NCBI GenBank assembly: GCA_900318685.1
Contig: ONLL01000025.1
Coordinates: 1 to 64,000, forward strand
Reading direction: 5' to 3'
Length of the DNA stretch: 64,000 nucleotides
DNA from: an uncultured Prevotellaceae bacterium
Lineage (GTDB): Bacteria; Bacteroidota; Bacteroidia; Bacteroidales; Bacteroidaceae
A program made the translations under genes and the position numbers. Numbering within the stretch: position 1 is the stretch's first letter; each line of letters begins with the position of its first letter. Below are positions 1 to 64,000 of this stretch, piece after piece. Under the pieces are notes generated by a model, which was not told where the DNA came from, searched no databases, and saw only the letters and a list, made by a program, of their open reading frames with translations.

Positions 1-149
1 ACGAATGAAAGTCTTTTCTCATCTGTCATTTCTCTTACTTGTCGCATACTGATACACTTTTTGAACTATAAAAGTGTCAACTTATTCAGTACACGTCAGG
101 GCGAGAGGCGCGTCGGCTTCGGAGGAATGCAAAGGCAGCCTCGGGCGTA

Positions 150-1793
150 TTATAACTTCAGCACTACCGACTGGCGGGGGAGCAGATGGAGGGTGACGGG
201 GGCGTCACGAGGCAAGGGTAGCTCAGTGGGGGTGCCGGTGAGGAGGTCGGTGCAGGGGTAGGTGCCCTCGGCGATGGAGAGATAGTCGAAGGCGTGACTG
301 GGGATAGTCAGAGACATCGACACAGGGACATCGTCGAAATTGGCTACGATGAGCAGCATCTGCCTGTCGGCCTTGCGGATGAAGGCATACTGGCGATAGT
401 ACTGCTGGTTGACATACATGAGGTCGAACATCAGGCCCTCTGCTACAGCCTTTTCCTTGCGGGCGATATTCAGCAGGCGCTGATAATAGTCGCTGAGCTT
501 CGTGTCGCGATCGGCCGAGAGACTCCAGTAGTCGAAGATGGTGGTACGGCCATCGCTGCCGCTGAATCCAGCTGCCTCCATTCCCCGTTCGCCCCATTCC
601 TGTCCGTTGTAGAGCATGAAGGGATTCTGCTGGAGCAGAGCGGCTACTACGACTGCAGGCAGGGCCTTTTCGGCCTGACCAACGATGAAATCGCTGGCCA
701 GACGCTGCTCGTCGTGATTCTCGAGGAAGTAGAGCATGTGGTTGCGTATGTCGTCGGTCTGCTGCCAAGCGTATGTGATGGCATCGGTGCCGCATCGATG
801 GCAGAGCACAGCACAGAGTGTGTCGTACATGCCCACCTTGTCGTAGAGATAATCGAAGCCCGAGGCCAGATAGTGACGATACTCAGCAGGATTGTAGACC
901 TCGCCGATGAAGATGATGTCAGGATACTGCTCGCGCACTGCTTTCGTGGCCCAAGCCCAGAAGGCGGCAGGCACCATCTCGGCCATATCGCAACGGAAGC
1001 CGTCGACACCCTTCTCAGCCCAGTAGAGCAGGATGTCGAGCATCTTCTGCCAGGTGGACGGTTGATGGAGGATGGTGGATGGTGGAAGGTGGAAGGAGGA
1101 TGGTGTCTGGCCGGCATAGTAGTCGACGCCATAGTTCAGCTTCACCGTCTCGTACCAGTCGTTCTGTCCTGGTGCATTGTGGAAACAGTCGTTGCCTGTA
1201 GCCTTGGCAGGGGACTCGGTATATGGCTCTTTCTCACCATGATAGAGGTCAAGATAGGGAGAAAAACTTTGACCCGGGCAATAGTAGAAATTATTCTGCA
1301 GGTCAAAGCCGTGATCAGGATTGTCGTCCTCGCCTAAGTCGCGTATTCCAGCGGGCTTGGCAATGCTCTGATATTGGCGGGCCACATGGTTGGGCACGAA
1401 GTCGATGATCATCTTCATGCCGGCACGATGGGTGCGGTTGACCAGCTTCGCAAACTCCTCCATACGATGAGGCACATCGACGGCCAGGTCTGGGTCGACA
1501 TCATAATAGTCGGTAATGGCATAAGGCGACCCTGCCCTACCCTTCACCACTGCCGGATGCTGACGAGGGATGCCGTAACGGGAGTAATCAGTGGTGGTGG
1601 CATGACGGATAATGCCCGTATACCACACATGCGTGAAGCCCTGCTCGCGGATGTGCTTGAGCACAGAAGGCGAGAAGTCGTTCATCTTGCCACATCCATT
1701 CTCCTCGATGGTGCCAAAAGGCTTACGCGTCTGATAGCGATTGCCATACAGACGCGTAAACACTTGGTAGATGATGAGCTTAGAGGATTCCAT
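150..1793 (-). CDS. GH13 alpha-amylase family glycosidase
   Basis: The product is a 547-aa glycoside hydrolase family 13 enzyme, expected to cleave or rearrange alpha-glucans. All four GH13 motifs are visible: DFVPNH near 131-136, GVDGFRCD with nucleophile D269, FIGEVYN with acid/base E298, and ENHD with D361. No signal peptide is seen, so it is probably cytoplasmic and acts on imported maltodextrin or glycogen. The start overlaps the end of fabD by 14 bp, which suggests translational coupling. Residues about 230-248 are a low-complexity insertion rich in Pro, Ser and His, encoded by eight 7-bp repeats. Exact substrate specificity within GH13 cannot be read from the sequence. Confidence 0.93.
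   Translation of the reverse strand: MESSKLIIYQVFTRLYGNRYQTRKPFGTIEENGCGKMNDFSPSVLKHIREQGFTHVWYTGIIRHATTTDYSRYGIPRQHPAVVKGRAGSPYAITDYYDVDPDLAVDVPHRMEEFAKLVNRTHRAGMKMIIDFVPNHVARQYQSIAKPAGIRDLGEDDNPDHGFDLQNNFYYCPGQSFSPYLDLYHGEKEPYTESPAKATGNDCFHNAPGQNDWYETVKLNYGVDYYAGQTPSSFHLPPSTILHQPSTWQKMLDILLYWAEKGVDGFRCDMAEMVPAAFWAWATKAVREQYPDIIFIGEVYNPAEYRHYLASGFDYLYDKVGMYDTLCAVLCHRCGTDAITYAWQQTDDIRNHMLYFLENHDEQRLASDFIVGQAEKALPAVVVAALLQQNPFMLYNGQEWGERGMEAAGFSGSDGRTTIFDYWSLSADRDTKLSDYYQRLLNIARKEKAVAEGLMFDLMYVNQQYYRQYAFIRKADRQMLLIVANFDDVPVSMSLTIPSHAFDYLSIAEGTYPCTDLLTGTPTELPLPRDAPVTLHLLPRQSVVLKL
1053..1108. repeat. Heptamer tandem repeat inside the GH13 gene
   Basis: Eight contiguous 7-bp units of consensus GGTGGAW on the plus strand lie inside the amylase reading frame. 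Because 7 is not a multiple of 3, gain or loss of one unit would shift the frame. Confidence 0.85.
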
Positions 1794-2670
1794 GAACGCT
1801 CACCTCCCGATTGATCTTTGCAATCATGCCCTGCAGCGCCTTGCCCGGGCCACACTCAGTGAAGTCGGTGGCTCCGTCGGCAATCATCGACAGCACGCAC
1901 TGCGTCCAGCGAACAGGGCTGGTGAGCTGAGCAATCAGGTTGGCCTTGATCTCCTCAGGAACGGTATGAGGCTTGCCGTCGACATTCTGATAGACGGGGC
2001 ACTTCGGCGTATGGAACTCTGTCTGCTCGATAGCAGCCTGCAACTCGTCCTTGGCGGGCTGCATCAGGGGCGAATGGAAGGCTCCGCCCACCTTCAGCGG
2101 CAGGGCACGCTTGGCACCTGCGGCCTTCAGCTGCTCGCATGCCTCGCCAATAGCCTCGATATTGCCGCTGATAACCAGCTGGCCAGGATTATTGTAGTTG
2201 GCAGCGACCACTACGCCTTTGTCCATCTTGCTGACCTCAGCGCAGATTTCCTCCACCTTCTCGTCGGCCAGGCCTATGATGGCAGCCATCGTCGAGGGCT
2301 GAGCCTCGCAGGCCTTCTGCATAGCCATAGCACGAGCATAGACCAGACGCAGACCATCCTCGAAGGACAATGCGCCTGCGGCTACCAATGCCGAGAACTC
2401 GCCCAGCGAATGGCCAGCCGTCATCTCAGGCTGGAAGGCGTCTCCCATGCAGACAGCAGAAATCACGCTGTGCAGGAACACGGCAGGCTGGGTCACCTTC
2501 GTCTGCTTCAGATCGTCGTCGGTGCCTTCAAACATGATGTCGGTGATGCGATATCCCAGGATGTCATTAGCCTGCTCAAACAATTGCTTTGCTGTCTCGT
2601 TCTGGTCGTAGAGGTCCTTGCCCATTCCTACGAACTGTGCTCCCTGACCGGGAAATACGAATGCTTTCAT
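1780..2670 (-). CDS. fabD: Malonyl-CoA:ACP transacylase FabD
   Basis: FabD moves malonyl from CoA to acyl carrier protein for fatty acid elongation in the cytoplasm. The 296-aa length is normal for the family. The N-terminal FPGQGAQ motif, the nucleophile elbow GHSLGE with S88, and the active-site His in GGAFHS (H199) are all present. It is the first gene of a leftward pair with the GH13 amylase. A TACCTTTG -7 box at 2706-2713 lies about 36 bp upstream of the start, back to back with the pyrB promoter. Confidence 0.97.
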   Translation of the reverse strand: MKAFVFPGQGAQFVGMGKDLYDQNETAKQLFEQANDILGYRITDIMFEGTDDDLKQTKVTQPAVFLHSVISAVCMGDAFQPEMTAGHSLGEFSALVAAGALSFEDGLRLVYARAMAMQKACEAQPSTMAAIIGLADEKVEEICAEVSKMDKGVVVAANYNNPGQLVISGNIEAIGEACEQLKAAGAKRALPLKVGGAFHSPLMQPAKDELQAAIEQTEFHTPKCPVYQNVDGKPHTVPEEIKANLIAQLTSPVRWTQCVLSMIADGATDFTECGPGKALQGMIAKINREVSVHGIL

Positions 2671-2705
2671 TTCTGTTATTTATGATAATATGAATTTTGC
2701 GGGTG

Positions 2706-2713
2706 CAAAGGTA
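2706..2713 (-). promoter_or_regulatory. Bacteroidetes -7 box for fabD
   Basis: CAAAGGTA on the plus strand reads TACCTTTG on the minus strand, matching TAnnTTTG. It faces away from the pyrB box at 2759-2766. Confidence 0.75.
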
Positions 2714-2758
2714 CGAAAAAAATATCAATTTCCTCATCCTTAATTCATAATTATTTCG

Positions 2759-2766
2759 TACCTTTG
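2759..2766 (+). promoter_or_regulatory. Bacteroidetes -7 box for pyrB
   Basis: TACCTTTG sits 22 bp before the pyrB start and is the likely promoter for the long rightward gene train. Confidence 0.75.
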
Positions 2767-2787
2767 CAACCGAAATAACATAAATCA

Positions 2788-3741
2788 ATGATGGACAAGC
2801 ACAATTTTGTAACCATTGCCGACCTGACCCGCGAAAAGATTCTCTACATGATAGAGATGGCCAGCGAGTTTGAGAAGCATCCCAACCGCGAGCTGCTCAA
2901 GGGCCGCGTCGTGGCAACTCTATTCTTTGAACCCAGCACGCGCACTCGTCTGAGCTTCGAAACTGCAGCCAACAGGCTCGGAGCTCGCGTCATAGGCTTT
3001 GCCGACCCGAAGGTGACCAGCGGCACAAAGGGCGAGACACTAAAGGACACCATCCTCATGGTGGCCAACTATGCTGATGTCATCGTCATGCGCCATTTCA
3101 TCGAGGGTGCAGCACAGTATGCCTCGGAGGTGAGCCCTGTACCCATCGTCAATGCCGGCGACGGTGCGCACCAGCATCCCTCACAGTGCATGCTCGACCT
3201 CTACAGCATTTACAAGACACAAGGTACGCTCGACAACCTCAACATCTACATGGTGGGCGACCTCAAGTACGGACGCACCGTCCACTCGCTATTGATGGCC
3301 ATGCGCCACTTCAACCCCACCTTCCATTTTGTCGCGCCCAGGGAGCTGGCCATGCCGAAGGAATACAAGATATACTGCGACGAGCACGGCATCAAGTATC
3401 AGGAACATACAGCCTTCAACGAGAAGATTATACAGGACGCCGACATTATTTATATGACGCGCGTGCAGAAAGAGCGCTTCTCGGACCTCATGGAGTATGA
3501 GCGGGTGAAGAACGTATACATCCTCAACAACTCCTTGCTCGGCTCATGCAAGCCGAACATGAAGATACTGCATCCGCTGCCCAGAGTGAACGAGATAGCA
3601 TACGAGGTCGACGACAACCCGCATGCCTATTACATCCAGCAGGCCGGCAACGGACTGTTTGCACGCGAGGCCATCTTCTGCGATGTCCTTGGCATCTCGC
3701 TTGATGAAGTAAAAAACGACAAAACAATCATAGGGGACTAA
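2788..3741 (+). CDS. pyrB: Aspartate carbamoyltransferase catalytic subunit
   Basis: PyrB condenses carbamoyl phosphate with aspartate, the committed step of pyrimidine synthesis. The carbamoyl-phosphate site FEPSTRTR (STRTR about 50-54) and the HPSQ motif are present, and 317 aa is normal length. pyrI follows after 5 bp, so a regulated PyrBI holoenzyme is expected. Two adjacent ATG codons (2788, 2791) are both usable starts. The promoter lies just upstream, and transcription may continue into the downstream Srf-like module. Confidence 0.97.
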
Positions 3742-3746
3742 GAACA

Positions 3747-4193
3747 ATGAACAAGAAAGAACGACTCGTGGCAGCCATTGAACAGGGCACTGTCATCGAT
3801 CACATACCAGCCAACAAGACATACCAGGTAGCCAGTCTACTCGGATTGTTCAGTATCAGCACGCCCGTCACCATCGGTATCAACTACCCCTCGATGAAAG
3901 TAGGCAACAAGGGCATCATCAAGGTGTCGGACAAATTCTTCACCGACGACGAGATATCGCGACTCTCGGTCGTGGCGCCCAATGTCATCCTCAACATCAT
4001 CCGCGACTACGAGGTGGTGGAGAAGAAGACTGTGGAGACACCTTCGGAGATTCGCGGCATCGTGAAATGCAACAATCCCGTCTGCGTGACCAACAACGAG
4101 CCCATGCCCACTCACTTTCACGTCGAGGGCAACATACTCACCTGCCACTATTGCGAGAAGGAGCAGGACATCAGCAAGGTGGAGCTGGTGTAG
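3747..4193 (+). CDS. pyrI: Aspartate carbamoyltransferase regulatory subunit
   Basis: PyrI is the allosteric, zinc-binding partner of PyrB that senses nucleotide levels. The 148-aa protein has the four zinc-ligand cysteines as C108-x4-C113 and C133-x2-C136, and the N-terminal nucleotide-binding domain is complete. It lies 5 bp after pyrB. The next gene starts 81 bp downstream, or 15 bp if an earlier start is used, with no obvious terminator between. Confidence 0.96.
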   Translation: MNKKERLVAAIEQGTVIDHIPANKTYQVASLLGLFSISTPVTIGINYPSMKVGNKGIIKVSDKFFTDDEISRLSVVAPNVILNIIRDYEVVEKKTVETPSEIRGIVKCNNPVCVTNNEPMPTHFHVEGNILTCHYCEKEQDISKVELV

Positions 4194-4274
4194 AGAAATG
4201 CCGACGAGGTGTGCATTTCTGAAAGAGAAGCAAAAGGTAAACAACATATCACTAACCCCAATACCCCACGAGCG

Positions 4275-7200
4275 ATGGAACACCTGATAGCGAACAGTGG
4301 AATACAGTTTATAACAACAGAGAAAGAATTCAACCCCTCCGACCAGTTTGTCTTCAACAACGGGCGGACGCTGAAGTATGCCTTCTGCGAGAGCGTCGAT
4401 CCTCTGGCAAAAGTACACCTCTTCGACCTGCTTTGCTATCATAGCGAGGAGGGCGTCTACATACCCCTGAACGAGCTGCGCTACGCCGAGAAGACGGAGC
4501 TGCTGCCCAACGGACACGAGGAGCTGGACGAGAGCGGCCTGCAGCGAGTGAAGAAAGGTCAGCCGGCGAGCGACTTCACCAATTTTCACGACGGTGACGA
4601 AGAGCTGCAGACAGTGACCTCGCTGATGGGACTGCGCATGAAGTCACGACAAGACGGCTCTATCCGTCCTGCCTTCGAACTGCTGCTGGGCAAATGGCTG
4701 CCCATGCCGATGTTTGAGCGCGGCATCGACGGCATCACCAGCGGTGACCCGTTCACCTGGTGCCGCGTGAAGATAGAATGCATGGGCGAAGGCAGCAGGA
4801 AGGGATGTCAGCGCTACCGCTTCCTGTGGGCATTCGACACGACGCTGGGCGACAACGACCCGCTGGCCGAGCAGAGCAACATCATTGAATTTGGCGAAGG
4901 CGAAGGGTCGCTGGATCACTATAAGCGTCCTTATTTCTACGAAGACGAAGGCGACGAGAAGGAGTTCTGTCTGTGCAACCGTGCCGACCAGATGATGGAC
5001 TTCATGTCGACGAGTCCCTATTTCCCAGCCTTCTCCGATTATGTATCGTCGCTGCTGGGACAGCTGGACCGCAACGAGTCGATGCGTTACGTGGGCTACT
5101 ATATCTATCTGGTGAACTTTATCCGTCTGATGGGTCTCGCCCCAGAGGTGACGCTGCACAACAACATGCGTCGGCAGGTAGATGTGGACCTTGTGCTTGA
5201 CATCGGTAATTCTCGCACCTGCGGCGTGCTCTTCGAGGAAGGCGACTTCACCAAGGCGATGATGCTGGAGCTGAGAGACATGAGCGATCCTTCGAAGTCG
5301 TACGAGAAGTCGTTCGACATGCGTCTGGCCTTCCGCAAGGCTGACTTCGGCAACGACATCGTGCTCGACCACGACGCCTTCGAATGGCGCTCGCTGGTTC
5401 GCATCGGCGACGAGGCACGGCGACTGGTCTACCGCTCGATGGAGGAAGAGGGACTGAGCGAGCGCACCACCAACTACTCCAGTCCGAAGCGCTACCTTTG
5501 GGACACACGTCCTTTCGACGGGCACTGGGAGTTCCTGAACACGGTGGACGACCCGTACAACATCCGTCTGTCGGACAATATCTTTGTAGCCGGGCTGAGC
5601 GACCTCTTCGATCATAACGGCAACTACATAGGCCCTGGAGGCCACGACGACAATCCTGACGGCACCAACTACTCGCGTGCATCGCTGATGACGTTTGTGC
5701 TGATAGAAATCTTCCAACAGGCACAGGCACAGATCAACAGCATCAAGTTCCGTACAAAGCACGGCAACATGGACTGCCGCCGCCAGCTGCGCAACGTGAT
5801 TCTGACCTGTCCCACGGCTATGCCCGTGAAGGAGCAAGTGAAGCTGCGCCAGTGTGCCGAAGAGGCCATCATGGCCCTCGGACAGTGCACGCCGGCATTC
5901 GGTTCGCCCATAGTGATTCCCTCGTCAGCATCACTGCGGAATAAGGACAGCAACGATGCCGACTCACAGTCAGCTGGTAGCCGACGGATGTGGAGCTTCG
6001 ACGAGGCATCATGCTGTCAGCTGGTGTATCTCTATGCCGAGATTGCTCAGCGCTATAGCGGCGAAATACATAAGTTCTTCGAACTGAAGGGACATGTGCG
6101 CCCTGAAGAAAAGGAAGAGGGATATGAGGGCAACTCGCTGACCATAGGATCGATAGACATCGGTGCTGGCACCACCGACATCATGATATGCTCGTACCAG
6201 TGCAAAGGACAGGGACGCAGCATGCTCACCCCTATCCCACTCTACTGGGACAGCTTCTATCTGGCTGGCGACGAGATCCTGCGCAACATCATCCAGAACC
6301 TTGTGATAGAGGGCAGGGAGTCGGGACAGCGCGATCAGGGCAACATATTCAGTGCCCTGCACGCACGTCTGCGCGACATGACCGACGAGGAACTGCAGCA
6401 GCTGCCCTGCCTGAAGGGCAACCCGGTGTATCAGGGCAAGATGTACGACATCATCAATGAGATCAACGACGAACGGAAAGCCGGGCTGCTGAAGGCTTTC
6501 GCCCAGAACCTGCTGCGCGACTTCTTCGGATACGACAGCGCGATGATGGGCCATCACGACCGCCGTTGTCGTGTGGACTTCAACACGCAGGTGTCGCAGC
6601 CCATCGCTCAGATGTTCCTGGAGCTTTTGCGGCTGAAGCGTCCCACGCGTGTGTATTCATATAAGGAGATATTCACCACACTCGAGCCCGCCGACTATCT
6701 GATAGAATACTTCGAGCGCCACTTCGGATTCAGTTTCAAAGAACTGTCCTGGCGTTTCGACCCGCAAGAGGTGGCTGCCATTGTGAAGAACACGCTGGAG
6801 CCGCTGATGCGTCAGCTGTCGGTGGTGCTCTATGCCCACCACTGCGACGTGCTCATCCTAGCAGGACGTCCCTCGTCGCTGGATCCTATCACTGAGCTCT
6901 TCATCAAATACATCCCCATTACCCCCGACCGCCTGATACGGCTCAACGAATATCGTGTGGGCACGTGGTATCCTTTCTCCGACGGACAAGGCTACTTCTA
7001 CGACCAGAAGTCGGTGGTGGCCGTTGGAGGCATGGTTGGTCATCTGGCTGCTAGCCAGGGGTTCAACGGCCTGAGCATCGATTTCAGCAGGATGATCAGC
7101 AAGATGAAGTCGACGGCCATCTACCTGGGCGACTACAACTCACGCCGCCAGCAGGTGCCCACGAGCTACCTTACCCCGACGAAGAGCACGGCAACGGTGC

Positions 7201-7484
7201 AGTTCGTGGTGTTCCCGTCGTTCATCGGCTGCAAGCAGCTCGACACACCACTATACCAAGCACGACCGCTCTATGCCATCTACAACCGTGCAGGCAATCA
7301 TGCCCTGCGCATCACCTTCTCACGCAACTACTACGAGAGCCGCGAGGACCTGCAGATAGAGGAAGTCATGGACGAGCAGGGCAACACCCTGCCCAAGTCG
7401 ACCATCGACCTGGTGCTGCAGTCAATCACTGACGACGGCAAGTACTGGCTCGACAAGGGCGAGTTTGAACTCTCCGTGAAGTAG
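4275..7484 (+). CDS. SrfB-family protein, actin/Hsp70-like ATPase fold
   Basis: This large protein (1069 aa) resembles the family annotated as virulence factor SrfB. Three motifs of the actin/Hsp70 ATPase fold are recognisable: a phosphate-1 loop DIGNSRTCG near 309, a phosphate-2 loop DIGAGTTDIM near 628, and an adenosine-type motif ILAGRPSS near 863. No signal peptide or membrane span is seen. It heads an eight-gene module and is followed by the SrfC-like gene, the partner order known for SrfB and SrfC. The ATG at 4275 was chosen; an in-frame ATG at 4209 would add 22 residues. Family assignment comes from motif recognition. The cellular role is not established and the virulence label should not be taken literally. 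Confidence 0.85.
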   Translation: MEHLIANSGIQFITTEKEFNPSDQFVFNNGRTLKYAFCESVDPLAKVHLFDLLCYHSEEGVYIPLNELRYAEKTELLPNGHEELDESGLQRVKKGQPASDFTNFHDGDEELQTVTSLMGLRMKSRQDGSIRPAFELLLGKWLPMPMFERGIDGITSGDPFTWCRVKIECMGEGSRKGCQRYRFLWAFDTTLGDNDPLAEQSNIIEFGEGEGSLDHYKRPYFYEDEGDEKEFCLCNRADQMMDFMSTSPYFPAFSDYVSSLLGQLDRNESMRYVGYYIYLVNFIRLMGLAPEVTLHNNMRRQVDVDLVLDIGNSRTCGVLFEEGDFTKAMMLELRDMSDPSKSYEKSFDMRLAFRKADFGNDIVLDHDAFEWRSLVRIGDEARRLVYRSMEEEGLSERTTNYSSPKRYLWDTRPFDGHWEFLNTVDDPYNIRLSDNIFVAGLSDLFDHNGNYIGPGGHDDNPDGTNYSRASLMTFVLIEIFQQAQAQINSIKFRTKHGNMDCRRQLRNVILTCPTAMPVKEQVKLRQCAEEAIMALGQCTPAFGSPIVIPSSASLRNKDSNDADSQSAGSRRMWSFDEASCCQLVYLYAEIAQRYSGEIHKFFELKGHVRPEEKEEGYEGNSLTIGSIDIGAGTTDIMICSYQCKGQGRSMLTPIPLYWDSFYLAGDEILRNIIQNLVIEGRESGQRDQGNIFSALHARLRDMTDEELQQLPCLKGNPVYQGKMYDIINEINDERKAGLLKAFAQNLLRDFFGYDSAMMGHHDRRCRVDFNTQVSQPIAQMFLELLRLKRPTRVYSYKEIFTTLEPADYLIEYFERHFGFSFKELSWRFDPQEVAAIVKNTLEPLMRQLSVVLYAHHCDVLILAGRPSSLDPITELFIKYIPITPDRLIRLNEYRVGTWYPFSDGQGYFYDQKSVVAVGGMVGHLAASQGFNGLSIDFSRMISKMKSTAIYLGDYNSRRQQVPTSYLTPTKSTATVQFVVFPSFIGCKQLDTPLYQARPLYAIYNRAGNHALRITFSRNYYESREDLQIEEVMDEQGNTLPKSTIDLVLQSITDDGKYWLDKGEFELSVK

Positions 7485-7486
7485 AT

Positions 7487-7528
7487 TTGAGAGTTGAGAA
7501 TTGAGATTTGAGAATTGAGAATTGAATT
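7487..7528. repeat. Heptamer tandem repeat between srfB-like and srfC-like genes
   Basis: Six 7-bp units of consensus TTGAGAN fill most of the 52-bp gap between two module genes. The base composition is clearly poorer in GC than the flanking genes. Confidence 0.85.
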
Positions 7529-7536
7529 AGTTTCCC

Positions 7537-10419
7537 ATGATACAGAAGATCAACACCCAGATAGGTCTTGTGAACGATGCCCTGGCATGGATCAGGAAGA
7601 ACAAGCCCGAACACTATGAACAGCGTTTCATGCAGCTCGTAGAAGAACGTCGCAAGCTGCGTAAGCTGGCTCTCGCAGAATGTGAGAACCCCGCCATCGC
7701 CGCCTACGGCAAGAGCCAGGCCGGCAAATCATATCTGATGAGCAATATCCTGCAGAAGGATGGTCAGCCCTTCACTGTCGATGTCGACGGCCAGCGCTAC
7801 AACTTCATCAACGAGATGAACCCTATCACGAAGAACACGGAGGCCACAGGAGTGGTCACGCGCTTCTCGTCGTTCGCCCGCAACAGTCAGCGCTTCAGCC
7901 AGCGCTACCCCATCATGATGAAGTCGCTGAGCGTGGCCGACATTACCCTCATCATCTGCGACGGATACTTCAATGACCTGGGCGACTACACCGTGCCTAG
8001 CGGGTCGGAGATCAACGCGCTGGCCGAAGCTATCTTCCAGAAATACAAGGACATGACCGAACAACGCAATGCGCCTATGACAGAGGACGACGTGCTCGAC
8101 ATGAAGGACTACTTCCGCAAGTATATCAACAACGCACAGGCTTTCTACAGCCGCGACTCGAACTTCTTCGAGCGTCTGGCATTGGTGGTGAGGCGCATCC
8201 CCGTCACCGACTATGCCGATATCTTCTCGAACCTCTGGAGCAAGGAAGATCACCTGTCGAAACTCTATGAACGGCTGCTCAGGACCATGCGCCGCCTTAA
8301 CTTTGCTGAAGACATCTATCTGCCCGTGGAGGCTGTGCTCCACCACGGAGTGAACGAGAATACCATCATGAGCGTGCAATGTCTGAACGGCCTGGCCGAT
8401 GAAGAGGCACAGCCACGTTTCACGCATGCCTTCCTGCGCAACGGCGACAGCTACTCGAAGGTGGAGAACCTCAACAAGAGTGAGATGAGCGCCATCTGTG
8501 CAGAGGTGGTCTTCAGAATCGGAGACGACTTCCTGGAAAGCAGTTCATCGTATGATTTCGAGATGATTACCGACCCGCTGACTCGCCAGAGCATCACCCA
8601 CACACCCGTGCAGAAGGCTATCCTCAAGAGTGCCGACCTGCTGGACTTCCCTGGGGCACGCTCTCGCAAGAAGGAGTCGGTGACGACACTCGAGGAAGGC
8701 AAGATACTGACTACCGTACTGCTGCGTGGTAAAGTGGCCTACCTCTTCAATAAATACAGCGAAGCTCGCGTGCTCAACGTGCTGCTCTTCTGTCAGGACT
8801 ATGCCCAGAATGATGTCACCGACCTCTTCAGCACGCTCAACAAGTGGGTGAACAACTACGTCGGTAAGACTCCCGAGGAACGACAGCGCACGCTGCAACT
8901 CTGTCAGGGCATCTCGCCTCTGTTCTATGTCGGCACGAAGTTCAACGTCGACATGGAGGAAGACCAGAATGCCGCTGCCAACGAGCGCGACGCCATCGAC
9001 GGCCGCTGGTTCGCTCGCTTCCAGAAAGTGCTCTATGGCGAGTGCTTCAATGCCGACGGTGTGGAATGGGTAAAGAACTGGACTCATCCCAACGAGTTCT
9101 TCCGCAACAGCTACCTGCTGCGCGACTTCAAGTACTCGGGCGAGAAGACCAGCAAGCTCTACTCCGGCTTTTCGGATGAGGGGCGCGAGCAGGCCATGAC
9201 TATTCCACGTCCCTTCTACGACACCCTGCGGCGCTCGTTCTGCGAGAGTGAGGAGGTACGCATGTTCTTCAATGATCCTGCGAAGGCTTGGGACGTGGCT
9301 GCCACAATCAACAACGACGGAGCATTGTATATCATCGAGAACCTTGCCGTAGTATCCGACTGTCTGTCAAGGGCACGCGAAGCACAATTCGCACAGCAGC
9401 TCAAGGAGACCCGCAGCAAGTTGCTCGATGTGCTCAACGAATATCATGTCTCGGAGGACATTGAGGAGATTCTGCAGGAGAACATCCGCAAGGCCAACTC
9501 CATCATCCGCGAGATGGACTTCACCTGCAATGAGGACAACTACTTCTTCGGCCACCTGCTGCAGGCGCTGCAGATCACGGAGACACGCTGCCTGCAGGTC
9601 ATCCACCACTTGATACAAAGCGGAGAACTGGGCGAAAGAAACAACAACTTCAAAAACTACGAGATCATACTCAAGCGTTGTCGTAACTTCGAGGGCTGCC
9701 ACAACAGCGACGAATGCTGGCAGCGGCTGCAGAATGTATATGGCCTGCGCGACAAGGACGAAGCCGGCAAGTATCTGGCCGGACGCGACGTCGAGCCTCG
9801 GCTGCTTTTCTCGGGCACCTTCAAGAAGAAGCTCAACTCATGCGTACTGGCTGACCGTGTATATGACCTCTGGCAGAAAAACATCAAGTCGGTAGAGTTC
9901 ATGAACCAGATTCTGGCCAACCAGCGTTTCGACAGCGTGGTAATGTCAATACTGCTTGAGGACATCACCCAGACCAGCACCTATCTCAAGCTGAACGACC
10001 TTATGGCCGACGCCATCGCTGAATACGTCAACGTGATTAATATCTACACGATCAACGAGAGTCTCGTCGCCGACATTCTCTCGAGCACAATCAACAGTTT
10101 TGTCATCGACCTAGGCTATAGTCTTCTGCCGCAGACCGACCGCGACAACGCCCGCAAGGTGGCCCAACAGAGCTACTTGCCCGTGTTCGACTATATCGAC
10201 CGTGAGCACACTTCACATTTCGAAGAGGATGAGCTCACTGCCCTCTTCAACGAACTGACGGACAACCCGAAGTCGATGACCGTCTCTTTCGAGAACAACT
10301 ATTACACTTGGCTGGAATACATGTACGTGTCGTTCATCGCCCACCTCGACGTGCCCGACTACGACAAAGAGGCCAACCGTCTGCTTTCAGAAATCATTCA
10401 TAACATCGATAAGTCATGA
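7537..10419 (+). CDS. SrfC-like large P-loop NTPase
   Basis: This 960-aa cytoplasmic protein has a Walker A loop at about 58-65 (GKSQAGKS) near its N-terminus, followed by a long, mostly helical region with no recognised domain. Position directly after an SrfB-type gene, and this architecture, fit the SrfC family (putative virulence effector, dynamin-like size). A weak G3-like segment LLDFPGARS near 368-376 is consistent with a GTPase. The stop codon overlaps the start of the next gene by 4 bp (ATGA), indicating translational coupling. Family call is probable; GTP versus ATP use and function are inferred. Confidence 0.78.
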   Translation: MIQKINTQIGLVNDALAWIRKNKPEHYEQRFMQLVEERRKLRKLALAECENPAIAAYGKSQAGKSYLMSNILQKDGQPFTVDVDGQRYNFINEMNPITKNTEATGVVTRFSSFARNSQRFSQRYPIMMKSLSVADITLIICDGYFNDLGDYTVPSGSEINALAEAIFQKYKDMTEQRNAPMTEDDVLDMKDYFRKYINNAQAFYSRDSNFFERLALVVRRIPVTDYADIFSNLWSKEDHLSKLYERLLRTMRRLNFAEDIYLPVEAVLHHGVNENTIMSVQCLNGLADEEAQPRFTHAFLRNGDSYSKVENLNKSEMSAICAEVVFRIGDDFLESSSSYDFEMITDPLTRQSITHTPVQKAILKSADLLDFPGARSRKKESVTTLEEGKILTTVLLRGKVAYLFNKYSEARVLNVLLFCQDYAQNDVTDLFSTLNKWVNNYVGKTPEERQRTLQLCQGISPLFYVGTKFNVDMEEDQNAAANERDAIDGRWFARFQKVLYGECFNADGVEWVKNWTHPNEFFRNSYLLRDFKYSGEKTSKLYSGFSDEGREQAMTIPRPFYDTLRRSFCESEEVRMFFNDPAKAWDVAATINNDGALYIIENLAVVSDCLSRAREAQFAQQLKETRSKLLDVLNEYHVSEDIEEILQENIRKANSIIREMDFTCNEDNYFFGHLLQALQITETRCLQVIHHLIQSGELGERNNNFKNYEIILKRCRNFEGCHNSDECWQRLQNVYGLRDKDEAGKYLAGRDVEPRLLFSGTFKKKLNSCVLADRVYDLWQKNIKSVEFMNQILANQRFDSVVMSILLEDITQTSTYLKLNDLMADAIAEYVNVINIYTINESLVADILSSTINSFVIDLGYSLLPQTDRDNARKVAQQSYLPVFDYIDREHTSHFEEDELTALFNELTDNPKSMTVSFENNYYTWLEYMYVSFIAHLDVPDYDKEANRLLSEIIHNIDKS

Positions 10420-12428
10420 GCAAAGAACCATTAGAACAAGGTAAGACCGAAGGACGACACGAGCCGTTCTGGAAGCCATGGGGAGCTGCCGGATTCCTGG
10501 GCCGTGTGCTGGCATTCCTCGTAATGCTGTTCGTACTGCTTTTGCTACTCAGCCTCTTCCGCAATCAGCGCAGCGACAACAGTGAGGAGGCACGTGCCGA
10601 CATTCCTGACCCCATCGTCAATCCCGAAACACCCGATCCCGTCAGGGTACCAGTCGACACTACGGCAAATTTTCCGCATGACATTCAGAACCCAGGGCCA
10701 CATCTGCCCAGCCCTGGTGAGAACGATCTGCCACCCTTCGGCGACGACGACATCGTCAGCGATGATGGAAGGCAGATAGTCGGCGACCGTCTGAATGTCA
10801 TCCTTAACTCTCCAACTGCCGACGACGAAACCTTCCGCCAATGGGCCGCAGCCTTCAAGCAGCACTACCCAGGCAGTCAGTACAAGATCGTGTACTACGA
10901 CCGTCTGACTATGCTGTTGCAGATACAGGTGCCGCGTGAGGAGCGCAACCAAATTATGGAACAGCTGCCCAAGCAGATTACCGACATCTCATTCCTCGTC
11001 TTCCCCGAGGGACTGATGGGCGATGCTGCCAGCCGCTACAACGACCCCGTGTTCCGCTCGCCCGATTGCTCATGGTACTTTGAGCCCATACAGGCCTACG
11101 ACGCCTGGGAGATCACCAAGGGAAAGAGCGATGTAGTCGTGGCCATCGTCGACAGCTATTTCGACCTACAGCACGACGATCTGAACAGCGACCGCATCGT
11201 CAAGCCCTATTGTGTTCCCCGCAGGTCGGGCAACGTAGCACCAGCAGAGGGAGCCGACGAGACATCATTCATGCATGGCTCGATGGTGGCATCGCAGGCA
11301 CTTGGCAACATCGACAACGGCAGAGGCACAGCCGGCATAGCGCCCGAATGCAGCTTTATGCCTGTTTCGTTGGGACATCAGGTGACGTCGATGACCATCC
11401 TGCAGGGATTGCTCTATGCCATCTATCAGGGAGCCCACGTGATCAACCTCTCCATAGGAAGCATGTACGCCCCAGAAGTCAACCGTCTCAGTATCGAGGA
11501 ACAGATAGAGCTCAGCCGTCGCGTGGCACTGGCCGAGCAGACGGTGTGGGACTATGTGACAAGCCTGGCCACCCAGCGCAATGTCACCATCGTCTGGGCC
11601 GCAGGCAACGAGAACGTGTTCTCAGCACTGGATGCCTGCAAGCGAGGACCAGCCACCATCAAGGTGTCGGCTGTCAACAAGCGATTGCGCAAGGCTGATT
11701 TCAGTAACTTCGGCAATTTCCCACGCTACGGAGTGGAGGAATCGACCATCTCTGCACCTGGTGTCGACATCATGGGCGCCATGCCCTACAACACCTACAA
11801 CATCGGACCTGGCACCAGTTTCGCAGCACCACTCGTCACAGGAGCCGTAGCACTGATGAAGAGCCTCGACATGACCCTCACTACTGACGAGATCATCAGC
11901 ATCCTACAGGAGACAGGCAAGCCCGTGGAAGGGTCGACCACCATTGGTAAGCTCATCCAGATTAAGGATGCCTTGCTCAGGGTAAAGGACAACTTTGCTG
12001 ACTTCAACGACATCATGGCCGACCACAACAAGTTTGTAGGACTTTGGATGAGCACAGAGCTCAATCCCATCTTCATCGATGGGACACCATCGGGCCAGAC
12101 CTGCCGTAACTACTACGAAGTGCAGTCTACCAGTCAGGGACGATCCATCGCCTATGCCACTGACACCCAGAGCGACTACACTACCACGTTCACCATCGAA
12201 TGGCAGTCGCGTTCCATTGTGCTGAAGGAAGCCGACTATCTGACTAATCCTCAGGAAGATTCTTATCACTTTACTCCCAGCACTATCGTATGTGTGCCCG
12301 ACTCTGCCGGACTGCTGAAATGCAAAGCACGGACGGAGAGCGGACATCAGGAGAGCTATTACCTGCGTAAGGTCAGCCAACGGATGGAGCAGCCCTCCAA
12401 CGGACGTGCTAATCAACGACAACGTTAA
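10416..12428 (+). CDS. Membrane-anchored S8 (subtilisin-like) serine protease
   Basis: The product (670 aa) has one membrane span at about 25-48, a Pro/Asp-rich linker to about 110, then a possible prodomain and a subtilase catalytic domain at about 210-500. The triad looks intact: D246 (AIVDSYFD), H287 (MHGSMVA) and S468 (GTSFAAP), with oxyanion N398 in AAGNE. The sequence around H287 departs from the usual HGTHVAG. A C-terminal domain of about 150 aa is not recognised. It overlaps the SrfC-like gene by 4 bp, so it belongs to the same module. With one N-terminal anchor, the protease domain is probably outside the cytoplasm, though charges flank the span on both sides. Confidence 0.9.
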   Translation: MSKEPLEQGKTEGRHEPFWKPWGAAGFLGRVLAFLVMLFVLLLLLSLFRNQRSDNSEEARADIPDPIVNPETPDPVRVPVDTTANFPHDIQNPGPHLPSPGENDLPPFGDDDIVSDDGRQIVGDRLNVILNSPTADDETFRQWAAAFKQHYPGSQYKIVYYDRLTMLLQIQVPREERNQIMEQLPKQITDISFLVFPEGLMGDAASRYNDPVFRSPDCSWYFEPIQAYDAWEITKGKSDVVVAIVDSYFDLQHDDLNSDRIVKPYCVPRRSGNVAPAEGADETSFMHGSMVASQALGNIDNGRGTAGIAPECSFMPVSLGHQVTSMTILQGLLYAIYQGAHVINLSIGSMYAPEVNRLSIEEQIELSRRVALAEQTVWDYVTSLATQRNVTIVWAAGNENVFSALDACKRGPATIKVSAVNKRLRKADFSNFGNFPRYGVEESTISAPGVDIMGAMPYNTYNIGPGTSFAAPLVTGAVALMKSLDMTLTTDEIISILQETGKPVEGSTTIGKLIQIKDALLRVKDNFADFNDIMADHNKFVGLWMSTELNPIFIDGTPSGQTCRNYYEVQSTSQGRSIAYATDTQSDYTTTFTIEWQSRSIVLKEADYLTNPQEDSYHFTPSTIVCVPDSAGLLKCKARTESGHQESYYLRKVSQRMEQPSNGRANQRQR

Positions 12429-12432
12429 GACT

Positions 12433-13881
12433 ATGCTATTAACACCCAAACAAATAGAGGACCTGAACAAAGTGGTCAACCGACTGCCGCTGGACCGTCT
12501 GAAACGCTATGCCAGCGACGGCACTATCACGCGTGAGGTACTCGCTCAGCTGAGCAACATCAGTCCTGAACGTCATTCACAGCTACTGGCTGTCATAGAG
12601 GCGATAAAGCCTGAAACAGAGACAGGACAACCAGAGACGGAACAGCCAAAGCCAGAACAGCCAAAGCCAGAACAGCCTGAACAGCCAAAGGCCGAGCAGC
12701 CAAAGACCGAGCAGCCAAAGCCTACGTCCCCATCCGGTCAACCACCTCATACACCTGCCCCCGGACAGTCCAGACCTCCCTTCAGGCACGCATCAGGCAC
12801 ACTGGAACAAGAGCTGGCCAAGATGCACGAAGAAGGCTACAACTACTCGGCTGAACAGGTGTTTCAGCTGTTGGAGCACGGCCCATTGACGCGCCAGAAC
12901 CTCTTCGACGAAGGACTGGCCACACCTGAGTCACTCGAAATCCTCAGTGAGCGCGACGACATCATCGGCAGCCTACCCGATATCAATGCCGAGATATCCA
13001 AATGCCGGCGTGAGTGCGCTGCCGACCATACCGACGTGTTCCTGCTGGGCATCCCTTCGACTGGCAAGACAAGCATCCTCATGGGACTCATCGGTTCGCC
13101 ACACATCAACATTAATACGGTACGCGCAGGTGGACCATATTCCTGTGTGCTCGAGCAATATCTCGATGCCGGACTGACCATCGGACAGACGCCTAAGGAC
13201 TTTGTGGCCACAATCGAAGCTGAAATCCCTGACGGCAAGGAGCGCCACCTGCTCAATCTCGTAGAGATGGCTGGCGAGGACTTCGCCTTCAAAATCGCCG
13301 ACAACGAGCAGAATATCGTATCGTTGGAGGACATCGGCACAGGGGCCACCCAGCTGCTGTCCAATAGCAACAGAAAGGTGCTCTTCATCATCGTTGATCC
13401 CACAGCACGCCGTGTAGCCTTCAACCATCTCACTCAGGAGACGGATGCCGAGGGCAACATTCGCACCTATCTTGTGCGACGCAACGTCAACCAGAAGATC
13501 ATACTCAAGCGGCTCGTCGACCTCCTTTCACAGCCAGAGAACAAGCGTATCCTGCGCAATGTCGACAACATCAGCATCGTCATCACCAAGGCCGACGTGC
13601 TGGGACAAGGGCAGCAACGGGAGGACATGGCCTATCAGCGGTTCATGGACCAGCATCAGAATATCATCCGACCGCTCATCGAACTCTGCAGGGCAAACGG
13701 TATCAACCGGAGAACCGACGGACAGCCTATGCTCTACACCTTCAGCCTGGGACGATTCTATGTAGGAGGTGTCTATCAGTACGATCCCACCGACGCCAAC
13801 AAACTTGTAGAAGTGCTGCGACAGTCAACCTCAGCATCTCGCAAAGGAATGTTCGGCAGCGGATTCAAAGCCATCGATTAA
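12433..13881 (+). CDS. P-loop GTPase-like protein with Pro/Gln/Glu-rich linker
   Basis: The 482-aa protein has an N-terminal helical segment (1-60), a low-complexity linker built of repeated EQPKP-like units (about 64-95), and a nucleotide-binding domain. The domain has Walker A GIPSTGKT (206-213), a G3-like segment LVEMAGED and a G4-like TKAD. This fits a TRAFAC-type GTPase. ATG at 12433 leaves a 4-bp gap after the protease stop; an upstream GTG at 12406 would overlap it. This is the second P-loop protein of the module, so it may work with the SrfC-like protein. No known family could be named with confidence. Confidence 0.85.
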   Translation: MLLTPKQIEDLNKVVNRLPLDRLKRYASDGTITREVLAQLSNISPERHSQLLAVIEAIKPETETGQPETEQPKPEQPKPEQPEQPKAEQPKTEQPKPTSPSGQPPHTPAPGQSRPPFRHASGTLEQELAKMHEEGYNYSAEQVFQLLEHGPLTRQNLFDEGLATPESLEILSERDDIIGSLPDINAEISKCRRECAADHTDVFLLGIPSTGKTSILMGLIGSPHININTVRAGGPYSCVLEQYLDAGLTIGQTPKDFVATIEAEIPDGKERHLLNLVEMAGEDFAFKIADNEQNIVSLEDIGTGATQLLSNSNRKVLFIIVDPTARRVAFNHLTQETDAEGNIRTYLVRRNVNQKIILKRLVDLLSQPENKRILRNVDNISIVITKADVLGQGQQREDMAYQRFMDQHQNIIRPLIELCRANGINRRTDGQPMLYTFSLGRFYVGGVYQYDPTDANKLVEVLRQSTSASRKGMFGSGFKAID

Positions 13882-13902
13882 TCCACTATACCAACCGTCG
13901 AT

Positions 13903-14859
13903 ATGGATAGTAAAAGAATCACTCTAGCCATCTTTGGCAACCAGCTAAGTAACAGCGGTTTTCAGCCCCTCTACTGGATCAACAATCCGCCCAAGGAGCT
14001 CGAAAACATCGTGCCGCCAGGCATGGACGACTGTCCCCATTTCTTCACCCTCCAGCAGCTGCCAGGCTACACTCAGCTTACCCTCATCAACTGTCGTGTC
14101 AGCAGTTTCCAGTCAGCACGTCCTGGTGTGCTGAAAATGGCAGTGACCATACCCCAAGGCTATCGGCTCAGCAACGGCGAAAGCCTCACGGAGGTGCTGA
14201 TGCACGTCTACGACACATTCCGGCAGACCTGCTTGACCCAGCGCGACGAGCATGCTGCAACATTCAACTTCTGCGAGAAGCTGCCTCCAGCAAGCACTTT
14301 CGCTGACATTGTCAATAGTTACACCTTGGTGCCCGCCAGCGACCAACTTCCTTCGCTAGGCATCATCGGCGACACACCACTGCTCTTCGACGGGATGCCC
14401 ACCAGCAACGAGCCTTCGCTCCTGCCACGCCAGCGACGCACATGGTACAGCCTGCTGCTGGCTTTGCTGCTGGGATTGCTGCTGGGAGCACTGATTGGAT
14501 GGCTGCTGAAGCCCGGATCTGATGCCGCCAGCGACCAGACGGTCACTTCCACTGCCGTCGACGACGAAGAAGATAAAGACGAAACAGATCTGCCCTTGCT
14601 GCGGCAAGAACCCATCGATGAGGAGTATGAACTCTATGGCAACGATGAAGAAGCCTATGACGGCATAGAAGAGGAGACTGTCGACGATATCGTACCGCCA
14701 CCAGACGCACGACCGGCAGGCCGCAGAAGCTCAAGGACTGACACCATTCCTTGGAAGCCAGAGGATTATCACCAACAACATCGCAACGCTAAGCAGAGCG
14801 AACCACAACCAAAACAACAAACCGACCCCAATGGAAATAAAGAGAGCAAGTATCAATGA
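13903..14859 (+). CDS. Single-span membrane protein of the Srf-like module, unknown function
   Basis: This 318-aa protein was not recognised. Residues 1-175 look like a folded soluble domain. One strong membrane span follows at about 181-203 (a run of LLLALLLGLLLGALIGWLL), then an acidic, disordered tail rich in Asp/Glu and later in Gln/Pro. It starts 21 bp after the GTPase-like gene and overlaps the next gene by 29 bp. The charge pattern suggests the N-terminal domain is cytoplasmic. A scaffold or membrane-recruitment role is only a guess from context. Confidence 0.8.
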   Translation: MDSKRITLAIFGNQLSNSGFQPLYWINNPPKELENIVPPGMDDCPHFFTLQQLPGYTQLTLINCRVSSFQSARPGVLKMAVTIPQGYRLSNGESLTEVLMHVYDTFRQTCLTQRDEHAATFNFCEKLPPASTFADIVNSYTLVPASDQLPSLGIIGDTPLLFDGMPTSNEPSLLPRQRRTWYSLLLALLLGLLLGALIGWLLKPGSDAASDQTVTSTAVDDEEDKDETDLPLLRQEPIDEEYELYGNDEEAYDGIEEETVDDIVPPPDARPAGRRSSRTDTIPWKPEDYHQQHRNAKQSEPQPKQQTDPNGNKESKYQ

Positions 14860-15475
14860 GGTGCACTGGTCCATCAACTGGAATGCCAGCCAGCAGGCCA
14901 ACCTCCGGCTGAAGGAGAAGCTGGGTGACCTCAGCCGTCACTTCGCACCGCTAAAGGTGGGACATGCCACCTACAACTGGATTGTCGACACACCGGGACA
15001 CTGGCAGCCTCTCGCAGCCGCCAATCCTGCCGACCGTGAGCGTATCATCGAGAAAACGGAGCAGATACGTCAGGATGTCTTCCAGCGACTAGAGTCAGAG
15101 GACATGCTGGCCAGCAAGATCTGCCAAGTGCCCAACTATGAGGAATACATCTTCTGGCAACGGCAGGATGATGATGACATCGACATCCTGATTACCGGAT
15201 GGGGATTCCACAACTTCCGCAAGGCAGGCCCTTATACCGAGACATGGCCGCAGAAGAAGGAGAAAACTATCGAAAAGCCGCAGCCAGAGCCCGAGCCACA
15301 GCCAGAACCCCAACCCGAGCCGCCAGTGATACAACCCAAGTCAAAGCATCCTTTCCCCTGGCTCGAGCTCCTCATGGCACTGCTGCTACTCGCAGCCATG
15401 GCCCTGCTGCTCGTCTATGTCTACCGTCCAGCTATCGACTACCTCACACCTATCATCCAAAAAGCACTGCTATGA
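14831..15475 (+). CDS. Tail-anchored membrane protein of the Srf-like module, unknown function
   Basis: The 214-aa product has an unrecognised N-terminal domain of about 135 residues, a PEPQPEP-type linker, and one membrane span close to the C-terminus (about 178-198) that leaves a short tail. This is a tail-anchor layout. It shares with the upstream GTPase-like protein a Pro/Glu/Gln linker style, which may reflect similar spacing from the membrane. The start lies inside the preceding gene, and the stop overlaps the next start as ATGA, so expression is tightly coupled. Confidence 0.8.
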   Translation: MEIKRASINEVHWSINWNASQQANLRLKEKLGDLSRHFAPLKVGHATYNWIVDTPGHWQPLAAANPADRERIIEKTEQIRQDVFQRLESEDMLASKICQVPNYEEYIFWQRQDDDDIDILITGWGFHNFRKAGPYTETWPQKKEKTIEKPQPEPEPQPEPQPEPPVIQPKSKHPFPWLELLMALLLLAAMALLLVYVYRPAIDYLTPIIQKALL

Positions 15476-15768
15476 ACAACGTCCTACAATTCCTGTCCGA
15501 CAATCTTGTCGTATTGTTGGGAGCACCATGTATGCTCACCTTCCTCCTCTTTGCCTGGGACAAGAGTCTGGCCCACTTCAACAGCCGTCAGCGAGTGCCC
15601 GAAGCCGTGCTCATCACGCTGTGCATACTCATGGGAGCATTTGGAGCACTCTGTGCCATGGTTCTCTTCCATCATAAGACTGCAAAACTACACTTCCGCC
15701 TGCTGGTGCCCCTGCTCACCATCGCCCAGCTGGCTGCCATCGTCATCATTCAACACTATGCCCTATGA
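15472..15768 (+). CDS. DUF1294-family small membrane protein
   Basis: This 98-aa protein consists of three predicted membrane spans (about 10-25, 41-63, 73-92) with the DUF1294 signature FLLFAWDKSLAH and the RVPEAVL segment after it. The function of DUF1294 is unknown. The ATG at 15472 was chosen because it gives the family-typical N-terminus and the 4-bp ATGA overlap with the previous gene; the frame is open further upstream but in a different reading frame of that gene. It overlaps the next gene by 4 bp as well. Confidence 0.85.
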   Translation: MNNVLQFLSDNLVVLLGAPCMLTFLLFAWDKSLAHFNSRQRVPEAVLITLCILMGAFGALCAMVLFHHKTAKLHFRLLVPLLTIAQLAAIVIIQHYAL

Positions 15769-16529
15769 AGACACTACGCATCATCCTAGCACTGATCTAC
15801 GTCGTGCTCATCGCCCTGCTCTTCATCCTCAAGGGATGCGAGAAAGAGCCTGAGCCACGCAAAGCCATGATACAAGTGGTCGATGCCGACACCGAGGAGC
15901 CCATCGAGGGAGCCCGCGTCAAGGTGAAGACCACCGATCCATCGTGCCCCAGCATCACGCTCACCACTGATGAGGAGGGCGAGTGCGAGTTCGAATACAC
16001 CAACCCTGAGGAGACCATGACCCAGGCCGTTGCCTCCAAGCGAGGATACGACAAGGGCACGGTGGAAGACCTCGAGCTGAGCTACTTCGACGATGAGACG
16101 CTCGTCATACCACTCAAACGTAAGGACGTTGTGGACGAAGGACGACAGATAGGTGCCACAGGCAAGCTAAAGGTCACCCTGCTCTGGGAGGACGAAAACG
16201 TTGACCTCGACCTGCATGTCGTTCAGCCCAACGGATTCGAGATCTTCTACGAAGAAGGTCATCGCCGTGACCGTCGCACTGGCGGAGCGCTCGATGTCGA
16301 CTGGATACCGGGCGAAGGCAATCCTGAGCATATAGGTGAGAACATCTACTGGGCCACACCGCCACGAGGCACTTATCGCGTCAGTGTGCACCTCTATAAT
16401 CCGGAGGAAGCCGCCCCAACCCCATGCACAGTCATCGTCTATCGCGAAGGTGCTGAGCCAGAGACATTTGCCATCACCATGCAGGGCTACCACGACCTGC
16501 AGCACGTCACTGAAGTCACCGTCCAGTAG
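15765..16529 (+). CDS. YfaP-like (DUF2135) putative lipoprotein
   Basis: The 254-aa product begins with a hydrophobic segment ending in LKGC, a possible lipobox with C25, although Lys before the Gly is unusual. Residues about 35-115 look like a transthyretin-like beta-sandwich (AMIQVVDADTEEPIEGARV). Residues about 130-225 resemble the YfaP/DUF2135 domain, with VDLDLHVVQPNG, GGALDVDW and GTYRVSVHLY. Such domains are usually extracytoplasmic. It overlaps the DUF1294 gene by 4 bp and ends 24 bp before relA, closing the eight-gene module. The lipid anchor is less certain than export. Confidence 0.82.
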   Translation: MKTLRIILALIYVVLIALLFILKGCEKEPEPRKAMIQVVDADTEEPIEGARVKVKTTDPSCPSITLTTDEEGECEFEYTNPEETMTQAVASKRGYDKGTVEDLELSYFDDETLVIPLKRKDVVDEGRQIGATGKLKVTLLWEDENVDLDLHVVQPNGFEIFYEEGHRRDRRTGGALDVDWIPGEGNPEHIGENIYWATPPRGTYRVSVHLYNPEEAAPTPCTVIVYREGAEPETFAITMQGYHDLQHVTEVTVQ

Positions 16530-16553
16530 AAGCATAATAGCAAGAAACGAATA

Positions 16554-18791
16554 ATGACCGAACAGATAGACTTCACTTCCGAAGAACGGGAGCGGGCTCT
16601 CGCCCTCTACGACCAGCTGAAGGAGCGCATAGCCTCCTCGCTGAAAGAAGGCGATGAGCAGCGCGTGCGTCAGCAGCTTCTGAAGGCCATAGAGCAGGGC
16701 CAGGTGAAGCGCGACTTCTTCGGACTCAACCCCATCGTCAACAGCCTACAGACAGCCCTGCTGGCTGTCGACGAGATTGGCCTGCGCCGCGATGCCGTGC
16801 TGGCCATACTGCTCTATCCCTGCATCCAGGGCGGCATGCTCTCCATCGACGAGGTTACCACTTCCTTCGGTCAGGCCGTGGGCCACATCCTGCATGGCCT
16901 GCAGCGCATACAGGAACTCTACACGAAGAACCCGGTGGTGGAGAGCGAAAACTTCCGCAACCTTCTGCTGTCGTTTGCCGAGGACATGCGCGTCATCCTC
17001 ATCATGATTGCCGACCGTGTGAACCTCATGCGCCAGATACGTGACACGCCTAACGAGGAAGCCCGTCATGAGGTGAGCCAGGAGGCTGCCTATCTCTATG
17101 CGCCACTAGCCCACAAGCTGGGACTCTACAAGCTCAAGAGCGAGCTTGAGGACCTCTCACTGAAGTATCTCGAGCACGACGCCTATTATCACATCCGCGA
17201 GAAGCTGAATGCCACCAAGGCAGCCCGCGATGCCTACATCGGGCGCTTCATAGCCCCTATCGACGAAAAGCTGAAGGCGGCAGGACTGAAGTTCCACATG
17301 AAGGGCCGCACTAAGTCCATCCACTCCATTTGGCAGAAGATGAAGAAGCAGCACTGCGACTTCGAGGGCGTCTACGATCTCTTTGCCATCCGCATCATCA
17401 TCGATTGTGAGCCGGAGGAGGAAAAGCAGCAGTGCTGGAAGACCTTTGCCATCATCACCGATATGTACACGTCCAACCCCAAGCGCATGCGCGACTGGCT
17501 GAGCGTGCCCAAGTCCAACGGTTATGAAAGCCTGCACATCACCGTCAAAGGACCTGAGAACAAATGGGTCGAGGTGCAGATACGCACGGAGCGCATGGAC
17601 GAGGTGGCTGAGCGCGGTGTGGCTGCACATTGGCGCTACAAGGGCGTGAAGGCCGACGGCAGCAGCATGGACGAATGGCTCAACGGCATACGACAGATGC
17701 TCGAGAGCTCATCAGGACTCGAGGCGATGGACCAGTTCAAGATGGACCTCTACGACGACGAGATCTACGTCTTCACGCCTCGTGGCGACCTGCTGAAATT
17801 CCCCAAGGGAGCCACTGTGCTCGATATGGCCTACCACATCCACTCACGCGTCGGCAGCCAGTGCACAGGGGCCCGTATCCGCTCGGCTGAAGGGCGCTCA
17901 TCCAGCGAGAACGGCCGTCTGGTGACCTTCCGCCATGAGCTGCACTCTGGCGACCAGGTCGAGATTCTCACCTCCTCCACGCAATATCCCAAGCAGGAGT
18001 GGCTCTCCATCGTCAAGACCTCGCGCGCCAAGTCGAAGATTCGTCTTGCCCTCAAGGAGACTCAGCAGAAGGAGGCATTGCTGGTGAAAGAGATGCTCGA
18101 GCGGAAGTTCAAAAATCGCAAGATCGACCTCGAGGAGTCAGTGATGATGCGCGTCATCAAGAAGCTCGGCTACAAAGAGGCCAGCGACTTCTACCGCCAC
18201 TTGGCAGACGGCACGCTCGACGTGTCTACCGTCATCGACAAATACGTTGAGCTGCAGCAGGGCGACCGCACGCCTACAGCCGAGGCACACTCTGCCGAAG
18301 AGTTCGTGCTCGAGGAGCATCTCACTTCCAACATGCCTCAGAACGACGATGTGCTGGTCATCGGCAAGGATCTCAAGGGCGTCGACTATCAGCTCGCCCA
18401 CTGCTGCAATCCCATCTACGGCGACTCTGTTTTCGGCTTCGTCACCGTCAGCGGAGGCATCAAGATCCATCGCACCGACTGTCCCAATGCCCCGGAGCTG
18501 CGCCGGCGCTTCGGCTATCGCATCGTCAAAGCAAAATGGAGTGGCAAGGGTGCCTCACAATATCAAATCACCATACGTGTCATTGGCAACGACGACCTGG
18601 GTATTGTCAACAACCTCACAAGCATCATCTCCAAGGACGAGAAGCTCGTACTGCGCAGCATCAACATCGACTCGCACGACGGTCTGTTCCGGGGTAATCT
18701 GGTGGTGATGATGGGCGACACGTCACGTCTCGAGACGCTCATCAAGAAACTGCGCACAGTCAAGGGTGTCAAACAAGTGGAACGCGTATGA
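16554..18791 (+). CDS. relA: RelA/SpoT-family ppGpp synthetase, hydrolase domain degenerate
   Basis: At 745 aa it has the full Rel layout: an N-terminal HD-like domain, a synthetase domain (about 200-340, GRTKSIHSIWQKM), TGS (about 400-460), helical and zinc-finger-like regions (LAHCCNP), and a C-terminal ACT domain. The hydrolase site is degraded: the expected HD pair is Y88-P89, and downstream residues read CIQGG instead of a VEDT-type sequence. A conserved ADR segment at 153-155 remains. The protein is therefore expected to make (p)ppGpp but not hydrolyse it, like RelA. It starts 24 bp after the Srf-like module and overlaps the SpoU gene by 4 bp. Confidence 0.93.
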   Translation: MTEQIDFTSEERERALALYDQLKERIASSLKEGDEQRVRQQLLKAIEQGQVKRDFFGLNPIVNSLQTALLAVDEIGLRRDAVLAILLYPCIQGGMLSIDEVTTSFGQAVGHILHGLQRIQELYTKNPVVESENFRNLLLSFAEDMRVILIMIADRVNLMRQIRDTPNEEARHEVSQEAAYLYAPLAHKLGLYKLKSELEDLSLKYLEHDAYYHIREKLNATKAARDAYIGRFIAPIDEKLKAAGLKFHMKGRTKSIHSIWQKMKKQHCDFEGVYDLFAIRIIIDCEPEEEKQQCWKTFAIITDMYTSNPKRMRDWLSVPKSNGYESLHITVKGPENKWVEVQIRTERMDEVAERGVAAHWRYKGVKADGSSMDEWLNGIRQMLESSSGLEAMDQFKMDLYDDEIYVFTPRGDLLKFPKGATVLDMAYHIHSRVGSQCTGARIRSAEGRSSSENGRLVTFRHELHSGDQVEILTSSTQYPKQEWLSIVKTSRAKSKIRLALKETQQKEALLVKEMLERKFKNRKIDLEESVMMRVIKKLGYKEASDFYRHLADGTLDVSTVIDKYVELQQGDRTPTAEAHSAEEFVLEEHLTSNMPQNDDVLVIGKDLKGVDYQLAHCCNPIYGDSVFGFVTVSGGIKIHRTDCPNAPELRRRFGYRIVKAKWSGKGASQYQITIRVIGNDDLGIVNNLTSIISKDEKLVLRSINIDSHDGLFRGNLVVMMGDTSRLETLIKKLRTVKGVKQVERV

Positions 18792-19603
18792 TCAGCAAGA
18801 GTCAGACGAAACTCATCAGGTCGCTCGAAATGAAGAAGCATCGGCAGCGCGAAGGTCTATTTGTGGCTGAAGGGCCAAAAGTGGTGGGCGACATGCTGGC
18901 TGCCGGCTTCGAGCCCCACCTGCTTTTTGCCACCGAGGAATGGGCAGCCCCCGCTTCTCTCTCCCCCATTCTCGTCACTCCCGACGAACTGCGCAAGCTG
19001 AGCTTCCTCCAGCATCCTCAGCACGTACTCGCCGTCTTCCCCATCCCTCAGTTAAATCTCAAATTTCCGCTCGACCTCTGGTCGCTTGCTACCGGAGGGA
19101 CGCAAGAAATTTCAAATCTCCGCTCGACCTCTGGTCGCTTGCTACCGGAGGGACGCAAGAACCCTCAACTCTCCCTTGCCCTCGACGGCGTACAGGACCC
19201 GGGCAATCTGGGTACCATCATCCGCATAGCCGACTGGTTTGGCATCGACACCATCGTCTGTTCGCCTGACACTGCCGATGCCTGGAGTCCCAAGGTGGTG
19301 CAGGCCACTATGGGTAGCATTGCCCGTGTACGCATTGTCTATACTGACCTGCAAGAATACCTGAGCAAAGCCACCGTTCCCATCTGTGGCACACTGCTCG
19401 ACGGCGAGAACATCTACGCCCAGAAGCTGCCTCAGGAGGCCATCATCGTCATGGGCAACGAGGGCAACGGCATAAGCCCTGCCATCCGACAGCTGGTGAC
19501 CCACCGTCTCCTCATTCCCCCTTTCCGACCAGGTGCCGAGAGCCTCAACGTAGCCATCGCCACCGCCATCACCTGCTCTGAGTTCAGAAGGAGAACGGAA
19601 TAA
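18788..19603 (+). CDS. SpoU/TrmH-family RNA 2'-O-methyltransferase with repeat insertion
   Basis: This 271-aa SPOUT enzyme probably 2'-O-methylates rRNA or tRNA using AdoMet. The three SpoU motifs are present: DPGNLGTIIRIADWFG, IVMGNEGNG and SLNVAIATAI. The N-terminal substrate-binding domain is followed by an unusual stretch (about residues 93-125) encoded by two copies of a short interspersed repeat, lengthening the interdomain linker. The frame stays open through the insertion, so the gene is probably functional. It overlaps relA by 4 bp and converges with the next gene. Confidence 0.9.
   Translation: MISKSQTKLIRSLEMKKHRQREGLFVAEGPKVVGDMLAAGFEPHLLFATEEWAAPASLSPILVTPDELRKLSFLQHPQHVLAVFPIPQLNLKFPLDLWSLATGGTQEISNLRSTSGRLLPEGRKNPQLSLALDGVQDPGNLGTIIRIADWFGIDTIVCSPDTADAWSPKVVQATMGSIARVRIVYTDLQEYLSKATVPICGTLLDGENIYAQKLPQEAIIVMGNEGNGISPAIRQLVTHRLLIPPFRPGAESLNVAIATAITCSEFRRRTE
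19068..19161 (-). repeat. Two copies of an interspersed repeat within the SpoU gene
   Basis: A 41-bp sequence occurs identically at 19068-19108 and 19121-19161. The 53-bp offset puts the copies in different reading frames (LDLWSLATGG versus RSTSGRLLPEG). Read on the minus strand, it matches the repeat at 22764-22841. Confidence 0.85.
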
Positions 19604-19635
19604 AATTTTCTGCTGCCTCGCACCTTGGCTGCCAA

Positions 19636-20247
19636 TTATGCTTTTACACCAATAATCGTGGCATTAGAAGGCTTCATGCGATAGATTTCTGTCTGAATGA
19701 AACCGGCATCGTCGAGCATCGACTTCAATTCATCAGGTGAATAGGCAGTCATGCCTTCAACTACGTTTGTCCACATGGAATCACCGTCAACGACCTCCAC
19801 CATGATGGCGAACTTGCCACCCTGCTTCAGCACACGGCGCACTTCCTGCAAGCAGCCAGGCAGGTTAGGCCAGAAATAGACTGTTTCAACCGCAGTCACA
19901 AGGTCGAACTTCCCGTCCTCATAGGGAAGCTTCTCGGCTGAACCTTGACAGACGAACACCTGCTTATTGAGCACGCCAGCGTTCACCTTCTTAGCCTTCG
20001 CCACACTCTCCTCGGAGATGTCAATGCCATAGACAGCGGCCCCCTTACTCTTTCTCAGCAGCCGCTGCAAAGTAGCGCCTCCTCCACAACCAATGTCAAG
20101 CATCGTCCAGCCATCTTGAATGTTGACAAGTTTCAGACCCCAGTTTGTCAGCGGCGCATGGCAGAGGTTCATGAACTTCAGCATCGCGCGTCCCATCCGT
20201 CCTTTGGGACAGGCGCAGTTAGTAAAAAGTTTCTTCAATAGTCCCAT
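19636..20247 (-). CDS. Class I SAM-dependent methyltransferase
   Basis: The 203-aa protein carries the AdoMet-binding motif I LDIGCGGGATL (about 50-60), followed by YGIDIS (acidic motif II region) and a FDLVTAVETVYFWPNL motif III-IV segment. This resembles the UbiE/Methyltransf_11 group. The substrate cannot be told. A cysteine pair near the N-terminus (NCACPKG) is noteworthy. It is monocistronic and converges with the SpoU gene with 32 bp between stops. A flavodoxin-operon terminator lies upstream of its start. Confidence 0.88.
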   Translation of the reverse strand: MGLLKKLFTNCACPKGRMGRAMLKFMNLCHAPLTNWGLKLVNIQDGWTMLDIGCGGGATLQRLLRKSKGAAVYGIDISEESVAKAKKVNAGVLNKQVFVCQGSAEKLPYEDGKFDLVTAVETVYFWPNLPGCLQEVRRVLKQGGKFAIMVEVVDGDSMWTNVVEGMTAYSPDELKSMLDDAGFIQTEIYRMKPSNATIIGVKA

Positions 20248-20311
20248 AAGTCAATTCTCCTTAACATATTTAATACTATTCCACGAGAGAAGCAAATGCT
20301 TCAAATAAAAA

Positions 20312-20341
20312 AGGTGGTCGATCGTCACCGACAAACCACCT
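20312..20341 (-). terminator. Intrinsic terminator of the DUF2023-flavodoxin operon
   Basis: AGGTGGT pairs with ACCACCT. On the minus strand the hairpin is followed by TTTTTTATTT, 41 bp after the flavodoxin stop codon. Confidence 0.75.
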
Positions 20342-20382
20342 CACTAAACTAAACAAATACTATATGAATTCTATACCTGTGA

Positions 20383-20877
20383 TTACAGACTGGGGGTTAT
20401 GGCAGCGAGCCAGGCCTCAATACGTGCGTCGGTCTTATCATCCTCGTTGATGTCGTCGAGGGGCAGGCCGATGAACTTGCCGTCGATTACAGCCTCGGAG
20501 TCGTCGAAAGTGTATCCGTCGGTTTCGACAGTACCGATAAAGTTGGCTCCGCTCTGCTTGATGCCGTTATAGAGTTCACCCATTCCGCCAACGAAGGTGT
20601 CGCTGTACGACGAGCAGTCACCGCAGCCGAAAAGAGCGATGGTCTTGCCGCTCAGGTCGGCCTTCTGGAGTGTTTTCAGTCCGTCGTACCAGTCGTCCTG
20701 CAGTTCTCCTGCGCCCCAAGTCGAGGTACCTAGGATGAGATTTTGGTTGGCGGCCACGATATCGGCAGTCAAGTTCTGTACGTTCAGGGCCTCGCAGCCC
20801 AGTTTAGAGGCAATCTTCTCTGCGATGGCCTCGCAGGTTCCCGTCGAGGAACCATAGATCACAATTGTTGCGTTCAT
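20383..20877 (-). CDS. fldA: Flavodoxin
   Basis: The 164-aa length fits the flavodoxin family. The N-terminal FMN phosphate loop YGSSTGTCEAIA (residues about 8-19), the first FMN-flanking loop STWGAGELQDDW and the second loop GCGDCSSYSD are all present. It is a soluble one- or two-electron carrier, often replacing ferredoxin under iron limitation. The gene follows the DUF2023 gene after 9 bp, under one promoter, and ends at a clear terminator. Confidence 0.96.
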   Translation of the reverse strand: MNATIVIYGSSTGTCEAIAEKIASKLGCEALNVQNLTADIVAANQNLILGTSTWGAGELQDDWYDGLKTLQKADLSGKTIALFGCGDCSSYSDTFVGGMGELYNGIKQSGANFIGTVETDGYTFDDSEAVIDGKFIGLPLDDINEDDKTDARIEAWLAAITPSL

Positions 20878-20886
20878 TTCAATGTT

Positions 20887-21279
20887 TTATTCTAAATAAG
20901 TTGTTCTATTCCTGTCGATACATTCGTCGCACCTTGCCTTGCACTTACGCTTGCAGTACCGTTCGCACTGTGCACAGATGTCGTAGCCGAGCATGGCGCC
21001 AAGGATAAAATCCTCCTCTGGCGTAAGCTGGTTCAGTGGACGGGTGACGATAAGCCGGATAGCCTCCAGACACTCGCGCCGACCAAAATACACGTTCAGG
21101 TTCTGCTGCCCGACGGGCTGCAGCAGGTATGGTATGCCCTGACTCTTCAGGCGCTGTATGGCCAGTTCACTGTACTTCTTGTTGCAGGTGAAGAGCACCA
21201 TATGGCGCACGCCCTTGTTCAGCTCGTAGATGTGGTTCATCAGCACCTTCATCTCTGTGGGAATCATCGTTGTTCTCAT
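20887..21279 (-). CDS. DUF2023 family protein
   Basis: The product is about 130 aa and matches DUF2023 in the [17 protein letters not shown] segment. The family is known from Bacteroidetes and beside flavodoxin genes. The C-terminal 40 residues are unusually rich in Cys ([20 protein letters not shown]), suggesting metal or cluster binding that may link it to the adjacent flavodoxin. The frame is open to a TTG at 21300, but that codon lies inside the -7 promoter box. The ATG at 21279 was therefore chosen; ATGs at 21267 and 21252 are alternatives. Confidence 0.82.
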
Positions 21280-21297
21280 TCGTTTCAATTTGCGCTG

Positions 21298-21305
21298 CAA
21301 AGGTA
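21298..21305 (-). promoter_or_regulatory. Bacteroidetes -7 box for DUF2023-flavodoxin operon
   Basis: CAAAGGTA on the plus strand is TACCTTTG on the minus strand, 19 bp before the chosen ATG. Confidence 0.75.
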
Positions 21306-21462
21306 CGGCAAATATATCAATTGCACAATACCTAAAAACGAGTGTTTTTAACCATTACAAACCTATACCGTCCACCAAAAGCAGATTAACACTAAGTAGG
21401 TATTTCCCTCAGTGTTGATGCTATGTACCTTGCACCATGCTATTTGTCACTCTGAACCACTC

Positions 21463-22375
21463 CCCTGAATCAGGGTACTGCTTTTGCCCTGAATCACTGC
21501 GCTGATTCAATGCACTGGTTGCTCTGAAGGCCGCACTGATTCAGTGCTCCCTTTCTGCCATAAGCCGAAAAGCGGCCAGTGCGCTCCAAGCTGGAATCGC
21601 AAAACGCGAAGTCAGGCCAAATACCACCCTCCCAATTTGGGAGAGTGGTTCAGACCTGGTCCGACAAATCGTCGGATCAGCTTCAGCTGGCACAAGATGC
21701 TGCGATTTTATTGCCTAACGAAAAGTCAGCTGCAGAGAAAGTACCAGTGCATGTGAACGCACATCTGCGTTCACATCGATAAAGGCCTCAAGGGAAATTT
21801 TTCCTGCGGCCATTGGCTATGACTCCCTAAAACAGGGACTCATCGGCTTGGGGGCCTCCTCATGCAAGACAGAGCTGACCCGGCAAATCGCCGACTCAGG
21901 TGCAGCTCCAACAAAGGGAGTCACGATTCGTTACCCCCTCGATCGGCGACGGTGAACAAATCGTTCACCGTTGGCCAATAACCGCAAGGGGTCGGCAAAT
22001 CACCGACCCCCTGACATTGCAAGATGAAGCACCATCGCGATTCGCGATACTGCCTTTCGAGCCCTGACTCGACAAGGACGCAAATTTGCGTTCTTGCAAT
22101 CCGAAGCAGTGCCCTGAATCAGGGCAGTGCCTTATCGGCTGATGAAGATGGCCCGCGTATTCCTCTGCATTGACCTGACAGAACGATTCGTTCTCCCAGC
22201 TCGTCTACTTGCCGATAGAGGGGGAGGCGAATCGCCCATCCCTTTACCCTTACATAGTCAGACCAAGCACCGTCGCAATTCGCGACGGTGCTTTCCGAGC
22301 CTGCATGGATGAAAGGTCAACGGATGCAGATTTGCGTCGATGACCGTACGAAACATACAGTCATCGGCTCGATGA
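21463..22375. repeat. Array of about twenty short palindromes with AAATC/ATT/AAT loops
   Basis: Clear examples (stem, loop): 21533-21547 GCACTGA; 21624-21648 with CTCCCAA; 21660-21676 TCCGAC, loop AAATC; 21751-21776 ATGTGAACGCA, loop CATC; 21819-21843 with one mismatch; 21881-21893 CGGC, loop AAATC; 21947-21973, loop AAATC; 21988-22010 GGGGTCGG; 22034-22048 ATCGCG, loop ATT; 22073-22096; 22110-22126; 22180-22194 AGAACG, loop ATT; 22226-22236 GGCG, loop AAT; 22266-22292 AGCACCGTCGC, loop AATTC; 22323-22338 with a G-T wobble; 22361-22375. Stems differ from each other while loops are similar. Confidence 0.85.
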
Positions 22376-22490
22376 AAGGAGCATACATCATCTGATCGAG
22401 ACACCGCCTGAGACTCAATCACAGGAGGAGCTGATTCAACTTGAACTTGCGTTTTCAGCGTAACTGTCGTAAAAATACGTAAGTTACGTG

Positions 22491-22682
22491 GCATAACAAA
22501 AAAACAAAAACAAAATAACAAAAAGGGGATATTTATCCATCTAATATAATATATATTATAATATATATTATATTAGAACCATATTCAAATTATGTTAAAA
22601 GTTGTAAATGTCATACGACTTTATTTACGTGATTTGCAAAGTCGGTCATTTGTTTTTGTTTTTTTGTTTTTTTTGTTATGCG
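22491..22682. repeat. 36-bp perfect AT palindrome between inverted A/T-tract arms
   Basis: Positions 22541-22576 are a perfect 36-bp inverted repeat of A and T ending in CTAATAT/ATATTAG. It lies between GCATAAC plus A-tracts (22490-22525) and T-tracts plus GTTATGC (22651-22682), which are complementary to each other. A further hairpin, CGTAAC/GTTACG, lies at 22459-22488. Confidence 0.85.
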
Positions 22683-22717
22683 CGCTCAGTTTGTTTTTTT
22701 TGTTATGCGCGCTCAGT
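22664..22717. repeat. 27-bp exact tandem duplication
   Basis: Positions 22664-22690 and 22691-22717 are identical, each with a T-tract followed by GTTATGCGCGCTCAGT. Confidence 0.9.
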
Positions 22718-22730
22718 CGGTAAGGAATGG

Positions 22731-22850
22731 AAGACAACTGGGACAACAATTAAAACAAGAAAGAGTTCTTGCCTTGCAAGCGAGCAGAGCTCGAGCGGTC
22801 TAAGTTCTTCGACTAGCGAAGCGGCAAAGCCGAGCGGTCAAAGTTGTCTT
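22731..22850. repeat. Two-copy interspersed repeat bounded by 9-bp inverted repeats
   Basis: AAGACAACT (22731-22739) is complementary to AGTTGTCTT (22842-22850). Between them two 39-bp related copies occupy 22764-22802 and 22803-22841, both ending CGAGCGGTC. The first shares TTCTTGC and GCAAGCGA with the insertion in the SpoU gene. Confidence 0.75.
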
Positions 22851-22918
22851 TTATAAAAAAATGACTCCAAACGCCCACTAAAAATGAGCAAATCCATGGT
22901 AGTCTCAGGATTTTTTCG

Positions 22919-22926
22919 TAACTTTG
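22919..22926 (+). promoter_or_regulatory. Bacteroidetes -7 box for the lipoprotein gene
   Basis: TAACTTTG lies about 220 bp before the lipoprotein ATG, implying a long untranslated leader. Confidence 0.55.
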
Positions 22927-23079
22927 CAGTGCATTTGAGAAAGATGCACGCGCAAGCAGATTCCACCAGAAGCATGCGAGGCGAGTACCAACGTCGCGAA
23001 AGGTACGGACCGGACAGCTTACGGTGCGCAACCGGAGGCAAACGAAGTGGCCACCGCGAGACCGACGGGATGCACTGCA
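22925..23079 (+). other. Leader region bounded by a 10-bp inverted repeat
   Basis: TGCAGTGCAT (22925-22934) is complementary to ATGCACTGCA (23070-23079). GTGCAT at 22929-22934 can instead pair with ATGCAC at 22944-22949, and GTACC/GGTAC forms an inner hairpin. The 5' arm overlaps the promoter, so an RNA role is uncertain. Confidence 0.4.
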
Positions 23080-23149
23080 GATGTTAGACGCAGAAGCTGA
23101 ACATAAAGACAAGAGACCTCATCACCTATTAACTATTTTATCAAAGGAC

Positions 23150-23779
23150 ATGAAAAGAAAGCTTTACATGATTGCCATCGCAGCAGTTTCGATGGGCGTG
23201 ATGGTGGCTTGCGGCCCAAAAGGCGACAGCAAGGAGAATGACAAGAAAACGAACGCCACTGAAGAGGTGACGGAGGAAGCCGATTCGGAGGAAGCCGAGC
23301 CGGAGGAATCGTACATCGAGAAGGCTACCCTCAAGACGGAGGAAGGCGTCGTGGCTCTGATCTATGCCATCTATGAAGACATAAACACCATCTATGGCCC
23401 CCGCGACGAAGATGAATGCGAGCCAAACGTCGGCCTTGTCGGTCAGTACCTCTCGAAGGAATTCAGGGAGCTTACCGACAAGATTCGCGAGATCGACGCA
23501 AATAAGGCAGAAGGCAAAGGATTCGACATGAACGGTGACTGGAGCGGTCTGTGGCACATCTGGGATCCTCCCTTCGAAGTGCAGAACATCGATGTCATTA
23601 TCGACGGCGACTATGGCTCAGTCAACTATAGTCTTGTGAAGGACGGCGAAGGAGCGGACATGTCCTACACCGTGGTATATGAGGACGGCCAATGGCGAAT
23701 CAGCGACTGCTACTGCATTGGCATGATGACTGGCAGCTGGATCGATCGCATGAACGAGTATATTGAAGCTAACCAGTAG
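23150..23779 (+). CDS. Putative lipoprotein, NTF2/DUF3828-like
   Basis: The 209-aa product starts with a signal sequence ending VMVAC, with C21 as the likely lipidated residue. It is followed by a Glu/Asp-rich linker and a folded domain from about 60. The domain (VVALIYAIYEDINT, then strands ending WRISDCYCIG) recalls DUF3828-type NTF2-like folds, but this is tentative. The ATG at 23150 was chosen for the signal peptide and an upstream AAAGGA. An upstream in-frame start at 23024 would add a basic, repeat-encoded extension and is rejected. It is likely monocistronic. Confidence 0.82.
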   Translation: MKRKLYMIAIAAVSMGVMVACGPKGDSKENDKKTNATEEVTEEADSEEAEPEESYIEKATLKTEEGVVALIYAIYEDINTIYGPRDEDECEPNVGLVGQYLSKEFRELTDKIREIDANKAEGKGFDMNGDWSGLWHIWDPPFEVQNIDVIIDGDYGSVNYSLVKDGEGADMSYTVVYEDGQWRISDCYCIGMMTGSWIDRMNEYIEANQ

Positions 23780-23823
23780 TTTGAGATCATCCTGAACACG
23801 GAGCGTGCCCGCGGGAAGCCTGC

Positions 23824-24957
23824 CTAAAGACTTGGGAACTGCTTGCTGTCAATGTCCTTCACAGCCATGCACTCCATCTCTACGAGCCAGCCAGAGCGGC
23901 AGACGGGAGCCTGGACGATGACCAGAGGCTTGTCGGGGAAACGCTCGTCGTAGAGCTGGCGGACGGTGAGATAGTCGGCGGTGTCACGCAGGTAGACGAT
24001 CATCATGGTCACATCATCGTAGGTGCATTCTGCCTCTGCCAGCAGCGCCTCGACATTGTCCCAGAGACGATGCGTCTGCTTCTCCACGTTCTTGGGATAG
24101 ACGATCTGCCCTTTATTGTCGATGCTGGCAGTACCCGAGATGATGACATGACGGCGGTCGCCATAGTTGATGTACGTTCCACGCTCGAAGGACACGCCGT
24201 AGTCGCTGGTGCGGTTGAGATGGGTCGAGGCATAGAGGTAGTGAATCTGCTCCTGGCTGATGCCTGCCACTGCATAGTTGTCCATCTGGGTGAGCACACA
24301 GGGATCCTGGGCTCGTCCACCGATACCGGTAGAGGCGATGAAATGAGTGTCGTGGGTCAGTCCCTGGGTGAAGAACACCTGATTGCGGGCACGCACCACG
24401 CCACCATAGTTCAAGTCGATGTCGCTGACGAAGAGCCAAGTGCGCAGGCAGTTCTCTGAGAGCCGGCATCCCTCCTGTGCGAGCTGCATGATATACTCGT
24501 TGAACAGCAGGCGCGTCTGGTATTCGGAGTTGGCAGCAAGGTTATGTGCCGAGCCGTTCCACAGGTGACGATATGCTCCGTGGGCAGCCTCATAGAGGCC
24601 TCCGTCGGTAAGGCGGGTGCTGACACCAGTCATCAGATAGACCCAGAGAGCCAGCTTGGTGCCGTCGAGCGGAGCCTGCTGGATGACGCTCTTCGCACAG
24701 TCGCTCGTGTCGCTGGCCATGACCTCGTCGGCCTGATTGGCGGCATCGCTCAGGAAATAGCGCTTGAACACAGCCACGGCATCCTTCAGGCGGTCGGCCC
24801 TGAGCTGCTGATAGGCATCGAGCACGGCGTCGAGCTGCTGCTGGAAAGGCAGACAAGGGTCAGTGACACGCACCATGACATGGTACTCGCTGACCTCTCC
24901 TTTGATGAACTTCGATAGTTTTACTTCTGTATTGCTGAATTGCAGTGTTTCGTACAT
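23824..24957 (-). CDS. RidA/YjgF-family protein with N-terminal extension
   Basis: The 377-aa protein has a C-terminal RidA-like domain (about 245-370) with SGTASIDNKGQIV, the DDVTMMIVYLRD segment and the arginine-containing QAPVCRSGWLVEMECMA that in RidA binds carboxylates and aids enamine/imine hydrolysis. The N-terminal about 240 residues may be a degenerate second copy or a chorismate-lyase-like fold as in FkbO/Hyg5 relatives, which is less certain. It is monocistronic with its own -7 box 19 bp upstream. The reaction is not known. Confidence 0.85.
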   Translation of the reverse strand: MYETLQFSNTEVKLSKFIKGEVSEYHVMVRVTDPCLPFQQQLDAVLDAYQQLRADRLKDAVAVFKRYFLSDAANQADEVMASDTSDCAKSVIQQAPLDGTKLALWVYLMTGVSTRLTDGGLYEAAHGAYRHLWNGSAHNLAANSEYQTRLLFNEYIMQLAQEGCRLSENCLRTWLFVSDIDLNYGGVVRARNQVFFTQGLTHDTHFIASTGIGGRAQDPCVLTQMDNYAVAGISQEQIHYLYASTHLNRTSDYGVSFERGTYINYGDRRHVIISGTASIDNKGQIVYPKNVEKQTHRLWDNVEALLAEAECTYDDVTMMIVYLRDTADYLTVRQLYDERFPDKPLVIVQAPVCRSGWLVEMECMAVKDIDSKQFPSL

Positions 24958-24975
24958 GATTTTTCAATTTGACTG

Positions 24976-24983
24976 CAAAGGTA
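24976..24983 (-). promoter_or_regulatory. Bacteroidetes -7 box for the RidA-family gene
   Basis: CAAAGGTA on the plus strand reads TACCTTTG toward the gene start at 24957. Confidence 0.75.
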
Positions 24984-25000
24984 CAAAAATCCTTTGACCT

Positions 25001-25055
25001 AAAGGGGTAGAGGGCGGATGTTTATGTTTCGTTAACATTCCGCCCCCTACCCTTT
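25001..25055 (-). terminator. Long hairpin downstream of the DHOR gene
   Basis: GGGTAG/CTACCC and GGGCGGA/TCCGCCC arms form a strong hairpin 17 bp after the DHOR stop. The T-tract after it is short, so it may be a terminator or a 3'-end stabiliser. Confidence 0.55.
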
Positions 25056-25071
25056 CATGTGATTTGAGTCG

Positions 25072-26838
25072 TCAGATGGACTCAATAAACTTCACGACAG
25101 CATCGCGGTCGGCCTTGGGCAGGTTGTAGAACTGCTCCGTCGACCTGTAGGCATCGGACTCCTTGGAATAGCCGTGCCACATGATGGCCTCGATGACGGT
25201 GCGCGCACGGCAGTCGTGGAGGCGGTCGTCAGCACCAGTGAGACGGCGCGAGAGGCCACGTCCCCAGAGCGGTGTGGTGCGACACCAGCCCGTGCGTATA
25301 TCGTTCTTCATCCACAGACGATGCTGCACCATGTCAGTATAGGGCCAGATGGTCTGATGGGGATACTTGGGCAGCAGCTTGGTATAGTCGCCGTCCTTGG
25401 CCAGTCCGTTGGCATCGGCATAAGCCTTCGTGGATGCGTCGACCCACATCTTATCGTCGCCCGTGGTCCATGACGGACGATGGCACTGGGCGCATCCTAT
25501 CTGTGTGAACAGCATCTTTCCCCGCTTCACGTCAGGATTGTCGAGATTGCGGGCAGCAGGAACGGCGAGTCCACGGTGCCAGACGATGAACTGATAGTAC
25601 TGCTTGTCGCTCATCTCCTCCTGTCCATCGTAGGGTTTAGCGTTGAGCAGGTACTTCTCGAAGGTGTTCTTAAAGGCGATGCTGGGAGTGTTGAGCACCT
25701 CGTAGACGCGTGCAGAGATACCAGCGTCAGTGCCGTCGGCATAATAGGGATGGAGGATGCTCTGCTCATCACGGCCGTGCTCCTTAATGTAGGCGATGAC
25801 GTCCTTGTCCTCACTCTGGGCCTTGGCCCATGCCGTGGTGGTGTAGAGCCAGTGACGGTCGGAGCGGGTGACGTTGGTGATGTTCCATATAGCATTGGCT
25901 CCAGCTCCGTCCTGCAGCGAGCCACGGGTCATGGCATAGGTGAAACGCTTTAGCGGACCATGCTGGCCATTGCGGAAGGTGCCCGTGTCGTTGTAGGGAG
26001 CAGCGTAGTAGGCCGAAGCCTTGAAGGCATTGGCTTCCTTGTCCCACATGGCAGGATTGAGGTCGACATAAGGAGCCTCGGCACGCCACTGCGCCTCGAT
26101 GTCCTCGTCAGTGAGTGCATCGAGCAGTCCTGTGCCATAGAGGCCGATGGTGCTCTCTAGGCGCACCTCGTAGTTCTCGGGCTTCGGATTGGTGTTGAAT
26201 GCCATCTGCGGAATGGTGACCTCAGGATAGATGAGCGCATACTCCTCGCCATCGGCAAACTTCATGGGCAGGCCGCTGGGCATCTTGTCGACAGGCAGCC
26301 ACTGGATGCGGATCTGGTTCTCGTCGATGGGAGCCTTGAACGGTGTCATGGCCTGTGTCTGAGGCATACCCGTGACCTCGCTGATGTAGGCATTGTTGTC
26401 GGGATGGTAGATGACAAGCAGATAGCCATTGCCAATCTGGTTGGCACGATACTCCGTCTGCCGCTTGCCGTGTCCGTAGGAAGGATGGCAGGCGATGCAG
26501 CTGTTGCGCACCCAGGCAGGACCCAGGCCTCGACGCGGCTGCTGGTCGAAGGTGTAGAGATGTTCGAAGAAGTCCTCGCCAGTGTTGAAGTCCTCTTCCA
26601 TACCGGGGATGTTCTGGGCAGCAGGAGTGATGGCCGAGTAGCTGGCTTTCTCAGTGGTGCCCAGCTGTCCGCCAGGATACCACTCTGAAGCCGTGAACAC
26701 TTCGTTGGCCTTGCCAAACACCTCTTCGGCCTTGTCCAGCTGTCCAAGGTCGACTTTGTTGTCGTCATCATCGGAGCATGCTGACAGCAATGGAGCTGCC
26801 AGCATGGCCACGATGGAAATTCGTGATAGTCTGTTCAT
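25072..26838 (-). CDS. Di-haem oxidoreductase (DHOR, DUF1111 thiol-oxidoreductase-like) lipoprotein
   Basis: The 588-aa product begins with a lipoprotein signal (LLSACSDDDD, C21). It contains two CxxCH haem-c motifs, C114-x2-CH118 and C449-x2-CH453, the latter after GCAQC. The C-terminal IEAIMWHGYSKES segment is typical of DUF1111 family proteins, which relate to bacterial di-haem peroxidases. It should sit in the periplasm or at the outer membrane. It is last in the porin-imelysin-DHOR operon, 31 bp after the imelysin gene. This pairing recurs in iron-regulated loci, so a role in iron handling is inferred. Confidence 0.92.
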   Translation of the reverse strand: MNRLSRISIVAMLAAPLLSACSDDDDNKVDLGQLDKAEEVFGKANEVFTASEWYPGGQLGTTEKASYSAITPAAQNIPGMEEDFNTGEDFFEHLYTFDQQPRRGLGPAWVRNSCIACHPSYGHGKRQTEYRANQIGNGYLLVIYHPDNNAYISEVTGMPQTQAMTPFKAPIDENQIRIQWLPVDKMPSGLPMKFADGEEYALIYPEVTIPQMAFNTNPKPENYEVRLESTIGLYGTGLLDALTDEDIEAQWRAEAPYVDLNPAMWDKEANAFKASAYYAAPYNDTGTFRNGQHGPLKRFTYAMTRGSLQDGAGANAIWNITNVTRSDRHWLYTTTAWAKAQSEDKDVIAYIKEHGRDEQSILHPYYADGTDAGISARVYEVLNTPSIAFKNTFEKYLLNAKPYDGQEEMSDKQYYQFIVWHRGLAVPAARNLDNPDVKRGKMLFTQIGCAQCHRPSWTTGDDKMWVDASTKAYADANGLAKDGDYTKLLPKYPHQTIWPYTDMVQHRLWMKNDIRTGWCRTTPLWGRGLSRRLTGADDRLHDCRARTVIEAIMWHGYSKESDAYRSTEQFYNLPKADRDAVVKFIESI

Positions 26839-26869
26839 AGTATTGTTTGTTAATTAGTTTGCTGTCATA

Positions 26870-28135
26870 TCACTCCCAGTCTTCATCATCGACGAACTCG
26901 ATGTTCCAGATGGTGCTGCAGTACTTGACGAAGGGAGCAGGCATGCCGCCAATCTTCGAAATGGCGTCGCTGAAGGCCCGCTCTACGCCCACGGGCGTAT
27001 TGACAGCCTCGAAGAACTTGGCGAAGCTGGTGGCAGCCACCTTGTCGTTGGTGGAACCATACCATACATTGCGAATGCTGCGGATATTGTCCTGGAAATC
27101 CGTGATTGAGTTGTAGCTGTAGGGCGACTCGACATAGCTGATGTCACCGGCAGAGAAGGGATTGGCTATCTTTGCCGTTCCCACCTCAGTGGCGATGGCT
27201 GCGCATGAGCCCTCATCATCGCTGAGAACCTGGGTGATGGCATCCTTCAGCGAGGGGAACGTGCTCTGGCTGTTGATGCCAGCCTCGACGAGGTTCCGGC
27301 CGAACGAAAGGCCGTTCTCAGTGGTATAGTCCAGTCCGGCATTACGCACCACATTGAAGCGGCTGCCATTGGCGGCTGTGGCACCTTCCCACGACACCTG
27401 CAGCTGGAAGCAGCGCTCCTTGAGCAGCTTGCAGATGGTCTGGGCATACTTCAACTCCTGAGCACCGCTGACACCTTCGAAATTGCGATAGGTGTCGTTG
27501 GCCTGAAGCTCGGCCACCTTACGCGGCTGACCATTGCGGAAGAGGATGAACTCAAGGGCATGGAGGCCAAGGATAGTAGCATCGTCGAGCATCTCATCGT
27601 TCATGCCGCCACGGAAGTAGCTCAGCAGCAGCGTACGGTTGAGGGGCCACGAGTCGATGGTGGGATCGATGTCGAAGTCGCTGGCAGCACCACCCAGGAA
27701 TGCCTCGGAACGCTCCCAGTTCTCACGGGCCTGCTTGAAGTCCTGACAAGCCTTGTCGATCTGCGACTGAGTGATCGTGTTCACTGTGAGACCGTTGAGG
27801 GTCTTCTCCAGGTCTTCCACATCATCGGCCAGCTTTGTGTAGGTGGGCACGATGACATTGTCGACGACACCCTGAAGCACTTGGCGCAGGAAAGCCTCCT
27901 GCTCGCTGTTGAGGTTAGCCTGGGCGATGAGCGTATTGGCATTCTCCAGCTCGTCGACCACTTTTGCGCAGGCATCGACAGAGGTCTGACCGTAGCTCTT
28001 GTCCTTGTAACGGGCATCGCTGACGATGGTCGATTCAGAGTTGTCGGCTTTGTTGTCGTTATCATCATCGCTGCAAGCGGTGAACGATAGTGCGCCCAGC
28101 ACGACGGCAATGGGCAAGATGAAATACTTTTTCAT
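26870..28135 (-). CDS. Imelysin-family (peptidase M75-like) lipoprotein
   Basis: The product (421 aa) has a lipoprotein signal ending SFTACSDDD (C21) and the imelysin GxHxxE motif as GLHALEF (190-196, H192 and E195). Imelysins bind metal and are linked to iron uptake; proteolysis is doubtful for most members. ATG at 28135 was chosen because it gives a clean signal peptide and avoids a basic 22-residue extension. It lies between the porin (46 bp upstream) and DHOR genes of one leftward operon. Confidence 0.92.
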   Translation of the reverse strand: MKKYFILPIAVVLGALSFTACSDDDNDNKADNSESTIVSDARYKDKSYGQTSVDACAKVVDELENANTLIAQANLNSEQEAFLRQVLQGVVDNVIVPTYTKLADDVEDLEKTLNGLTVNTITQSQIDKACQDFKQARENWERSEAFLGGAASDFDIDPTIDSWPLNRTLLLSYFRGGMNDEMLDDATILGLHALEFILFRNGQPRKVAELQANDTYRNFEGVSGAQELKYAQTICKLLKERCFQLQVSWEGATAANGSRFNVVRNAGLDYTTENGLSFGRNLVEAGINSQSTFPSLKDAITQVLSDDEGSCAAIATEVGTAKIANPFSAGDISYVESPYSYNSITDFQDNIRSIRNVWYGSTNDKVAATSFAKFFEAVNTPVGVERAFSDAISKIGGMPAPFVKYCSTIWNIEFVDDEDWE

Positions 28136-28181
28136 GTTTTTTTGTCTCCTTTTTTTAATATAAGTTGTTATACATTTTTGT

Positions 28182-29480
28182 CTAAAGAAAGAACCCCTCA
28201 TAGGTCACACCGATATTCACAGCGGGCTCATTGTTGTAGATGTCCTTCAGGAAACGGTTTGAGAACTCGGCCTTGATGGCAATCTCAGGCACAGGGAAGA
28301 AATTCAGGCCGACGGCCATGCGCTTCACTGCCGTGTAATCATAGGCTGTGCCACGGGTTTCGGAGGCATAGGGATTGTAGGCCTCATAGCGACCGAAGAC
28401 ATAAAGGCGCTTGTCCTGACCGCGCATGCTTTCAATCTGCGAGAAGAGGTCATAGCCAGCCTCGATGCCCACAGCGTAGGCGTTCTTCGACACGAAGGCG
28501 GAGTGATGGAAGGGCGACTTCTTGTTCACTCGGTTGTAAACATACTTCAGCTGCTCAGCATCGCCCAGATATCCATAGTCAGCTTGTCCGCGGACAATCC
28601 AGTTGTGACGGTTATAGGTGAAGTCGAGGGCTCCCACGGCCACCGTCCCCTTGTACTCGGCATCAGTGCCGTTGGCATTGCGAGGATAGCTGTTGCCAAT
28701 GGACTGGCCATAATATCCGCTCAGGCCAATGCGCAACCCAGGCAGAGCATAATAGTCGAGACGGGCAGCAGCACCATATTTATTGGCCACGTCATACTCC
28801 ATGGGCGACTTATGGCCTTTGTGTATCCAACCGGTATTGGTGAAATTGTCGGCGTTGAGACCAGCCAGCAGCTGGGCTTCATAGCGGAAGGCCTTGTAGC
28901 GTCCGAAGAACGACACGCCCGTCTGATGCCAGGTAGAAGGAAGGATGGTGTTCTCACCCTCCGGCCGATAGACCGTGAAGAAGTTCAGCGGCTCGTGATG
29001 GGCGTTGTTCAGGCCTACAGGCACCACAATATGTCCCATGCGCAGATTGGCAGCACGCGAAAACGACTTCTGCAGCCAGAACTGCTCGAGCTCTACCTCG
29101 CCGCCTTTCTCAGTCTCCTGCTCCCATTCGCCGCCTTCTTCGTCCTCCTTCTCATAGGCCAGTCCGTTGCCTCCATGCTCAAACTCGATCTCAGTGCCCA
29201 GACTCCAGCCCTTGCCGAAGTTATAGCCCATATACACTACTACGTGGGGCAGGTCGAAGCGTCCATGTGAAGGATCGTCCTTGTGGGCTTCGGGCTGGGA
29301 GTAGCGGCTCACATGATCACTATAGAAATTGCGGCCATAGGCCACTTCGCCATAACCGCCAATACTCAGACGCTGAGCACGGTTCTGACCTAGCACACTG
29401 TCGCCTGCACTGACCTGGGCCGTGGCCGACGCTGAGAGAACCAGCGAAAAAAGAACTGTTGTTATTGTTTTGCTATCCAT
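28182..29480 (-). CDS. Outer-membrane porin of the imelysin-DHOR operon
   Basis: The 432-aa protein has a signal peptide (ending ASATAQ) followed by beta-barrel sequence: alternating hydrophobic strands rich in Tyr and Gly and ending in an aromatic-rich segment with terminal Phe-Leu-Leu-like residues. The early IGGYGEVAYGRNF segment is typical of Bacteroidetes porins in imelysin loci. It probably passes the metal ligand handled by the operon. The ATG at 29480 was chosen over an upstream start that would place the promoter inside the gene. Confidence 0.87.
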   Translation of the reverse strand: MDSKTITTVLFSLVLSASATAQVSAGDSVLGQNRAQRLSIGGYGEVAYGRNFYSDHVSRYSQPEAHKDDPSHGRFDLPHVVVYMGYNFGKGWSLGTEIEFEHGGNGLAYEKEDEEGGEWEQETEKGGEVELEQFWLQKSFSRAANLRMGHIVVPVGLNNAHHEPLNFFTVYRPEGENTILPSTWHQTGVSFFGRYKAFRYEAQLLAGLNADNFTNTGWIHKGHKSPMEYDVANKYGAAARLDYYALPGLRIGLSGYYGQSIGNSYPRNANGTDAEYKGTVAVGALDFTYNRHNWIVRGQADYGYLGDAEQLKYVYNRVNKKSPFHHSAFVSKNAYAVGIEAGYDLFSQIESMRGQDKRLYVFGRYEAYNPYASETRGTAYDYTAVKRMAVGLNFFPVPEIAIKAEFSNRFLKDIYNNEPAVNIGVTYEGFFL

Positions 29481-29506
29481 ACTATTACTTGGTTTGAAAT
29501 CGACTG

Positions 29507-29514
29507 CAAAGGTA
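29507..29514 (-). promoter_or_regulatory. Bacteroidetes -7 box for the porin-imelysin-DHOR operon
   Basis: CAAAGGTA reads TACCTTTG on the minus strand, 26 bp before the porin ATG. A TTTTGC-like -33 element lies upstream. Confidence 0.75.
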
Positions 29515-29592
29515 CGGCTTTTGCAAAAATCACACAATACCCAAAAGTGGTGATTTTGACCACAAACTATTGCACCTTTCAAGGAAAATGCC

Positions 29593-29600
29593 TACCTTTG
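29593..29600 (+). promoter_or_regulatory. Bacteroidetes -7 box for the hemerythrin-LuxR gene
   Basis: TACCTTTG, 27 bp before the ATG at 29628, divergent from the porin promoter. Confidence 0.75.
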
Positions 29601-29627
29601 CACTCAAATAACACATATTTATATAAT

Positions 29628-30593
29628 ATGAAACAGCAAAAGATGTATGAGGCCGACGACAAGATGATCACCCTCATCCGCGATAACTACGATCTGCTGC
29701 AGATGCTGGGCTCATTCGGCATCAGCCTGGGCTTTGGCGACAAGACCGTCAGCGAGACCTGTCATGACAACGGGGTAGATACCTACACCTTCCTCGCAGT
29801 AGTCAATTTCACGATTAACGGACATACCGACGCTGATGGCGACGAACAGCTGTCAGTGCCCACTCTCATGCATTATCTAGAGGCCAGCCATGCCTATTAC
29901 CTTGATTTTCAGCTGCCTTTCATCAGGAGGGAGCTGGAAGAAAGCCTCAATGCCGACGATTCACTCGCACAACTCATCCTACGATTCTACGATGAATATG
30001 CCCACGAGATACATCGCCACATGCATTATGAGCAGCGCGTGCTCTTCCCTTATGTCAAGGGGCTCCTTAACGGACAGCCAGGCAACGGCAACTACAACAT
30101 CGAGACTTTCTCTCGCCAGCACGGCCAAGCCGACAAGAAACTGCGTGAGTTGAAGCTACTCATTATTAAGTATCTGCCCAGCGACGGTCTGCACAACAAT
30201 AAGCTCACTGCAACGCTTCACGACATCTATGACAACGAGGCCTGGCTACGTCAGCATGCCTTGGTGGAGGACAACATTTTTGTGCCGGCCATCAGGCGCA
30301 TGGAGCGACAACTGCGACAGAGCGACGTCACTCGTAACATCACTGAGATGGTGTTCAAAAAAGGAACAGGACAAAATCAGGATGCACTCTCCGATCGAGA
30401 GAAGGATGTCATCGTCGCACTGGTTCAGGGGATGTCGAACAAAGAGATAGCCGACCATCTGTGCATCTCGACAAACACGGTCATCACCCATCGCCGCAAC
30501 ATCGCCCGCAAGCTGCAGATACACTCACCTGCCGGACTCACTATCTACGCCATTGTCAATGGGTTGATAGATATCTCTAGTGTAAAGCTTTAA
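29628..30593 (+). CDS. Hemerythrin-domain transcriptional regulator with LuxR HTH
   Basis: The 321-aa protein has an N-terminal region with a hemerythrin/RIC-like four-helix bundle: candidate di-iron ligands are in HRHMHYEQRVLFP, SRQHGQAD and RQHALVEDNIFVP. A C-terminal LuxR-type HTH follows (SDREKDVIVALVQGMSNKEI and the recognition helix TVITHRRN). It may sense oxygen, NO or iron through the di-iron site, which is inference. It is divergent from the iron-linked porin operon, so it could control it. The ATG at 29628 follows a strong promoter. Its stop overlaps that of the next, convergent LuxR gene. Confidence 0.88.
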   Translation: MKQQKMYEADDKMITLIRDNYDLLQMLGSFGISLGFGDKTVSETCHDNGVDTYTFLAVVNFTINGHTDADGDEQLSVPTLMHYLEASHAYYLDFQLPFIRRELEESLNADDSLAQLILRFYDEYAHEIHRHMHYEQRVLFPYVKGLLNGQPGNGNYNIETFSRQHGQADKKLRELKLLIIKYLPSDGLHNNKLTATLHDIYDNEAWLRQHALVEDNIFVPAIRRMERQLRQSDVTRNITEMVFKKGTGQNQDALSDREKDVIVALVQGMSNKEIADHLCISTNTVITHRRNIARKLQIHSPAGLTIYAIVNGLIDISSVKL

Positions 30594-31177
30594 ATCTTGT
30601 TGATGTCAACATAGCCATGCATCACGGCATAGATAGTGAGGGCACTGACACTCTTGATGCCCAACTTCTCCATGATGTTACGGCGATGGGTGACCACTGT
30701 CGACAGGCCGATATGCAGGCGGTCGGCAATCTCCTTATTAATCAATCCCTTCACAATAAGCACCATCACCTCAGCCTCACGGTCGCTCAGCACACGTGGC
30801 TCAGTACTGCGTGAAGGAAAATCAGGGTTGCCGCCATGGGCATACTGCTGCAAGATGAGCAAAGACTTGACGAGTTGATTCTCAGGCACATTGACGTTGA
30901 CGCAATGGAAATCTGACAGCTGACTTCCATTTGCCGACATCGACAGGACTATGGTCTTGCGCCGACGTTCAATAAAGAAGTCTCTGTTTTCCAGCACAAT
31001 GTTCATAGCCACGAAATAGTGGACATAGCTCTCAGGATGATTAGCAAGAAGCTCAGAGATGGTGCCAAAGACATCAACTTGCGCAACAGGCACCAGCGAT
31101 TTCAGCAACTGCCTCAGTCCCAATGCTGCAAGAGTATTGGGATCGGTTATCGCTATCTGTGGGAGAGGCAGTTTCAT
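30590..31177 (-). CDS. LuxR-family response-regulator-like transcription factor
   Basis: The 195-aa protein has a receiver-like N-terminal domain (ITDPNTLAALGLRQLL) without an obvious phosphoacceptor Asp pocket. A LuxR HTH (SDREAEVMVLIVKGLINKEI, then TVVTHRRNIMEKLGI) lies at the C-terminus. The HTH is closely similar to that of the convergent hemerythrin regulator, including the ending ALTIYAVMHGYVDI, so the two are paralogous in this domain. A TTG at 31189 lies inside the -7 box; the ATG at 31177 is preferred. The two genes share 4 bp at their stops. Confidence 0.87.
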   Translation of the reverse strand: MKLPLPQIAITDPNTLAALGLRQLLKSLVPVAQVDVFGTISELLANHPESYVHYFVAMNIVLENRDFFIERRRKTIVLSMSANGSQLSDFHCVNVNVPENQLVKSLLILQQYAHGGNPDFPSRSTEPRVLSDREAEVMVLIVKGLINKEIADRLHIGLSTVVTHRRNIMEKLGIKSVSALTIYAVMHGYVDINKI

Positions 31178-31186
31178 ATTTGTCTG

Positions 31187-31194
31187 CAAAGATA
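31187..31194 (-). promoter_or_regulatory. Bacteroidetes -7 box for the LuxR-family gene
   Basis: CAAAGATA reads TATCTTTG on the minus strand, 9 bp before the chosen ATG, so the leader would be very short. Confidence 0.65.
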
Positions 31195-31302
31195 CAAATA
31201 AAAGAGCGAAAAATGAGTGGAACGACGAGCTTATTTTGCTAAATATTGTTAAAAGTATGCCTTTTTGAAGACTAAAGTGTTCCTTTTTTGCAAATTTATT
31301 CG

Positions 31303-31310
31303 TAACTTTG
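31303..31310 (+). promoter_or_regulatory. -7 box of a candidate small RNA
   Basis: TAACTTTG on the plus strand, facing a non-coding stretch that ends in a strong hairpin terminator. No good -33 TTTG at the usual spacing. Confidence 0.6.
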
Positions 31311-31315
31311 CCACG

Positions 31316-31460
31316 TGTTTTTCATGGTATTAGATTATTAAGGTTAATTTCTGAGGATTATTAGTCGTGAGACAAATAATCTTTCAACCACTTCACTTGC
31401 GAATCAATCAGTATTAGATGCAAGTGAAACAAAAAAGGGAACCTGTGAAGGTTCCCTTTT
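31316..31460 (+). ncRNA. Candidate small RNA (about 145 nt)
   Basis: Between the LuxR gene and the GH43 gene lies a promoter (TAACTTTG), then a sequence with no open frame that folds into three successive hairpins: GATTATT/AATAATC (31356-31381, extended by GTC/GAC), TTCACTTGC/GCAAGTGAA (31392-31428), and the terminator GGGAACC/GGTTCCC with a T-tract (31437-31460). The 5' portion carries GGTATTAG and TTAAGGT, which are complementary to blocks in the candidate RNA at 34131-34327. This arrangement supports a stand-alone RNA; no Rfam family is claimed. Confidence 0.6.
31434..31460. terminator. Bidirectional intrinsic terminator
   Basis: GGGAACC/GGTTCCC with T-tracts on both sides serves the candidate small RNA (plus) and the GH43 gene (minus, stop 23 bp away). 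Confidence 0.85.
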
Positions 31461-31482
31461 CCGTTCTCACCACCCAATAGCA

Positions 31483-33072
31483 TTATTGTTGGATATCATA
31501 GTGGAAGTAATCGAACTGAGCCTTGCCGCCTTTTTCACCTGTTGCATAGCAGAAAAGGCCCACGCGTGATCCCTTCCAGTTGCCCATGCGCAAAGAGAAA
31601 GACTCACCTACGGGCATGAAAGAATGTCCGTCAGTGCTCACTTCAAACTGATGTTTATTCTGCTGACTGTCAATAGTCACTCGGAGATAGACCACCTTTT
31701 TGCGGCAGACATCCAGCATGCTGCGCTGGCCATTACGCTCGGTGAAAAATGCCAGCCGTCCCTTTTCGTTGATCACACCCACACCCATGAAATAGTTACC
31801 CATACAGAGCAGGCCGGCACAGTCGCCGTCGTTCAGAGACGAGCAGTCAATCTTCGTCGTTGCCTGGCTCTTATAGCCCAAAGTCTTCTGCGTGAGCGAG
31901 TTGCGAGCATGTATAATGTCAGTGGCAGGCTGTGCATGCAGCGTCAGCCATCCTCGACGTTCACTAAGACTCCACGCATCGTCGACAGGATTGTGATTCC
32001 ACTGCCATTGCAGCGAAAGGGAGCGCTGATGCTGGCCTACCCAGTACTGATGATTGCCACTGAACTCGTCAGAGGTGGGGAGTGGCAGTGGCGTAGTTGC
32101 AATGGGCGATGTCCACACGGCAACTGGTTCACCAATGCCATTGCCATCGATGTCTACACCCATTAGTGGCCAGCCGTCTTTCCATCGGGCAGGTTGCAGA
32201 TGTACGACACGTCCACGAGGATGCGTCTCCTGGAAATGCAAGAACCACCAGCTTCCATCAGGCGTATCGACTAAGGCTCCCTGATGAGGACCGTTTATCA
32301 GAGTCGAACCTTGTTCTAACACGACACGTTTCTCATAAGGCCCATAGATGTTACGTGAGCGAAGCACAGTCTGCCAGCCGCCTCCTACCCCACCCTCAGG
32401 GATGATCAGGTAGTAGTAGCCATCACGTTTCAGGAACTTCGTTCCCTCCGCCACAGGCCCCGTGTAGACGATGACGCCATCGTCAAGCAGTTGGCGCCCG
32501 TCAGCCGACATTTTGTGCACAATGATTGGACCTGCACCATGCTGACTACGACCCAGATAGGCCTGACCATTGTCATCCCAGAACGGACACGGATCCTCCC
32601 ACTTGGGAACCTCCTTCAGACAATGCAACGGACTCCATGGACCGTGGGCATCTTCAGCTGTCGACATAAACAGTCCTTCGTCGGGGGTACAGAAATAGAC
32701 ATAGAAACGTCCATCGTGATGGCGAATAGCCGGTGCCCAAGATCCACCGCCATAGTGGCGATTGGCATCCCAACCAGGATAGTCGAAGCGGTCATAAATC
32801 TGGCTCACCAGTTGCCAGTTGACCAAGTCGGAAGATTCCAGCACCTGCATTCCCAAGTAATGGAAATCGCTGGCCACCATATAGTATTTGTCCCCCACGC
32901 GGATCACATCTGGATCACTGTAGTCAGCATTCAGCACAGGGTTCTTGTACGTTCCGTTGTGCTGGTCGCCCCAGTCCAGCGTCACCTGATTCGCCATCTG
33001 CCCATGAACAGCAGTCGGCAGAGCCGTCATCATGAGAAAAGCTGCAGTCAAAAAGAGCGTTCTTACCATCAT
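31483..33072 (-). CDS. Secreted glycoside hydrolase family 43 (beta-xylosidase/arabinofuranosidase-like)
   Basis: The 529-aa enzyme has a signal peptide (MVRTLFLTAAFLMMTALPTAVHG). The five-bladed GH43 propeller follows: NADYSDPDVIRVGDKYYMV with the base Asp, SWAPAIRHHDGRFYVYF, DPCPFWDDNGQAYLG, and FLKRDGYYYLIIPEGG with the probable acid Glu. A C-terminal concanavalin-like domain (about 330-529) matches the GH43 C2 type. Substrate is probably xylo- or arabino-oligosaccharide. ATG at 33072 gives the signal peptide; longer starts would run into the rpmA region. The bidirectional terminator at 31434 lies after the stop. Confidence 0.92.
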   Translation of the reverse strand: MMVRTLFLTAAFLMMTALPTAVHGQMANQVTLDWGDQHNGTYKNPVLNADYSDPDVIRVGDKYYMVASDFHYLGMQVLESSDLVNWQLVSQIYDRFDYPGWDANRHYGGGSWAPAIRHHDGRFYVYFCTPDEGLFMSTAEDAHGPWSPLHCLKEVPKWEDPCPFWDDNGQAYLGRSQHGAGPIIVHKMSADGRQLLDDGVIVYTGPVAEGTKFLKRDGYYYLIIPEGGVGGGWQTVLRSRNIYGPYEKRVVLEQGSTLINGPHQGALVDTPDGSWWFLHFQETHPRGRVVHLQPARWKDGWPLMGVDIDGNGIGEPVAVWTSPIATTPLPLPTSDEFSGNHQYWVGQHQRSLSLQWQWNHNPVDDAWSLSERRGWLTLHAQPATDIIHARNSLTQKTLGYKSQATTKIDCSSLNDGDCAGLLCMGNYFMGVGVINEKGRLAFFTERNGQRSMLDVCRKKVVYLRVTIDSQQNKHQFEVSTDGHSFMPVGESFSLRMGNWKGSRVGLFCYATGEKGGKAQFDYFHYDIQQ

Positions 33073-33160
33073 GATTGTTTCTGACTTAGAAAAAAGAGAG
33101 GATGCGCCTGAACGGACACACCCTCGTTGTTTGTTTGGAATAAGCTTGTTACTTAGTGAG

Positions 33161-33424
33161 TTATGCCTCAGCTTCTGGTATGACAGAGACAACACTCTTG
33201 TTGTGATAGCCACGATGGAAATTCACAGTCCCATCGATGAGGGCAAACAACGTGTCATCCTTACCGATGGCCACACCGTTGCCAGGATTGTGGTGGGTAC
33301 CACGCTGACGAACGATAATGTTGCCAGCCTTTACCTTCTGACCACCCCAAATTTTCACGCCAAGTCGCTGGGCTGCACTCTCGCGGCCGTTCTTCGAACT
33401 ACCTACACCTTTTTTATGTGCCAT
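33161..33424 (-). CDS. rpmA: 50S ribosomal protein L27
   Basis: The 87-aa protein has the L27 N-terminus [15 protein letters not shown] and the conserved [18 protein letters not shown] segment. L27 reaches the peptidyl transferase centre. It lies 15 bp after rplU in the usual rplU-rpmA operon and ends just before the GH43 gene region. Length is standard. Confidence 0.98.
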
Positions 33425-33439
33425 AATTCTGTTCCTCCT

Positions 33440-33757
33440 TTAAGCGATTACTTGTTTAACTTCAACCTGAGTGAACTGCTCACGATGGCCATTACGCTTA
33501 CGGGAGTCCTTGCGACGCTTCATCTTGAAGACAATCACCTTGTCGCCCTTCACGAGCGGATTCACTACTTCTACTACTACCTTTGCACCTTCTACGGTGG
33601 GTGCGCCAACCTTGACAGCGCCGTCTACATCGACGAGCAGCACCTTGTCAAATTCAACAGTCTTGCCTGCCTCCACATCTTTCATGTGGTGAACGAAGAG
33701 CTTCTTGCCCTCCTCAACCTTAAACTGCTGACCCTGGATTTCTACAATTGCGTACAT
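33440..33757 (-). CDS. rplU: 50S ribosomal protein L21
   Basis: The 105-aa protein begins [19 protein letters not shown] and contains [19 protein letters not shown], both typical of L21. It heads the rplU-rpmA operon. A structured leader with a long hairpin lies between its promoter (33850-33857) and the ATG, which may mediate autoregulation as for other ribosomal protein operons. Confidence 0.98.
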
Positions 33758-33788
33758 TGCTTTGTTTTGTAACTATTTAGGGGTTTTT

Positions 33789-33834
33789 CCGCGAGGCGGT
33801 GCACATCCGTACACACTTCACCCTGCCTCCACGG
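33789..33834 (-). promoter_or_regulatory. Hairpin in the rplU leader
   Basis: On the minus strand CCGTGGAGGC pairs with GCCTCGCGG, and inside it GGTG pairs with CACC. The hairpin lies between the -7 box and the rplU start. It could be a ribosomal-protein-binding leader; no named family is claimed. Confidence 0.6.
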
Positions 33835-33849
33835 ACTCAATTCGGGGTG

Positions 33850-33857
33850 CAAAGGTA
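33850..33857 (-). promoter_or_regulatory. Bacteroidetes -7 box for rplU-rpmA
   Basis: CAAAGGTA reads TACCTTTG on the minus strand, about 93 bp before the rplU ATG. Confidence 0.75.
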
Positions 33858-34005
33858 CAAAAAATGTTTGATATTTGGAGGGCATACTTGAAGAACGATA
33901 TAAGAATTAGTAAAGTTTAACAAATCACCCGTCACTCAATACATCATTTCAGGCGGTTTCTCTTGCATTTGGCTTCTAAATTATGTATCTTCGCATTGAT
34001 TTCAC

Positions 34006-34080
34006 AACTATAGTACTTAGCTGGCGTAACTATAGTGATTAGCACTCGTAACTATAGTACTTAGCTGGCATAACTATAGT
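34006..34080. repeat. Four ACTATAGT sites at 22-bp spacing
   Basis: AACTATAGT starts at 34006, 34028, 34050 and 34072. The palindromic ACTATAGT core is spaced exactly 22 bp, with spacers like GCTTAGCTGGC. The region has no gene. Confidence 0.9.
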
Positions 34081-34130
34081 GGTTTGCAGAGGCAAGCCTG
34101 ATACACATACACATGATACACATGATTTAC

Positions 34131-34171
34131 AAAAAAAAAGCCCGTGCGTACGTGCGCGCATGCACGTACGC
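34131..34171 (-). terminator. Intrinsic terminator of the candidate small RNA
   Basis: A 10-bp GC-rich stem (GCGTACGTGC/GCACGTACGC), then ACGGGC and a run of T on the minus strand. It may also stop read-through from the helicase operon. Confidence 0.75.
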
Positions 34172-34327
34172 GATAATTTATTTGTATTAAGTATATCATC
34201 TGTATTAATTATCGACTAAGCCCTAGGATGCCTATAAATACGCAAAAAGCGACGGGCTTCACAGTCGATCGCTTTATCTTCAATAGGTATTAGTTCTTTT
34301 AAGGTAAAAAGATTGTTTTCAGGATAA
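34131..34327 (-). ncRNA. Candidate small RNA (about 195 nt) with branched fold
   Basis: A strong promoter (TTTG at 34361-34364, N20, TACCTTTG at 34333-34340) reads leftward into a gene-free stretch. It contains hairpins CGATAATT/AATTATCG and GCGTACGTGC/GCACGTACGC, closed by AAGCCCGT (34252-34259) with ACGGGCTT (34138-34145) and followed at once by a nine-T tract. An alternative stem AAGCGA/TCGCTT exists at 34247-34274. Near the 5' end CTAATACC and ACCTTAA are complementary to the candidate RNA at 31316. The ordering promoter, structure, terminator supports an independent transcript. Confidence 0.62.
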
Positions 34328-34332
34328 CGATG

Positions 34333-34364
34333 CAAAGGTAAGCAAAGTTTTTGAATGCTGCAAA
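34333..34364 (-). promoter_or_regulatory. Full Bacteroidetes promoter of the candidate small RNA
   Basis: TTTG, then 20 bp, then TACCTTTG on the minus strand: both consensus elements at consensus spacing, with no gene start downstream for 570 bp. Confidence 0.75.
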
Positions 34365-34474
34365 CTTTTCTTCAATTTTTTTTGATAAAATTTGTTGTGT
34401 GGGAGCACAATTTCTTGATTTATGATAAAAAGAAGAAAAGGACGGTAAAAAAGACACAAAAGCTAAACAATATG

Positions 34475-36253
34475 TTACTTTTTGCCCTTTAGCTTCTTCA
34501 GCCTGCGTTTGGCATCGCCAGCATCAGGGTAAACTTCGAGAGCTTTCTCATAGTTGCGGATGGCAGCATCAGTCATATGCTCGCGCTCACACTCTTTTCC
34601 CATGAGCACATACTCAGCGGCCAGACGTCGCAGTTTTTCATCCTGCTGCTCCTTTTCCAAGCGCAGCGTCTCAATCTCCTGACGCTGGCGGTTGATAATT
34701 TGCAGCTTGTGGCAGATAAAACGACGAGCAAGGGGCTTTTCAATGTCGTATCGGCTATGGATAGCCTTGAAGAAATGATCAAGGAAGGCAGTGAAATCAC
34801 CACGGTCAAAGGCGTGGATGGCATCGCGATACTGGCGGTCGGCCTTTCCCTCCTGCATGGCATGATCGATATCGGCCTGGTTGTTGTATCGCTTAGCGAA
34901 CTGAACCACTTCGCCACGCACAAAGATGTCCTGATGACGAATGGGAGCAACGAGGGATATACCTTCAAGCGAAGTGCAGCGTGAAAGGGCAACATAGGTC
35001 TGTCCGCCTGCAAAAGCTCCTCCAGTGAAGTCGATGACCACCTGATTGAATGTCAGTCCCTGACTCTTATGTACGGTGATGGCCCAAGCCAAGCGCAGAG
35101 GGAACTGGGTGTAGGTGCCAAGAAGCTGCTCTTCAATCTTCTGTTCCTTCTCATTGAACACATAACGCATGTTCTCCCACACTTCGTGCTCTACATCAAA
35201 GTCCCTACCATCTTCGTCCTGCACAGTGATAATTCCTTCCTGCTCATCAATCTCGATGATAGTGCCCAGAGTTCCATTCACCCACCGCTTGTCCTTATCG
35301 TTCTTGATGAAGATGACCTGTGCACCCAGCTTCACCTGCAACTCAATGGGCGTGGGAAAGGAGGTCTCAGGGAAATCGCCCTTCACCCACCCCCGGAAAG
35401 TAGTGGTCGAGCCATCCAGAGCTGCCAATCGCTGCTCGTTGATAAAATCAACTGTATCGCGACGAGTGGCAAGGGTGATTCTCAGTTGAGCGGTCATAGT
35501 GGAAGATGGAGACGCGAAGGACTTCTCTTCTGAACTATTGACATTCACAACTCTTCGATTCAATGCCTCGAGATCCTGCTGGGTGGCCTGATTTTGGCGA
35601 ATACGATCGAGAAGGGCAACGAAACTGGCATCGCGCTGACGATAGACCTTGCGTAGCTCGATGGCTACGAGTTGCATCTGCTGCCACACCTTAGCATTGA
35701 AGAAATAAGCACTCTGGTAGAATGGTCTGAGCAGCTGGCGGTCCTCCTCCTTCAGGACTGGCTCAAGCTGATAGATGTCGCCCACAAGCAACAGCTGCTT
35801 TCCACCGAAAGGCTCGTAGCTGCGGGTATAGATACGCAGTACCTTGTCGATGAAGTCGATAATGTCAGCCCTTACCATTGATATCTCGTCGATGATGATC
35901 AGTTCGAGCTCACGAAGCAGCTTTCGCTGATCGCCGTTATACTTCAGCGACTCTTGGATATGGCGGCGGTCGAAGCGAGTGTCGTTGGGCAACAAAGGAT
36001 GGAAAGGAAGCTTGAAGAAACTATGAAGCGTAGCTCCGCCGGCGTTGATGGCAGCAATACCCGTGGGGGCTAGCACCACATTTTTCTTCTTGGTATGGCT
36101 GACAACATAGCGCAGAAAAGTCGACTTGCCCGTACCAGCCTTTCCTGTCAGGAAAAGCGAGCGACGGGTGAAGTCGATAATCTGGAGGGCGTCCTGCCAC
36201 TCCTTGTTATCGAGATCCAGCTCCTGACTATTCAGCAGGTTGTTCTGTGACAT
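34475..36253 (-). CDS. PIF1/RecD-like superfamily 1 helicase with C-terminal TPR
   Basis: The 592-aa protein has Walker A GKAGTGKST (37-45), the following VVLAPTGIAAINAGGATLHSFF typical of PIF1-like helicases, a DEIS Walker B (IIIDEISMV), and a late UvrD-C2-like segment LAWAITVHKSQGLTF. Residues about 540-592 form a coiled coil and a TPR-like repeat (AIRNYEKALEVYPDAGDA), unusual for a helicase but known in Bacteroidetes relatives. Its start overlaps the PBP gene by 26 bp. It probably unwinds DNA during replication or repair; the precise task is unknown. Confidence 0.9.
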   Translation of the reverse strand: MSQNNLLNSQELDLDNKEWQDALQIIDFTRRSLFLTGKAGTGKSTFLRYVVSHTKKKNVVLAPTGIAAINAGGATLHSFFKLPFHPLLPNDTRFDRRHIQESLKYNGDQRKLLRELELIIIDEISMVRADIIDFIDKVLRIYTRSYEPFGGKQLLLVGDIYQLEPVLKEEDRQLLRPFYQSAYFFNAKVWQQMQLVAIELRKVYRQRDASFVALLDRIRQNQATQQDLEALNRRVVNVNSSEEKSFASPSSTMTAQLRITLATRRDTVDFINEQRLAALDGSTTTFRGWVKGDFPETSFPTPIELQVKLGAQVIFIKNDKDKRWVNGTLGTIIEIDEQEGIITVQDEDGRDFDVEHEVWENMRYVFNEKEQKIEEQLLGTYTQFPLRLAWAITVHKSQGLTFNQVVIDFTGGAFAGGQTYVALSRCTSLEGISLVAPIRHQDIFVRGEVVQFAKRYNNQADIDHAMQEGKADRQYRDAIHAFDRGDFTAFLDHFFKAIHSRYDIEKPLARRFICHKLQIINRQRQEIETLRLEKEQQDEKLRRLAAEYVLMGKECEREHMTDAAIRNYEKALEVYPDAGDAKRRLKKLKGKK

Positions 36254-38693
36254 GCTCTGTAACAGGTGCTTCTTCCACGGATGTAGGCAGTGGTTCGTCG
36301 CCTTCGGTATTGGCTGGTGCCAGCTCGTTTATCTCCAGCTCGTCGTCGAAGTCGTCAAGCGACTCAGGACGGAAGATGACCAGTGTATCGAGCGGATTGA
36401 CATAATAACCACTCTCATACTGGTTGGCCTCGATACTAGGATCCTTGCAGGGCGGGAACTTCTGATGATAGTCGCTGAAACGCTCGTCACTGAAGACGGA
36501 CTTCAAGAAGCGTCCGCAGAGAGGTAAGGCCGTCTTGCCACCCTGTCCCAGTGCTCCAGTGCGGAAATGGATGGCACGGTATTCGCCTCCCACCCAAGCT
36601 CCACAGACAAGGCGAGGACTGACACCAACAAACCATGCATCGGAGTGATTGTTAGACGTACCCGTCTTTCCGCCAAAGTCAGTATCCTCGAGATAGTCGC
36701 CAATAAACTGCCGCAGGCTCCAGCTGGTACCACTAAGACCTCCCATCAGCATCTTCTGCATAAGGAAGGCGCTCCTATAGGGAATGGCCTCGTGCTGATT
36801 GTCCTCTGCCTTAAAAATCTCATTTCCATCTCGATCGAGAATACGGGTGACGAAGACCGGATCGTGCACCCGCCCGTCATTAGCCACGGTGCAATAGGCA
36901 TTGACCAACTCCAACAGATTGACATCACTGGCGCCAAGAGCCAACGAGGGAAGCTCCTCGAGTTTGCTCTTGATGCCCATAGCATGAGCCGTACGAGCCA
37001 CATGTTCGATGCCCACATCCTGTCCAAGGCGTGCAGCGATGGTATTGACACTCTTGGCAAAAGCAGTCTTCAGCGACATGCTTGCTCCTGAGACAGAGCC
37101 GTTGGCATTATGGGGTGTCCAGTTGCCTCCAATACGATAATAGGTATCGAGATATGGTTTGTTGGGCGTCATGCCCTGGTTCATGGCTTCAGTATAGACA
37201 AACAGTTTGAAAGTGGAACCCGGCTGACGCTGAGCCAGCACCTTGTCATACTTCCATGTGTCGAAATCAATATCGCCCACCCATGCTTTCACATGTCCTG
37301 TATGGGGCTCCAGAGCAACAAATCCACAATGCATGAAACGAGTGATGTAGCGCAGGGAGTCCATGGTGCTCATCACCTTATTGATCTTCCCGTCGTAGCT
37401 GAAAAGTTCCATCTCATGAGGCTGGTTAAGATAATGCCAGATGGAATCGGGCTGATCAGGGAATCGCTTTTCCAGAGCCTTGTAGATGGGCAGTCGCCGG
37501 GCAATATTCTCGATGAAATTGGGAATTTCCTTATAACGCTCGTCTTGCCAGGGATTCATGCCCGCCCAGTGCTGGTTGAAATTCTTCTGGATCTCCATCA
37601 TCTGCTCACGTACGGCCGCTTCGGCATACTCCTGCATGCGATGGTCGAGTGTGGTGTATATCTTCAGTCCGTCAGTATAAGGGTCAATACCGTTGGCATG
37701 GCACCACTCCTGGATATTGTCCTGCATAGCATTACGGAAATAGGTGGCAGGACCATCATAGACATTCTCCACGCTATAGTTCAGTACGACTGGCTCAGGA
37801 CAGATGGAGTCGTAGAGAGCCTGCGTAAGATGGCCGTGACGAAGCATGTTACCCAGCACAACGTTACGCCGGCGCATACTGTTTTCAGGATTCAGGCGAG
37901 GATTGTAGGTGGTGGTTGCCTTAAGCATGCCCACAAGAACAGCAGCCTGCTCAGACTTCAAGTCCTTGGGAGCGATGCCGAAATAGGTTTTGCAAGCAGT
38001 CTTGATGCCATAGGCATTCGAGCCGAAGTCGACGGTATTGGCATACATCGTAAGAATCTCCTCTTTCGAGAAGTTCCACTCCAGCTTGAGCGCCGTGACC
38101 CACTCCTTGCTCTTCATGACGAGCATCTTCAACCCAGGCACCTTGCCCAGCAGTCCTGTGGAATACTCATTGCGCATGCGGAAAAGGTTCTTGGCCAACT
38201 GCTGAGTAATAGTAGATGCTCCACGAGCATCATGATGCATGACATAGTCCTTCGCTGCAGCAAAGAAGGCAGGTACGTCGACACCATAATGCTTGTAGAA
38301 ACGCTCGTCCTCAGTGTCGATAAGAGCTTCCCAGAATACAGGATTCACATCCTCGTATTTCACTGGCGTACGGTTCTCACTAAAGAACTTACCAAGCATC
38401 AGACCATCAGCGCTGTAGATTTCGGATGCCTGTGGCGGACGCGTGCTCTTGATGGTGTGCATGCTGGGCGACTTGCCGAACAATCCGAAAAGATCGATAT
38501 CGACCGCCCCAAGATAAAGGATGATAAAAAGGATGATGGAGCCTATCGTCGACAGTATCTTGATATACCAAGGACGGCCCTTGAACAAATGGATGTACCA
38601 AGAGCATGCCTTTGTGATGCCATGCCATGTGGCCAGCAGCACCTTCTTTGCGATCTGCCAATAGCCCGTATCTTCCCTTTCTTCTTCAGTCAT
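36228..38693 (-). CDS. Class A penicillin-binding protein (PBP1A-like)
   Basis: This bifunctional peptidoglycan synthase (821 aa) has one N-terminal span (about 48-66). The GT51 glycosyltransferase motifs are EDERFYKHYGVD and GASTITQQLAKNLF. The transpeptidase domain shows STFK (about 490), SVN and KTGTSNNHSDAW. The C-terminus is a Glu/Pro/Thr-rich tail. It acts in the periplasm on lipid II. It overlaps miaA by 8 bp and the helicase by 26 bp, so it belongs to the lpx-miaA operon. Confidence 0.95.
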   Translation of the reverse strand: MTEEEREDTGYWQIAKKVLLATWHGITKACSWYIHLFKGRPWYIKILSTIGSIILFIILYLGAVDIDLFGLFGKSPSMHTIKSTRPPQASEIYSADGLMLGKFFSENRTPVKYEDVNPVFWEALIDTEDERFYKHYGVDVPAFFAAAKDYVMHHDARGASTITQQLAKNLFRMRNEYSTGLLGKVPGLKMLVMKSKEWVTALKLEWNFSKEEILTMYANTVDFGSNAYGIKTACKTYFGIAPKDLKSEQAAVLVGMLKATTTYNPRLNPENSMRRRNVVLGNMLRHGHLTQALYDSICPEPVVLNYSVENVYDGPATYFRNAMQDNIQEWCHANGIDPYTDGLKIYTTLDHRMQEYAEAAVREQMMEIQKNFNQHWAGMNPWQDERYKEIPNFIENIARRLPIYKALEKRFPDQPDSIWHYLNQPHEMELFSYDGKINKVMSTMDSLRYITRFMHCGFVALEPHTGHVKAWVGDIDFDTWKYDKVLAQRQPGSTFKLFVYTEAMNQGMTPNKPYLDTYYRIGGNWTPHNANGSVSGASMSLKTAFAKSVNTIAARLGQDVGIEHVARTAHAMGIKSKLEELPSLALGASDVNLLELVNAYCTVANDGRVHDPVFVTRILDRDGNEIFKAEDNQHEAIPYRSAFLMQKMLMGGLSGTSWSLRQFIGDYLEDTDFGGKTGTSNNHSDAWFVGVSPRLVCGAWVGGEYRAIHFRTGALGQGGKTALPLCGRFLKSVFSDERFSDYHQKFPPCKDPSIEANQYESGYYVNPLDTLVIFRPESLDDFDDELEINELAPANTEGDEPLPTSVEEAPVTEHVTEQPAE

Positions 38694-39585
38694 TTGTAGT
38701 TATATAATTAATAATCTGATCTTTATCACTAGGAGCGAACCATTTCACTTGAAGGTCATTACGAAACCATGTCAGCTGTTTTCTGGCATAGCGGCGGGTG
38801 TTACCCTTCATCCTCTCTACGGCTTCATCGAGGGTCCAGATGCCATCAATATATGTAAACATCTCCTTATATCCCACTGTGTTCAGCGCGTTAAGATGGC
38901 GCTTGGGCAACAGCCGTCGTGCTTCCTCGAGCAGGCCGTCAGCCATCATCTGATCTACACGACGGTTGATACGATCATAGAGTGCATCACGCTCGATATT
39001 GAGCCCTATCTTCTTCACACGGAAGGGACGCTGCTTTCGGCTATGGGTGCGGAAGGAGGTGTAAGTACGGCCCGTCATATGACAGATCTCCAGCGCATGC
39101 ACCACACGACGAGGATTTTTCCTGTCTACAATGGCATAATGTTCGGGATCCAGCTTGCGCAGTTCCTCGCACAATGCCTCCAGTCCTTCTTCAGCCAGCC
39201 GACGCTTCATCATCGCTCTGGTGTCATCGTCTACCGTCGGAATGTCGTCAATGCCATTACATACAGCATCGATGTACATCATCGAGCCACCCGAGAGCAG
39301 AGCATAGTCGGAGTGAGCAAACTGGCTTTCGAGCAGCTCAAGCACCTGCTGTTCATAGATGGAGGCACTATAGTAGTCGTCGAGCTCAAGTATTCCGACA
39401 AAGTAGTGCCGCACCTGCCTGAGTTGCTGCTCAGTGGGTGCGGCTGTTCCTATCTTCAGCTCACGGTAAATCTGTCGGCTGTCGGCATTGATTACAGGTA
39501 TATTAAAGTGGCTGGCAATGTCCAGACACAATGCCGTTTTTCCTACTGCCGTGGGGCCGGTGATTACGATGAGCGTCTTCTCCAT
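38686..39585 (-). CDS. miaA: tRNA dimethylallyltransferase MiaA
   Basis: MiaA transfers a dimethylallyl group to A37 of tRNAs that read UNN codons. The 299-aa protein has the P-loop GPTAVGKTAL, the NADSRQIYREL segment with DSRQ, and NPRRVVHALEI. The start overlaps the lpxA stop by 1 bp. The lpxA-miaA order is common in Bacteroidales. Confidence 0.96.
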   Translation of the reverse strand: MEKTLIVITGPTAVGKTALCLDIASHFNIPVINADSRQIYRELKIGTAAPTEQQLRQVRHYFVGILELDDYYSASIYEQQVLELLESQFAHSDYALLSGGSMMYIDAVCNGIDDIPTVDDDTRAMMKRRLAEEGLEALCEELRKLDPEHYAIVDRKNPRRVVHALEICHMTGRTYTSFRTHSRKQRPFRVKKIGLNIERDALYDRINRRVDQMMADGLLEEARRLLPKRHLNALNTVGYKEMFTYIDGIWTLDEAVERMKGNTRRYARKQLTWFRNDLQVKWFAPSDKDQIINYITTND

Positions 39586-40355
39586 CAGCGGATGATTCCG
39601 CGCTTTGACGACTCTATGAACGAGCAGATATAGTCCACCTCCTTTGAGTCGGGATACTTGGTACGTGCCTCAGCGATGCCGTCCTTGAGGATGCCCTGAG
39701 CGTAGATGGTGCGATAGGTATCGTGGATAATCTCTATCTGCTCGTTGGAAAATCCGCGTCGACGTAATCCGATGAGGTTCACACCGGCATAGCGGATGGG
39801 CTCCTTGCCTGCAATGATATAGGGCGGGATGTCCTGACTGGTGCGACATCCTCCTTGTATCATGACATAGCTTCCGATACGGATGAATTGATGGAACAGC
39901 ACCTCGGCAGAGATGATGGCGAAGTCGTCGACCTCCACCTCACCTGCAAACTTCGTCGAATTGCCAATGATGCATCCGTTGCCGATGATGCAGTCGTGGG
40001 CAATATGCATGTTCTCCATGAGGAGATTGCCTGAGCCCACGACAGTCTGTCCCCTCGAAGCCGTGCCACGGCTAATGGTGACGTTCTCGCGAATGCTATT
40101 GTTGTCACCAAGGACGCAGAGGGTTTCCTCGCCTTGGAACTTCAGATCCTGCGGTTTAGTAGAGATGGATGCTCCAGGGAAAAACTCATTGCCAGATCCG
40201 ATGCGTGCACCAGTGTGAAGGGTTACGCTATTGAGCAGGTGATTGTTGTCACCCATCACCACATTGGCATCAATAACACAGAATGGACCTATCACATTAT
40301 TGTCGCCCAACTGTGCATCTGGTGATACGACTGCTAAGGGATGTATCTGATTCAT
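39585..40355 (-). CDS. lpxA: UDP-N-acetylglucosamine acyltransferase LpxA
   Basis: LpxA adds the first 3-hydroxyacyl chain to UDP-GlcNAc in lipid A synthesis. The 256-aa product is a left-handed beta helix of hexapeptide repeats (NQIHPLAVVSPDAQLGDNNV onward). The conserved active-site region MENMHIAHDCIIGNGC contains the catalytic His. ATG at 40355 gives the usual N-terminus; the longer open frame would run into the lpxC-fabZ gene. It lies 10 bp after lpxC/fabZ. Confidence 0.96.
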   Translation of the reverse strand: MNQIHPLAVVSPDAQLGDNNVIGPFCVIDANVVMGDNNHLLNSVTLHTGARIGSGNEFFPGASISTKPQDLKFQGEETLCVLGDNNSIRENVTISRGTASRGQTVVGSGNLLMENMHIAHDCIIGNGCIIGNSTKFAGEVEVDDFAIISAEVLFHQFIRIGSYVMIQGGCRTSQDIPPYIIAGKEPIRYAGVNLIGLRRRGFSNEQIEIIHDTYRTIYAQGILKDGIAEARTKYPDSKEVDYICSFIESSKRGIIR

Positions 40356-40365
40356 AACTAAAAAA

Positions 40366-41748
40366 TCATTTGTTCTTGACAATCTGTGCAGTGAAGGAGG
40401 CTTCCGATACGATATGGTCGCCCACAAAGACATAGCCGCGCATCGTAGAGATGCCGTGACGCAACGGTGCGATCATCTCCACCTTAAACAACAGTGTATC
40501 GCCAGGCACTACCTTCTGACGGAACTTCACACCATCGATTTTCAAGAAATACGTCGACCAACGCTCTGGCTCCTCAACACTGTTCAAGACCAGCAATCCT
40601 CCTACTTGTGCCATAGCCTCAATCTGGAGGACGCCAGGCATAACAGGCTCCTGGGGGAAATGTCCCTGGAAGAACGGCTCGTTGGCTGTGATGTTCTTCA
40701 CGCCGACGATGCTCATGGGACCAATCTCGATTACCTTGTCAACCAACTGCATGGGATAGCGGTGAGGCAGCAGTTCGCGGATGCGATTGACATCCATGAT
40801 GGGTGTCTCGTTAGGATCGTAGAAAGGAGCCTGAATCTCGTGCTTACGAATCTCCTTGCGCATCTCGCGCGCGAACCTATTATTAATAGTATGCCCAGGA
40901 CGCGTTGCCACGATGCGTCCCTTGATAGGACGTCCGATGAGAGCCATGTCGCCGATGACATCGAGCAGCTTATGACGCGTGCACTCGTTTTCCCACCTCA
41001 GAGGCTTGTGCTGAATGTATCCCAGCTCTGTGGCATCACGATGCTCCACATGCAGGAGGTCGGCCAGCATGTCAAGGCGTTCCTGCGAAGTCTGGCGCTC
41101 ATAGATCACGATGGCATTATCCATATCACCGCCCTTGATGAGGTTGGCCTGCAGCAACGGTTCGATGTCGCGCACAAAGACGAATGTGCGTGCAGGAGCT
41201 ATCTCATCACCATACTTATGGATATCGTCGAGCGTGGCAAACTGGCTGTTGATGAACTTCGATTCGAACGAGCACATCGTAGTCAGCGAGAACTCATCGT
41301 CAGGGAGAATAGTGATGCACGATCCGTTCTCCTCGTCCTTCACCTCAATCTTTTTGCGGATGACATACCAGTCCTTGGGAGCATTCTGCTCTTCGATGCC
41401 CACCTCACGAATCTTCTCCACATACTGATAGGCGGAGCCGTCAAGGATGGGGAACTCAGGACCACTGACCTGAATCAGACAGTTGTCGATGCCCAGAGCA
41501 TAAAGGGCAGAGAGGCCATGTTCAACTGTTGAGATACGCACATCTCCCTTACCCAGAACGGTACCACGCTGCGTGTCGACCACATTCTCAGCAACAGCAT
41601 CGATGGTGGGCATACCATCCAGGTCGATGCGCTGAATCTTGTAGCCGTGATTCTCAGGTGCGGGGTTGAACGTCACCGTCAGGCTCAGTCCTGTATGAAG
41701 GCCTTTCCCGCAAAGCGTGAAACTGCCTTTGAGTGTCTTTTGCTTCAT
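40366..41748 (-). CDS. lpxC/fabZ: Fused LpxC deacetylase / FabZ 3-hydroxyacyl-ACP dehydratase
   Basis: This 460-aa fusion combines two activities typical of Bacteroidetes. Residues 1 to about 310 are LpxC, the zinc-dependent deacetylase of lipid A synthesis, with VEHGLSAL and HKLLDVIGD carrying His/Asp ligands. Residues about 315-460 are FabZ, with HRYPMQLVDKV and GHFPQEPVMPGVLQIEAMAQ. The fusion links lipid A and fatty acid synthesis. It lies 1 bp after lpxD in the operon. Confidence 0.97.
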   Translation of the reverse strand: MKQKTLKGSFTLCGKGLHTGLSLTVTFNPAPENHGYKIQRIDLDGMPTIDAVAENVVDTQRGTVLGKGDVRISTVEHGLSALYALGIDNCLIQVSGPEFPILDGSAYQYVEKIREVGIEEQNAPKDWYVIRKKIEVKDEENGSCITILPDDEFSLTTMCSFESKFINSQFATLDDIHKYGDEIAPARTFVFVRDIEPLLQANLIKGGDMDNAIVIYERQTSQERLDMLADLLHVEHRDATELGYIQHKPLRWENECTRHKLLDVIGDMALIGRPIKGRIVATRPGHTINNRFAREMRKEIRKHEIQAPFYDPNETPIMDVNRIRELLPHRYPMQLVDKVIEIGPMSIVGVKNITANEPFFQGHFPQEPVMPGVLQIEAMAQVGGLLVLNSVEEPERWSTYFLKIDGVKFRQKVVPGDTLLFKVEMIAPLRHGISTMRGYVFVGDHIVSEASFTAQIVKNK

Positions 41749-41749
41749 T

Positions 41750-42784
41750 CTATTTTTGAGTTAATTCTTCTACTTTCTTTTTCAGTTCTCTCAGTTCCTT
41801 CGACATGTCGCCCATGCGCTTCCAATAGGCCACAGCCTTGAAGAATTCACGAGGATTCATGGCCGGCGAACCTATGAGTTCCTCGCCATTGCCCTTCGTA
41901 TCACTGATGACACCACACTGAGCGCCGACAAAGGTCTTGTCGGCCACATGGATATGGCCAGCAAAACCAGCCTGACCACCAACCATGCACCAGGCGCCAA
42001 TCTTGGTCGAGCCGGCCATGCCGACTTGAGCCGACATCACAGTATTCTCGCCAATCTCGCAATTGTGAGCCACCTGGATAAGGTTGTCGAGCTTCACACC
42101 CTTATGGATCACGGTCTGGCCCATCGTCGAGCGGTCGACACAGGTATTGGCTCCGATCTCCACATTGTCCTCGATGACCACAATGCCAATCTGAGGAATC
42201 TTGTTGTAGCCCTCTGTGTTGGGTGCAAAGCCAAAGCCATCGGCACCAATGACACTACCAGCATGAATAGTGACATGATTGCCCAAACGGCAGCCCTGAT
42301 AAATGGTCACATGTGGATAGAGCAAGCAGCTCTCGCCAAGCTTCACACCATCGCCAATGACGACATGGGGATAAACCTGGCAACCATCGCCTATCACGAC
42401 GCCATCGCCGATGCAAGCAAAGGCTCCGATGTAGACATCCTTGCCAATGGTGGCCGAGGGAGAGACGGAGGCTAGCGGATCGACACCCGTCTTACGAGGC
42501 TTCATTGAATCATAGAACTGCAGCAACCGAGCTACTGCCTCATAGGCATTCTTGACGCGAATGAGGGTGGCGCTGACAGGTCGTTCGAGCTCCAGGTCCT
42601 CGTTGACCAGCACAATGGTCGAACGGGTATCATAAAGAAAATGGGTGTACTTGGGGTTAGAGAGAAAGGAGATAGCCCCTTCCCTGCCCTCTTCAATTTT
42701 AGCGAACGAGTTGACGGCAGCATTTTCGTTGCCTTCAACTCGTCCGTCAATCATTTCGGCAATCTGCCTAGCTGTAAACTCCAT
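41750..42784 (-). CDS. lpxD: UDP-3-O-acylglucosamine N-acyltransferase LpxD
   Basis: LpxD adds the second acyl chain in lipid A synthesis. The 344-aa protein has an N-terminal uridine-binding domain, a hexapeptide beta helix ([21 protein letters not shown]), the active-site [11 protein letters not shown], and a C-terminal coiled coil ([12 protein letters not shown]). It heads the operon lpxD-lpxC/fabZ-lpxA-miaA-PBP1A-helicase, which has no gap above 10 bp. Confidence 0.96.
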
Positions 42785-42813
42785 ATAAAGTTGTCAGTTT
42801 TCAATAATTTGTG

Positions 42814-42821
42814 CAAAGGTA
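42814..42821 (-). promoter_or_regulatory. Bacteroidetes -7 box for the lpxD operon
   Basis: CAAAGGTA reads TACCTTTG on the minus strand, 30 bp before lpxD. Confidence 0.75.
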
Positions 42822-42881
42822 CACATTTTTATTGAAACAGCCATAACAATGCCGATATTTTCTATTTTTTTATAGATTTCA

Positions 42882-44147
42882 CTATCCTCCAAAATTATCA
42901 TACATGATACTTTCGGGATCAACACCCAGGGAGTCGAGCATCGACACGACTGCTGCGGACATAGGTCCAGGGCCGCACATGTAGTACTCCACATCCTCAG
43001 GAGCCTCGTGGTCCTTCAGGTAGGTATTCAGCATGACCTGATGCACGAATCCGGGAGTGTACTTCACGCCAGCAGCATCAGCTGCAGGATCAGGACGGTC
43101 GAGGGCAAGGTGGAAGTGGAAGTTGTCGAACTCCTTCTCCAGACCCAGGAAATCGTCGAGATAGAACACCTCGTTGAGAGCACGGGCTCCGTAGAAATAG
43201 TGCATCTCACGGTCACGCGTCTGCAACGTCTTCGTCATATGCATAATCTGCGCACGAAGTGGAGCCATACCGGCACCGCCACCTACCCAGATCATCTCCT
43301 TCTTCGAGTCGAAGTGAGGATGGAAGTCGCCGAAGGGACCACTCATAATGACCTTGTCGCCTGGCTTCAACGAGAAGATGTAGCTTGAAGCGATACCTGG
43401 ATTGACCTCCATGAATCCGCTCTTGTCGGGTTTGAAAGGAGGTGTGGCAATACGCACGGTGAGCATAAACACATCGCCCTCGGCAGGATAGTTGGCCATT
43501 GAGTATGCACGGATGGTGGGCTCAGGATTCTTACACTTCAGGTCGAACATCTTGAAGCGCTCCCATGATGGAACATACTCAGCGCCAATGAGCTGACGGT
43601 CGTAGTCGTTGTAATCGATGCAGTCGAACGCAGGAATCTTGATCTGAGCATACGAACCGGGGATGAAGTCCATGTGCTCGCCTGCAGGAAGCTGCACCTT
43701 GAACTCCTTGATGAACGTAGCGACGTTCTTATTGCTGATGACTGTGCATTCATACTCCTTCACGCCAAGGATAGACTCGTCGACATGTATCTTCAAGTCG
43801 CCCTTCACCTTGCACTGGCATCCCAGACGCCAGTGGTCCTTGATCTGCTTACGAGTGAAATGGGGCTTCTCTGAGTCGAGGATTTCTCCCCCACCCTCCA
43901 AGACCTGCACCTTGCACTGTCCGCATGAGGCCTTTCCGCCACAGGCAGAGGGCAGGAAGATGCCGTTCTCGTTGAGCGTAGCCATCAAGTTGTTACCCTG
44001 TGGCACATTAAGCACCTTATCACCATTGACAACGATGTTCACATTGCCCGACGGCGAGAGGTATTTCTTGGCCACGAGCAGGATGATGACGATAGCGATG
44101 ATCGTCACGAGGAACACTAATATGCTGTATAGAATGAATTCTGCCAT
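42882..44147 (-). CDS. nqrF: Na+-NQR subunit F (NADH dehydrogenase, FAD and 2Fe-2S)
   Basis: NqrF takes electrons from NADH into the sodium pump. The 421-aa protein has an N-terminal membrane span (4-26), a ferredoxin domain with 2Fe-2S ligands C69, C75, C78 and C110, then FAD-binding RAYSMANYP and NAD-binding GGAGMAPLR segments. It is the last gene of nqrABCDEF, 6 bp after nqrE. No clear terminator follows before the lpxD promoter. Confidence 0.97.
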   Translation of the reverse strand: MAEFILYSILVFLVTIIAIVIILLVAKKYLSPSGNVNIVVNGDKVLNVPQGNNLMATLNENGIFLPSACGGKASCGQCKVQVLEGGGEILDSEKPHFTRKQIKDHWRLGCQCKVKGDLKIHVDESILGVKEYECTVISNKNVATFIKEFKVQLPAGEHMDFIPGSYAQIKIPAFDCIDYNDYDRQLIGAEYVPSWERFKMFDLKCKNPEPTIRAYSMANYPAEGDVFMLTVRIATPPFKPDKSGFMEVNPGIASSYIFSLKPGDKVIMSGPFGDFHPHFDSKKEMIWVGGGAGMAPLRAQIMHMTKTLQTRDREMHYFYGARALNEVFYLDDFLGLEKEFDNFHFHLALDRPDPAADAAGVKYTPGFVHQVMLNTYLKDHEAPEDVEYYMCGPGPMSAAVVSMLDSLGVDPESIMYDNFGG

Positions 44148-44153
44148 AATCCT

Positions 44154-44780
44154 TTAGATGTTAAGTCCTGAGAAGCACATCATAGCCATAGCCATGAGTC
44201 CCACGGTGATAAATGTTATTCCCAATCCCTGAAGGGGCTTAGGCACGTCACAATACTGCATTTTCTCGCGGATAGCTCCCAGCGATACGATGGCGAGCGT
44301 CCATCCTATGCCTGAGCCGATGGCGAACACCATTGCATCCCAGACGCTGGTGATGGCCTGCGTATTGGAGGGATCAAGCAGAATGCGCTGCTGCATGAAA
44401 AGCGAAGCTCCCATGATGGCGCAGTTCACGGCGATGAGCGGCAGGAAGATGCCCAGTGCTGCATAGAGCGATGGTGAGTACTTCTCGACCACCATCTCCA
44501 CGAGCTGCACGATACCTGCGATGACAGCGATGAAGAGTATGAAGCTGAGGTAGCTGAGGTCGACGCCCTCAATGAGACAGTCGGGTCCCAGTACCTTTGT
44601 CTGCAGCAGATAGTCGACGGGAACGGTGACGAAGAGTACGAACGTCACGGCGAGTCCCAGACCAAGGGATGTCTTCACCGTCTTCGACACAGCCAGATAG
44701 GAGCACATGCCGAGGAAGAAGGCAAAGATCATGTTGTCGACGAATATCGACCTGAAGAATAGACTTATTACGTGTTCCAT
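44154..44780 (-). CDS. nqrE: Na+-NQR subunit E
   Basis: NqrE is a multi-span membrane subunit of the Na+-translocating NADH:quinone oxidoreductase. The 208-aa protein shows the [13 protein letters not shown] region and a mirrored half [18 protein letters not shown], homologous to NqrD. It lies between nqrD (3 bp) and nqrF (6 bp). Confidence 0.97.
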
Positions 44781-44783
44781 AAC

Positions 44784-45407
44784 TTATTTCTCCTTATAAA
44801 AGTAAGCACGATGTACCCAAATCACAATTCCCACGAGGATCAGTGCCATAGCCGGCATCGTCATCATGCCATTGTTGATATAGCCAGCCTCATAGGCTCC
44901 GTCAGGAATAATCTGGAAGCCCAGCAGCGAGCCGCGTCCGAAGAACTCGCGCACGCCACCCACGATGACGAGGATCATGGCGTAGCCCAAGCCATTGCCA
45001 ATACCGTCGAGGAACGAGGGCCAAGGCTTGTTCTGCATGGCGAAAGCCTCCAGACGTCCCATCAGGATACAGTTGGTGATGATGAGTCCGACATAGACGG
45101 AGAGCTGCACGCTGACATCATAGACAAATGCCTTGAGCACCTGCGAGACGATAGTCACCAGCGCTGCCACCACCACGAGCTGCACAACGATACGTATGCG
45201 ATTGGGGATGGTGTTGCGAAGGATGGATATAATCACATTGGCAAAGGCAGTGATCACCGTCACGGCGAGGCCCATCACGATGGCGGGCTTCAGCTGACTG
45301 GTGACTGCCAAGGCCGAGCAAATGCCCAGTACTTGAACTAATATCGGATGATCGAGGTTCAGCGGATTGGTCAGAGCCTCTTTGTTCTGTTTGCTAAATA
45401 GTGCCAT
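44784..45407 (-). CDS. nqrD: Na+-NQR subunit D
   Basis: NqrD is a 207-aa six-span membrane subunit. LGICSALAVTSQLKPA near the N-terminus carries the conserved Cys that, with NqrE, holds an iron centre in the membrane. YAMILVIVGGVREFFGRGS is the paired half. It follows nqrC after 3 bp. Confidence 0.97.
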   Translation of the reverse strand: MALFSKQNKEALTNPLNLDHPILVQVLGICSALAVTSQLKPAIVMGLAVTVITAFANVIISILRNTIPNRIRIVVQLVVVAALVTIVSQVLKAFVYDVSVQLSVYVGLIITNCILMGRLEAFAMQNKPWPSFLDGIGNGLGYAMILVIVGGVREFFGRGSLLGFQIIPDGAYEAGYINNGMMTMPAMALILVGIVIWVHRAYFYKEK

Positions 45408-45410
45408 AGT

Positions 45411-46133
45411 TTACTCCTCCATAGCTTTAATTTCAGGTTTTGAGCAGCAGTCTTCTGACTTGTCACCAGCGCAGCACGAATCAGCTTTTTCCGATTCGCA
45501 GCAGTCGGCTTTCGATGCATTCAGATACTTTTGCGCAGCAGCCTTCAGTCCTTGCTTAATCATGTCGTTCACGCCATTGCTGGTCAGCGTGGCACCAGTC
45601 ACGCAGTCCACCTGAGTCGTCGGGTCTTCCACGTTCTTCACCACAGCAAGGGCCACTTCACCATTGGCAAAGACCTTCTTGCCAATAAACTTCTCCTGCC
45701 AGGCCTGCGAGTCCTTGATTTCTGCTCCCAAGCCAGCCGTCTCACTCTCGTGGTTGAAATAAGCGCCAAAGACGGTAGGCTCCTCTTCGCCATGAATGGC
45801 CAGATAACCACTGATGCCGCCCCAGAGTCCCATGCCCTTTAGGCCGAACACCATGATTTCCTCGCCATCGACAAGGCAGGCATAGGCTTTCTGCCCATCA
45901 ACGTCGGTCTCTGCCTTCACCACCTCAGCATACTTGGCTTCTGCCTCAGTATCGTTCAGGCCACGGATATTGAGCGAGTAGAGAATCTGTTTCTTCACGT
46001 CGAGTGCCACGTTAGCCTCCTGCTTCGCCTTCAACGACGAAGAAACGAAAGCCAGCAGGAAGGCCACGATAATGACCAGGATCGTACTATAAATGATTAT
46101 GTACGCATTTGAGTTTGTATTCAGCTTGCTCAT
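45411..46133 (-). CDS. nqrC: Na+-NQR subunit C with Cys-rich C-terminal tail
   Basis: NqrC carries a covalent FMN on the threonine of the TGATLTSNGV motif (about 196-205) and has one N-terminal span (about 12-30). The 240-aa length is normal, but the last 35 residues form an acidic, Cys-rich tail with three Cys-Cys pairs (DCCESEK, DSCCAGDK, EDCCSKPE), not part of the usual subunit. It overlaps nqrB by 4 bp. The tail may bind metal. Confidence 0.95.
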   Translation of the reverse strand: MSKLNTNSNAYIIIYSTILVIIVAFLLAFVSSSLKAKQEANVALDVKKQILYSLNIRGLNDTEAEAKYAEVVKAETDVDGQKAYACLVDGEEIMVFGLKGMGLWGGISGYLAIHGEEEPTVFGAYFNHESETAGLGAEIKDSQAWQEKFIGKKVFANGEVALAVVKNVEDPTTQVDCVTGATLTSNGVNDMIKQGLKAAAQKYLNASKADCCESEKADSCCAGDKSEDCCSKPEIKAMEE

Positions 46134-47299
46134 TTTGTACCTCCTCTCTTCATTCGTTTTGAGATATTACGCTCCACCACGAAATGGTCGATCGTGGGAG
46201 CAAACATATTCATCAGCAGGATGGCCAGCATCATGCCTTCAGGATAGCCTGGGTTCATCACGCGGATGACGATGGCCATCACGCCGATGAGCAGGCCGTA
46301 GATCCACTTACCCGTCTCAGTACGTGCTGAAGTCACAGGATCAGTGGCCATGAACACGGCACCAAAGGCAAAGCCGCCCAGCACCAGATGCTCGTACCAG
46401 GGGATGACGGTCGAGCCAGTGGCAGTGAAGATCAGCGCCATGAGCGTACCTCCTACGAAGACGCTCAGCATGGTCTTCCACGAAGCAATGCCCGTGATAA
46501 GCAGCAGGCAGGCTCCAAGTGCGATGGCGATGACTGAAGTCTCACCGATAGAGCCAGGAATGAAGCCGCAGATCATGTCGCAGAGACTTGTTCCTGCATC
46601 CACAGGATTAATGCCCTGCCCCACTTCAGCCAGCGGTGTTGCCTGTGTGAAACCATCGACGAGATTGTTTCCAAGGCCAAATATCGTCTCATCGGCTACC
46701 CAAACCTTGTCACCGCTCATCATTGAGGGATAAGCGAAGAAGAGGAAAGCACGGCAGATGAGTGCCGGGTTGAAGATGTTCATACCTGTTCCGCCGAAGA
46801 TTTCCTTGCCGATGATCACTGCAAAGGCGACTGCAATGGCAAGTATCCACAACGGGCAGTTCACAGGGATGATCATCGGAATGAGGATACCGCTGACGAG
46901 GAAGCCCTCCTGTATCTCCTCACCCTTCCACTGAGCCCATGCAAACTCGATGCCCAGTCCTACGATGTAGCTGACCAGAATCTTAGGCAGGACAGCCAGG
47001 AATCCAAATAGGAAGATGCTCAGAAAGCTGGCATCGGCAAGCGTTCCGGCTGCCAGATAGTTCTGATAGCCAACGTTATACATACCGAAGAGCAGTGCAG
47101 GCATCAGTGCCAGCACCACCATGCTCATGATGCGCTTCGAGTCGATGGCGTCGTGAATGTGCACCCCGTTCTTAGCCGTTTTATTCGGCACGTAGAGGAA
47201 CGTCTCGAAACCGTCGAAAAGACTGTGGAAAGCATGCAGCTTGCCATCCTTCTCGAAGTTCGGCTTTATCTTGTTCAAGTAATTTCTTAGTGCGCTCAT
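46130..47299 (-). CDS. nqrB: Na+-NQR subunit B
   Basis: NqrB is the main membrane subunit with covalent FMN. The 389-aa protein has about ten spans, and the flavinylation-like motif GFTQATPLAEV is visible after the central loop. It lies 6 bp after nqrA and overlaps nqrC by 4 bp. Confidence 0.97.
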   Translation of the reverse strand: MSALRNYLNKIKPNFEKDGKLHAFHSLFDGFETFLYVPNKTAKNGVHIHDAIDSKRIMSMVVLALMPALLFGMYNVGYQNYLAAGTLADASFLSIFLFGFLAVLPKILVSYIVGLGIEFAWAQWKGEEIQEGFLVSGILIPMIIPVNCPLWILAIAVAFAVIIGKEIFGGTGMNIFNPALICRAFLFFAYPSMMSGDKVWVADETIFGLGNNLVDGFTQATPLAEVGQGINPVDAGTSLCDMICGFIPGSIGETSVIAIALGACLLLITGIASWKTMLSVFVGGTLMALIFTATGSTVIPWYEHLVLGGFAFGAVFMATDPVTSARTETGKWIYGLLIGVMAIVIRVMNPGYPEGMMLAILLMNMFAPTIDHFVVERNISKRMKRGGTK

Positions 47300-47305
47300 A
47301 GTCGT

Positions 47306-48652
47306 TTATGCGTTTTCTTTACGTAAGTTATTCAGTCCTTCACGCACAATGCGCTGCAGCTCCAGCTTCGACGAGTCGACAAACTCCGCCAGGGCAAAGT
47401 CCTCAGGACTCACCTCGTAGATGCCCAGCTGTTCCATCTTGTCAATATCGCCAGTGATGATGGCCTTGATGAGATACTCGCCATAGATATCCATCGGCAG
47501 CACACGATCGTACTCGCCGCTCATAATCATATGGCGCTCACCGCCTTTCACACGGGCATCCAGAGCATATTCGCGCTTACGGCCCTGCAGCCAGGAGAAG
47601 TAGCTGCGATTGACGGAGAACTGCTTCAGGCGAGGCATGATCCAGCCAGCCAGCTCATCGGCATCGTCGCCTTCAGGAATCACGGTGATCTCGCTCGAAT
47701 GAGCACCCAGGTAGCCGTCCTTCGACGTCTGACATCCAGTCAGCACATTGCCGTTGATGATACGCACGTGATGGTCGGCATCATAGCTGTTCGACAGCAG
47801 TGTCTGCAGCTCCTCGCCGACGATCATCTCCACAAGGCACGGATTCTTCACTTCGCTTCCGCAGAAGGCCACCAATCGACGCAGGTCAACATGACCCGTA
47901 TTCATCAGGCGGCCGATGAAGAGCACAACCGTAGGATCACCGATGGTCCACACCACCTCACCCTTGTTCACTGGATCAAGATGGTTCACCTGTACACCGA
48001 CATTGCCTGCAGGACAGGGACCGTCGAACACGGTGACCTCGGCATCCTTCATCGACTCCAGGACCGACCCAGGGCCAATGCCCAGATAGACCTTGGCAAT
48101 CTTCGACAGAGCAGTGATGCCTGCCTGGAAGTCCTGCTCCTGTCCTTTCACCTCAGTCTCGAAGTCACAGGCCAGGGGCTTGTCGCGAAGAGCAGAGACG
48201 AAGATGGATTTAGGAAGTACAGAAGGATTGGTAGAGACGGCATAGGGCAACTGGTTGATATATCCGAAGATACCAGCCTCCAACAATGCATCGACCACAG
48301 CCTTGCCATCAAGCTTCGACAGGTCTTTACGGCCGAAGTCTACATACGCTTGCTCCTTGTCGGCTTCCACCTTCACGCAGAGCACCTTTCTACGTTCACC
48401 ACGCTCGACAGCCGTCACGCGGCCGCTCACTGGCGAGGCAAACTTCACCTCGGGATACTGCTTGTTCACGAACAAGGCATCCCCCGCCCGGACAGTATCG
48501 CCTTCCTTGACCAAGACCTTCGGAGTCACTCCTTCGAAGTCATCGGGCACAAGTGCATACTTGCCGCTCGACTTCAGCATGAGCCGCTCGTCCGAGGCCT
48601 TCCCCTGAAGACGGATGTCCAAGCCTTTGTGTAGCTTAACAAAATTTGCCAT
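47306..48652 (-). CDS. nqrA: Na+-NQR subunit A
   Basis: NqrA is the cytoplasmic, membrane-associated subunit linked to quinone binding. The 448-aa protein starts FVKLHKGLDIRLQGKA and contains the FASPVSGRVTAVERGERRK region typical of the N-terminal lipoyl-like domain. It heads nqrABCDEF, under a TATCTTTG box at 48691-48698. Confidence 0.97.
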   Translation of the reverse strand: MANFVKLHKGLDIRLQGKASDERLMLKSSGKYALVPDDFEGVTPKVLVKEGDTVRAGDALFVNKQYPEVKFASPVSGRVTAVERGERRKVLCVKVEADKEQAYVDFGRKDLSKLDGKAVVDALLEAGIFGYINQLPYAVSTNPSVLPKSIFVSALRDKPLACDFETEVKGQEQDFQAGITALSKIAKVYLGIGPGSVLESMKDAEVTVFDGPCPAGNVGVQVNHLDPVNKGEVVWTIGDPTVVLFIGRLMNTGHVDLRRLVAFCGSEVKNPCLVEMIVGEELQTLLSNSYDADHHVRIINGNVLTGCQTSKDGYLGAHSSEITVIPEGDDADELAGWIMPRLKQFSVNRSYFSWLQGRKREYALDARVKGGERHMIMSGEYDRVLPMDIYGEYLIKAIITGDIDKMEQLGIYEVSPEDFALAEFVDSSKLELQRIVREGLNNLRKENA

Positions 48653-48665
48653 ATAATAATTGTTT

Positions 48666-48678
48666 GTGAATGATTCAC
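48666..48678. promoter_or_regulatory. Palindrome in the nqrA leader
   Basis: GTGAATGATTCAC is a 13-bp palindrome between the nqrA -7 box and ATG. Possible operator or leader hairpin. Confidence 0.4.
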
Positions 48679-48690
48679 GCTAATCGACTG

Positions 48691-48698
48691 CAAAGATA
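48691..48698 (-). promoter_or_regulatory. Bacteroidetes -7 box for the nqr operon
   Basis: CAAAGATA reads TATCTTTG on the minus strand, 39 bp before nqrA. Confidence 0.7.
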
Positions 48699-48746
48699 CG
48701 AAAAAAACTGTTAATACGGAAAGAAAAACAGAAAATAATTAATCAG

Positions 48747-49041
48747 GCCCGTCCCAGACGTTCATATCGCCCGTCCCAGACGTTCATCCAGCCCCTTTCG
48801 CGACCTTTGTCCCGTCCGTCCAGGATGAACGAGTGCTCCGTCCGCGATGAGCGTCCCGTCCGTCCGTAATGAGCGAGTGCTCCGTCCGCGATGAGCGTCC
48901 CGTCCGTCCGTAATGAGCGAGCGCTCCGTCCGCAACGAGCGAGCCCACCGTCCGCAACGAGCGAGCCCACCGTCCGCAACGAGCGAGCGCACCGTCCGTA
49001 ACGAGCGAGCCCACCGTCCGTAACGAGCAAGCCGTCCGTCG
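48747..49041. repeat. 22-bp minisatellite, about ten units
   Basis: From 48823 the sequence repeats every 22 bp through 49020, with a partial tenth unit to 49041. Each unit ends CCGTCCG and most contain GAGCGAG. Two forms alternate in the first half (units at 48845/48889 identical, and 48867 near-identical to 48911), while later units are nearly uniform. Upstream, 48747-48765 and 48769-48787 are an identical 19-bp pair, also offset by 22 bp. Confidence 0.9.
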
Positions 49042-49053
49042 TAACCATCGCGC

Positions 49054-49167
49054 AGCCGCTCCCCTCCCATGCAGGGGAGGGGCAGGGGTGGGGTCGGTAA
49101 CTTCTTCGTCGACAGGATAATACAGACCCCACCCCTAACCCCTCCCCTTGAAGGGAGGGGAGCGGCT
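49054..49167. mobile_element. MITE-like inverted-repeat element
   Basis: A 15-bp arm AGCCGCTCCCCTCCC (49054-49068) is a perfect inverted repeat of 49153-49167. A second arm pair, AGGGGTGGGGTC-type (49073-49095) with GACCCCACCCCT-type (49125-49148), lies inside. The loop of about 29 bp is not GC-rich. There is no coding capacity, so this fits a non-autonomous miniature element or a long-hairpin repeat. Confidence 0.7.
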
Positions 49168-49251
49168 AGCGCTTGAGAGTTTAACCATGAAAATAGTGCG
49201 ACTGGGAGAAAAGAACACAAAGGCTAGCGCATGAGAAATCAACCATAAAAA
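49164..49251. repeat. 30-bp imperfect direct repeat
   Basis: GGCTAGCGC-initiated copies at 49164-49193 and 49222-49251 share 25 of 30 positions and sit at the right end of the MITE-like element. Confidence 0.75.
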
Positions 49252-49297
49252 AGAGCTGCCTTCACTTACTTTCATAATTTTCTGATTTTAGGTTTTA

Positions 49298-49822
49298 CCT
49301 CTACTTTCTTTCTGATTTTCGACTGCAAAGACACTAATTTTAAATGAATTATGCAAATATTGTGATCTGTTTTTACCTCTACTTTACTTCTACTTATCCT
49401 CTACTTTACTTCTACCTATCCTCTACCTATCCTCGCTTCATCCATAAATCGTGTCCCCTACCCGATTCACACATACCCTTACTACTACTCTCCGACTCGT
49501 TTTGCAGCATTAAACGAACTGCCAAGAATATGGTTTACTCAAAAATTCTCTAGAGAATTTCGTCGTTAGAACGGTACTTATGGGCACTAACCCGTAAGGT
49601 AAAGCCAAAATTCTCTAGAGAATTTTCAGGCAACTCATATACTTCGCGGCAGAAAGCATACCGTTTTGTCTGGTTCACCCCTACTGGCAGGAAGGTAGGG
49701 ATTTGTAGGGGTTTGGTAGAAGATGAGTAGAGGATTAGTAGAAGATAAGTAGAGGTTTAGTAGAGGAAGATTTGATAGTTATCTTACTAGATATCTGGAA
49801 TATAACGTATATTTAGTAGAGG
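49298..49822. repeat. Opposed arrays of CCTCTAC around twin palindromes
   Basis: CCTCTAC starts at 49298, 49376, 49398 and 49420; the reverse form GTAGAGG starts at 49727, 49749, 49760 and 49816. Spacing inside arrays is 22 or 11 bp. Between them are two near-identical palindromes centred on TCTAGA (49543-49560 and 49607-49626). No gene is present. Confidence 0.85.
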
Positions 49823-49920
49823 TAAATCATCAAAATTAAAAATAGAATAGAAAATTGTGATTAAAAGACAGATGAGGAATCCATAAAATTGAAGATAGCT
49901 TGCGAAATTTCAAGAATTCT

Positions 49921-49952
49921 TTTGGTGAATTGTCTACTTATTTGTATCTTTG
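49921..49952 (+). promoter_or_regulatory. Promoter of the HU-like gene
   Basis: TTTG (49921-49924), a 20-bp spacer and TATCTTTG (49945-49952) match the Bacteroidetes consensus. TAGGAG just before the ATG may act as a ribosome binding site. Confidence 0.8.
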
Positions 49953-49968
49953 CCGAAAAATAGGAGCG

Positions 49969-50358
49969 ATGAAATACAGAATCAAGAAAGAGACAAAACC
50001 AAAGCTGCCCACTTACGGCAAATACAAAGCTGTGGCGGTACATGAGCAGACCATCACTTCTGAACAGATCATCCAGGAGGCCGCCGAGTTGCACATCCTG
50101 AGCGAAGGGGTCATCACTGCTGTCGTCATGCGACTGTCGGAAGTCATCAACCGCCATCTGCGCAATGGCGACCGTGTACGTCTGCGCGACTGGGGCCTGA
50201 TGAAGCTCGAGATAGAGAGTGACAAGGTGGACAACCTCAGGGACTTCCGTGCCAAGAAGCACATCCGCGGCGTGCGTCTGCACTTCATACCCGAGAGTAA
50301 CGACGGCACACAGGCCCTTTACGACGGTATCACCTTCAAGAAAGACGTTTCTTTGTAG
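49969..50358 (+). CDS. HU/IHF-like DNA-binding protein (HU-HIG type)
   Basis: The 129-aa protein is a basic, HU-like chromosomal protein of the Bacteroidetes HU-HIG group (MKYRIKKETKPKLPTYGKY, then LSEVINRHLRNGDRVRLRDWGLMKLE). It probably bends DNA as a dimer; a sequence-specific role is possible. ATG at 49969 follows a strong promoter. It stands alone between the repeat region and the leftward pelA operon. Confidence 0.9.
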   Translation: MKYRIKKETKPKLPTYGKYKAVAVHEQTITSEQIIQEAAELHILSEGVITAVVMRLSEVINRHLRNGDRVRLRDWGLMKLEIESDKVDNLRDFRAKKHIRGVRLHFIPESNDGTQALYDGITFKKDVSL

Positions 50359-50665
50359 ACGAAGGGACGTTGTTTTCTAGACGAATGGACGAATGTACCA
50401 AAAACAATAATAATGAGGAAGACATTAAGTCGCTACTACGGTCGTAGCGTGCGGCCCGTGCGGGTTTCGTCTTCGATGTCAAGTTACTGATTCCACCAAT
50501 CATTGAAGGGACGGTCTTCTGATCCTCTGCGCTCGGCTCTGTGAAGGAGACACCATCATGCAGCTTGTTATCACCTTAAAGACTTCGAGGGTGATCTTTT
50601 CAGGGAGTTCTTCCCGCGGAGGACCCTTCTTGAGATTGGGAAAAGTGGGGACTTGTCGCTCAGCA
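50359..50665. other. Intergenic stretch with a possible C-terminal gene remnant
   Basis: About 300 bp between convergent genes. A 25-codon frame at 50413-50490 (MRKTLSRYYGRSVRPVRVS) resembles the end of larger Prevotella surface proteins. Otherwise no gene or clear terminator is seen. Confidence 0.4.
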
Positions 50666-51775
50666 TCAATGAGGTTGCTGGACGCGACAGAGCCAGTCGG
50701 GGAAGCGGTCGATGACGCGCTGGGGCGTGTTGCCATACCATGAGTAGCCGTTGCGACGCTCGTAGCCGATGTACTCGAGCGAGGGCTGGGGACGGCTGTC
50801 GCGGTCGCAGACGTAGGGCTCCTCGGTCTGCAGGTCGTAGTAGCGGGCCCAGATGTTGGAGCCGAAGTGATGCACCAGGCGCCGGTCGCGCTTGCCGTCG
50901 GCATTGACGAAATACTCTATCTGCATGTCTCTGATGACATGCTGCTGTAGCCACTCCACGGCCGACGATACTGCAGTGATGATGCTGTCGGAAGGCTCGG
51001 GCAGCGACATGAGCAGCTCGATGAGGGAAGTGGTCTCGTTGCTAGCGGTGAACGACGGCAGCTCGTAGGCACGGGCCTTGGCGGGGGCGAAGGTGAACTC
51101 GTCGTGCTGCTGGCACCAGACGGTGAGCCGTCCGTCCTTCTTGATCTGACAGCGCAGGATGCAGGAGATGCCTCGCTGGAAAGCGTCACGCGCACGGTCG
51201 TTGTACTTGTCGCTGAGCTTCAGGGCATCGTAGGGAGCCTTGCCCTCGTAGATGTCGCGCAGGAGCGTCATCACGTTGTACATGGCGTTGTCGTTGAAGG
51301 TGATGTGATTGTAGTAAGGCGGGCGTCCCTGACTGTCGTTGGGCCGGAGGGGATAGAACTGCGGCCAGCCGCCATTGGCATACTGGGCCTCGAGCAGATA
51401 GTCGAGCGCGCGCATAAATGCCTTGCGGTGGTCCTTCCGGCCCGTAGCGGCATAGGTCTTGGCCAGGAACTGCATCTCGGTGATGGTGGCGCCATTGTCG
51501 ATGGTGGCTCCGATGCCGTCGCCCTGGATCTGGGCGAGCACCTCCTGCCGCTCACGCAGCTTATCGCCTGAGGCAGGGAGGTTCCAGTCGATGTTCTTCG
51601 TCCATCCGCCGCTGGGATACTGGTATTTCATCACTGAGTCGGCAATGCTCTGTGCCTGGGGCGTGGCGTACCACTCGGCAGGCATTCGCAGCAGGCCCTT
51701 GAACGACATCGTGGGCTGTGCCATAAAAGAGGTGGCGGCCAACAGAGCCACCACCATAGATATTAGTTTTCTCAT
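50666..51775 (-). CDS. pelA: Secreted pectate lyase (polysaccharide lyase family 10)
   Basis: The 369-aa enzyme has a signal peptide (ending ATSFMAQ) and PL10 features: MKYQYPSGGWTKNIDW, QYANGGWPQFYPLR and the DNAMYNVMTLLRDI region with probable calcium ligands. It cleaves pectate by beta-elimination. The start overlaps the CotH gene stop by 4 bp. Confidence 0.9.
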   Translation of the reverse strand: MRKLISMVVALLAATSFMAQPTMSFKGLLRMPAEWYATPQAQSIADSVMKYQYPSGGWTKNIDWNLPASGDKLRERQEVLAQIQGDGIGATIDNGATITEMQFLAKTYAATGRKDHRKAFMRALDYLLEAQYANGGWPQFYPLRPNDSQGRPPYYNHITFNDNAMYNVMTLLRDIYEGKAPYDALKLSDKYNDRARDAFQRGISCILRCQIKKDGRLTVWCQQHDEFTFAPAKARAYELPSFTASNETTSLIELLMSLPEPSDSIITAVSSAVEWLQQHVIRDMQIEYFVNADGKRDRRLVHHFGSNIWARYYDLQTEEPYVCDRDSRPQPSLEYIGYERRNGYSWYGNTPQRVIDRFPDWLCRVQQPH

Positions 51776-54675
51776 TTCCTAACGATTTTCTTTCCGTTGC
51801 AGATGTAAACACCGGCAGGCAACTGGTCGAAGCCGTCGAGCGAGCCAACTCGCTGTCCCTTGAGGTCGTAGACCAAATCCTGCAGCCCACCGCCCGGGTA
51901 GGCATCGATGCTCGTCACGGCATTGGGCAGGGAAGCGATGTCGAAGCGCTTGGTGTCGAGGTAGTTCATGCGACGGGTGAACCAGTCGTCGAGGTAGGCC
52001 ATCTCTTCGTCGAAGTCGAGCCTGCGGCCAGCCACATCGCTGTCGTAGCTCCACTTGTCGTACTCGCGCTGGGCGGCACCACACATCTTGAACTCGTCGA
52101 GGTAGGTGCGGAAGCGGTCGAGGATGCTCTCGGTGGCCAGATAGCCCTCGCGCAGGTCACGATAGCGGGTGCGCACCTTCATGTTGAAGTCTTCGGCATT
52201 GGTGTCGCGCAACCGCTTGAAGAGGTTGTAGTCGCCATGCTCGTAGTTGGCAATGAATCGGGCATAGTCCTGCTCGGGCCCGAGGAACGACTGATGATAG
52301 TAGTCGTCGCTCCAGCGCTGTCCGCAGGTGGCATCCATATCCCACACGCCGAGCGTGATCTTCTTCGACTTCTGCTTGTCGTAGACGGCGAAGTACATGT
52401 TCTTGCCGTGATTGTCGGTGGAGAGGATGGTCTCCATGAGGATGTAGTAGTCGATGACGACGGGCAGATCGAAATACTCGATGAAGTAACGCTTAAAATC
52501 ATCGTCGCTGGCATAGCACACGAAGTCGACGGCATTGTAGAGCGTGGACCAGTCGGTGGGCATGACGTCCTCGAGGTCGGGATACTTGGTCTGGTAGCTG
52601 TCCCACATATCGCTGTACTCATTGGGATCGGAGAGGAAGTCCTTGGGATAATAGCCGCCGTCGGGCCTGGTGCCCATGAAAGTGGCGAAGCTCCAGTCCT
52701 TCGACTTCCACAGCTGCCCGTGGATGGTGTTGTCGGTCTCGTCGTACTTGGCCAGCCTCATCTGCTTGCGGTCCATGTTCTCGGTCATGCAGTAGATGCC
52801 GCGATACTCGTCGTTGAGGATGAGCTCGACGAAATGTCCGCGGCTGCCCGACAGTGCCTTCGACTCCTGACGGATATAGTAGGGCGGCGTGCAATAGTCG
52901 TTCCAGAGGTCGGTGAGCACGCGGTTGCGTATGCGGCTCATGTCGACCTGGCAGGACTCGAGTATCCACGAGTTGTCGTTGCGCAGTCCGAAGAACTTCT
53001 TCTCGAGCTTCTCGCCGTTCTCGTCGAGCAGCTTCACGTGGTAGTTGCGCTTGTGCTTGCCGTTGCTGTTGGTGATGCCGCCACGCCACTTTGCCTTCAT
53101 GTGCAGCGTCTCGGGTGCCACCTTGTCGGGCTCATGCACGATGATGCTTCCCTCTGAATAGTTGTTGCTGAACGAGCCATAGAGCTTCACCACCGGCAGC
53201 GAGGTGAAGGTGATCTCCTTCTCGACCACCGAGCCGTCGTCGCCAATGACGCGGAACTGATAGGTGCGCTCGCCACGGACGGTTTTGAAACGATAGCTGC
53301 TGCCCGGCTCAACGGTAGTGCCGTCGATGCTCAGATGGCCGAAGCCAGAGCGCGGCTCGTAGGCAATGGTGGCTGTATACTCCTGCTCGAAATGCTCGAG
53401 CGGAAGGGTGCAGAGATAGAGGTTGAGTGACTCTACCCACACCAGCGAGCGCTCGTCGATGGTGAGTCCTTTGAGGGCACGGGCCAGCGGGTCGATGGAT
53501 GCCATCGAGCTGGTGCTCTTGCGCAGCTCCTCCAGCGCGTAGAAGTTATCGCCGGCCTGGGTGATCATCGCATCGATCTCGCCTGGGGAGAAGAAGTCGC
53601 TCAGCTCCACGCGCACCTTGGCCTTCTCGCCAGCTATCAGCTCATCCTCGGTGCCCTTGAACAAGAGGCGGAAATTGTCGCAGGCCACCCAGTTGGCATT
53701 GGTGCGTTCGACGCTGATACCCAACTTGATACCTCCCATAGCATCGAGTGCCACGTCAACGCTGAACGTCTGCGGCTTCTCGTTGTTGGTGCCGGCCTCC
53801 GTGCGCGAATCATTGGCAAAGAGGTAGACGCCGCGGCCCACCTGCTCCTGCTGTCCGCCCCACCAGCCGCCTCCCGACGACTGACGCACGGAGATGATGT
53901 CGGCCATCAGGGTGTAGGATCCGGCGGGAAGATTGGCCAGCTGCTGATAGATCTTGCAATTGGAGAGAGCCCCCTGCCCTACCCAGCGCTCGAGGAAAGG
54001 CGACACCACGTAGGCATCGCCATTGTAATAATCGCCGAAGCCGGGGTCGGTCCACACGCTGCCCTCGAACGACCATCCGTCGGGCGACTCCGTGGTGGCA
54101 TCGACCCATGAGCTGACCTCGAAGGCATAGCCCAGATCATTGGGCTGTGATTCCCTAACGCGGTTGCCCTCCTCATCGAGGAAGTAGAACTGCTGGTTCT
54201 GATTGCCCCATCCATTGTTGGAATAGGTACCGACACAGTAGCTGTCGACGCGCACGTCCCAGATATGGTCGTTCTGGTAGAGGTTGCGGATGACGTAGTT
54301 GCCATTATCCATCTGGACGATGAGCCACTGCGACTTTTCGCCGTCCAGCTCGTCGGTCATGCAGACATAGCGGCGCAGCTCGGGTGAGTCCTGGCGCACA
54401 CCGTCGTAGGTGATATACTGACCAGTCTTGGCATTCTGGATGTTGAAGGTCAGCATGTCGTCGGAAGTAAAGATCCAGTAGCTCTCGTCGCTCTGCGTGC
54501 CGCTGTTCTGATAAAAGAGCGGGGTGTTACGCCCCAGAGTAGCGCCATCGACCACGCATCCCTGCGTGAACTGCTGGCACACAATTTGATAGCGCTGGCC
54601 AGCCTCGAAATGGGGTGATGCCCAGAGGCTGGCAGCGCTTAATAAAGTTAGTAATAGTAGCTGTAGACGTTTCAT
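51772..54675 (-). CDS. Secreted CotH-kinase-family protein with C-terminal sorting domain
   Basis: The 967-aa protein has a signal peptide (MKRLQLLLLTLLSAASLWA), N-terminal beta-sandwich regions, and a CotH domain from about 530 (KAKWRGGITNSNGKHKRNYHVKL would be the start; here given as WRGGITNSNG, then SWILESCQVDMSRIRNRV). The C-terminus YDLKGQRVG to GVYICNGKKIVRK resembles the sorting tails on secreted Prevotella proteins. CotH proteins are protein kinase-like; the substrate is unknown. The ATG at 54675 is preferred over a TTG at 54693. It overlaps pelA by 4 bp, suggesting joint expression. Confidence 0.9.
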   Translation of the reverse strand: MKRLQLLLLTLLSAASLWASPHFEAGQRYQIVCQQFTQGCVVDGATLGRNTPLFYQNSGTQSDESYWIFTSDDMLTFNIQNAKTGQYITYDGVRQDSPELRRYVCMTDELDGEKSQWLIVQMDNGNYVIRNLYQNDHIWDVRVDSYCVGTYSNNGWGNQNQQFYFLDEEGNRVRESQPNDLGYAFEVSSWVDATTESPDGWSFEGSVWTDPGFGDYYNGDAYVVSPFLERWVGQGALSNCKIYQQLANLPAGSYTLMADIISVRQSSGGGWWGGQQEQVGRGVYLFANDSRTEAGTNNEKPQTFSVDVALDAMGGIKLGISVERTNANWVACDNFRLLFKGTEDELIAGEKAKVRVELSDFFSPGEIDAMITQAGDNFYALEELRKSTSSMASIDPLARALKGLTIDERSLVWVESLNLYLCTLPLEHFEQEYTATIAYEPRSGFGHLSIDGTTVEPGSSYRFKTVRGERTYQFRVIGDDGSVVEKEITFTSLPVVKLYGSFSNNYSEGSIIVHEPDKVAPETLHMKAKWRGGITNSNGKHKRNYHVKLLDENGEKLEKKFFGLRNDNSWILESCQVDMSRIRNRVLTDLWNDYCTPPYYIRQESKALSGSRGHFVELILNDEYRGIYCMTENMDRKQMRLAKYDETDNTIHGQLWKSKDWSFATFMGTRPDGGYYPKDFLSDPNEYSDMWDSYQTKYPDLEDVMPTDWSTLYNAVDFVCYASDDDFKRYFIEYFDLPVVIDYYILMETILSTDNHGKNMYFAVYDKQKSKKITLGVWDMDATCGQRWSDDYYHQSFLGPEQDYARFIANYEHGDYNLFKRLRDTNAEDFNMKVRTRYRDLREGYLATESILDRFRTYLDEFKMCGAAQREYDKWSYDSDVAGRRLDFDEEMAYLDDWFTRRMNYLDTKRFDIASLPNAVTSIDAYPGGGLQDLVYDLKGQRVGSLDGFDQLPAGVYICNGKKIVRK

Positions 54676-54689
54676 AATGGCGGGACGTT

Positions 54690-55970
54690 TCAATAGGCGA
54701 AGAGCGGATAGGCCTTCATGGTCTCGTTGACACGCTGACGCACGCTGGCAATAACCTCTTCGTTGGTGGGGTCGTTGAGCACTTCCTCGATCAGCTCGGC
54801 AATGAGCACCATCAGGTCTTCCTTCGCACCACGGGTGGTGATGGCAGGTGTGCCCAGGCGGATGCCACTGGTCTGGAAGGCCGAGCGAGTGTCGAAGGGC
54901 ACCATGTTCTTGTTCACCGTGATGTCGGCTGCCACGAGGGCGTTCTCAGCCACCTTACCCGTCAGCTCGGGATACTTCGGGCGCAGGTCGACAAGCATGG
55001 AGTGGTTGTCGGTGCCGCCGCTGACGATGGCGAAGCCGCGCTTGATGAGCTCATCGGCCAGCACCTTGGCGTTCTTCTGCACCTGCACGGCCCATTCCTT
55101 GAACTCGGGCTGCAGTGCCTCGCCGAAGGCCACGGCCTTGGCAGCGATGACATGCTCGAGCGGACCACCCTGCTGTCCGGGGAACACTGCCGAGTTGAGC
55201 AGTGCCGACATCATCTTGATTTCTCCCTTCGGAGTCTTCAGGCCCCAGGGATTCTCAAAGTCCTTACCCATCAGGATGATACCGCCACGAGGGCCGCGGA
55301 GGGTCTTGTGCGTGGTAGAGGTGACGATGTGGGCATACTTCACGGGATTGTCGAGCAGTCCGGCTGCGATGAGTCCTGCAGGATGAGCCATGTCGATCAT
55401 GAGCAGGGCACCCACCTTGTCGGCAATCTCACGCATACGCTTGTAGTCCCACTCACGGCTGTAGGCCGATCCGCCGCCGATGATGAGCTTCGGCTGATGC
55501 TCGATGGCCAGCTGCTCCATCTCGTCGTAGTCCACGCGTCCGGTCTCCTTGTTCAGGTTGTAGCCGACAGGCTTATAGAGGATACCACTCGTGTTGACCA
55601 GCGAGCCGTGACTCAGGTGTCCGCCATGAGCCAGGTTCAGACCCATAAAGGTGTCGCCGGGCTTCAGCACTGCCAGAAGGACTGCGGCGTTGGCCTGGGC
55701 TCCGGAGTGGGGCTGCACATTGGCATACTCGGCATCGAAGAGCTTGCAGACACGCTCGATGGCGAGGCGCTCGACCTCGTCCACCACCTGACAGCCACCG
55801 TAGTAGCGCTTGCCAGGATAGCCCTCGGCATACTTGTTGGTCAGCCATGAGCCCATGGCCTGCATCACCTCGTCGCTGACGAAGTTCTCGCTGGCAATCA
55901 GTTCAATACCCTTCAGCTGGCGCTGATGTTCTCGCTCAATCATCTCGAAGATGGCGTTGTCTCTTTTCAT
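54690..55970 (-). CDS. glyA: Serine hydroxymethyltransferase
   Basis: GlyA interconverts serine and glycine and supplies one-carbon units, using PLP and tetrahydrofolate. The 426-aa protein has [20 protein letters not shown] near the start and the PLP lysine in [15 protein letters not shown]. The ATG at 55970 was chosen because an upstream ATG at 56003 lies too close to the promoter. The CotH gene follows after 14 bp. Confidence 0.97.
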
Positions 55971-56011
55971 TGTTGTAGTGATGGAATTAAAATGATATGA
56001 CATTTAGGCTG

Positions 56012-56019
56012 CAAAGTTA
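56012..56019 (-). promoter_or_regulatory. Bacteroidetes -7 box for glyA
   Basis: CAAAGTTA reads TAACTTTG on the minus strand, 42 bp before the chosen start. Confidence 0.7.
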
Positions 56020-56064
56020 CGAATTTTATTTCAATCAGCCAAGTAATTCGTCGAAAAACATCAA

Positions 56065-56094
56065 GAGTGCGAGAAGGCCTTGCCCCTCGCACTC
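56065..56094 (-). terminator. Hairpin after glutamate dehydrogenase
   Basis: GAGTGCGAG (56065-56073) pairs with CTCGCACTC (56086-56094), 35 bp after the stop. The T-tract is broken. Confidence 0.6.
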
Positions 56095-56128
56095 CATTAT
56101 TTTGTGTTTGGTTGTGGTAAGCGTTAAG

Positions 56129-57466
56129 TTACACGATGCCCTGAGCCATCATGGCCTTGGCCACCTTCATGAATCCTGCCACGTTGGCACCCTTCACATA
56201 GTTGATGTAGCCGTCGGGCTGAGTGCCATACTTCACGCAGTTCTCGTGAATGTCGTTCATGATGCGCTTCAAATAGTCGTCGACCTCCTTGGCTGTCCAG
56301 CTCAGACGCTCGGAGTTCTGGCTCATCTCAAGTCCGCTCACGGATACACCGCCGGCATTGGAAGCCTTACCAGGAGCATAGAGCAGCTTAGCCTCCTGGA
56401 AGATCTTAATGGCCTCAGGCAGCGAAGGCATGTTGGCACCCTCGGCCACGGCAATGATGCCATTGTTGACCAGAGCCTGAGCCTCCTCACCGTTGATCTC
56501 ATTCTGAGTGGCGCAAGGCAGGGCGATGTCGGCCTTCTCATACCAGGGACGCATTCCCTCGTGATACTGAGCCGTGGGATACTCCTCGACGTACTCCTTG
56601 ATACGTCCGCGCTCAACGTTCTTCAGCTCCATGATGTAGTCGAGCTTCTCACGATCGATGCCGTCGGGATCGTAGATATAGCCGTCGCTGTCGCTCATCG
56701 TCATGACGGTAGCACCCAGCTGGAGGCACTTCTCGGCAGCATACTGAGCCACGTTTCCTGCACCAGAGATAAGCACCTTCTTGCCCTTGAGCTCAATGCC
56801 GCGAGTAGCCAGCATCGAAGTGAGGAAGTAGACGCAGCCATAGCCCGTAGCCTCAGGACGGATGAGTGAGCCGCCGAAGGGAATACCCTTACCGGTGAGT
56901 ACGCCCTGGAACTGATGGGTCAGCTTCTTGTACTGTCCGAAGAGATAGCCTACCTCACGTCCGCCGACGCCGATGTCACCTGCAGGTACGTCCTCATCGG
57001 GACCGATGTGGCGATACAGCTCGTTCATGAAAGCCTGGCAGAAACGCATCACCTCAGCATCGCTCTTGCCACGAGGCGAGAAGTCGGAGCCACCCTTGGC
57101 ACCGCCCATAGGCAGCGTGGTCAGCGAGTTCTTGAATGTCTGCTCAAAAGCCAGGAACTTCAGAATACCCAGGTTTACGCTCTTGTGATAGCGGATACCA
57201 CCTTTGTACGGGCCAATGGCGTTGTTGTGCTGGATGCGGTAGCCCATGTTGGTCTGAACCTGTCCCTTGTCATCAACCCAGGTGACACGAAACTCCATCA
57301 CTCTGTCGGGAATGCAAAGGCGCTCGATGAGATTCGACTTCTCGAACTCAGGATGCTTGTTGTACTCCTCCTCAATTGTAGGAAGAACTTGACTCACGGC
57401 CTGGATGTACTCAGGCTCATTGGGAAAACGCTGCTGGAGCATTTCTACTACTTGTTGAGCATTCAT
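56129..57466 (-). CDS. gdhA: NADP-type glutamate dehydrogenase
   Basis: Glutamate dehydrogenase aminates 2-oxoglutarate, assimilating ammonia. The 445-aa protein has the catalytic PMGGAKGGSDF segment, GPDEDVPAGDIGVGGREVGY and a Rossmann loop SGAGNVAQYAAEK. The length fits the hexameric NADP-dependent type. It is monocistronic, with a TAACTTTG box at 57531-57538. Confidence 0.96.
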   Translation of the reverse strand: MNAQQVVEMLQQRFPNEPEYIQAVSQVLPTIEEEYNKHPEFEKSNLIERLCIPDRVMEFRVTWVDDKGQVQTNMGYRIQHNNAIGPYKGGIRYHKSVNLGILKFLAFEQTFKNSLTTLPMGGAKGGSDFSPRGKSDAEVMRFCQAFMNELYRHIGPDEDVPAGDIGVGGREVGYLFGQYKKLTHQFQGVLTGKGIPFGGSLIRPEATGYGCVYFLTSMLATRGIELKGKKVLISGAGNVAQYAAEKCLQLGATVMTMSDSDGYIYDPDGIDREKLDYIMELKNVERGRIKEYVEEYPTAQYHEGMRPWYEKADIALPCATQNEINGEEAQALVNNGIIAVAEGANMPSLPEAIKIFQEAKLLYAPGKASNAGGVSVSGLEMSQNSERLSWTAKEVDDYLKRIMNDIHENCVKYGTQPDGYINYVKGANVAGFMKVAKAMMAQGIV

Positions 57467-57530
57467 AATCTTTTACCTTTAAATTGAACTATAATTAAGA
57501 CTTTATTTATTGGCTCTGAATTACAGGTTG

Positions 57531-57538
57531 CAAAGTTA
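57531..57538 (-). promoter_or_regulatory. Bacteroidetes -7 box for gdhA
   Basis: CAAAGTTA reads TAACTTTG on the minus strand, 65 bp before the gdhA start. Confidence 0.7.
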
Positions 57539-57619
57539 AAGCAAAAAAACGAATCCCGCAACAATTTATCCGAAAAAATAAAGAAATGGTATCAAAATGT
57601 TACGATTTAATGATTTTCG

Positions 57620-58081
57620 TCAACCATTTGACATCATCCGGCGCTCTTTTGGTTTCATTTTGGCATACACGCGCCATTCGTTTGCCCCATTCTGGCACTT
57701 ATCCAGGTAATCTTCGTCATACATATGCTTGTAGGCCTCCATCTCGAAGGGGTTCAGATAGTAGGACGCATTGCGCATATACCGGTTTTGAGGCCATGCC
57801 CGCAAGCTATACCATATATATAATGTATAGTAGCAGAGCCAGGAGTTGTGTGTCGACTGTGCCTGACGCAGATGGATGGTCTCGTGTCTTTTCAAGCTGC
57901 CCCCGTATTTGTTGATGCGGTCGGCTTCCTCCTTGGTATGGGCAAGAATAAAGCCGAAAAACATCATTGCGTCGTAGTTGCGGCGCAGCCAGAAGCCCTC
58001 CTTCACTGCCGTCATATCGACGATGCGACTGGGGCGGCGGGCCCTCATCATCAGCCAAAACAGTTTGAACGGGTTGTTCAT
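57620..58081 (-). CDS. Conserved hypothetical protein with HExxH motif
   Basis: The 153-aa protein was not recognised. It is basic and aromatic-rich. Its most notable feature is KRHETIHLRQAQ (about 68-79), which contains an HExxH zinc-peptidase-type motif. A downstream NPFEMEAYKHM could offer the third ligand as in gluzincins. No signal peptide is seen, though an N-terminal hydrophobic stretch is present. It is monocistronic, flanked by the gdhA promoter and the foldase gene. Peptidase activity is only a possibility. Confidence 0.8.
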   Translation of the reverse strand: MNNPFKLFWLMMRARRPSRIVDMTAVKEGFWLRRNYDAMMFFGFILAHTKEEADRINKYGGSLKRHETIHLRQAQSTHNSWLCYYTLYIWYSLRAWPQNRYMRNASYYLNPFEMEAYKHMYDEDYLDKCQNGANEWRVYAKMKPKERRMMSNG

Positions 58082-58135
58082 CAGTAATCGCTAAACCTCA
58101 GGATGAAAAGACGATTCTAGTTATGTTAATGAAAA

Positions 58136-58167
58136 CAGGCTGGCGTACCAGAGAGGACGCCAGCCTG
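58136..58167 (-). terminator. Intrinsic terminator of the SurA/PpiD-like gene
   Basis: CAGGCTGGCGT pairs perfectly with ACGCCAGCCTG; on the minus strand a short T-tract (TTTTC) follows. Confidence 0.85.
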
Positions 58168-58196
58168 CTGCTGTCATTGGGAAGGGATGCAGGACT

Positions 58197-60359
58197 TTAG
58201 AAGAGGTGACGATTGTCCTCAACCTTAGCCTTCTCCATCAGCACGTTGAACACACCCGACTGGATGTAGGAAATAGCACGGCTGATGAGGTTGTTCTCCT
58301 GTTCACGACGGTCAAACTCATGCTCGTCGGGAGCAATGCGATTGAGCACGTTGAAGAGGAACACACCGTTCGAGCCCTTCACGACATTCTTCGATGCCTC
58401 TCCGTTGGCCACAGCTGCCACAGCGCCGCAGAGACCACGCTCCTGCTGACCCTTGACATTCACTGCGGTGGGGAAGGTGATATGGCTGATGGTGTCGACA
58501 ATAGCGCCCTTCTGCACGGCCTCAGCCACAGTCTTGGCACCGCCGAGCTGCTTGATGAGCATGTCGGCTTTCTTGTCCTTGAGAACCTCAGCACGGAGGA
58601 ATGACTCCACGCTCTTCTGATCGAGGAAGCCCTTCGGATGAATCTTGGTGAGTGCAACAACCATGAAGCGGCCGTCGGCAGAGTTACGGAAGATCTCAGA
58701 GATGTTACCCTCGTTGGCCTTGGCGAAGACCCACTTCACAGCGTCACGGGTGTTGGGCAGGGGATTCTCATAGCCAATGCTGTTGGCATTGCTCTGGAGG
58801 TTCTCCTGGGTGAGCACCTGGAAGTTGTACTTGGCGGCATTCTTGTCGAGATCGTCGGCAGTAGAGCACTCGCTGATGTACTGGCTGAACTTATTGTAGG
58901 TATTCTCCTCAGTGTCGTTGGAGAAGCGCACCTCATTGCTGACGATGGTCACGTCGTAGAGGGTGGCGTTCTTGCGCTGCTTGACGACATAGAGCATCAC
59001 GCCCTGTCCCTGAAGGGTGAGCTGCTGAGGCTCGTTGATGGCTGCGTTGCGCACAGAGTTGAGAATGTTCAGCACCATAGGATCGACGTTCTCCTGATTC
59101 TGGTAGATATCGGCGCTGATCCACTCGTCGGCCACGGTCTGACCGATGCTTGCAGCAACGCTGTCGAGGCTGATGCCGCTCTTGAGCACTGCCATCAGGC
59201 TGTCGGCACGCTTCACAGCATCGTCGAAGCTCTGTCCCGGCACACCAATGTACTTGTAGTTGACGGAGTCAATGTCGACATAGCGACGATTGAGCTTGGC
59301 GACGGCCATGTTCTCAACCATCTTGTTGCTCTCAAAGGTATTGTAGCTGAAAGGCTCAGTGACCTGCTTCTCCGACATGGAGTCGAGGCGTGCAAAGAGG
59401 CTCGGAGAGATGCGCTTCAAACCATTGGCGTTGTAGGGCATGCCCTCGCGATAAGCGATAGTCGAGCGATGTGAGCCAGTGATGTCGGTAAGGCTCATGC
59501 TATCAGCCTTCAGCTCCTCAGCTGCCTCGAGCAGACCGTTGCGAAGATTGGTCATATCGGTCTCAGATGGAACGACATTGCAGACGACATACTTCACGTC
59601 GCGGGTCTCGCGGTTCCACTGGAACATGTTCTTCATCTCATCGTACTTTGCCTTGAGGTCAGCATCGCTGATGGTGACGTCATTGTCGTTGATGGTGGAG
59701 TAAGCCAGAGAAGCGAGCTCAATCTGACTCTCAGTAGAGCGTCCGTCAAAAGCCAACTTGGCAGAAGCCTCGTTGGAGAGGATGCACGACTGGAGCAGGG
59801 TCATATACTTCTGGGCGAGGAGGCTCTGACGCAGAATCTTCTCGACGCTCTTCCAATAACGGTCGAACTCCTCGAGCTGCTCAGGAGCCTGCTGCTGCAT
59901 GTAGGCATAGACCTGTGTGACGTTGTTGTAGTCGAACATGCCAGTCTGCTGGTTGTAGAACATGGGGATGAGGGGAAGGTTGCCACGCTGGAGCAGCGGG
60001 TGCGTACCCTCGGCGAGAATGTTCTTGATCTCCTCGTCAGTGACACCAAGTCCGAGCTTCTTGGCCTCGGCCTCGATGATGCTGTTGCGCACATAGTCGT
60101 TCCACACGAACTCGCGCAGCTGGTCTTCCTCAACGTTCTGTCCGAGCTGCTTGAACACGTTCTTGTACTCTTCGATGCTACTCTGATAGTCCTGGATGGA
60201 CAGTTTGCTGCCCATCACCTCACCTACTTGTTGGCGAGCCTGATTGCTCGAGGTCTCGCACGATCTTGTAAAGTCAGTCGCAATGAAGCCAAACAGAGCC
60301 AGACCGATGATACCCACCAGCCAAGGTCCCCAGCTTCTGATTTTTCCAATTGCTGCCAT
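58197..60359 (-). CDS. SurA/PpiD-like periplasmic foldase (peptidylprolyl isomerase)
   Basis: The 720-aa protein has one N-terminal span (about 11-30, GPWLVGIIGLALFGFIATDF), an N-terminal SurA/PpiD chaperone domain with helices (about 40-240), and two parvulin-like regions. It is probably anchored in the inner membrane with the body in the periplasm and helps outer-membrane proteins fold. Parvulin motifs are weak, so chaperone rather than isomerase activity may dominate. A TACCTTTG box lies 67 bp upstream and a strong terminator follows. Confidence 0.9.
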   Translation of the reverse strand: MAAIGKIRSWGPWLVGIIGLALFGFIATDFTRSCETSSNQARQQVGEVMGSKLSIQDYQSSIEEYKNVFKQLGQNVEEDQLREFVWNDYVRNSIIEAEAKKLGLGVTDEEIKNILAEGTHPLLQRGNLPLIPMFYNQQTGMFDYNNVTQVYAYMQQQAPEQLEEFDRYWKSVEKILRQSLLAQKYMTLLQSCILSNEASAKLAFDGRSTESQIELASLAYSTINDNDVTISDADLKAKYDEMKNMFQWNRETRDVKYVVCNVVPSETDMTNLRNGLLEAAEELKADSMSLTDITGSHRSTIAYREGMPYNANGLKRISPSLFARLDSMSEKQVTEPFSYNTFESNKMVENMAVAKLNRRYVDIDSVNYKYIGVPGQSFDDAVKRADSLMAVLKSGISLDSVAASIGQTVADEWISADIYQNQENVDPMVLNILNSVRNAAINEPQQLTLQGQGVMLYVVKQRKNATLYDVTIVSNEVRFSNDTEENTYNKFSQYISECSTADDLDKNAAKYNFQVLTQENLQSNANSIGYENPLPNTRDAVKWVFAKANEGNISEIFRNSADGRFMVVALTKIHPKGFLDQKSVESFLRAEVLKDKKADMLIKQLGGAKTVAEAVQKGAIVDTISHITFPTAVNVKGQQERGLCGAVAAVANGEASKNVVKGSNGVFLFNVLNRIAPDEHEFDRREQENNLISRAISYIQSGVFNVLMEKAKVEDNRHLF

Positions 60360-60425
60360 TTAAGTGTTTAATGATTTTAATGTTATTTTTTACTTTTATT
60401 TTGACTCTATTTTCAATTCAGCCGA

Positions 60426-60433
60426 CAAAGGTA
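60426..60433 (-). promoter_or_regulatory. Bacteroidetes -7 box for the foldase gene
   Basis: CAAAGGTA reads TACCTTTG on the minus strand. Confidence 0.7.
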
Positions 60434-60462
60434 CTAATTTTGCGCGAAACTTCAGCATATTT

Positions 60463-61734
60463 TTACGAAAAATTGTCTTTTTCGATGACTTTTAGCCTCA
60501 CAAGCTCTATTTTTGTGGCTGTATTCTTCACAATTTTGAATTCATAGCGCCCAATTGTCACTACTTCATTGAGTTTTGGGAAGCTCTGATATTCGTGAAG
60601 GATGTACCCGCCTACTGTCATATATTCGTCACTCTCAGGGAGCCCCAATCCGAAGAGCTCGTTGACCTTCTCTATCTCCAGACGGGCCGAAAGCAGATAT
60701 TCACCATTGTCGAGCCGCTTGGCTATATAGTTCACGGAATCGTGTTCATCCTCAATGTCACCGAAGATCTCCTCGACGATGTCCTCGAGGGAGATGAGTC
60801 CGCTGGTGCCGCCAAACTCGTCCACCACCACGCCAAGTGACTTTTTCTGCTGGAGCAGCGTCTGCATCATGTGGCTGGCCAGCATCGTCTCAGGCACGAA
60901 GGTCATTGTGCGGATTTGCTTTGTCCAGTCAGTAGGGTTACGAAACATCTCCTGCGAGTGGATATAGCCTATGATGTGGTCGATGTCCTCATGATAGACG
61001 ACAATCTTCGAGTGTCCGCTCTCGATGAAGCGCTGTTTCAGCTCGTCGATCGATGCAGTATCCTCAACGGCATCAATCTCTGTTCGCGGCACCATACAGT
61101 CACGCACCTTCGTCTCTGAGAAGTCGAGAGCATTCTGGAAGATACGCACCTCCTCCTCAATCTCCTCATCAGTCCGGGCATTGTCGATGCTGGATTGAAC
61201 GAGATAGTCGAGGTCGACCTTGGTAAACTCCTTGTCTTCGTCCTCGCTGCTCATCTTGATACCCACCAGTCGCAACAGACCTTTTGACAGCAAGGTAGCG
61301 AAGCGTGATATGGGCCAGAGCACGACATAGCACAGCCAGGCGGGAACGGCAAAGAAGGTGAGCATAGCGTTGGGGTTGGCCTTGAACGTGGTCTTGGGCA
61401 GGAACTCACCCGTGAAGAGTACGATGAGCGTGGAGAGCAGCGTGTCGGCAGTGACGCGCGATGCATCATCCAGCCCACTGAACAGAGTCTGGTCAAAGAT
61501 CTGGGCGAAGAGGATACCATAAATGACGAGTGCGATGTTGTTGCCAACAAGCATCGTCGACAGGAAATTGCTGGGATGACTGTAGAAGAGGTCTATCGCC
61601 CGCTGCGACAGTCCGTTCTTCTCGCGTGCCACCTCAGCCAGGAGTCGGTTGCTCGACACAAAGGCAATCTCCATACCTGAGAAGAAGGCGGAGAAGACCA
61701 TAGAGATAAGCAGTCCGATGATGAGTGATGTCAT
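60463..61734 (-). CDS. CorC/HlyC-type (CNNM) transporter-like protein with CBS domains
   Basis: The 423-aa protein has an N-terminal DUF21/CNNM membrane domain (about 1-190, four spans, SGMEIAFVSSNR), paired CBS domains (about 205-330, VRDCMVPRTEIDAVE) and a C-terminal CorC/HlyC domain. It is probably a Mg2+ or Na+-linked ion transporter of the inner membrane; haemolysin labels are historical. The ATG at 61734 was chosen to avoid overlapping lptC. It follows lptC by 4 bp. Confidence 0.93.
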   Translation of the reverse strand: MTSLIIGLLISMVFSAFFSGMEIAFVSSNRLLAEVAREKNGLSQRAIDLFYSHPSNFLSTMLVGNNIALVIYGILFAQIFDQTLFSGLDDASRVTADTLLSTLIVLFTGEFLPKTTFKANPNAMLTFFAVPAWLCYVVLWPISRFATLLSKGLLRLVGIKMSSEDEDKEFTKVDLDYLVQSSIDNARTDEEIEEEVRIFQNALDFSETKVRDCMVPRTEIDAVEDTASIDELKQRFIESGHSKIVVYHEDIDHIIGYIHSQEMFRNPTDWTKQIRTMTFVPETMLASHMMQTLLQQKKSLGVVVDEFGGTSGLISLEDIVEEIFGDIEDEHDSVNYIAKRLDNGEYLLSARLEIEKVNELFGLGLPESDEYMTVGGYILHEYQSFPKLNEVVTIGRYEFKIVKNTATKIELVRLKVIEKDNFS

Positions 61735-61738
61735 AGGT

Positions 61739-62422
61739 TCAATATTTTCTATGTTTCTGCGGTGCAGGACGAACATAGGGTTCTTCCGCCAGGCTGTCGT
61801 TCTGCTCTGTGGCTGCCGGTTCTTCTTCTTCAGCCTCCATATCGGATGCCATGAAGGATCCTTTGGAGTTCGTCACGAGATAGTGCTCCATCTTCTCGTC
61901 GCTGCGGAAATAGGAGCCTTCCATCGTTCGCTCAGGAGTGACCACTCGCGAGAAGACCGTAGAATAGAACTCGTGCTTCATCCCATCCCAGTAAAGTTCC
62001 TCACTGGTGTAGATCAGGCCTTTGACATTACGAATACTCACGCGACCGCGCAGTTTCCAAAGCCTCATCTTGTCGAAATACCATGCTGTATCTGCCTGGA
62101 TATAAGCCTGCACATGAAACTGCTCGTCGAACTGTTCGAAGAAAATACCTTTCATAAACTCCCATCGCGAAGGCTGGCGAACAGTATTCACATCCCACCG
62201 TTCTGTGACAATGCGATACTTGATGACTCCCGAGTCACTGATGAGGGTGTTCACACCATAGGTTGTCATCATCGAGACAGAGTCTTCGGGATTCACAGCA
62301 CTGGCTATATGCTCCTGTGCCTCACTGCACGACAGTACTGACGACAATTGCAGCGACAGCAACACGAGTGCCGTCATCAGCTTTGCCTGACTGCGAAACG
62401 AGTGCCTATTCTTCTGAGTCAT
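61739..62422 (-). CDS. lptC: LPS export periplasmic protein LptC
   Basis: LptC relays LPS from the LptBFG transporter to LptA. The 227-aa product has an N-terminal hydrophobic segment with a possible lipobox (SSVLSCSEAQ) and the LptC beta-jellyroll pattern (RLWKLRGRVSIRNVKGLIYTS, then KHEFYSTVFSRVVTPERTMEGS). A Glu-rich tail is extra. It is between the outer-membrane protein gene (3 bp) and the CorC-type gene (4 bp). Confidence 0.88.
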   Translation of the reverse strand: MTQKNRHSFRSQAKLMTALVLLSLQLSSVLSCSEAQEHIASAVNPEDSVSMMTTYGVNTLISDSGVIKYRIVTERWDVNTVRQPSRWEFMKGIFFEQFDEQFHVQAYIQADTAWYFDKMRLWKLRGRVSIRNVKGLIYTSEELYWDGMKHEFYSTVFSRVVTPERTMEGSYFRSDEKMEHYLVTNSKGSFMASDMEAEEEEPAATEQNDSLAEEPYVRPAPQKHRKY

Positions 62423-62425
62423 AGC

Positions 62426-63721
62426 CTAGTCAATCCTGAACTTAGCAAACCACCGCTGGTTGAAGGTCAAAGAGACATTGATGCGGAAGGTATTTTCAGT
62501 GATCAGGTCCTTAGCTGAAGCACGTAGCCACTGAGCACTCACATTCAGCACAGAGCGCCCCTCACGTTTGTTCAAGATAGGAATGCCCAATCCGGCAGTG
62601 ACACTCAGCTCCTTAGGGCCATCCTGTCCATTAATCTTATAATAAGGTGTGGCATAGCCCAATCCGAAGCGATAATGCACATGCATGAGGTACTTGCTGG
62701 GATGGAAGGGGTCGGGCACATAATCCATTCCCAGGCTCACTCGCGTACGGTCAGACAGCAGTCCGCTCTTCAGGGAATAGCGGCTCGACTGCTCATCGTA
62801 ACTGGGATAGTCCACACTACCCCACTTCTGCTGCGAGAAGTCGGCGGCAATGGTGAGACGCTGACGATGCTCCCATGAAAGTCCGACGCCATAGGTCATG
62901 GGCAGCTCTAAGCCATTCTTGATAACGAACGAAGTGGTGTCGCTGACCAGCGTCGACGTATTTACATTGACGATTTCGCACGAAGGATCGGCACCGAGCT
63001 TATGACCCAGACCCAAAGTAGTACCTAAGACGAACTTGTCGAGCTTGCCCATCTTCTGTTCCCACTGGAGGCCGAGGTCAATCTTATAGCTGTTGACACT
63101 TGCCTTGTATGTCTTTGACAGCGAGTTGACCGTCTGGCTGGCCGTCGACGATACGCTACGTTTGTAGTTTCCCCAGACGTAAGCCACGTTGACACCCACA
63201 GACAGCGGTTTCACAGGATTCCATCCTGCTCCCACAAATCCCTGATGCAAGCCTCCCGATCCAGTATAGGATTCAGTGATGGTGCCCACGGAATTATTCA
63301 GATAGGTGCTCGAGGTATAGGAATAGCCCACATCGCTGAGGGGAAGCAAGCCGAAGCTGACACCCAGGTTCTTGCGCATGCGAAACAGTCCTACGGCATA
63401 GTCGATGTTAGCACTGCGGGTGTTGACACTGACCTTCTTCTCCTTGAAATTGGTGAACTGACCTGACAGGCCCACATCAAAAAGCATCGAGAGTGAATCG
63501 ACGGCCGAATAGGATGCCGGGTTGAGCGTATTGACCAACGTACCCTGACGCATACCGATACCCGTTCCGTTCATTCCCCGGTTAAAGCCCTGCGACTGGT
63601 CGCCGAGGACGCCAAGACCATACTGACTATATGGAGAGATTGTACCGCTCTGAGTGGTTTGGGCTGCGCCCGAAAGCACCATCGCGGCAGCAAAAATGCT
63701 GCTTGCTATTCTCTTTTTCAT
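62426..63721 (-). CDS. Outer-membrane protein, FadL/PorV-like
   Basis: The 431-aa protein has a signal peptide (ending LSGAAQ) and a beta-barrel sequence resembling FadL/PorV-type proteins: SPYSQYGLGVLGDQSQGFNRGM, LNPASYSAVDSL, and a final aromatic-rich strand ending FNQRWFAKF. It heads a leftward operon with lptC and the CorC-type gene, suggesting an outer-membrane biogenesis theme. Ligand or role is unknown. Confidence 0.85.
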   Translation of the reverse strand: MKKRIASSIFAAAMVLSGAAQTTQSGTISPYSQYGLGVLGDQSQGFNRGMNGTGIGMRQGTLVNTLNPASYSAVDSLSMLFDVGLSGQFTNFKEKKVSVNTRSANIDYAVGLFRMRKNLGVSFGLLPLSDVGYSYTSSTYLNNSVGTITESYTGSGGLHQGFVGAGWNPVKPLSVGVNVAYVWGNYKRSVSSTASQTVNSLSKTYKASVNSYKIDLGLQWEQKMGKLDKFVLGTTLGLGHKLGADPSCEIVNVNTSTLVSDTTSFVIKNGLELPMTYGVGLSWEHRQRLTIAADFSQQKWGSVDYPSYDEQSSRYSLKSGLLSDRTRVSLGMDYVPDPFHPSKYLMHVHYRFGLGYATPYYKINGQDGPKELSVTAGLGIPILNKREGRSVLNVSAQWLRASAKDLITENTFRINVSLTFNQRWFAKFRID

Positions 63722-63743
63722 GATGAATCAATGTTTCAGCGTG

Positions 63744-63751
63744 CAAAATTA
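63744..63751 (-). promoter_or_regulatory. -7 box of the outer-membrane protein operon
   Basis: CAAAATTA reads TAATTTTG on the minus strand, 23 bp before the start. Confidence 0.65.
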
Positions 63752-63796
63752 TTAAAAAAAATCGAACTAAACGCATTGAAAGTGGAAAATATAGCG

Positions 63797-63804
63797 TAAT
63801 TTTG
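63797..63804 (+). promoter_or_regulatory. -7 box of the DUF4105 gene
   Basis: TAATTTTG on the plus strand ends only 4 bp before the GTG start at 63809, which would give a nearly leaderless mRNA. Confidence 0.6.
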
Positions 63805-63808
63805 CATC

Positions 63809-64000
63809 GTGAAACGTTTTAAAAACATTTTTAGGACTCTTTGGGTGGCCATCATAGCATGTGCTGCATGCTGTTCTGTGCGTGCCCAGGAAGCTCAGAC
63901 GAACCTCATGGACAGTGTGGAAATAGGACTGCTGACCTGTTCACCGCACAATGAGGTTTACAGTCTCTATGGCCATACGGCCATTCATTACCACGATCTG
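63809..64000 (+). CDS. DUF4105 domain protein, 5' part only
   Basis: The reading frame runs off the window end. It starts at GTG with a signal peptide (KRFKNIFRTLWVAIIACAACC, then SVRAQ), and the mature part has IGLLTCSPHNEVYSLYGHTA, typical of DUF4105 (lnb-like N-terminal) proteins in Bacteroidetes. No in-frame ATG gives a signal peptide. It is divergent from the outer-membrane protein operon. Confidence 0.75.
   Translation, partial: MKRFKNIFRTLWVAIIACAACCSVRAQEAQTNLMDSVEIGLLTCSPHNEVYSLYGHTAIHYHDL

Follow-up and report, generated by a model that had tools for sequence, protein, structure and literature searches.

Palindromes of a hairpin array in a rumen Prevotella chromosome match the variable cassette of phage Bro-N antirepressor genes

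What are short palindromes that pair well but differ in sequence doing side by side in a bacterial chromosome, and where do they come from? This question is raised by an apparently non-coding stack of about 1 kb in the chromosome of a rumen Prevotella (genome of 3.96 Mb in 66 contigs, 87% complete), which lies in the 64-kb stretch of DNA that we analyzed at its full length, hereafter the window. As claimed by the original prediction, which was made from the sequence alone, hairpins are densely crowded in this region. Indeed, positions 21463-22375 contain 13, 9, 4, and 3 perfect, non-overlapping hairpins (loops of 3 to 5 nt) with stems of at least 5, 6, 7, and 8 bp, respectively, versus means of 2.53, 0.72 (sd 0.82, maximum 3), 0.17, and 0.05 in 300 dinucleotide shuffles; an equal density did not occur in shuffled sequence. 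RNA folding of 21440-22400 gave a z score of -9.07 relative to 20 shuffles, and with mismatches permitted, 18 hairpins scoring at least 14 were found in 21441-22400. The loops AAATC, ATT, AAT, and AATTC that had been predicted were all recovered, and AAAAC, AATT, CATC, and GCT were added to them. The predicted interval (21463 to 22375) was correct as to place, but since the matched units span 21453 to 22372, the array is slightly longer than first stated. The stems had also been described as unrelated. This holds within the array, as no 14-mer occurs twice in 21441-22480 (8 10-mers and 3 12-mers are repeated), but not beyond it, each matched stem being related to a type of Bro-N gene (Table 1). 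The sole listed open reading frame of at least 80 aa inside the array is one of 87 aa (22258-22521, minus strand), and we therefore treated the array as non-coding. No tRNA was found in the array region, and no Rfam family matched the 64-kb window at the gathering threshold.

The source of the palindromes was found by translating the hairpins in their context, which led to the Bro-N domain (PF02498) of phage antirepressors, whose genes also carry a KilAC domain (PF03374). The palindromic DNA is the variable stretch between the codons for HVDEEDK and those for INESGLY. We scored hairpins along 104 Bro-N genes, 35 from genomes (34 of the genus and one of the order) and 69 viral; the viral genes were taken from the top 80 out of 578 relatives, which biases them towards the Prevotella query. 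The score peaked 42 to 29 nt before the INESGLY codons, with means of 20.3 in genome genes and 17.4 in viral genes, compared to 6.7 to 11.4 in the remaining bins. The codon position is nearly fixed: there, 34 of the 35 genome genes and 62 of the 69 viral genes scored at least 14 when only Watson-Crick pairs were counted. The palindromes are also in excess of what the encoded peptide would impose. Forty rounds of synonymous recoding lowered the mean from 20.99 to 12.56 (sd 0.50, maximum 13.81) in genome genes and from 17.93 to 11.43 (sd 0.32, maximum 12.07) in viral genes, and 28/35 and 44/69 genes, respectively, surpassed the 95th percentile of their own recodings. When 110 genes were collapsed to 39 cassette types (<70% identity), the mean was 19.15 versus 11.21 (sd 0.39) after recoding. 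Thirty-four of these types scored at least 14, compared to 19.6% of recodings, and 28 of the 39 exceeded their own 95th percentile.

A single Bro-N query matched 1144 of 50,697 phage records. The anchor motif was present in 11 of 15 named phages, and in 9 of these 11 the site scored at least 3 above the mean of the other windows of the locus. It exceeded every other locus window in five (Streptococcus SpSL1, Staphylococcus BE21, Paenibacillus Norbert, Lactococcus 62502, and Mycobacterium Brocalys) and was raised without being highest in four more; of the 11, Bacillus PM1 and the gut phage MT838485 lacked the 3-point rise. The palindrome centers are A+T-rich and fall in two codon phases, at -38 in 41 and at -36 in 25 of 96 genes. 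Unpaired positions in the gene stems comprised A-G (50, the largest class, with many from related genes), A-C (41), G-T (19), and others. Given the two phases and these mismatch classes, palindromy appears to belong to the DNA itself and neither to the peptide nor to the sense RNA; in particular, the lack of a G-T excess argues for DNA rather than RNA. Two viral contigs (L384 and L386) also showed a pair of neighboring Bro-N-type palindromes that does not lie in an intact Bro-N gene, the second one judged by eye.

Cassettes are swapped between Bro-N genes with conserved flanks. The cassette, of about 45 to 66 nt, is sharply bounded, with a mean pairwise identity of 0.32 to 0.38 versus 0.77 just upstream and 0.86 just downstream. 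In 57 of 108 gene pairs whose flanks were both at least 0.75 identical, the cassette was lower by at least 0.2 (in one pair, 85% / 50% / 98% across flank, cassette, and flank). Among pairs of the same length, 14 of 2677 had a cassette at least 80% identical on an upstream flank of at most 62%. Furthermore, double changes in the stems compensate each other: within types, 148 of 169 remained Watson-Crick, next to 359 single changes (387 ordered pairs, which are related, so that the counts are not independent events). Double changes made up 0.32 of all changes, versus 0.04 to 0.12 when the partner position was slid by 3 or 6 nt. In the gene copies, pairing is thus kept where sequence is not, as had been predicted for the array, and either selection on the DNA or template switching from one arm to the other probably maintains it.

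The closest parallels to this part of our findings are the perfect palindromes, of up to 284 bp, found in the coding sequence of Nematomorpha mitochondria (PMC6649704) and the formation of stems by template switching (PMC8794818). As in Nematomorpha, inverted repeats are maintained within protein-coding sequence. Unlike those, the Bro-N palindrome measures about 27 bp, occupies one near-fixed place in one phage gene family, is hypervariable, and has bare copies in bacterial arrays. Among the best-matching titles of the open-licence literature, we found no description of a palindrome within Bro-N genes or of orphan arrays thereof, and the string "palindrom" does not occur in a paper treating a phage Bro-N/KilAC protein (PMC5944126). 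In the genes examined, this widespread family of temperate-phage regulators thus has a DNA palindrome that is hypervariable, stands at a near-fixed codon position, and is swapped as a cassette. This raises the question of what recognizes a palindrome of which the pairing and not the sequence is conserved, and whether it sets phage specificity.

We then compared the array to these genes. Fifteen units of the window array match Bro-N gene palindromes (Table 1). At the threshold for the whole 64 kb, 11 matches held, all of them inside the array and representing ten different versions of the Bro-N palindrome, and the reversed window gave none. The unit of type D-DSLKQGLIDS contains a 21-mer that is matched in 6 viral contigs, in 4 of them within a Bro-N gene.

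Table 1. Positions in the window of the array, of its units with the Bro-N type matched, and of the adjoining features
Feature	Position	Strand	Match or basis	Window-wide threshold
Array, about 18 heterogeneous palindromes	21453-22381	none	hairpin scan and folding; mosaic blocks recur in contigs C27, C38, C4, C61	
Unit, K-TTTLIQGTGS	21453-21486	-	88% over 34 nt to L368 (Lactobacillus phage G2-Guo antirepressor)	holds
Unit, K-TNALIQCPGS	21532-21547	+	16/16 nt	below
Unit, K-LESQIAMSGQ	21588-21619	+	91% over 32 nt	holds
Unit, K-GTLPIRETA	21625-21647	+	91% over 23 nt	below
Unit, K-LTRQIVVSGQ (weak)	21661-21680	+	90% over 20 nt, E 0.003 (weakest of the 15)	below
Unit, D-DSLKQGLIDS	21819-21845	+	27/27 nt identical to viral Bro-N gene of L306	holds
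Unit, K-LTRQFTDSGQ	21873-21901	+	90% over 29 nt	holds
Unit, K-GVTKRDTLGG	21914-21939	-	92% over 26 nt	holds
Unit, K-TVNESFSVNG	21948-21972	+	92% over 25 nt	holds
Unit, K-GVGKIPTPGG	21986-22011	+	88% over 26 nt	below
Unit, K-GTVAIRDTA	22029-22055	+	93% over 27 nt	holds
Unit, K-STAPIQGTA	22106-22133	-	93% over 28 nt	holds
Unit, K-LTERIVLSGQ	22171-22206	-	89% over 36 nt	holds
Second unit, K-GTVAIRDTA	22267-22286	+	20/20 nt	holds
Unit, D-RTKHTVVDSKG	22339-22372	+	88% over 34 nt	holds
C-terminal tail of Bro-N antirepressor-like gene, front part missing	22382-22463	+	frame by eye and C4 block match	
Inverted A/C-rich short repeats (22491-22522, 22649-22681) round a 38-bp perfect A+T palindrome (22540-22577)	22491-22681	none	adjoins array	

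The comparison was extended to 15 array stretches, namely the window, four copies from its own genome, and ten from other genomes, chosen by hairpin-pattern match. Against 124 Bro-N gene segments, these gave 369 matches covering 2793 of 9913 nt, versus none for the reversed sequences and 66 matches over 84 nt for a downstream control segment (84 nt) of the same genes; some of the library genes come from loci that had themselves been found by hairpin pattern, and related genes are not independent. The match is restricted to the palindrome, covering just about 30 bp. Across 86 units, array-gene identity was 0.85/0.81 within 10 nt of the palindrome center, 0.52 at 10 to 20 nt, 0.28 to 0.32 at 20 to 30 nt, and 0.23 to 0.29 beyond. 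Given this drop, most units are bare palindromes rather than gene fragments, the exceptions being a few units with longer gene matches (84 nt in contig C4). The array palindromes were no more perfect than those of the genes (21.3 versus 22.1, P = 0.24, for the 84 of 86 units that could be scored).

Five mosaic copies of the array, that of the window included, exist in the genome (contigs C55, C27, C38, C4, and C61) and share blocks of about 90 to 700 nt at 78 to 96% identity in differing combinations; the only frames that overlap the array portions of the copies are short, with at most 132 aa. In plus-strand alignments inside 21440-22400, stems had changed less than spacers (55/735, 7.5%, versus 120/1060, 11.3%), and this was so in three of the four copies, C27 being the exception. 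However, one-sided changes affected 43 stem pairs, compared to only 5 compensated pairs (2 of them at the same site). Constraint on the array is thus weak, and pairing within it seems to be only weakly maintained. Breakpoints between copies were not enriched in hairpins, with both sides in a hairpin in 5 of 33 cases compared to 8.9 under the null, which does not support rearrangement directed by hairpins. Recombination between the copies at hairpin cores was suggested by eye in two neat cases (TCGCGATTYGCGA in loci L120 and L122; GGCRAATCGCC in L122 and the window), without statistical excess, and we rejected it.

Mixed hairpin clusters resembling the array were recognized in several other genomes when their loci were read. 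When the whole array served as a DNA query against 149 further genomes of the genus, none yielded a copy; since no more than 3 candidates per genome were scored, distant copies may have escaped. The sequence CCCTGATTCAGGGT was present in 17 of 249 genus genomes, versus 1 for its backwards control. By a script test, 2 of 25 CCCTGATTCAGGGT loci lay inside Bro-N coding sequence and 23 did not, although this test misses broken genes, in which L142 and L156 lie, the latter counted among the 23. Fourteen of these 23 were accompanied by two or more Bro-N-type units no further than 350 nt away to either side. We also tried GTNRCGATTYGYNAC, with 9 occurrences in the host genome and matches in 84 of the 249 genus genomes. 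It proved a weak tracer, since its backwards control occurred in 47 of the 249 (table count) and 19 of the 30 loci fetched had no Bro-N-type unit within 350 nt, versus 11 with at least one. The center GATTC/GAATC was the commonest both in the copies of the host genome (19 of 149 hairpins) and in 20 loci from other genomes chosen by these patterns (15 of 270). It did not rank in the top thirty among the 1031 hairpins of 80 control loci. Outside the genus, one exact class pattern was found in none of 294 other genomes of the order. Bacterial chromosomes thus hold stacks of bare copies of Bro-N palindromes. Beside arrays, we observed further classes of palindromes (GACGCTGTGG...CCACACCGTC, GCCCTGTAAGGGCAAAAGC...) that are absent among the Bro-N library matches (L189, 408-434; L191, 5229-5320 and 6044-6180; L199, 4940-5081; L185, 5886).

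The original prediction had set the array apart from REP elements, CRISPR, and attC arrays, and the features of all three that we tested were absent. Like REP and BIME palindromes, those of the array are extragenic, many per genome, and clustered; unlike REP families of like sequence, sorted by GTAG/CGTC tags (PMC3733652 and PMC2817692), their stems differ, and there is no family-wide palindrome. GTAG and CGTC foot tags were found in 1 and 0 of 19 array hairpins. Transposition by a Y1 (RAYT) enzyme was rejected, as PF01797 had no match in the 87% complete host genome while the control matched in 5 of 14 genomes. In integron attC arrays, hairpins of conserved shape and variable sequence stand in a row, with core boxes RYYYAAC and GTTRRRY. 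The Prevotella array is alike in this, but its units are about 30 bp, no cassette genes were seen, and no pair of these boxes was found on either strand. CRISPR arrays are likewise rows of units of about 30 bp matching different phages, set between identical direct repeats; here, however, the units are palindromic and all derive from one gene position, and no k-mer of at least 14 is repeated in 21441-22480 as a direct repeat would be. Rickettsia palindromic elements also lie both inside and between genes. One family sequence is common to them, whereas the Bro-N palindromes have pairing in common and not sequence.

How did the array arise? At least 11 of its stacked palindromes, and probably 15 or more, match the core of the Bro-N cassette. 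Our preferred, although tentative, reading is that the stack grew by repeated capture of folded hairpins. Bare units of about 30 nt would have been captured from Bro-N genes one after another, each moving as a self-pairing single strand and not with its gene flanks. They would have accumulated next to what remains of a Bro-N gene, and the array may subsequently have spread in several copies and been rearranged within the host genome. Capture of folded hairpins would explain why the units are bare, lie in both orientations, and are of many types. In agreement with it, the array of C4 passes into part of a Bro-N gene immediately after the palindrome site. Against it speak the lack of hairpin enrichment at breakpoints, the array palindromes being no more perfect than those of the genes, the few compensated changes among own-genome copies, and the longer gene matches of a few units, such as gene decay would produce. 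The exit of bare palindromes from genes is something we infer, as would be any activity of the array. No capture enzyme was identified, the Y1 transposase being the only candidate looked for in the genome. The predicted graveyard of hairpin-making elements came near the mark, but the source of the palindromes in antirepressor genes had gone unseen.

The main rival, which we consider less likely but far from negligible, is that the palindromes are dyad-symmetric sites for Bro-N proteins or their repressors, with each gene type bearing its own site within its reading frame, and that the array, as a cluster of sites for many types, binds or titrates incoming phage antirepressors. Binding sites would explain the symmetry, and units that are bare 30-bp sites are in agreement with this, as are the slower change of own-genome stems and the signs that palindromy lies at the level of the DNA, namely the two codon phases, the A+T-rich center, and the lack of G-T excess. 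An AlphaFold2 model (pLDDT 81.6, pTM 0.40) places the coded segment in a predicted beta-hairpin (strands 52-59 and 62-69). Fold comparison gave weak matches (E above 0.09 throughout), among them DNA-binding domains (Mbp1 and DdrC) and the Ski DHD; a sequence search yielded no relative with a solved structure. However, the palindrome of a gene had no second copy in the same locus of at least 2.5 kb (best match 17.8 of 31, versus 17.6 in cross controls; 101 genes), nor was a second copy found in four whole phage genomes, and an array with a site or two for each type would be a weak sponge. We prefer hairpin capture.

It is rather improbable that the array is debris of tandem or successive Bro-N prophage genes, whose palindromes would have been mended by arm-to-arm template switching while their flanks drifted. 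A Bro-N gene tail does directly adjoin the array (Table 1). The block 22382-22681 is 96% identical to C4, where the same tail closes a 117-aa frame starting inside Bro-N. Four of the five Bro-N matches in the genome lie in open frames of merely 119 to 169 aa, some near contig ends, the 84-nt match in C4 is what gene decay would leave, and stems are known to arise and to be repaired through template switching (PMC8794818). Nevertheless, flanks are at chance level while palindromes are about 83% identical, compensated changes are few among recent copies, and ten or more types in both orientations within 1 kb would require equally many genes. A bolder and still less probable proposal is that of a CRISPR-like archive without repeats, in which Prevotella would store palindromes of about 30 bp from the antirepressor genes of successive phages as bare hairpins. 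These might act in trans, as decoys or as a source of cassettes, against or with matching phages, and phages would diversify the palindrome as an immunity-type label.

We regard as unlikely that the hairpins are bidirectional transcription terminators recruited from Bro-N palindromes. A TTT run follows on the right of the stem in 40 of 86 array units (baseline in the array, 0.22) versus none of their 86 gene matches, and elsewhere single orphan Bro-N-type palindromes with a T run look terminator-like (L134, L168, and L146, each around position 1500), those of L134 and L168 standing close behind a reading frame. These T runs hint that some orphan palindromes are used as terminators. However, the window array holds only 3 terminator-like sites versus 1.0 (sd 0.9) expected, and fifteen in a row would make little sense. 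In 80 control loci, all 17 terminator-like hairpins lacked array-type loops, and we rejected ordinary Prevotella terminator loops as the source of these. One large structured RNA, an option of the original prediction to which the fold z score of -9 would point, is very unlikely, as no Rfam family matched at the gathering threshold, G-T is not in excess over A-C in gene stems or among the unpaired stem changes of the array (A-C 14, G-T 10), units lie in both orientations, and the mosaic order differs between copies.

Finally, some features around the array deserve mention. The adjoining layout of an A+T-rich palindrome between inverted short tandem repeats, which we take to resemble iteron-type replication origins, was also seen in L120, L122, L119, L123, L124, L187, and L144, the repeat differing by locus (GGGACAAT, TTCACA, CGAATACT, GCAAGTAC, GTCATTA, and CTTACAT). 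A repeated leader-like module at 22825-23079 is present in the C27 and C38 copies and, in a diverged form recognized by eye, in C61; it contains TAACTTTGC, presumably a Bacteroidota-type promoter. Judged by the flavodoxin gene beside the array, the closest named relatives are mostly rumen Prevotella assemblies, and DUF2023 accompanies flavodoxin in 76 of 80 related loci. The right-hand lipoprotein of the window was met in one related locus only, where DUF2023 was not found, so that these loci yielded no syntenic empty site. Elsewhere in the window, another 500-nt bin (50500-51000) contains nine moderate hairpins.
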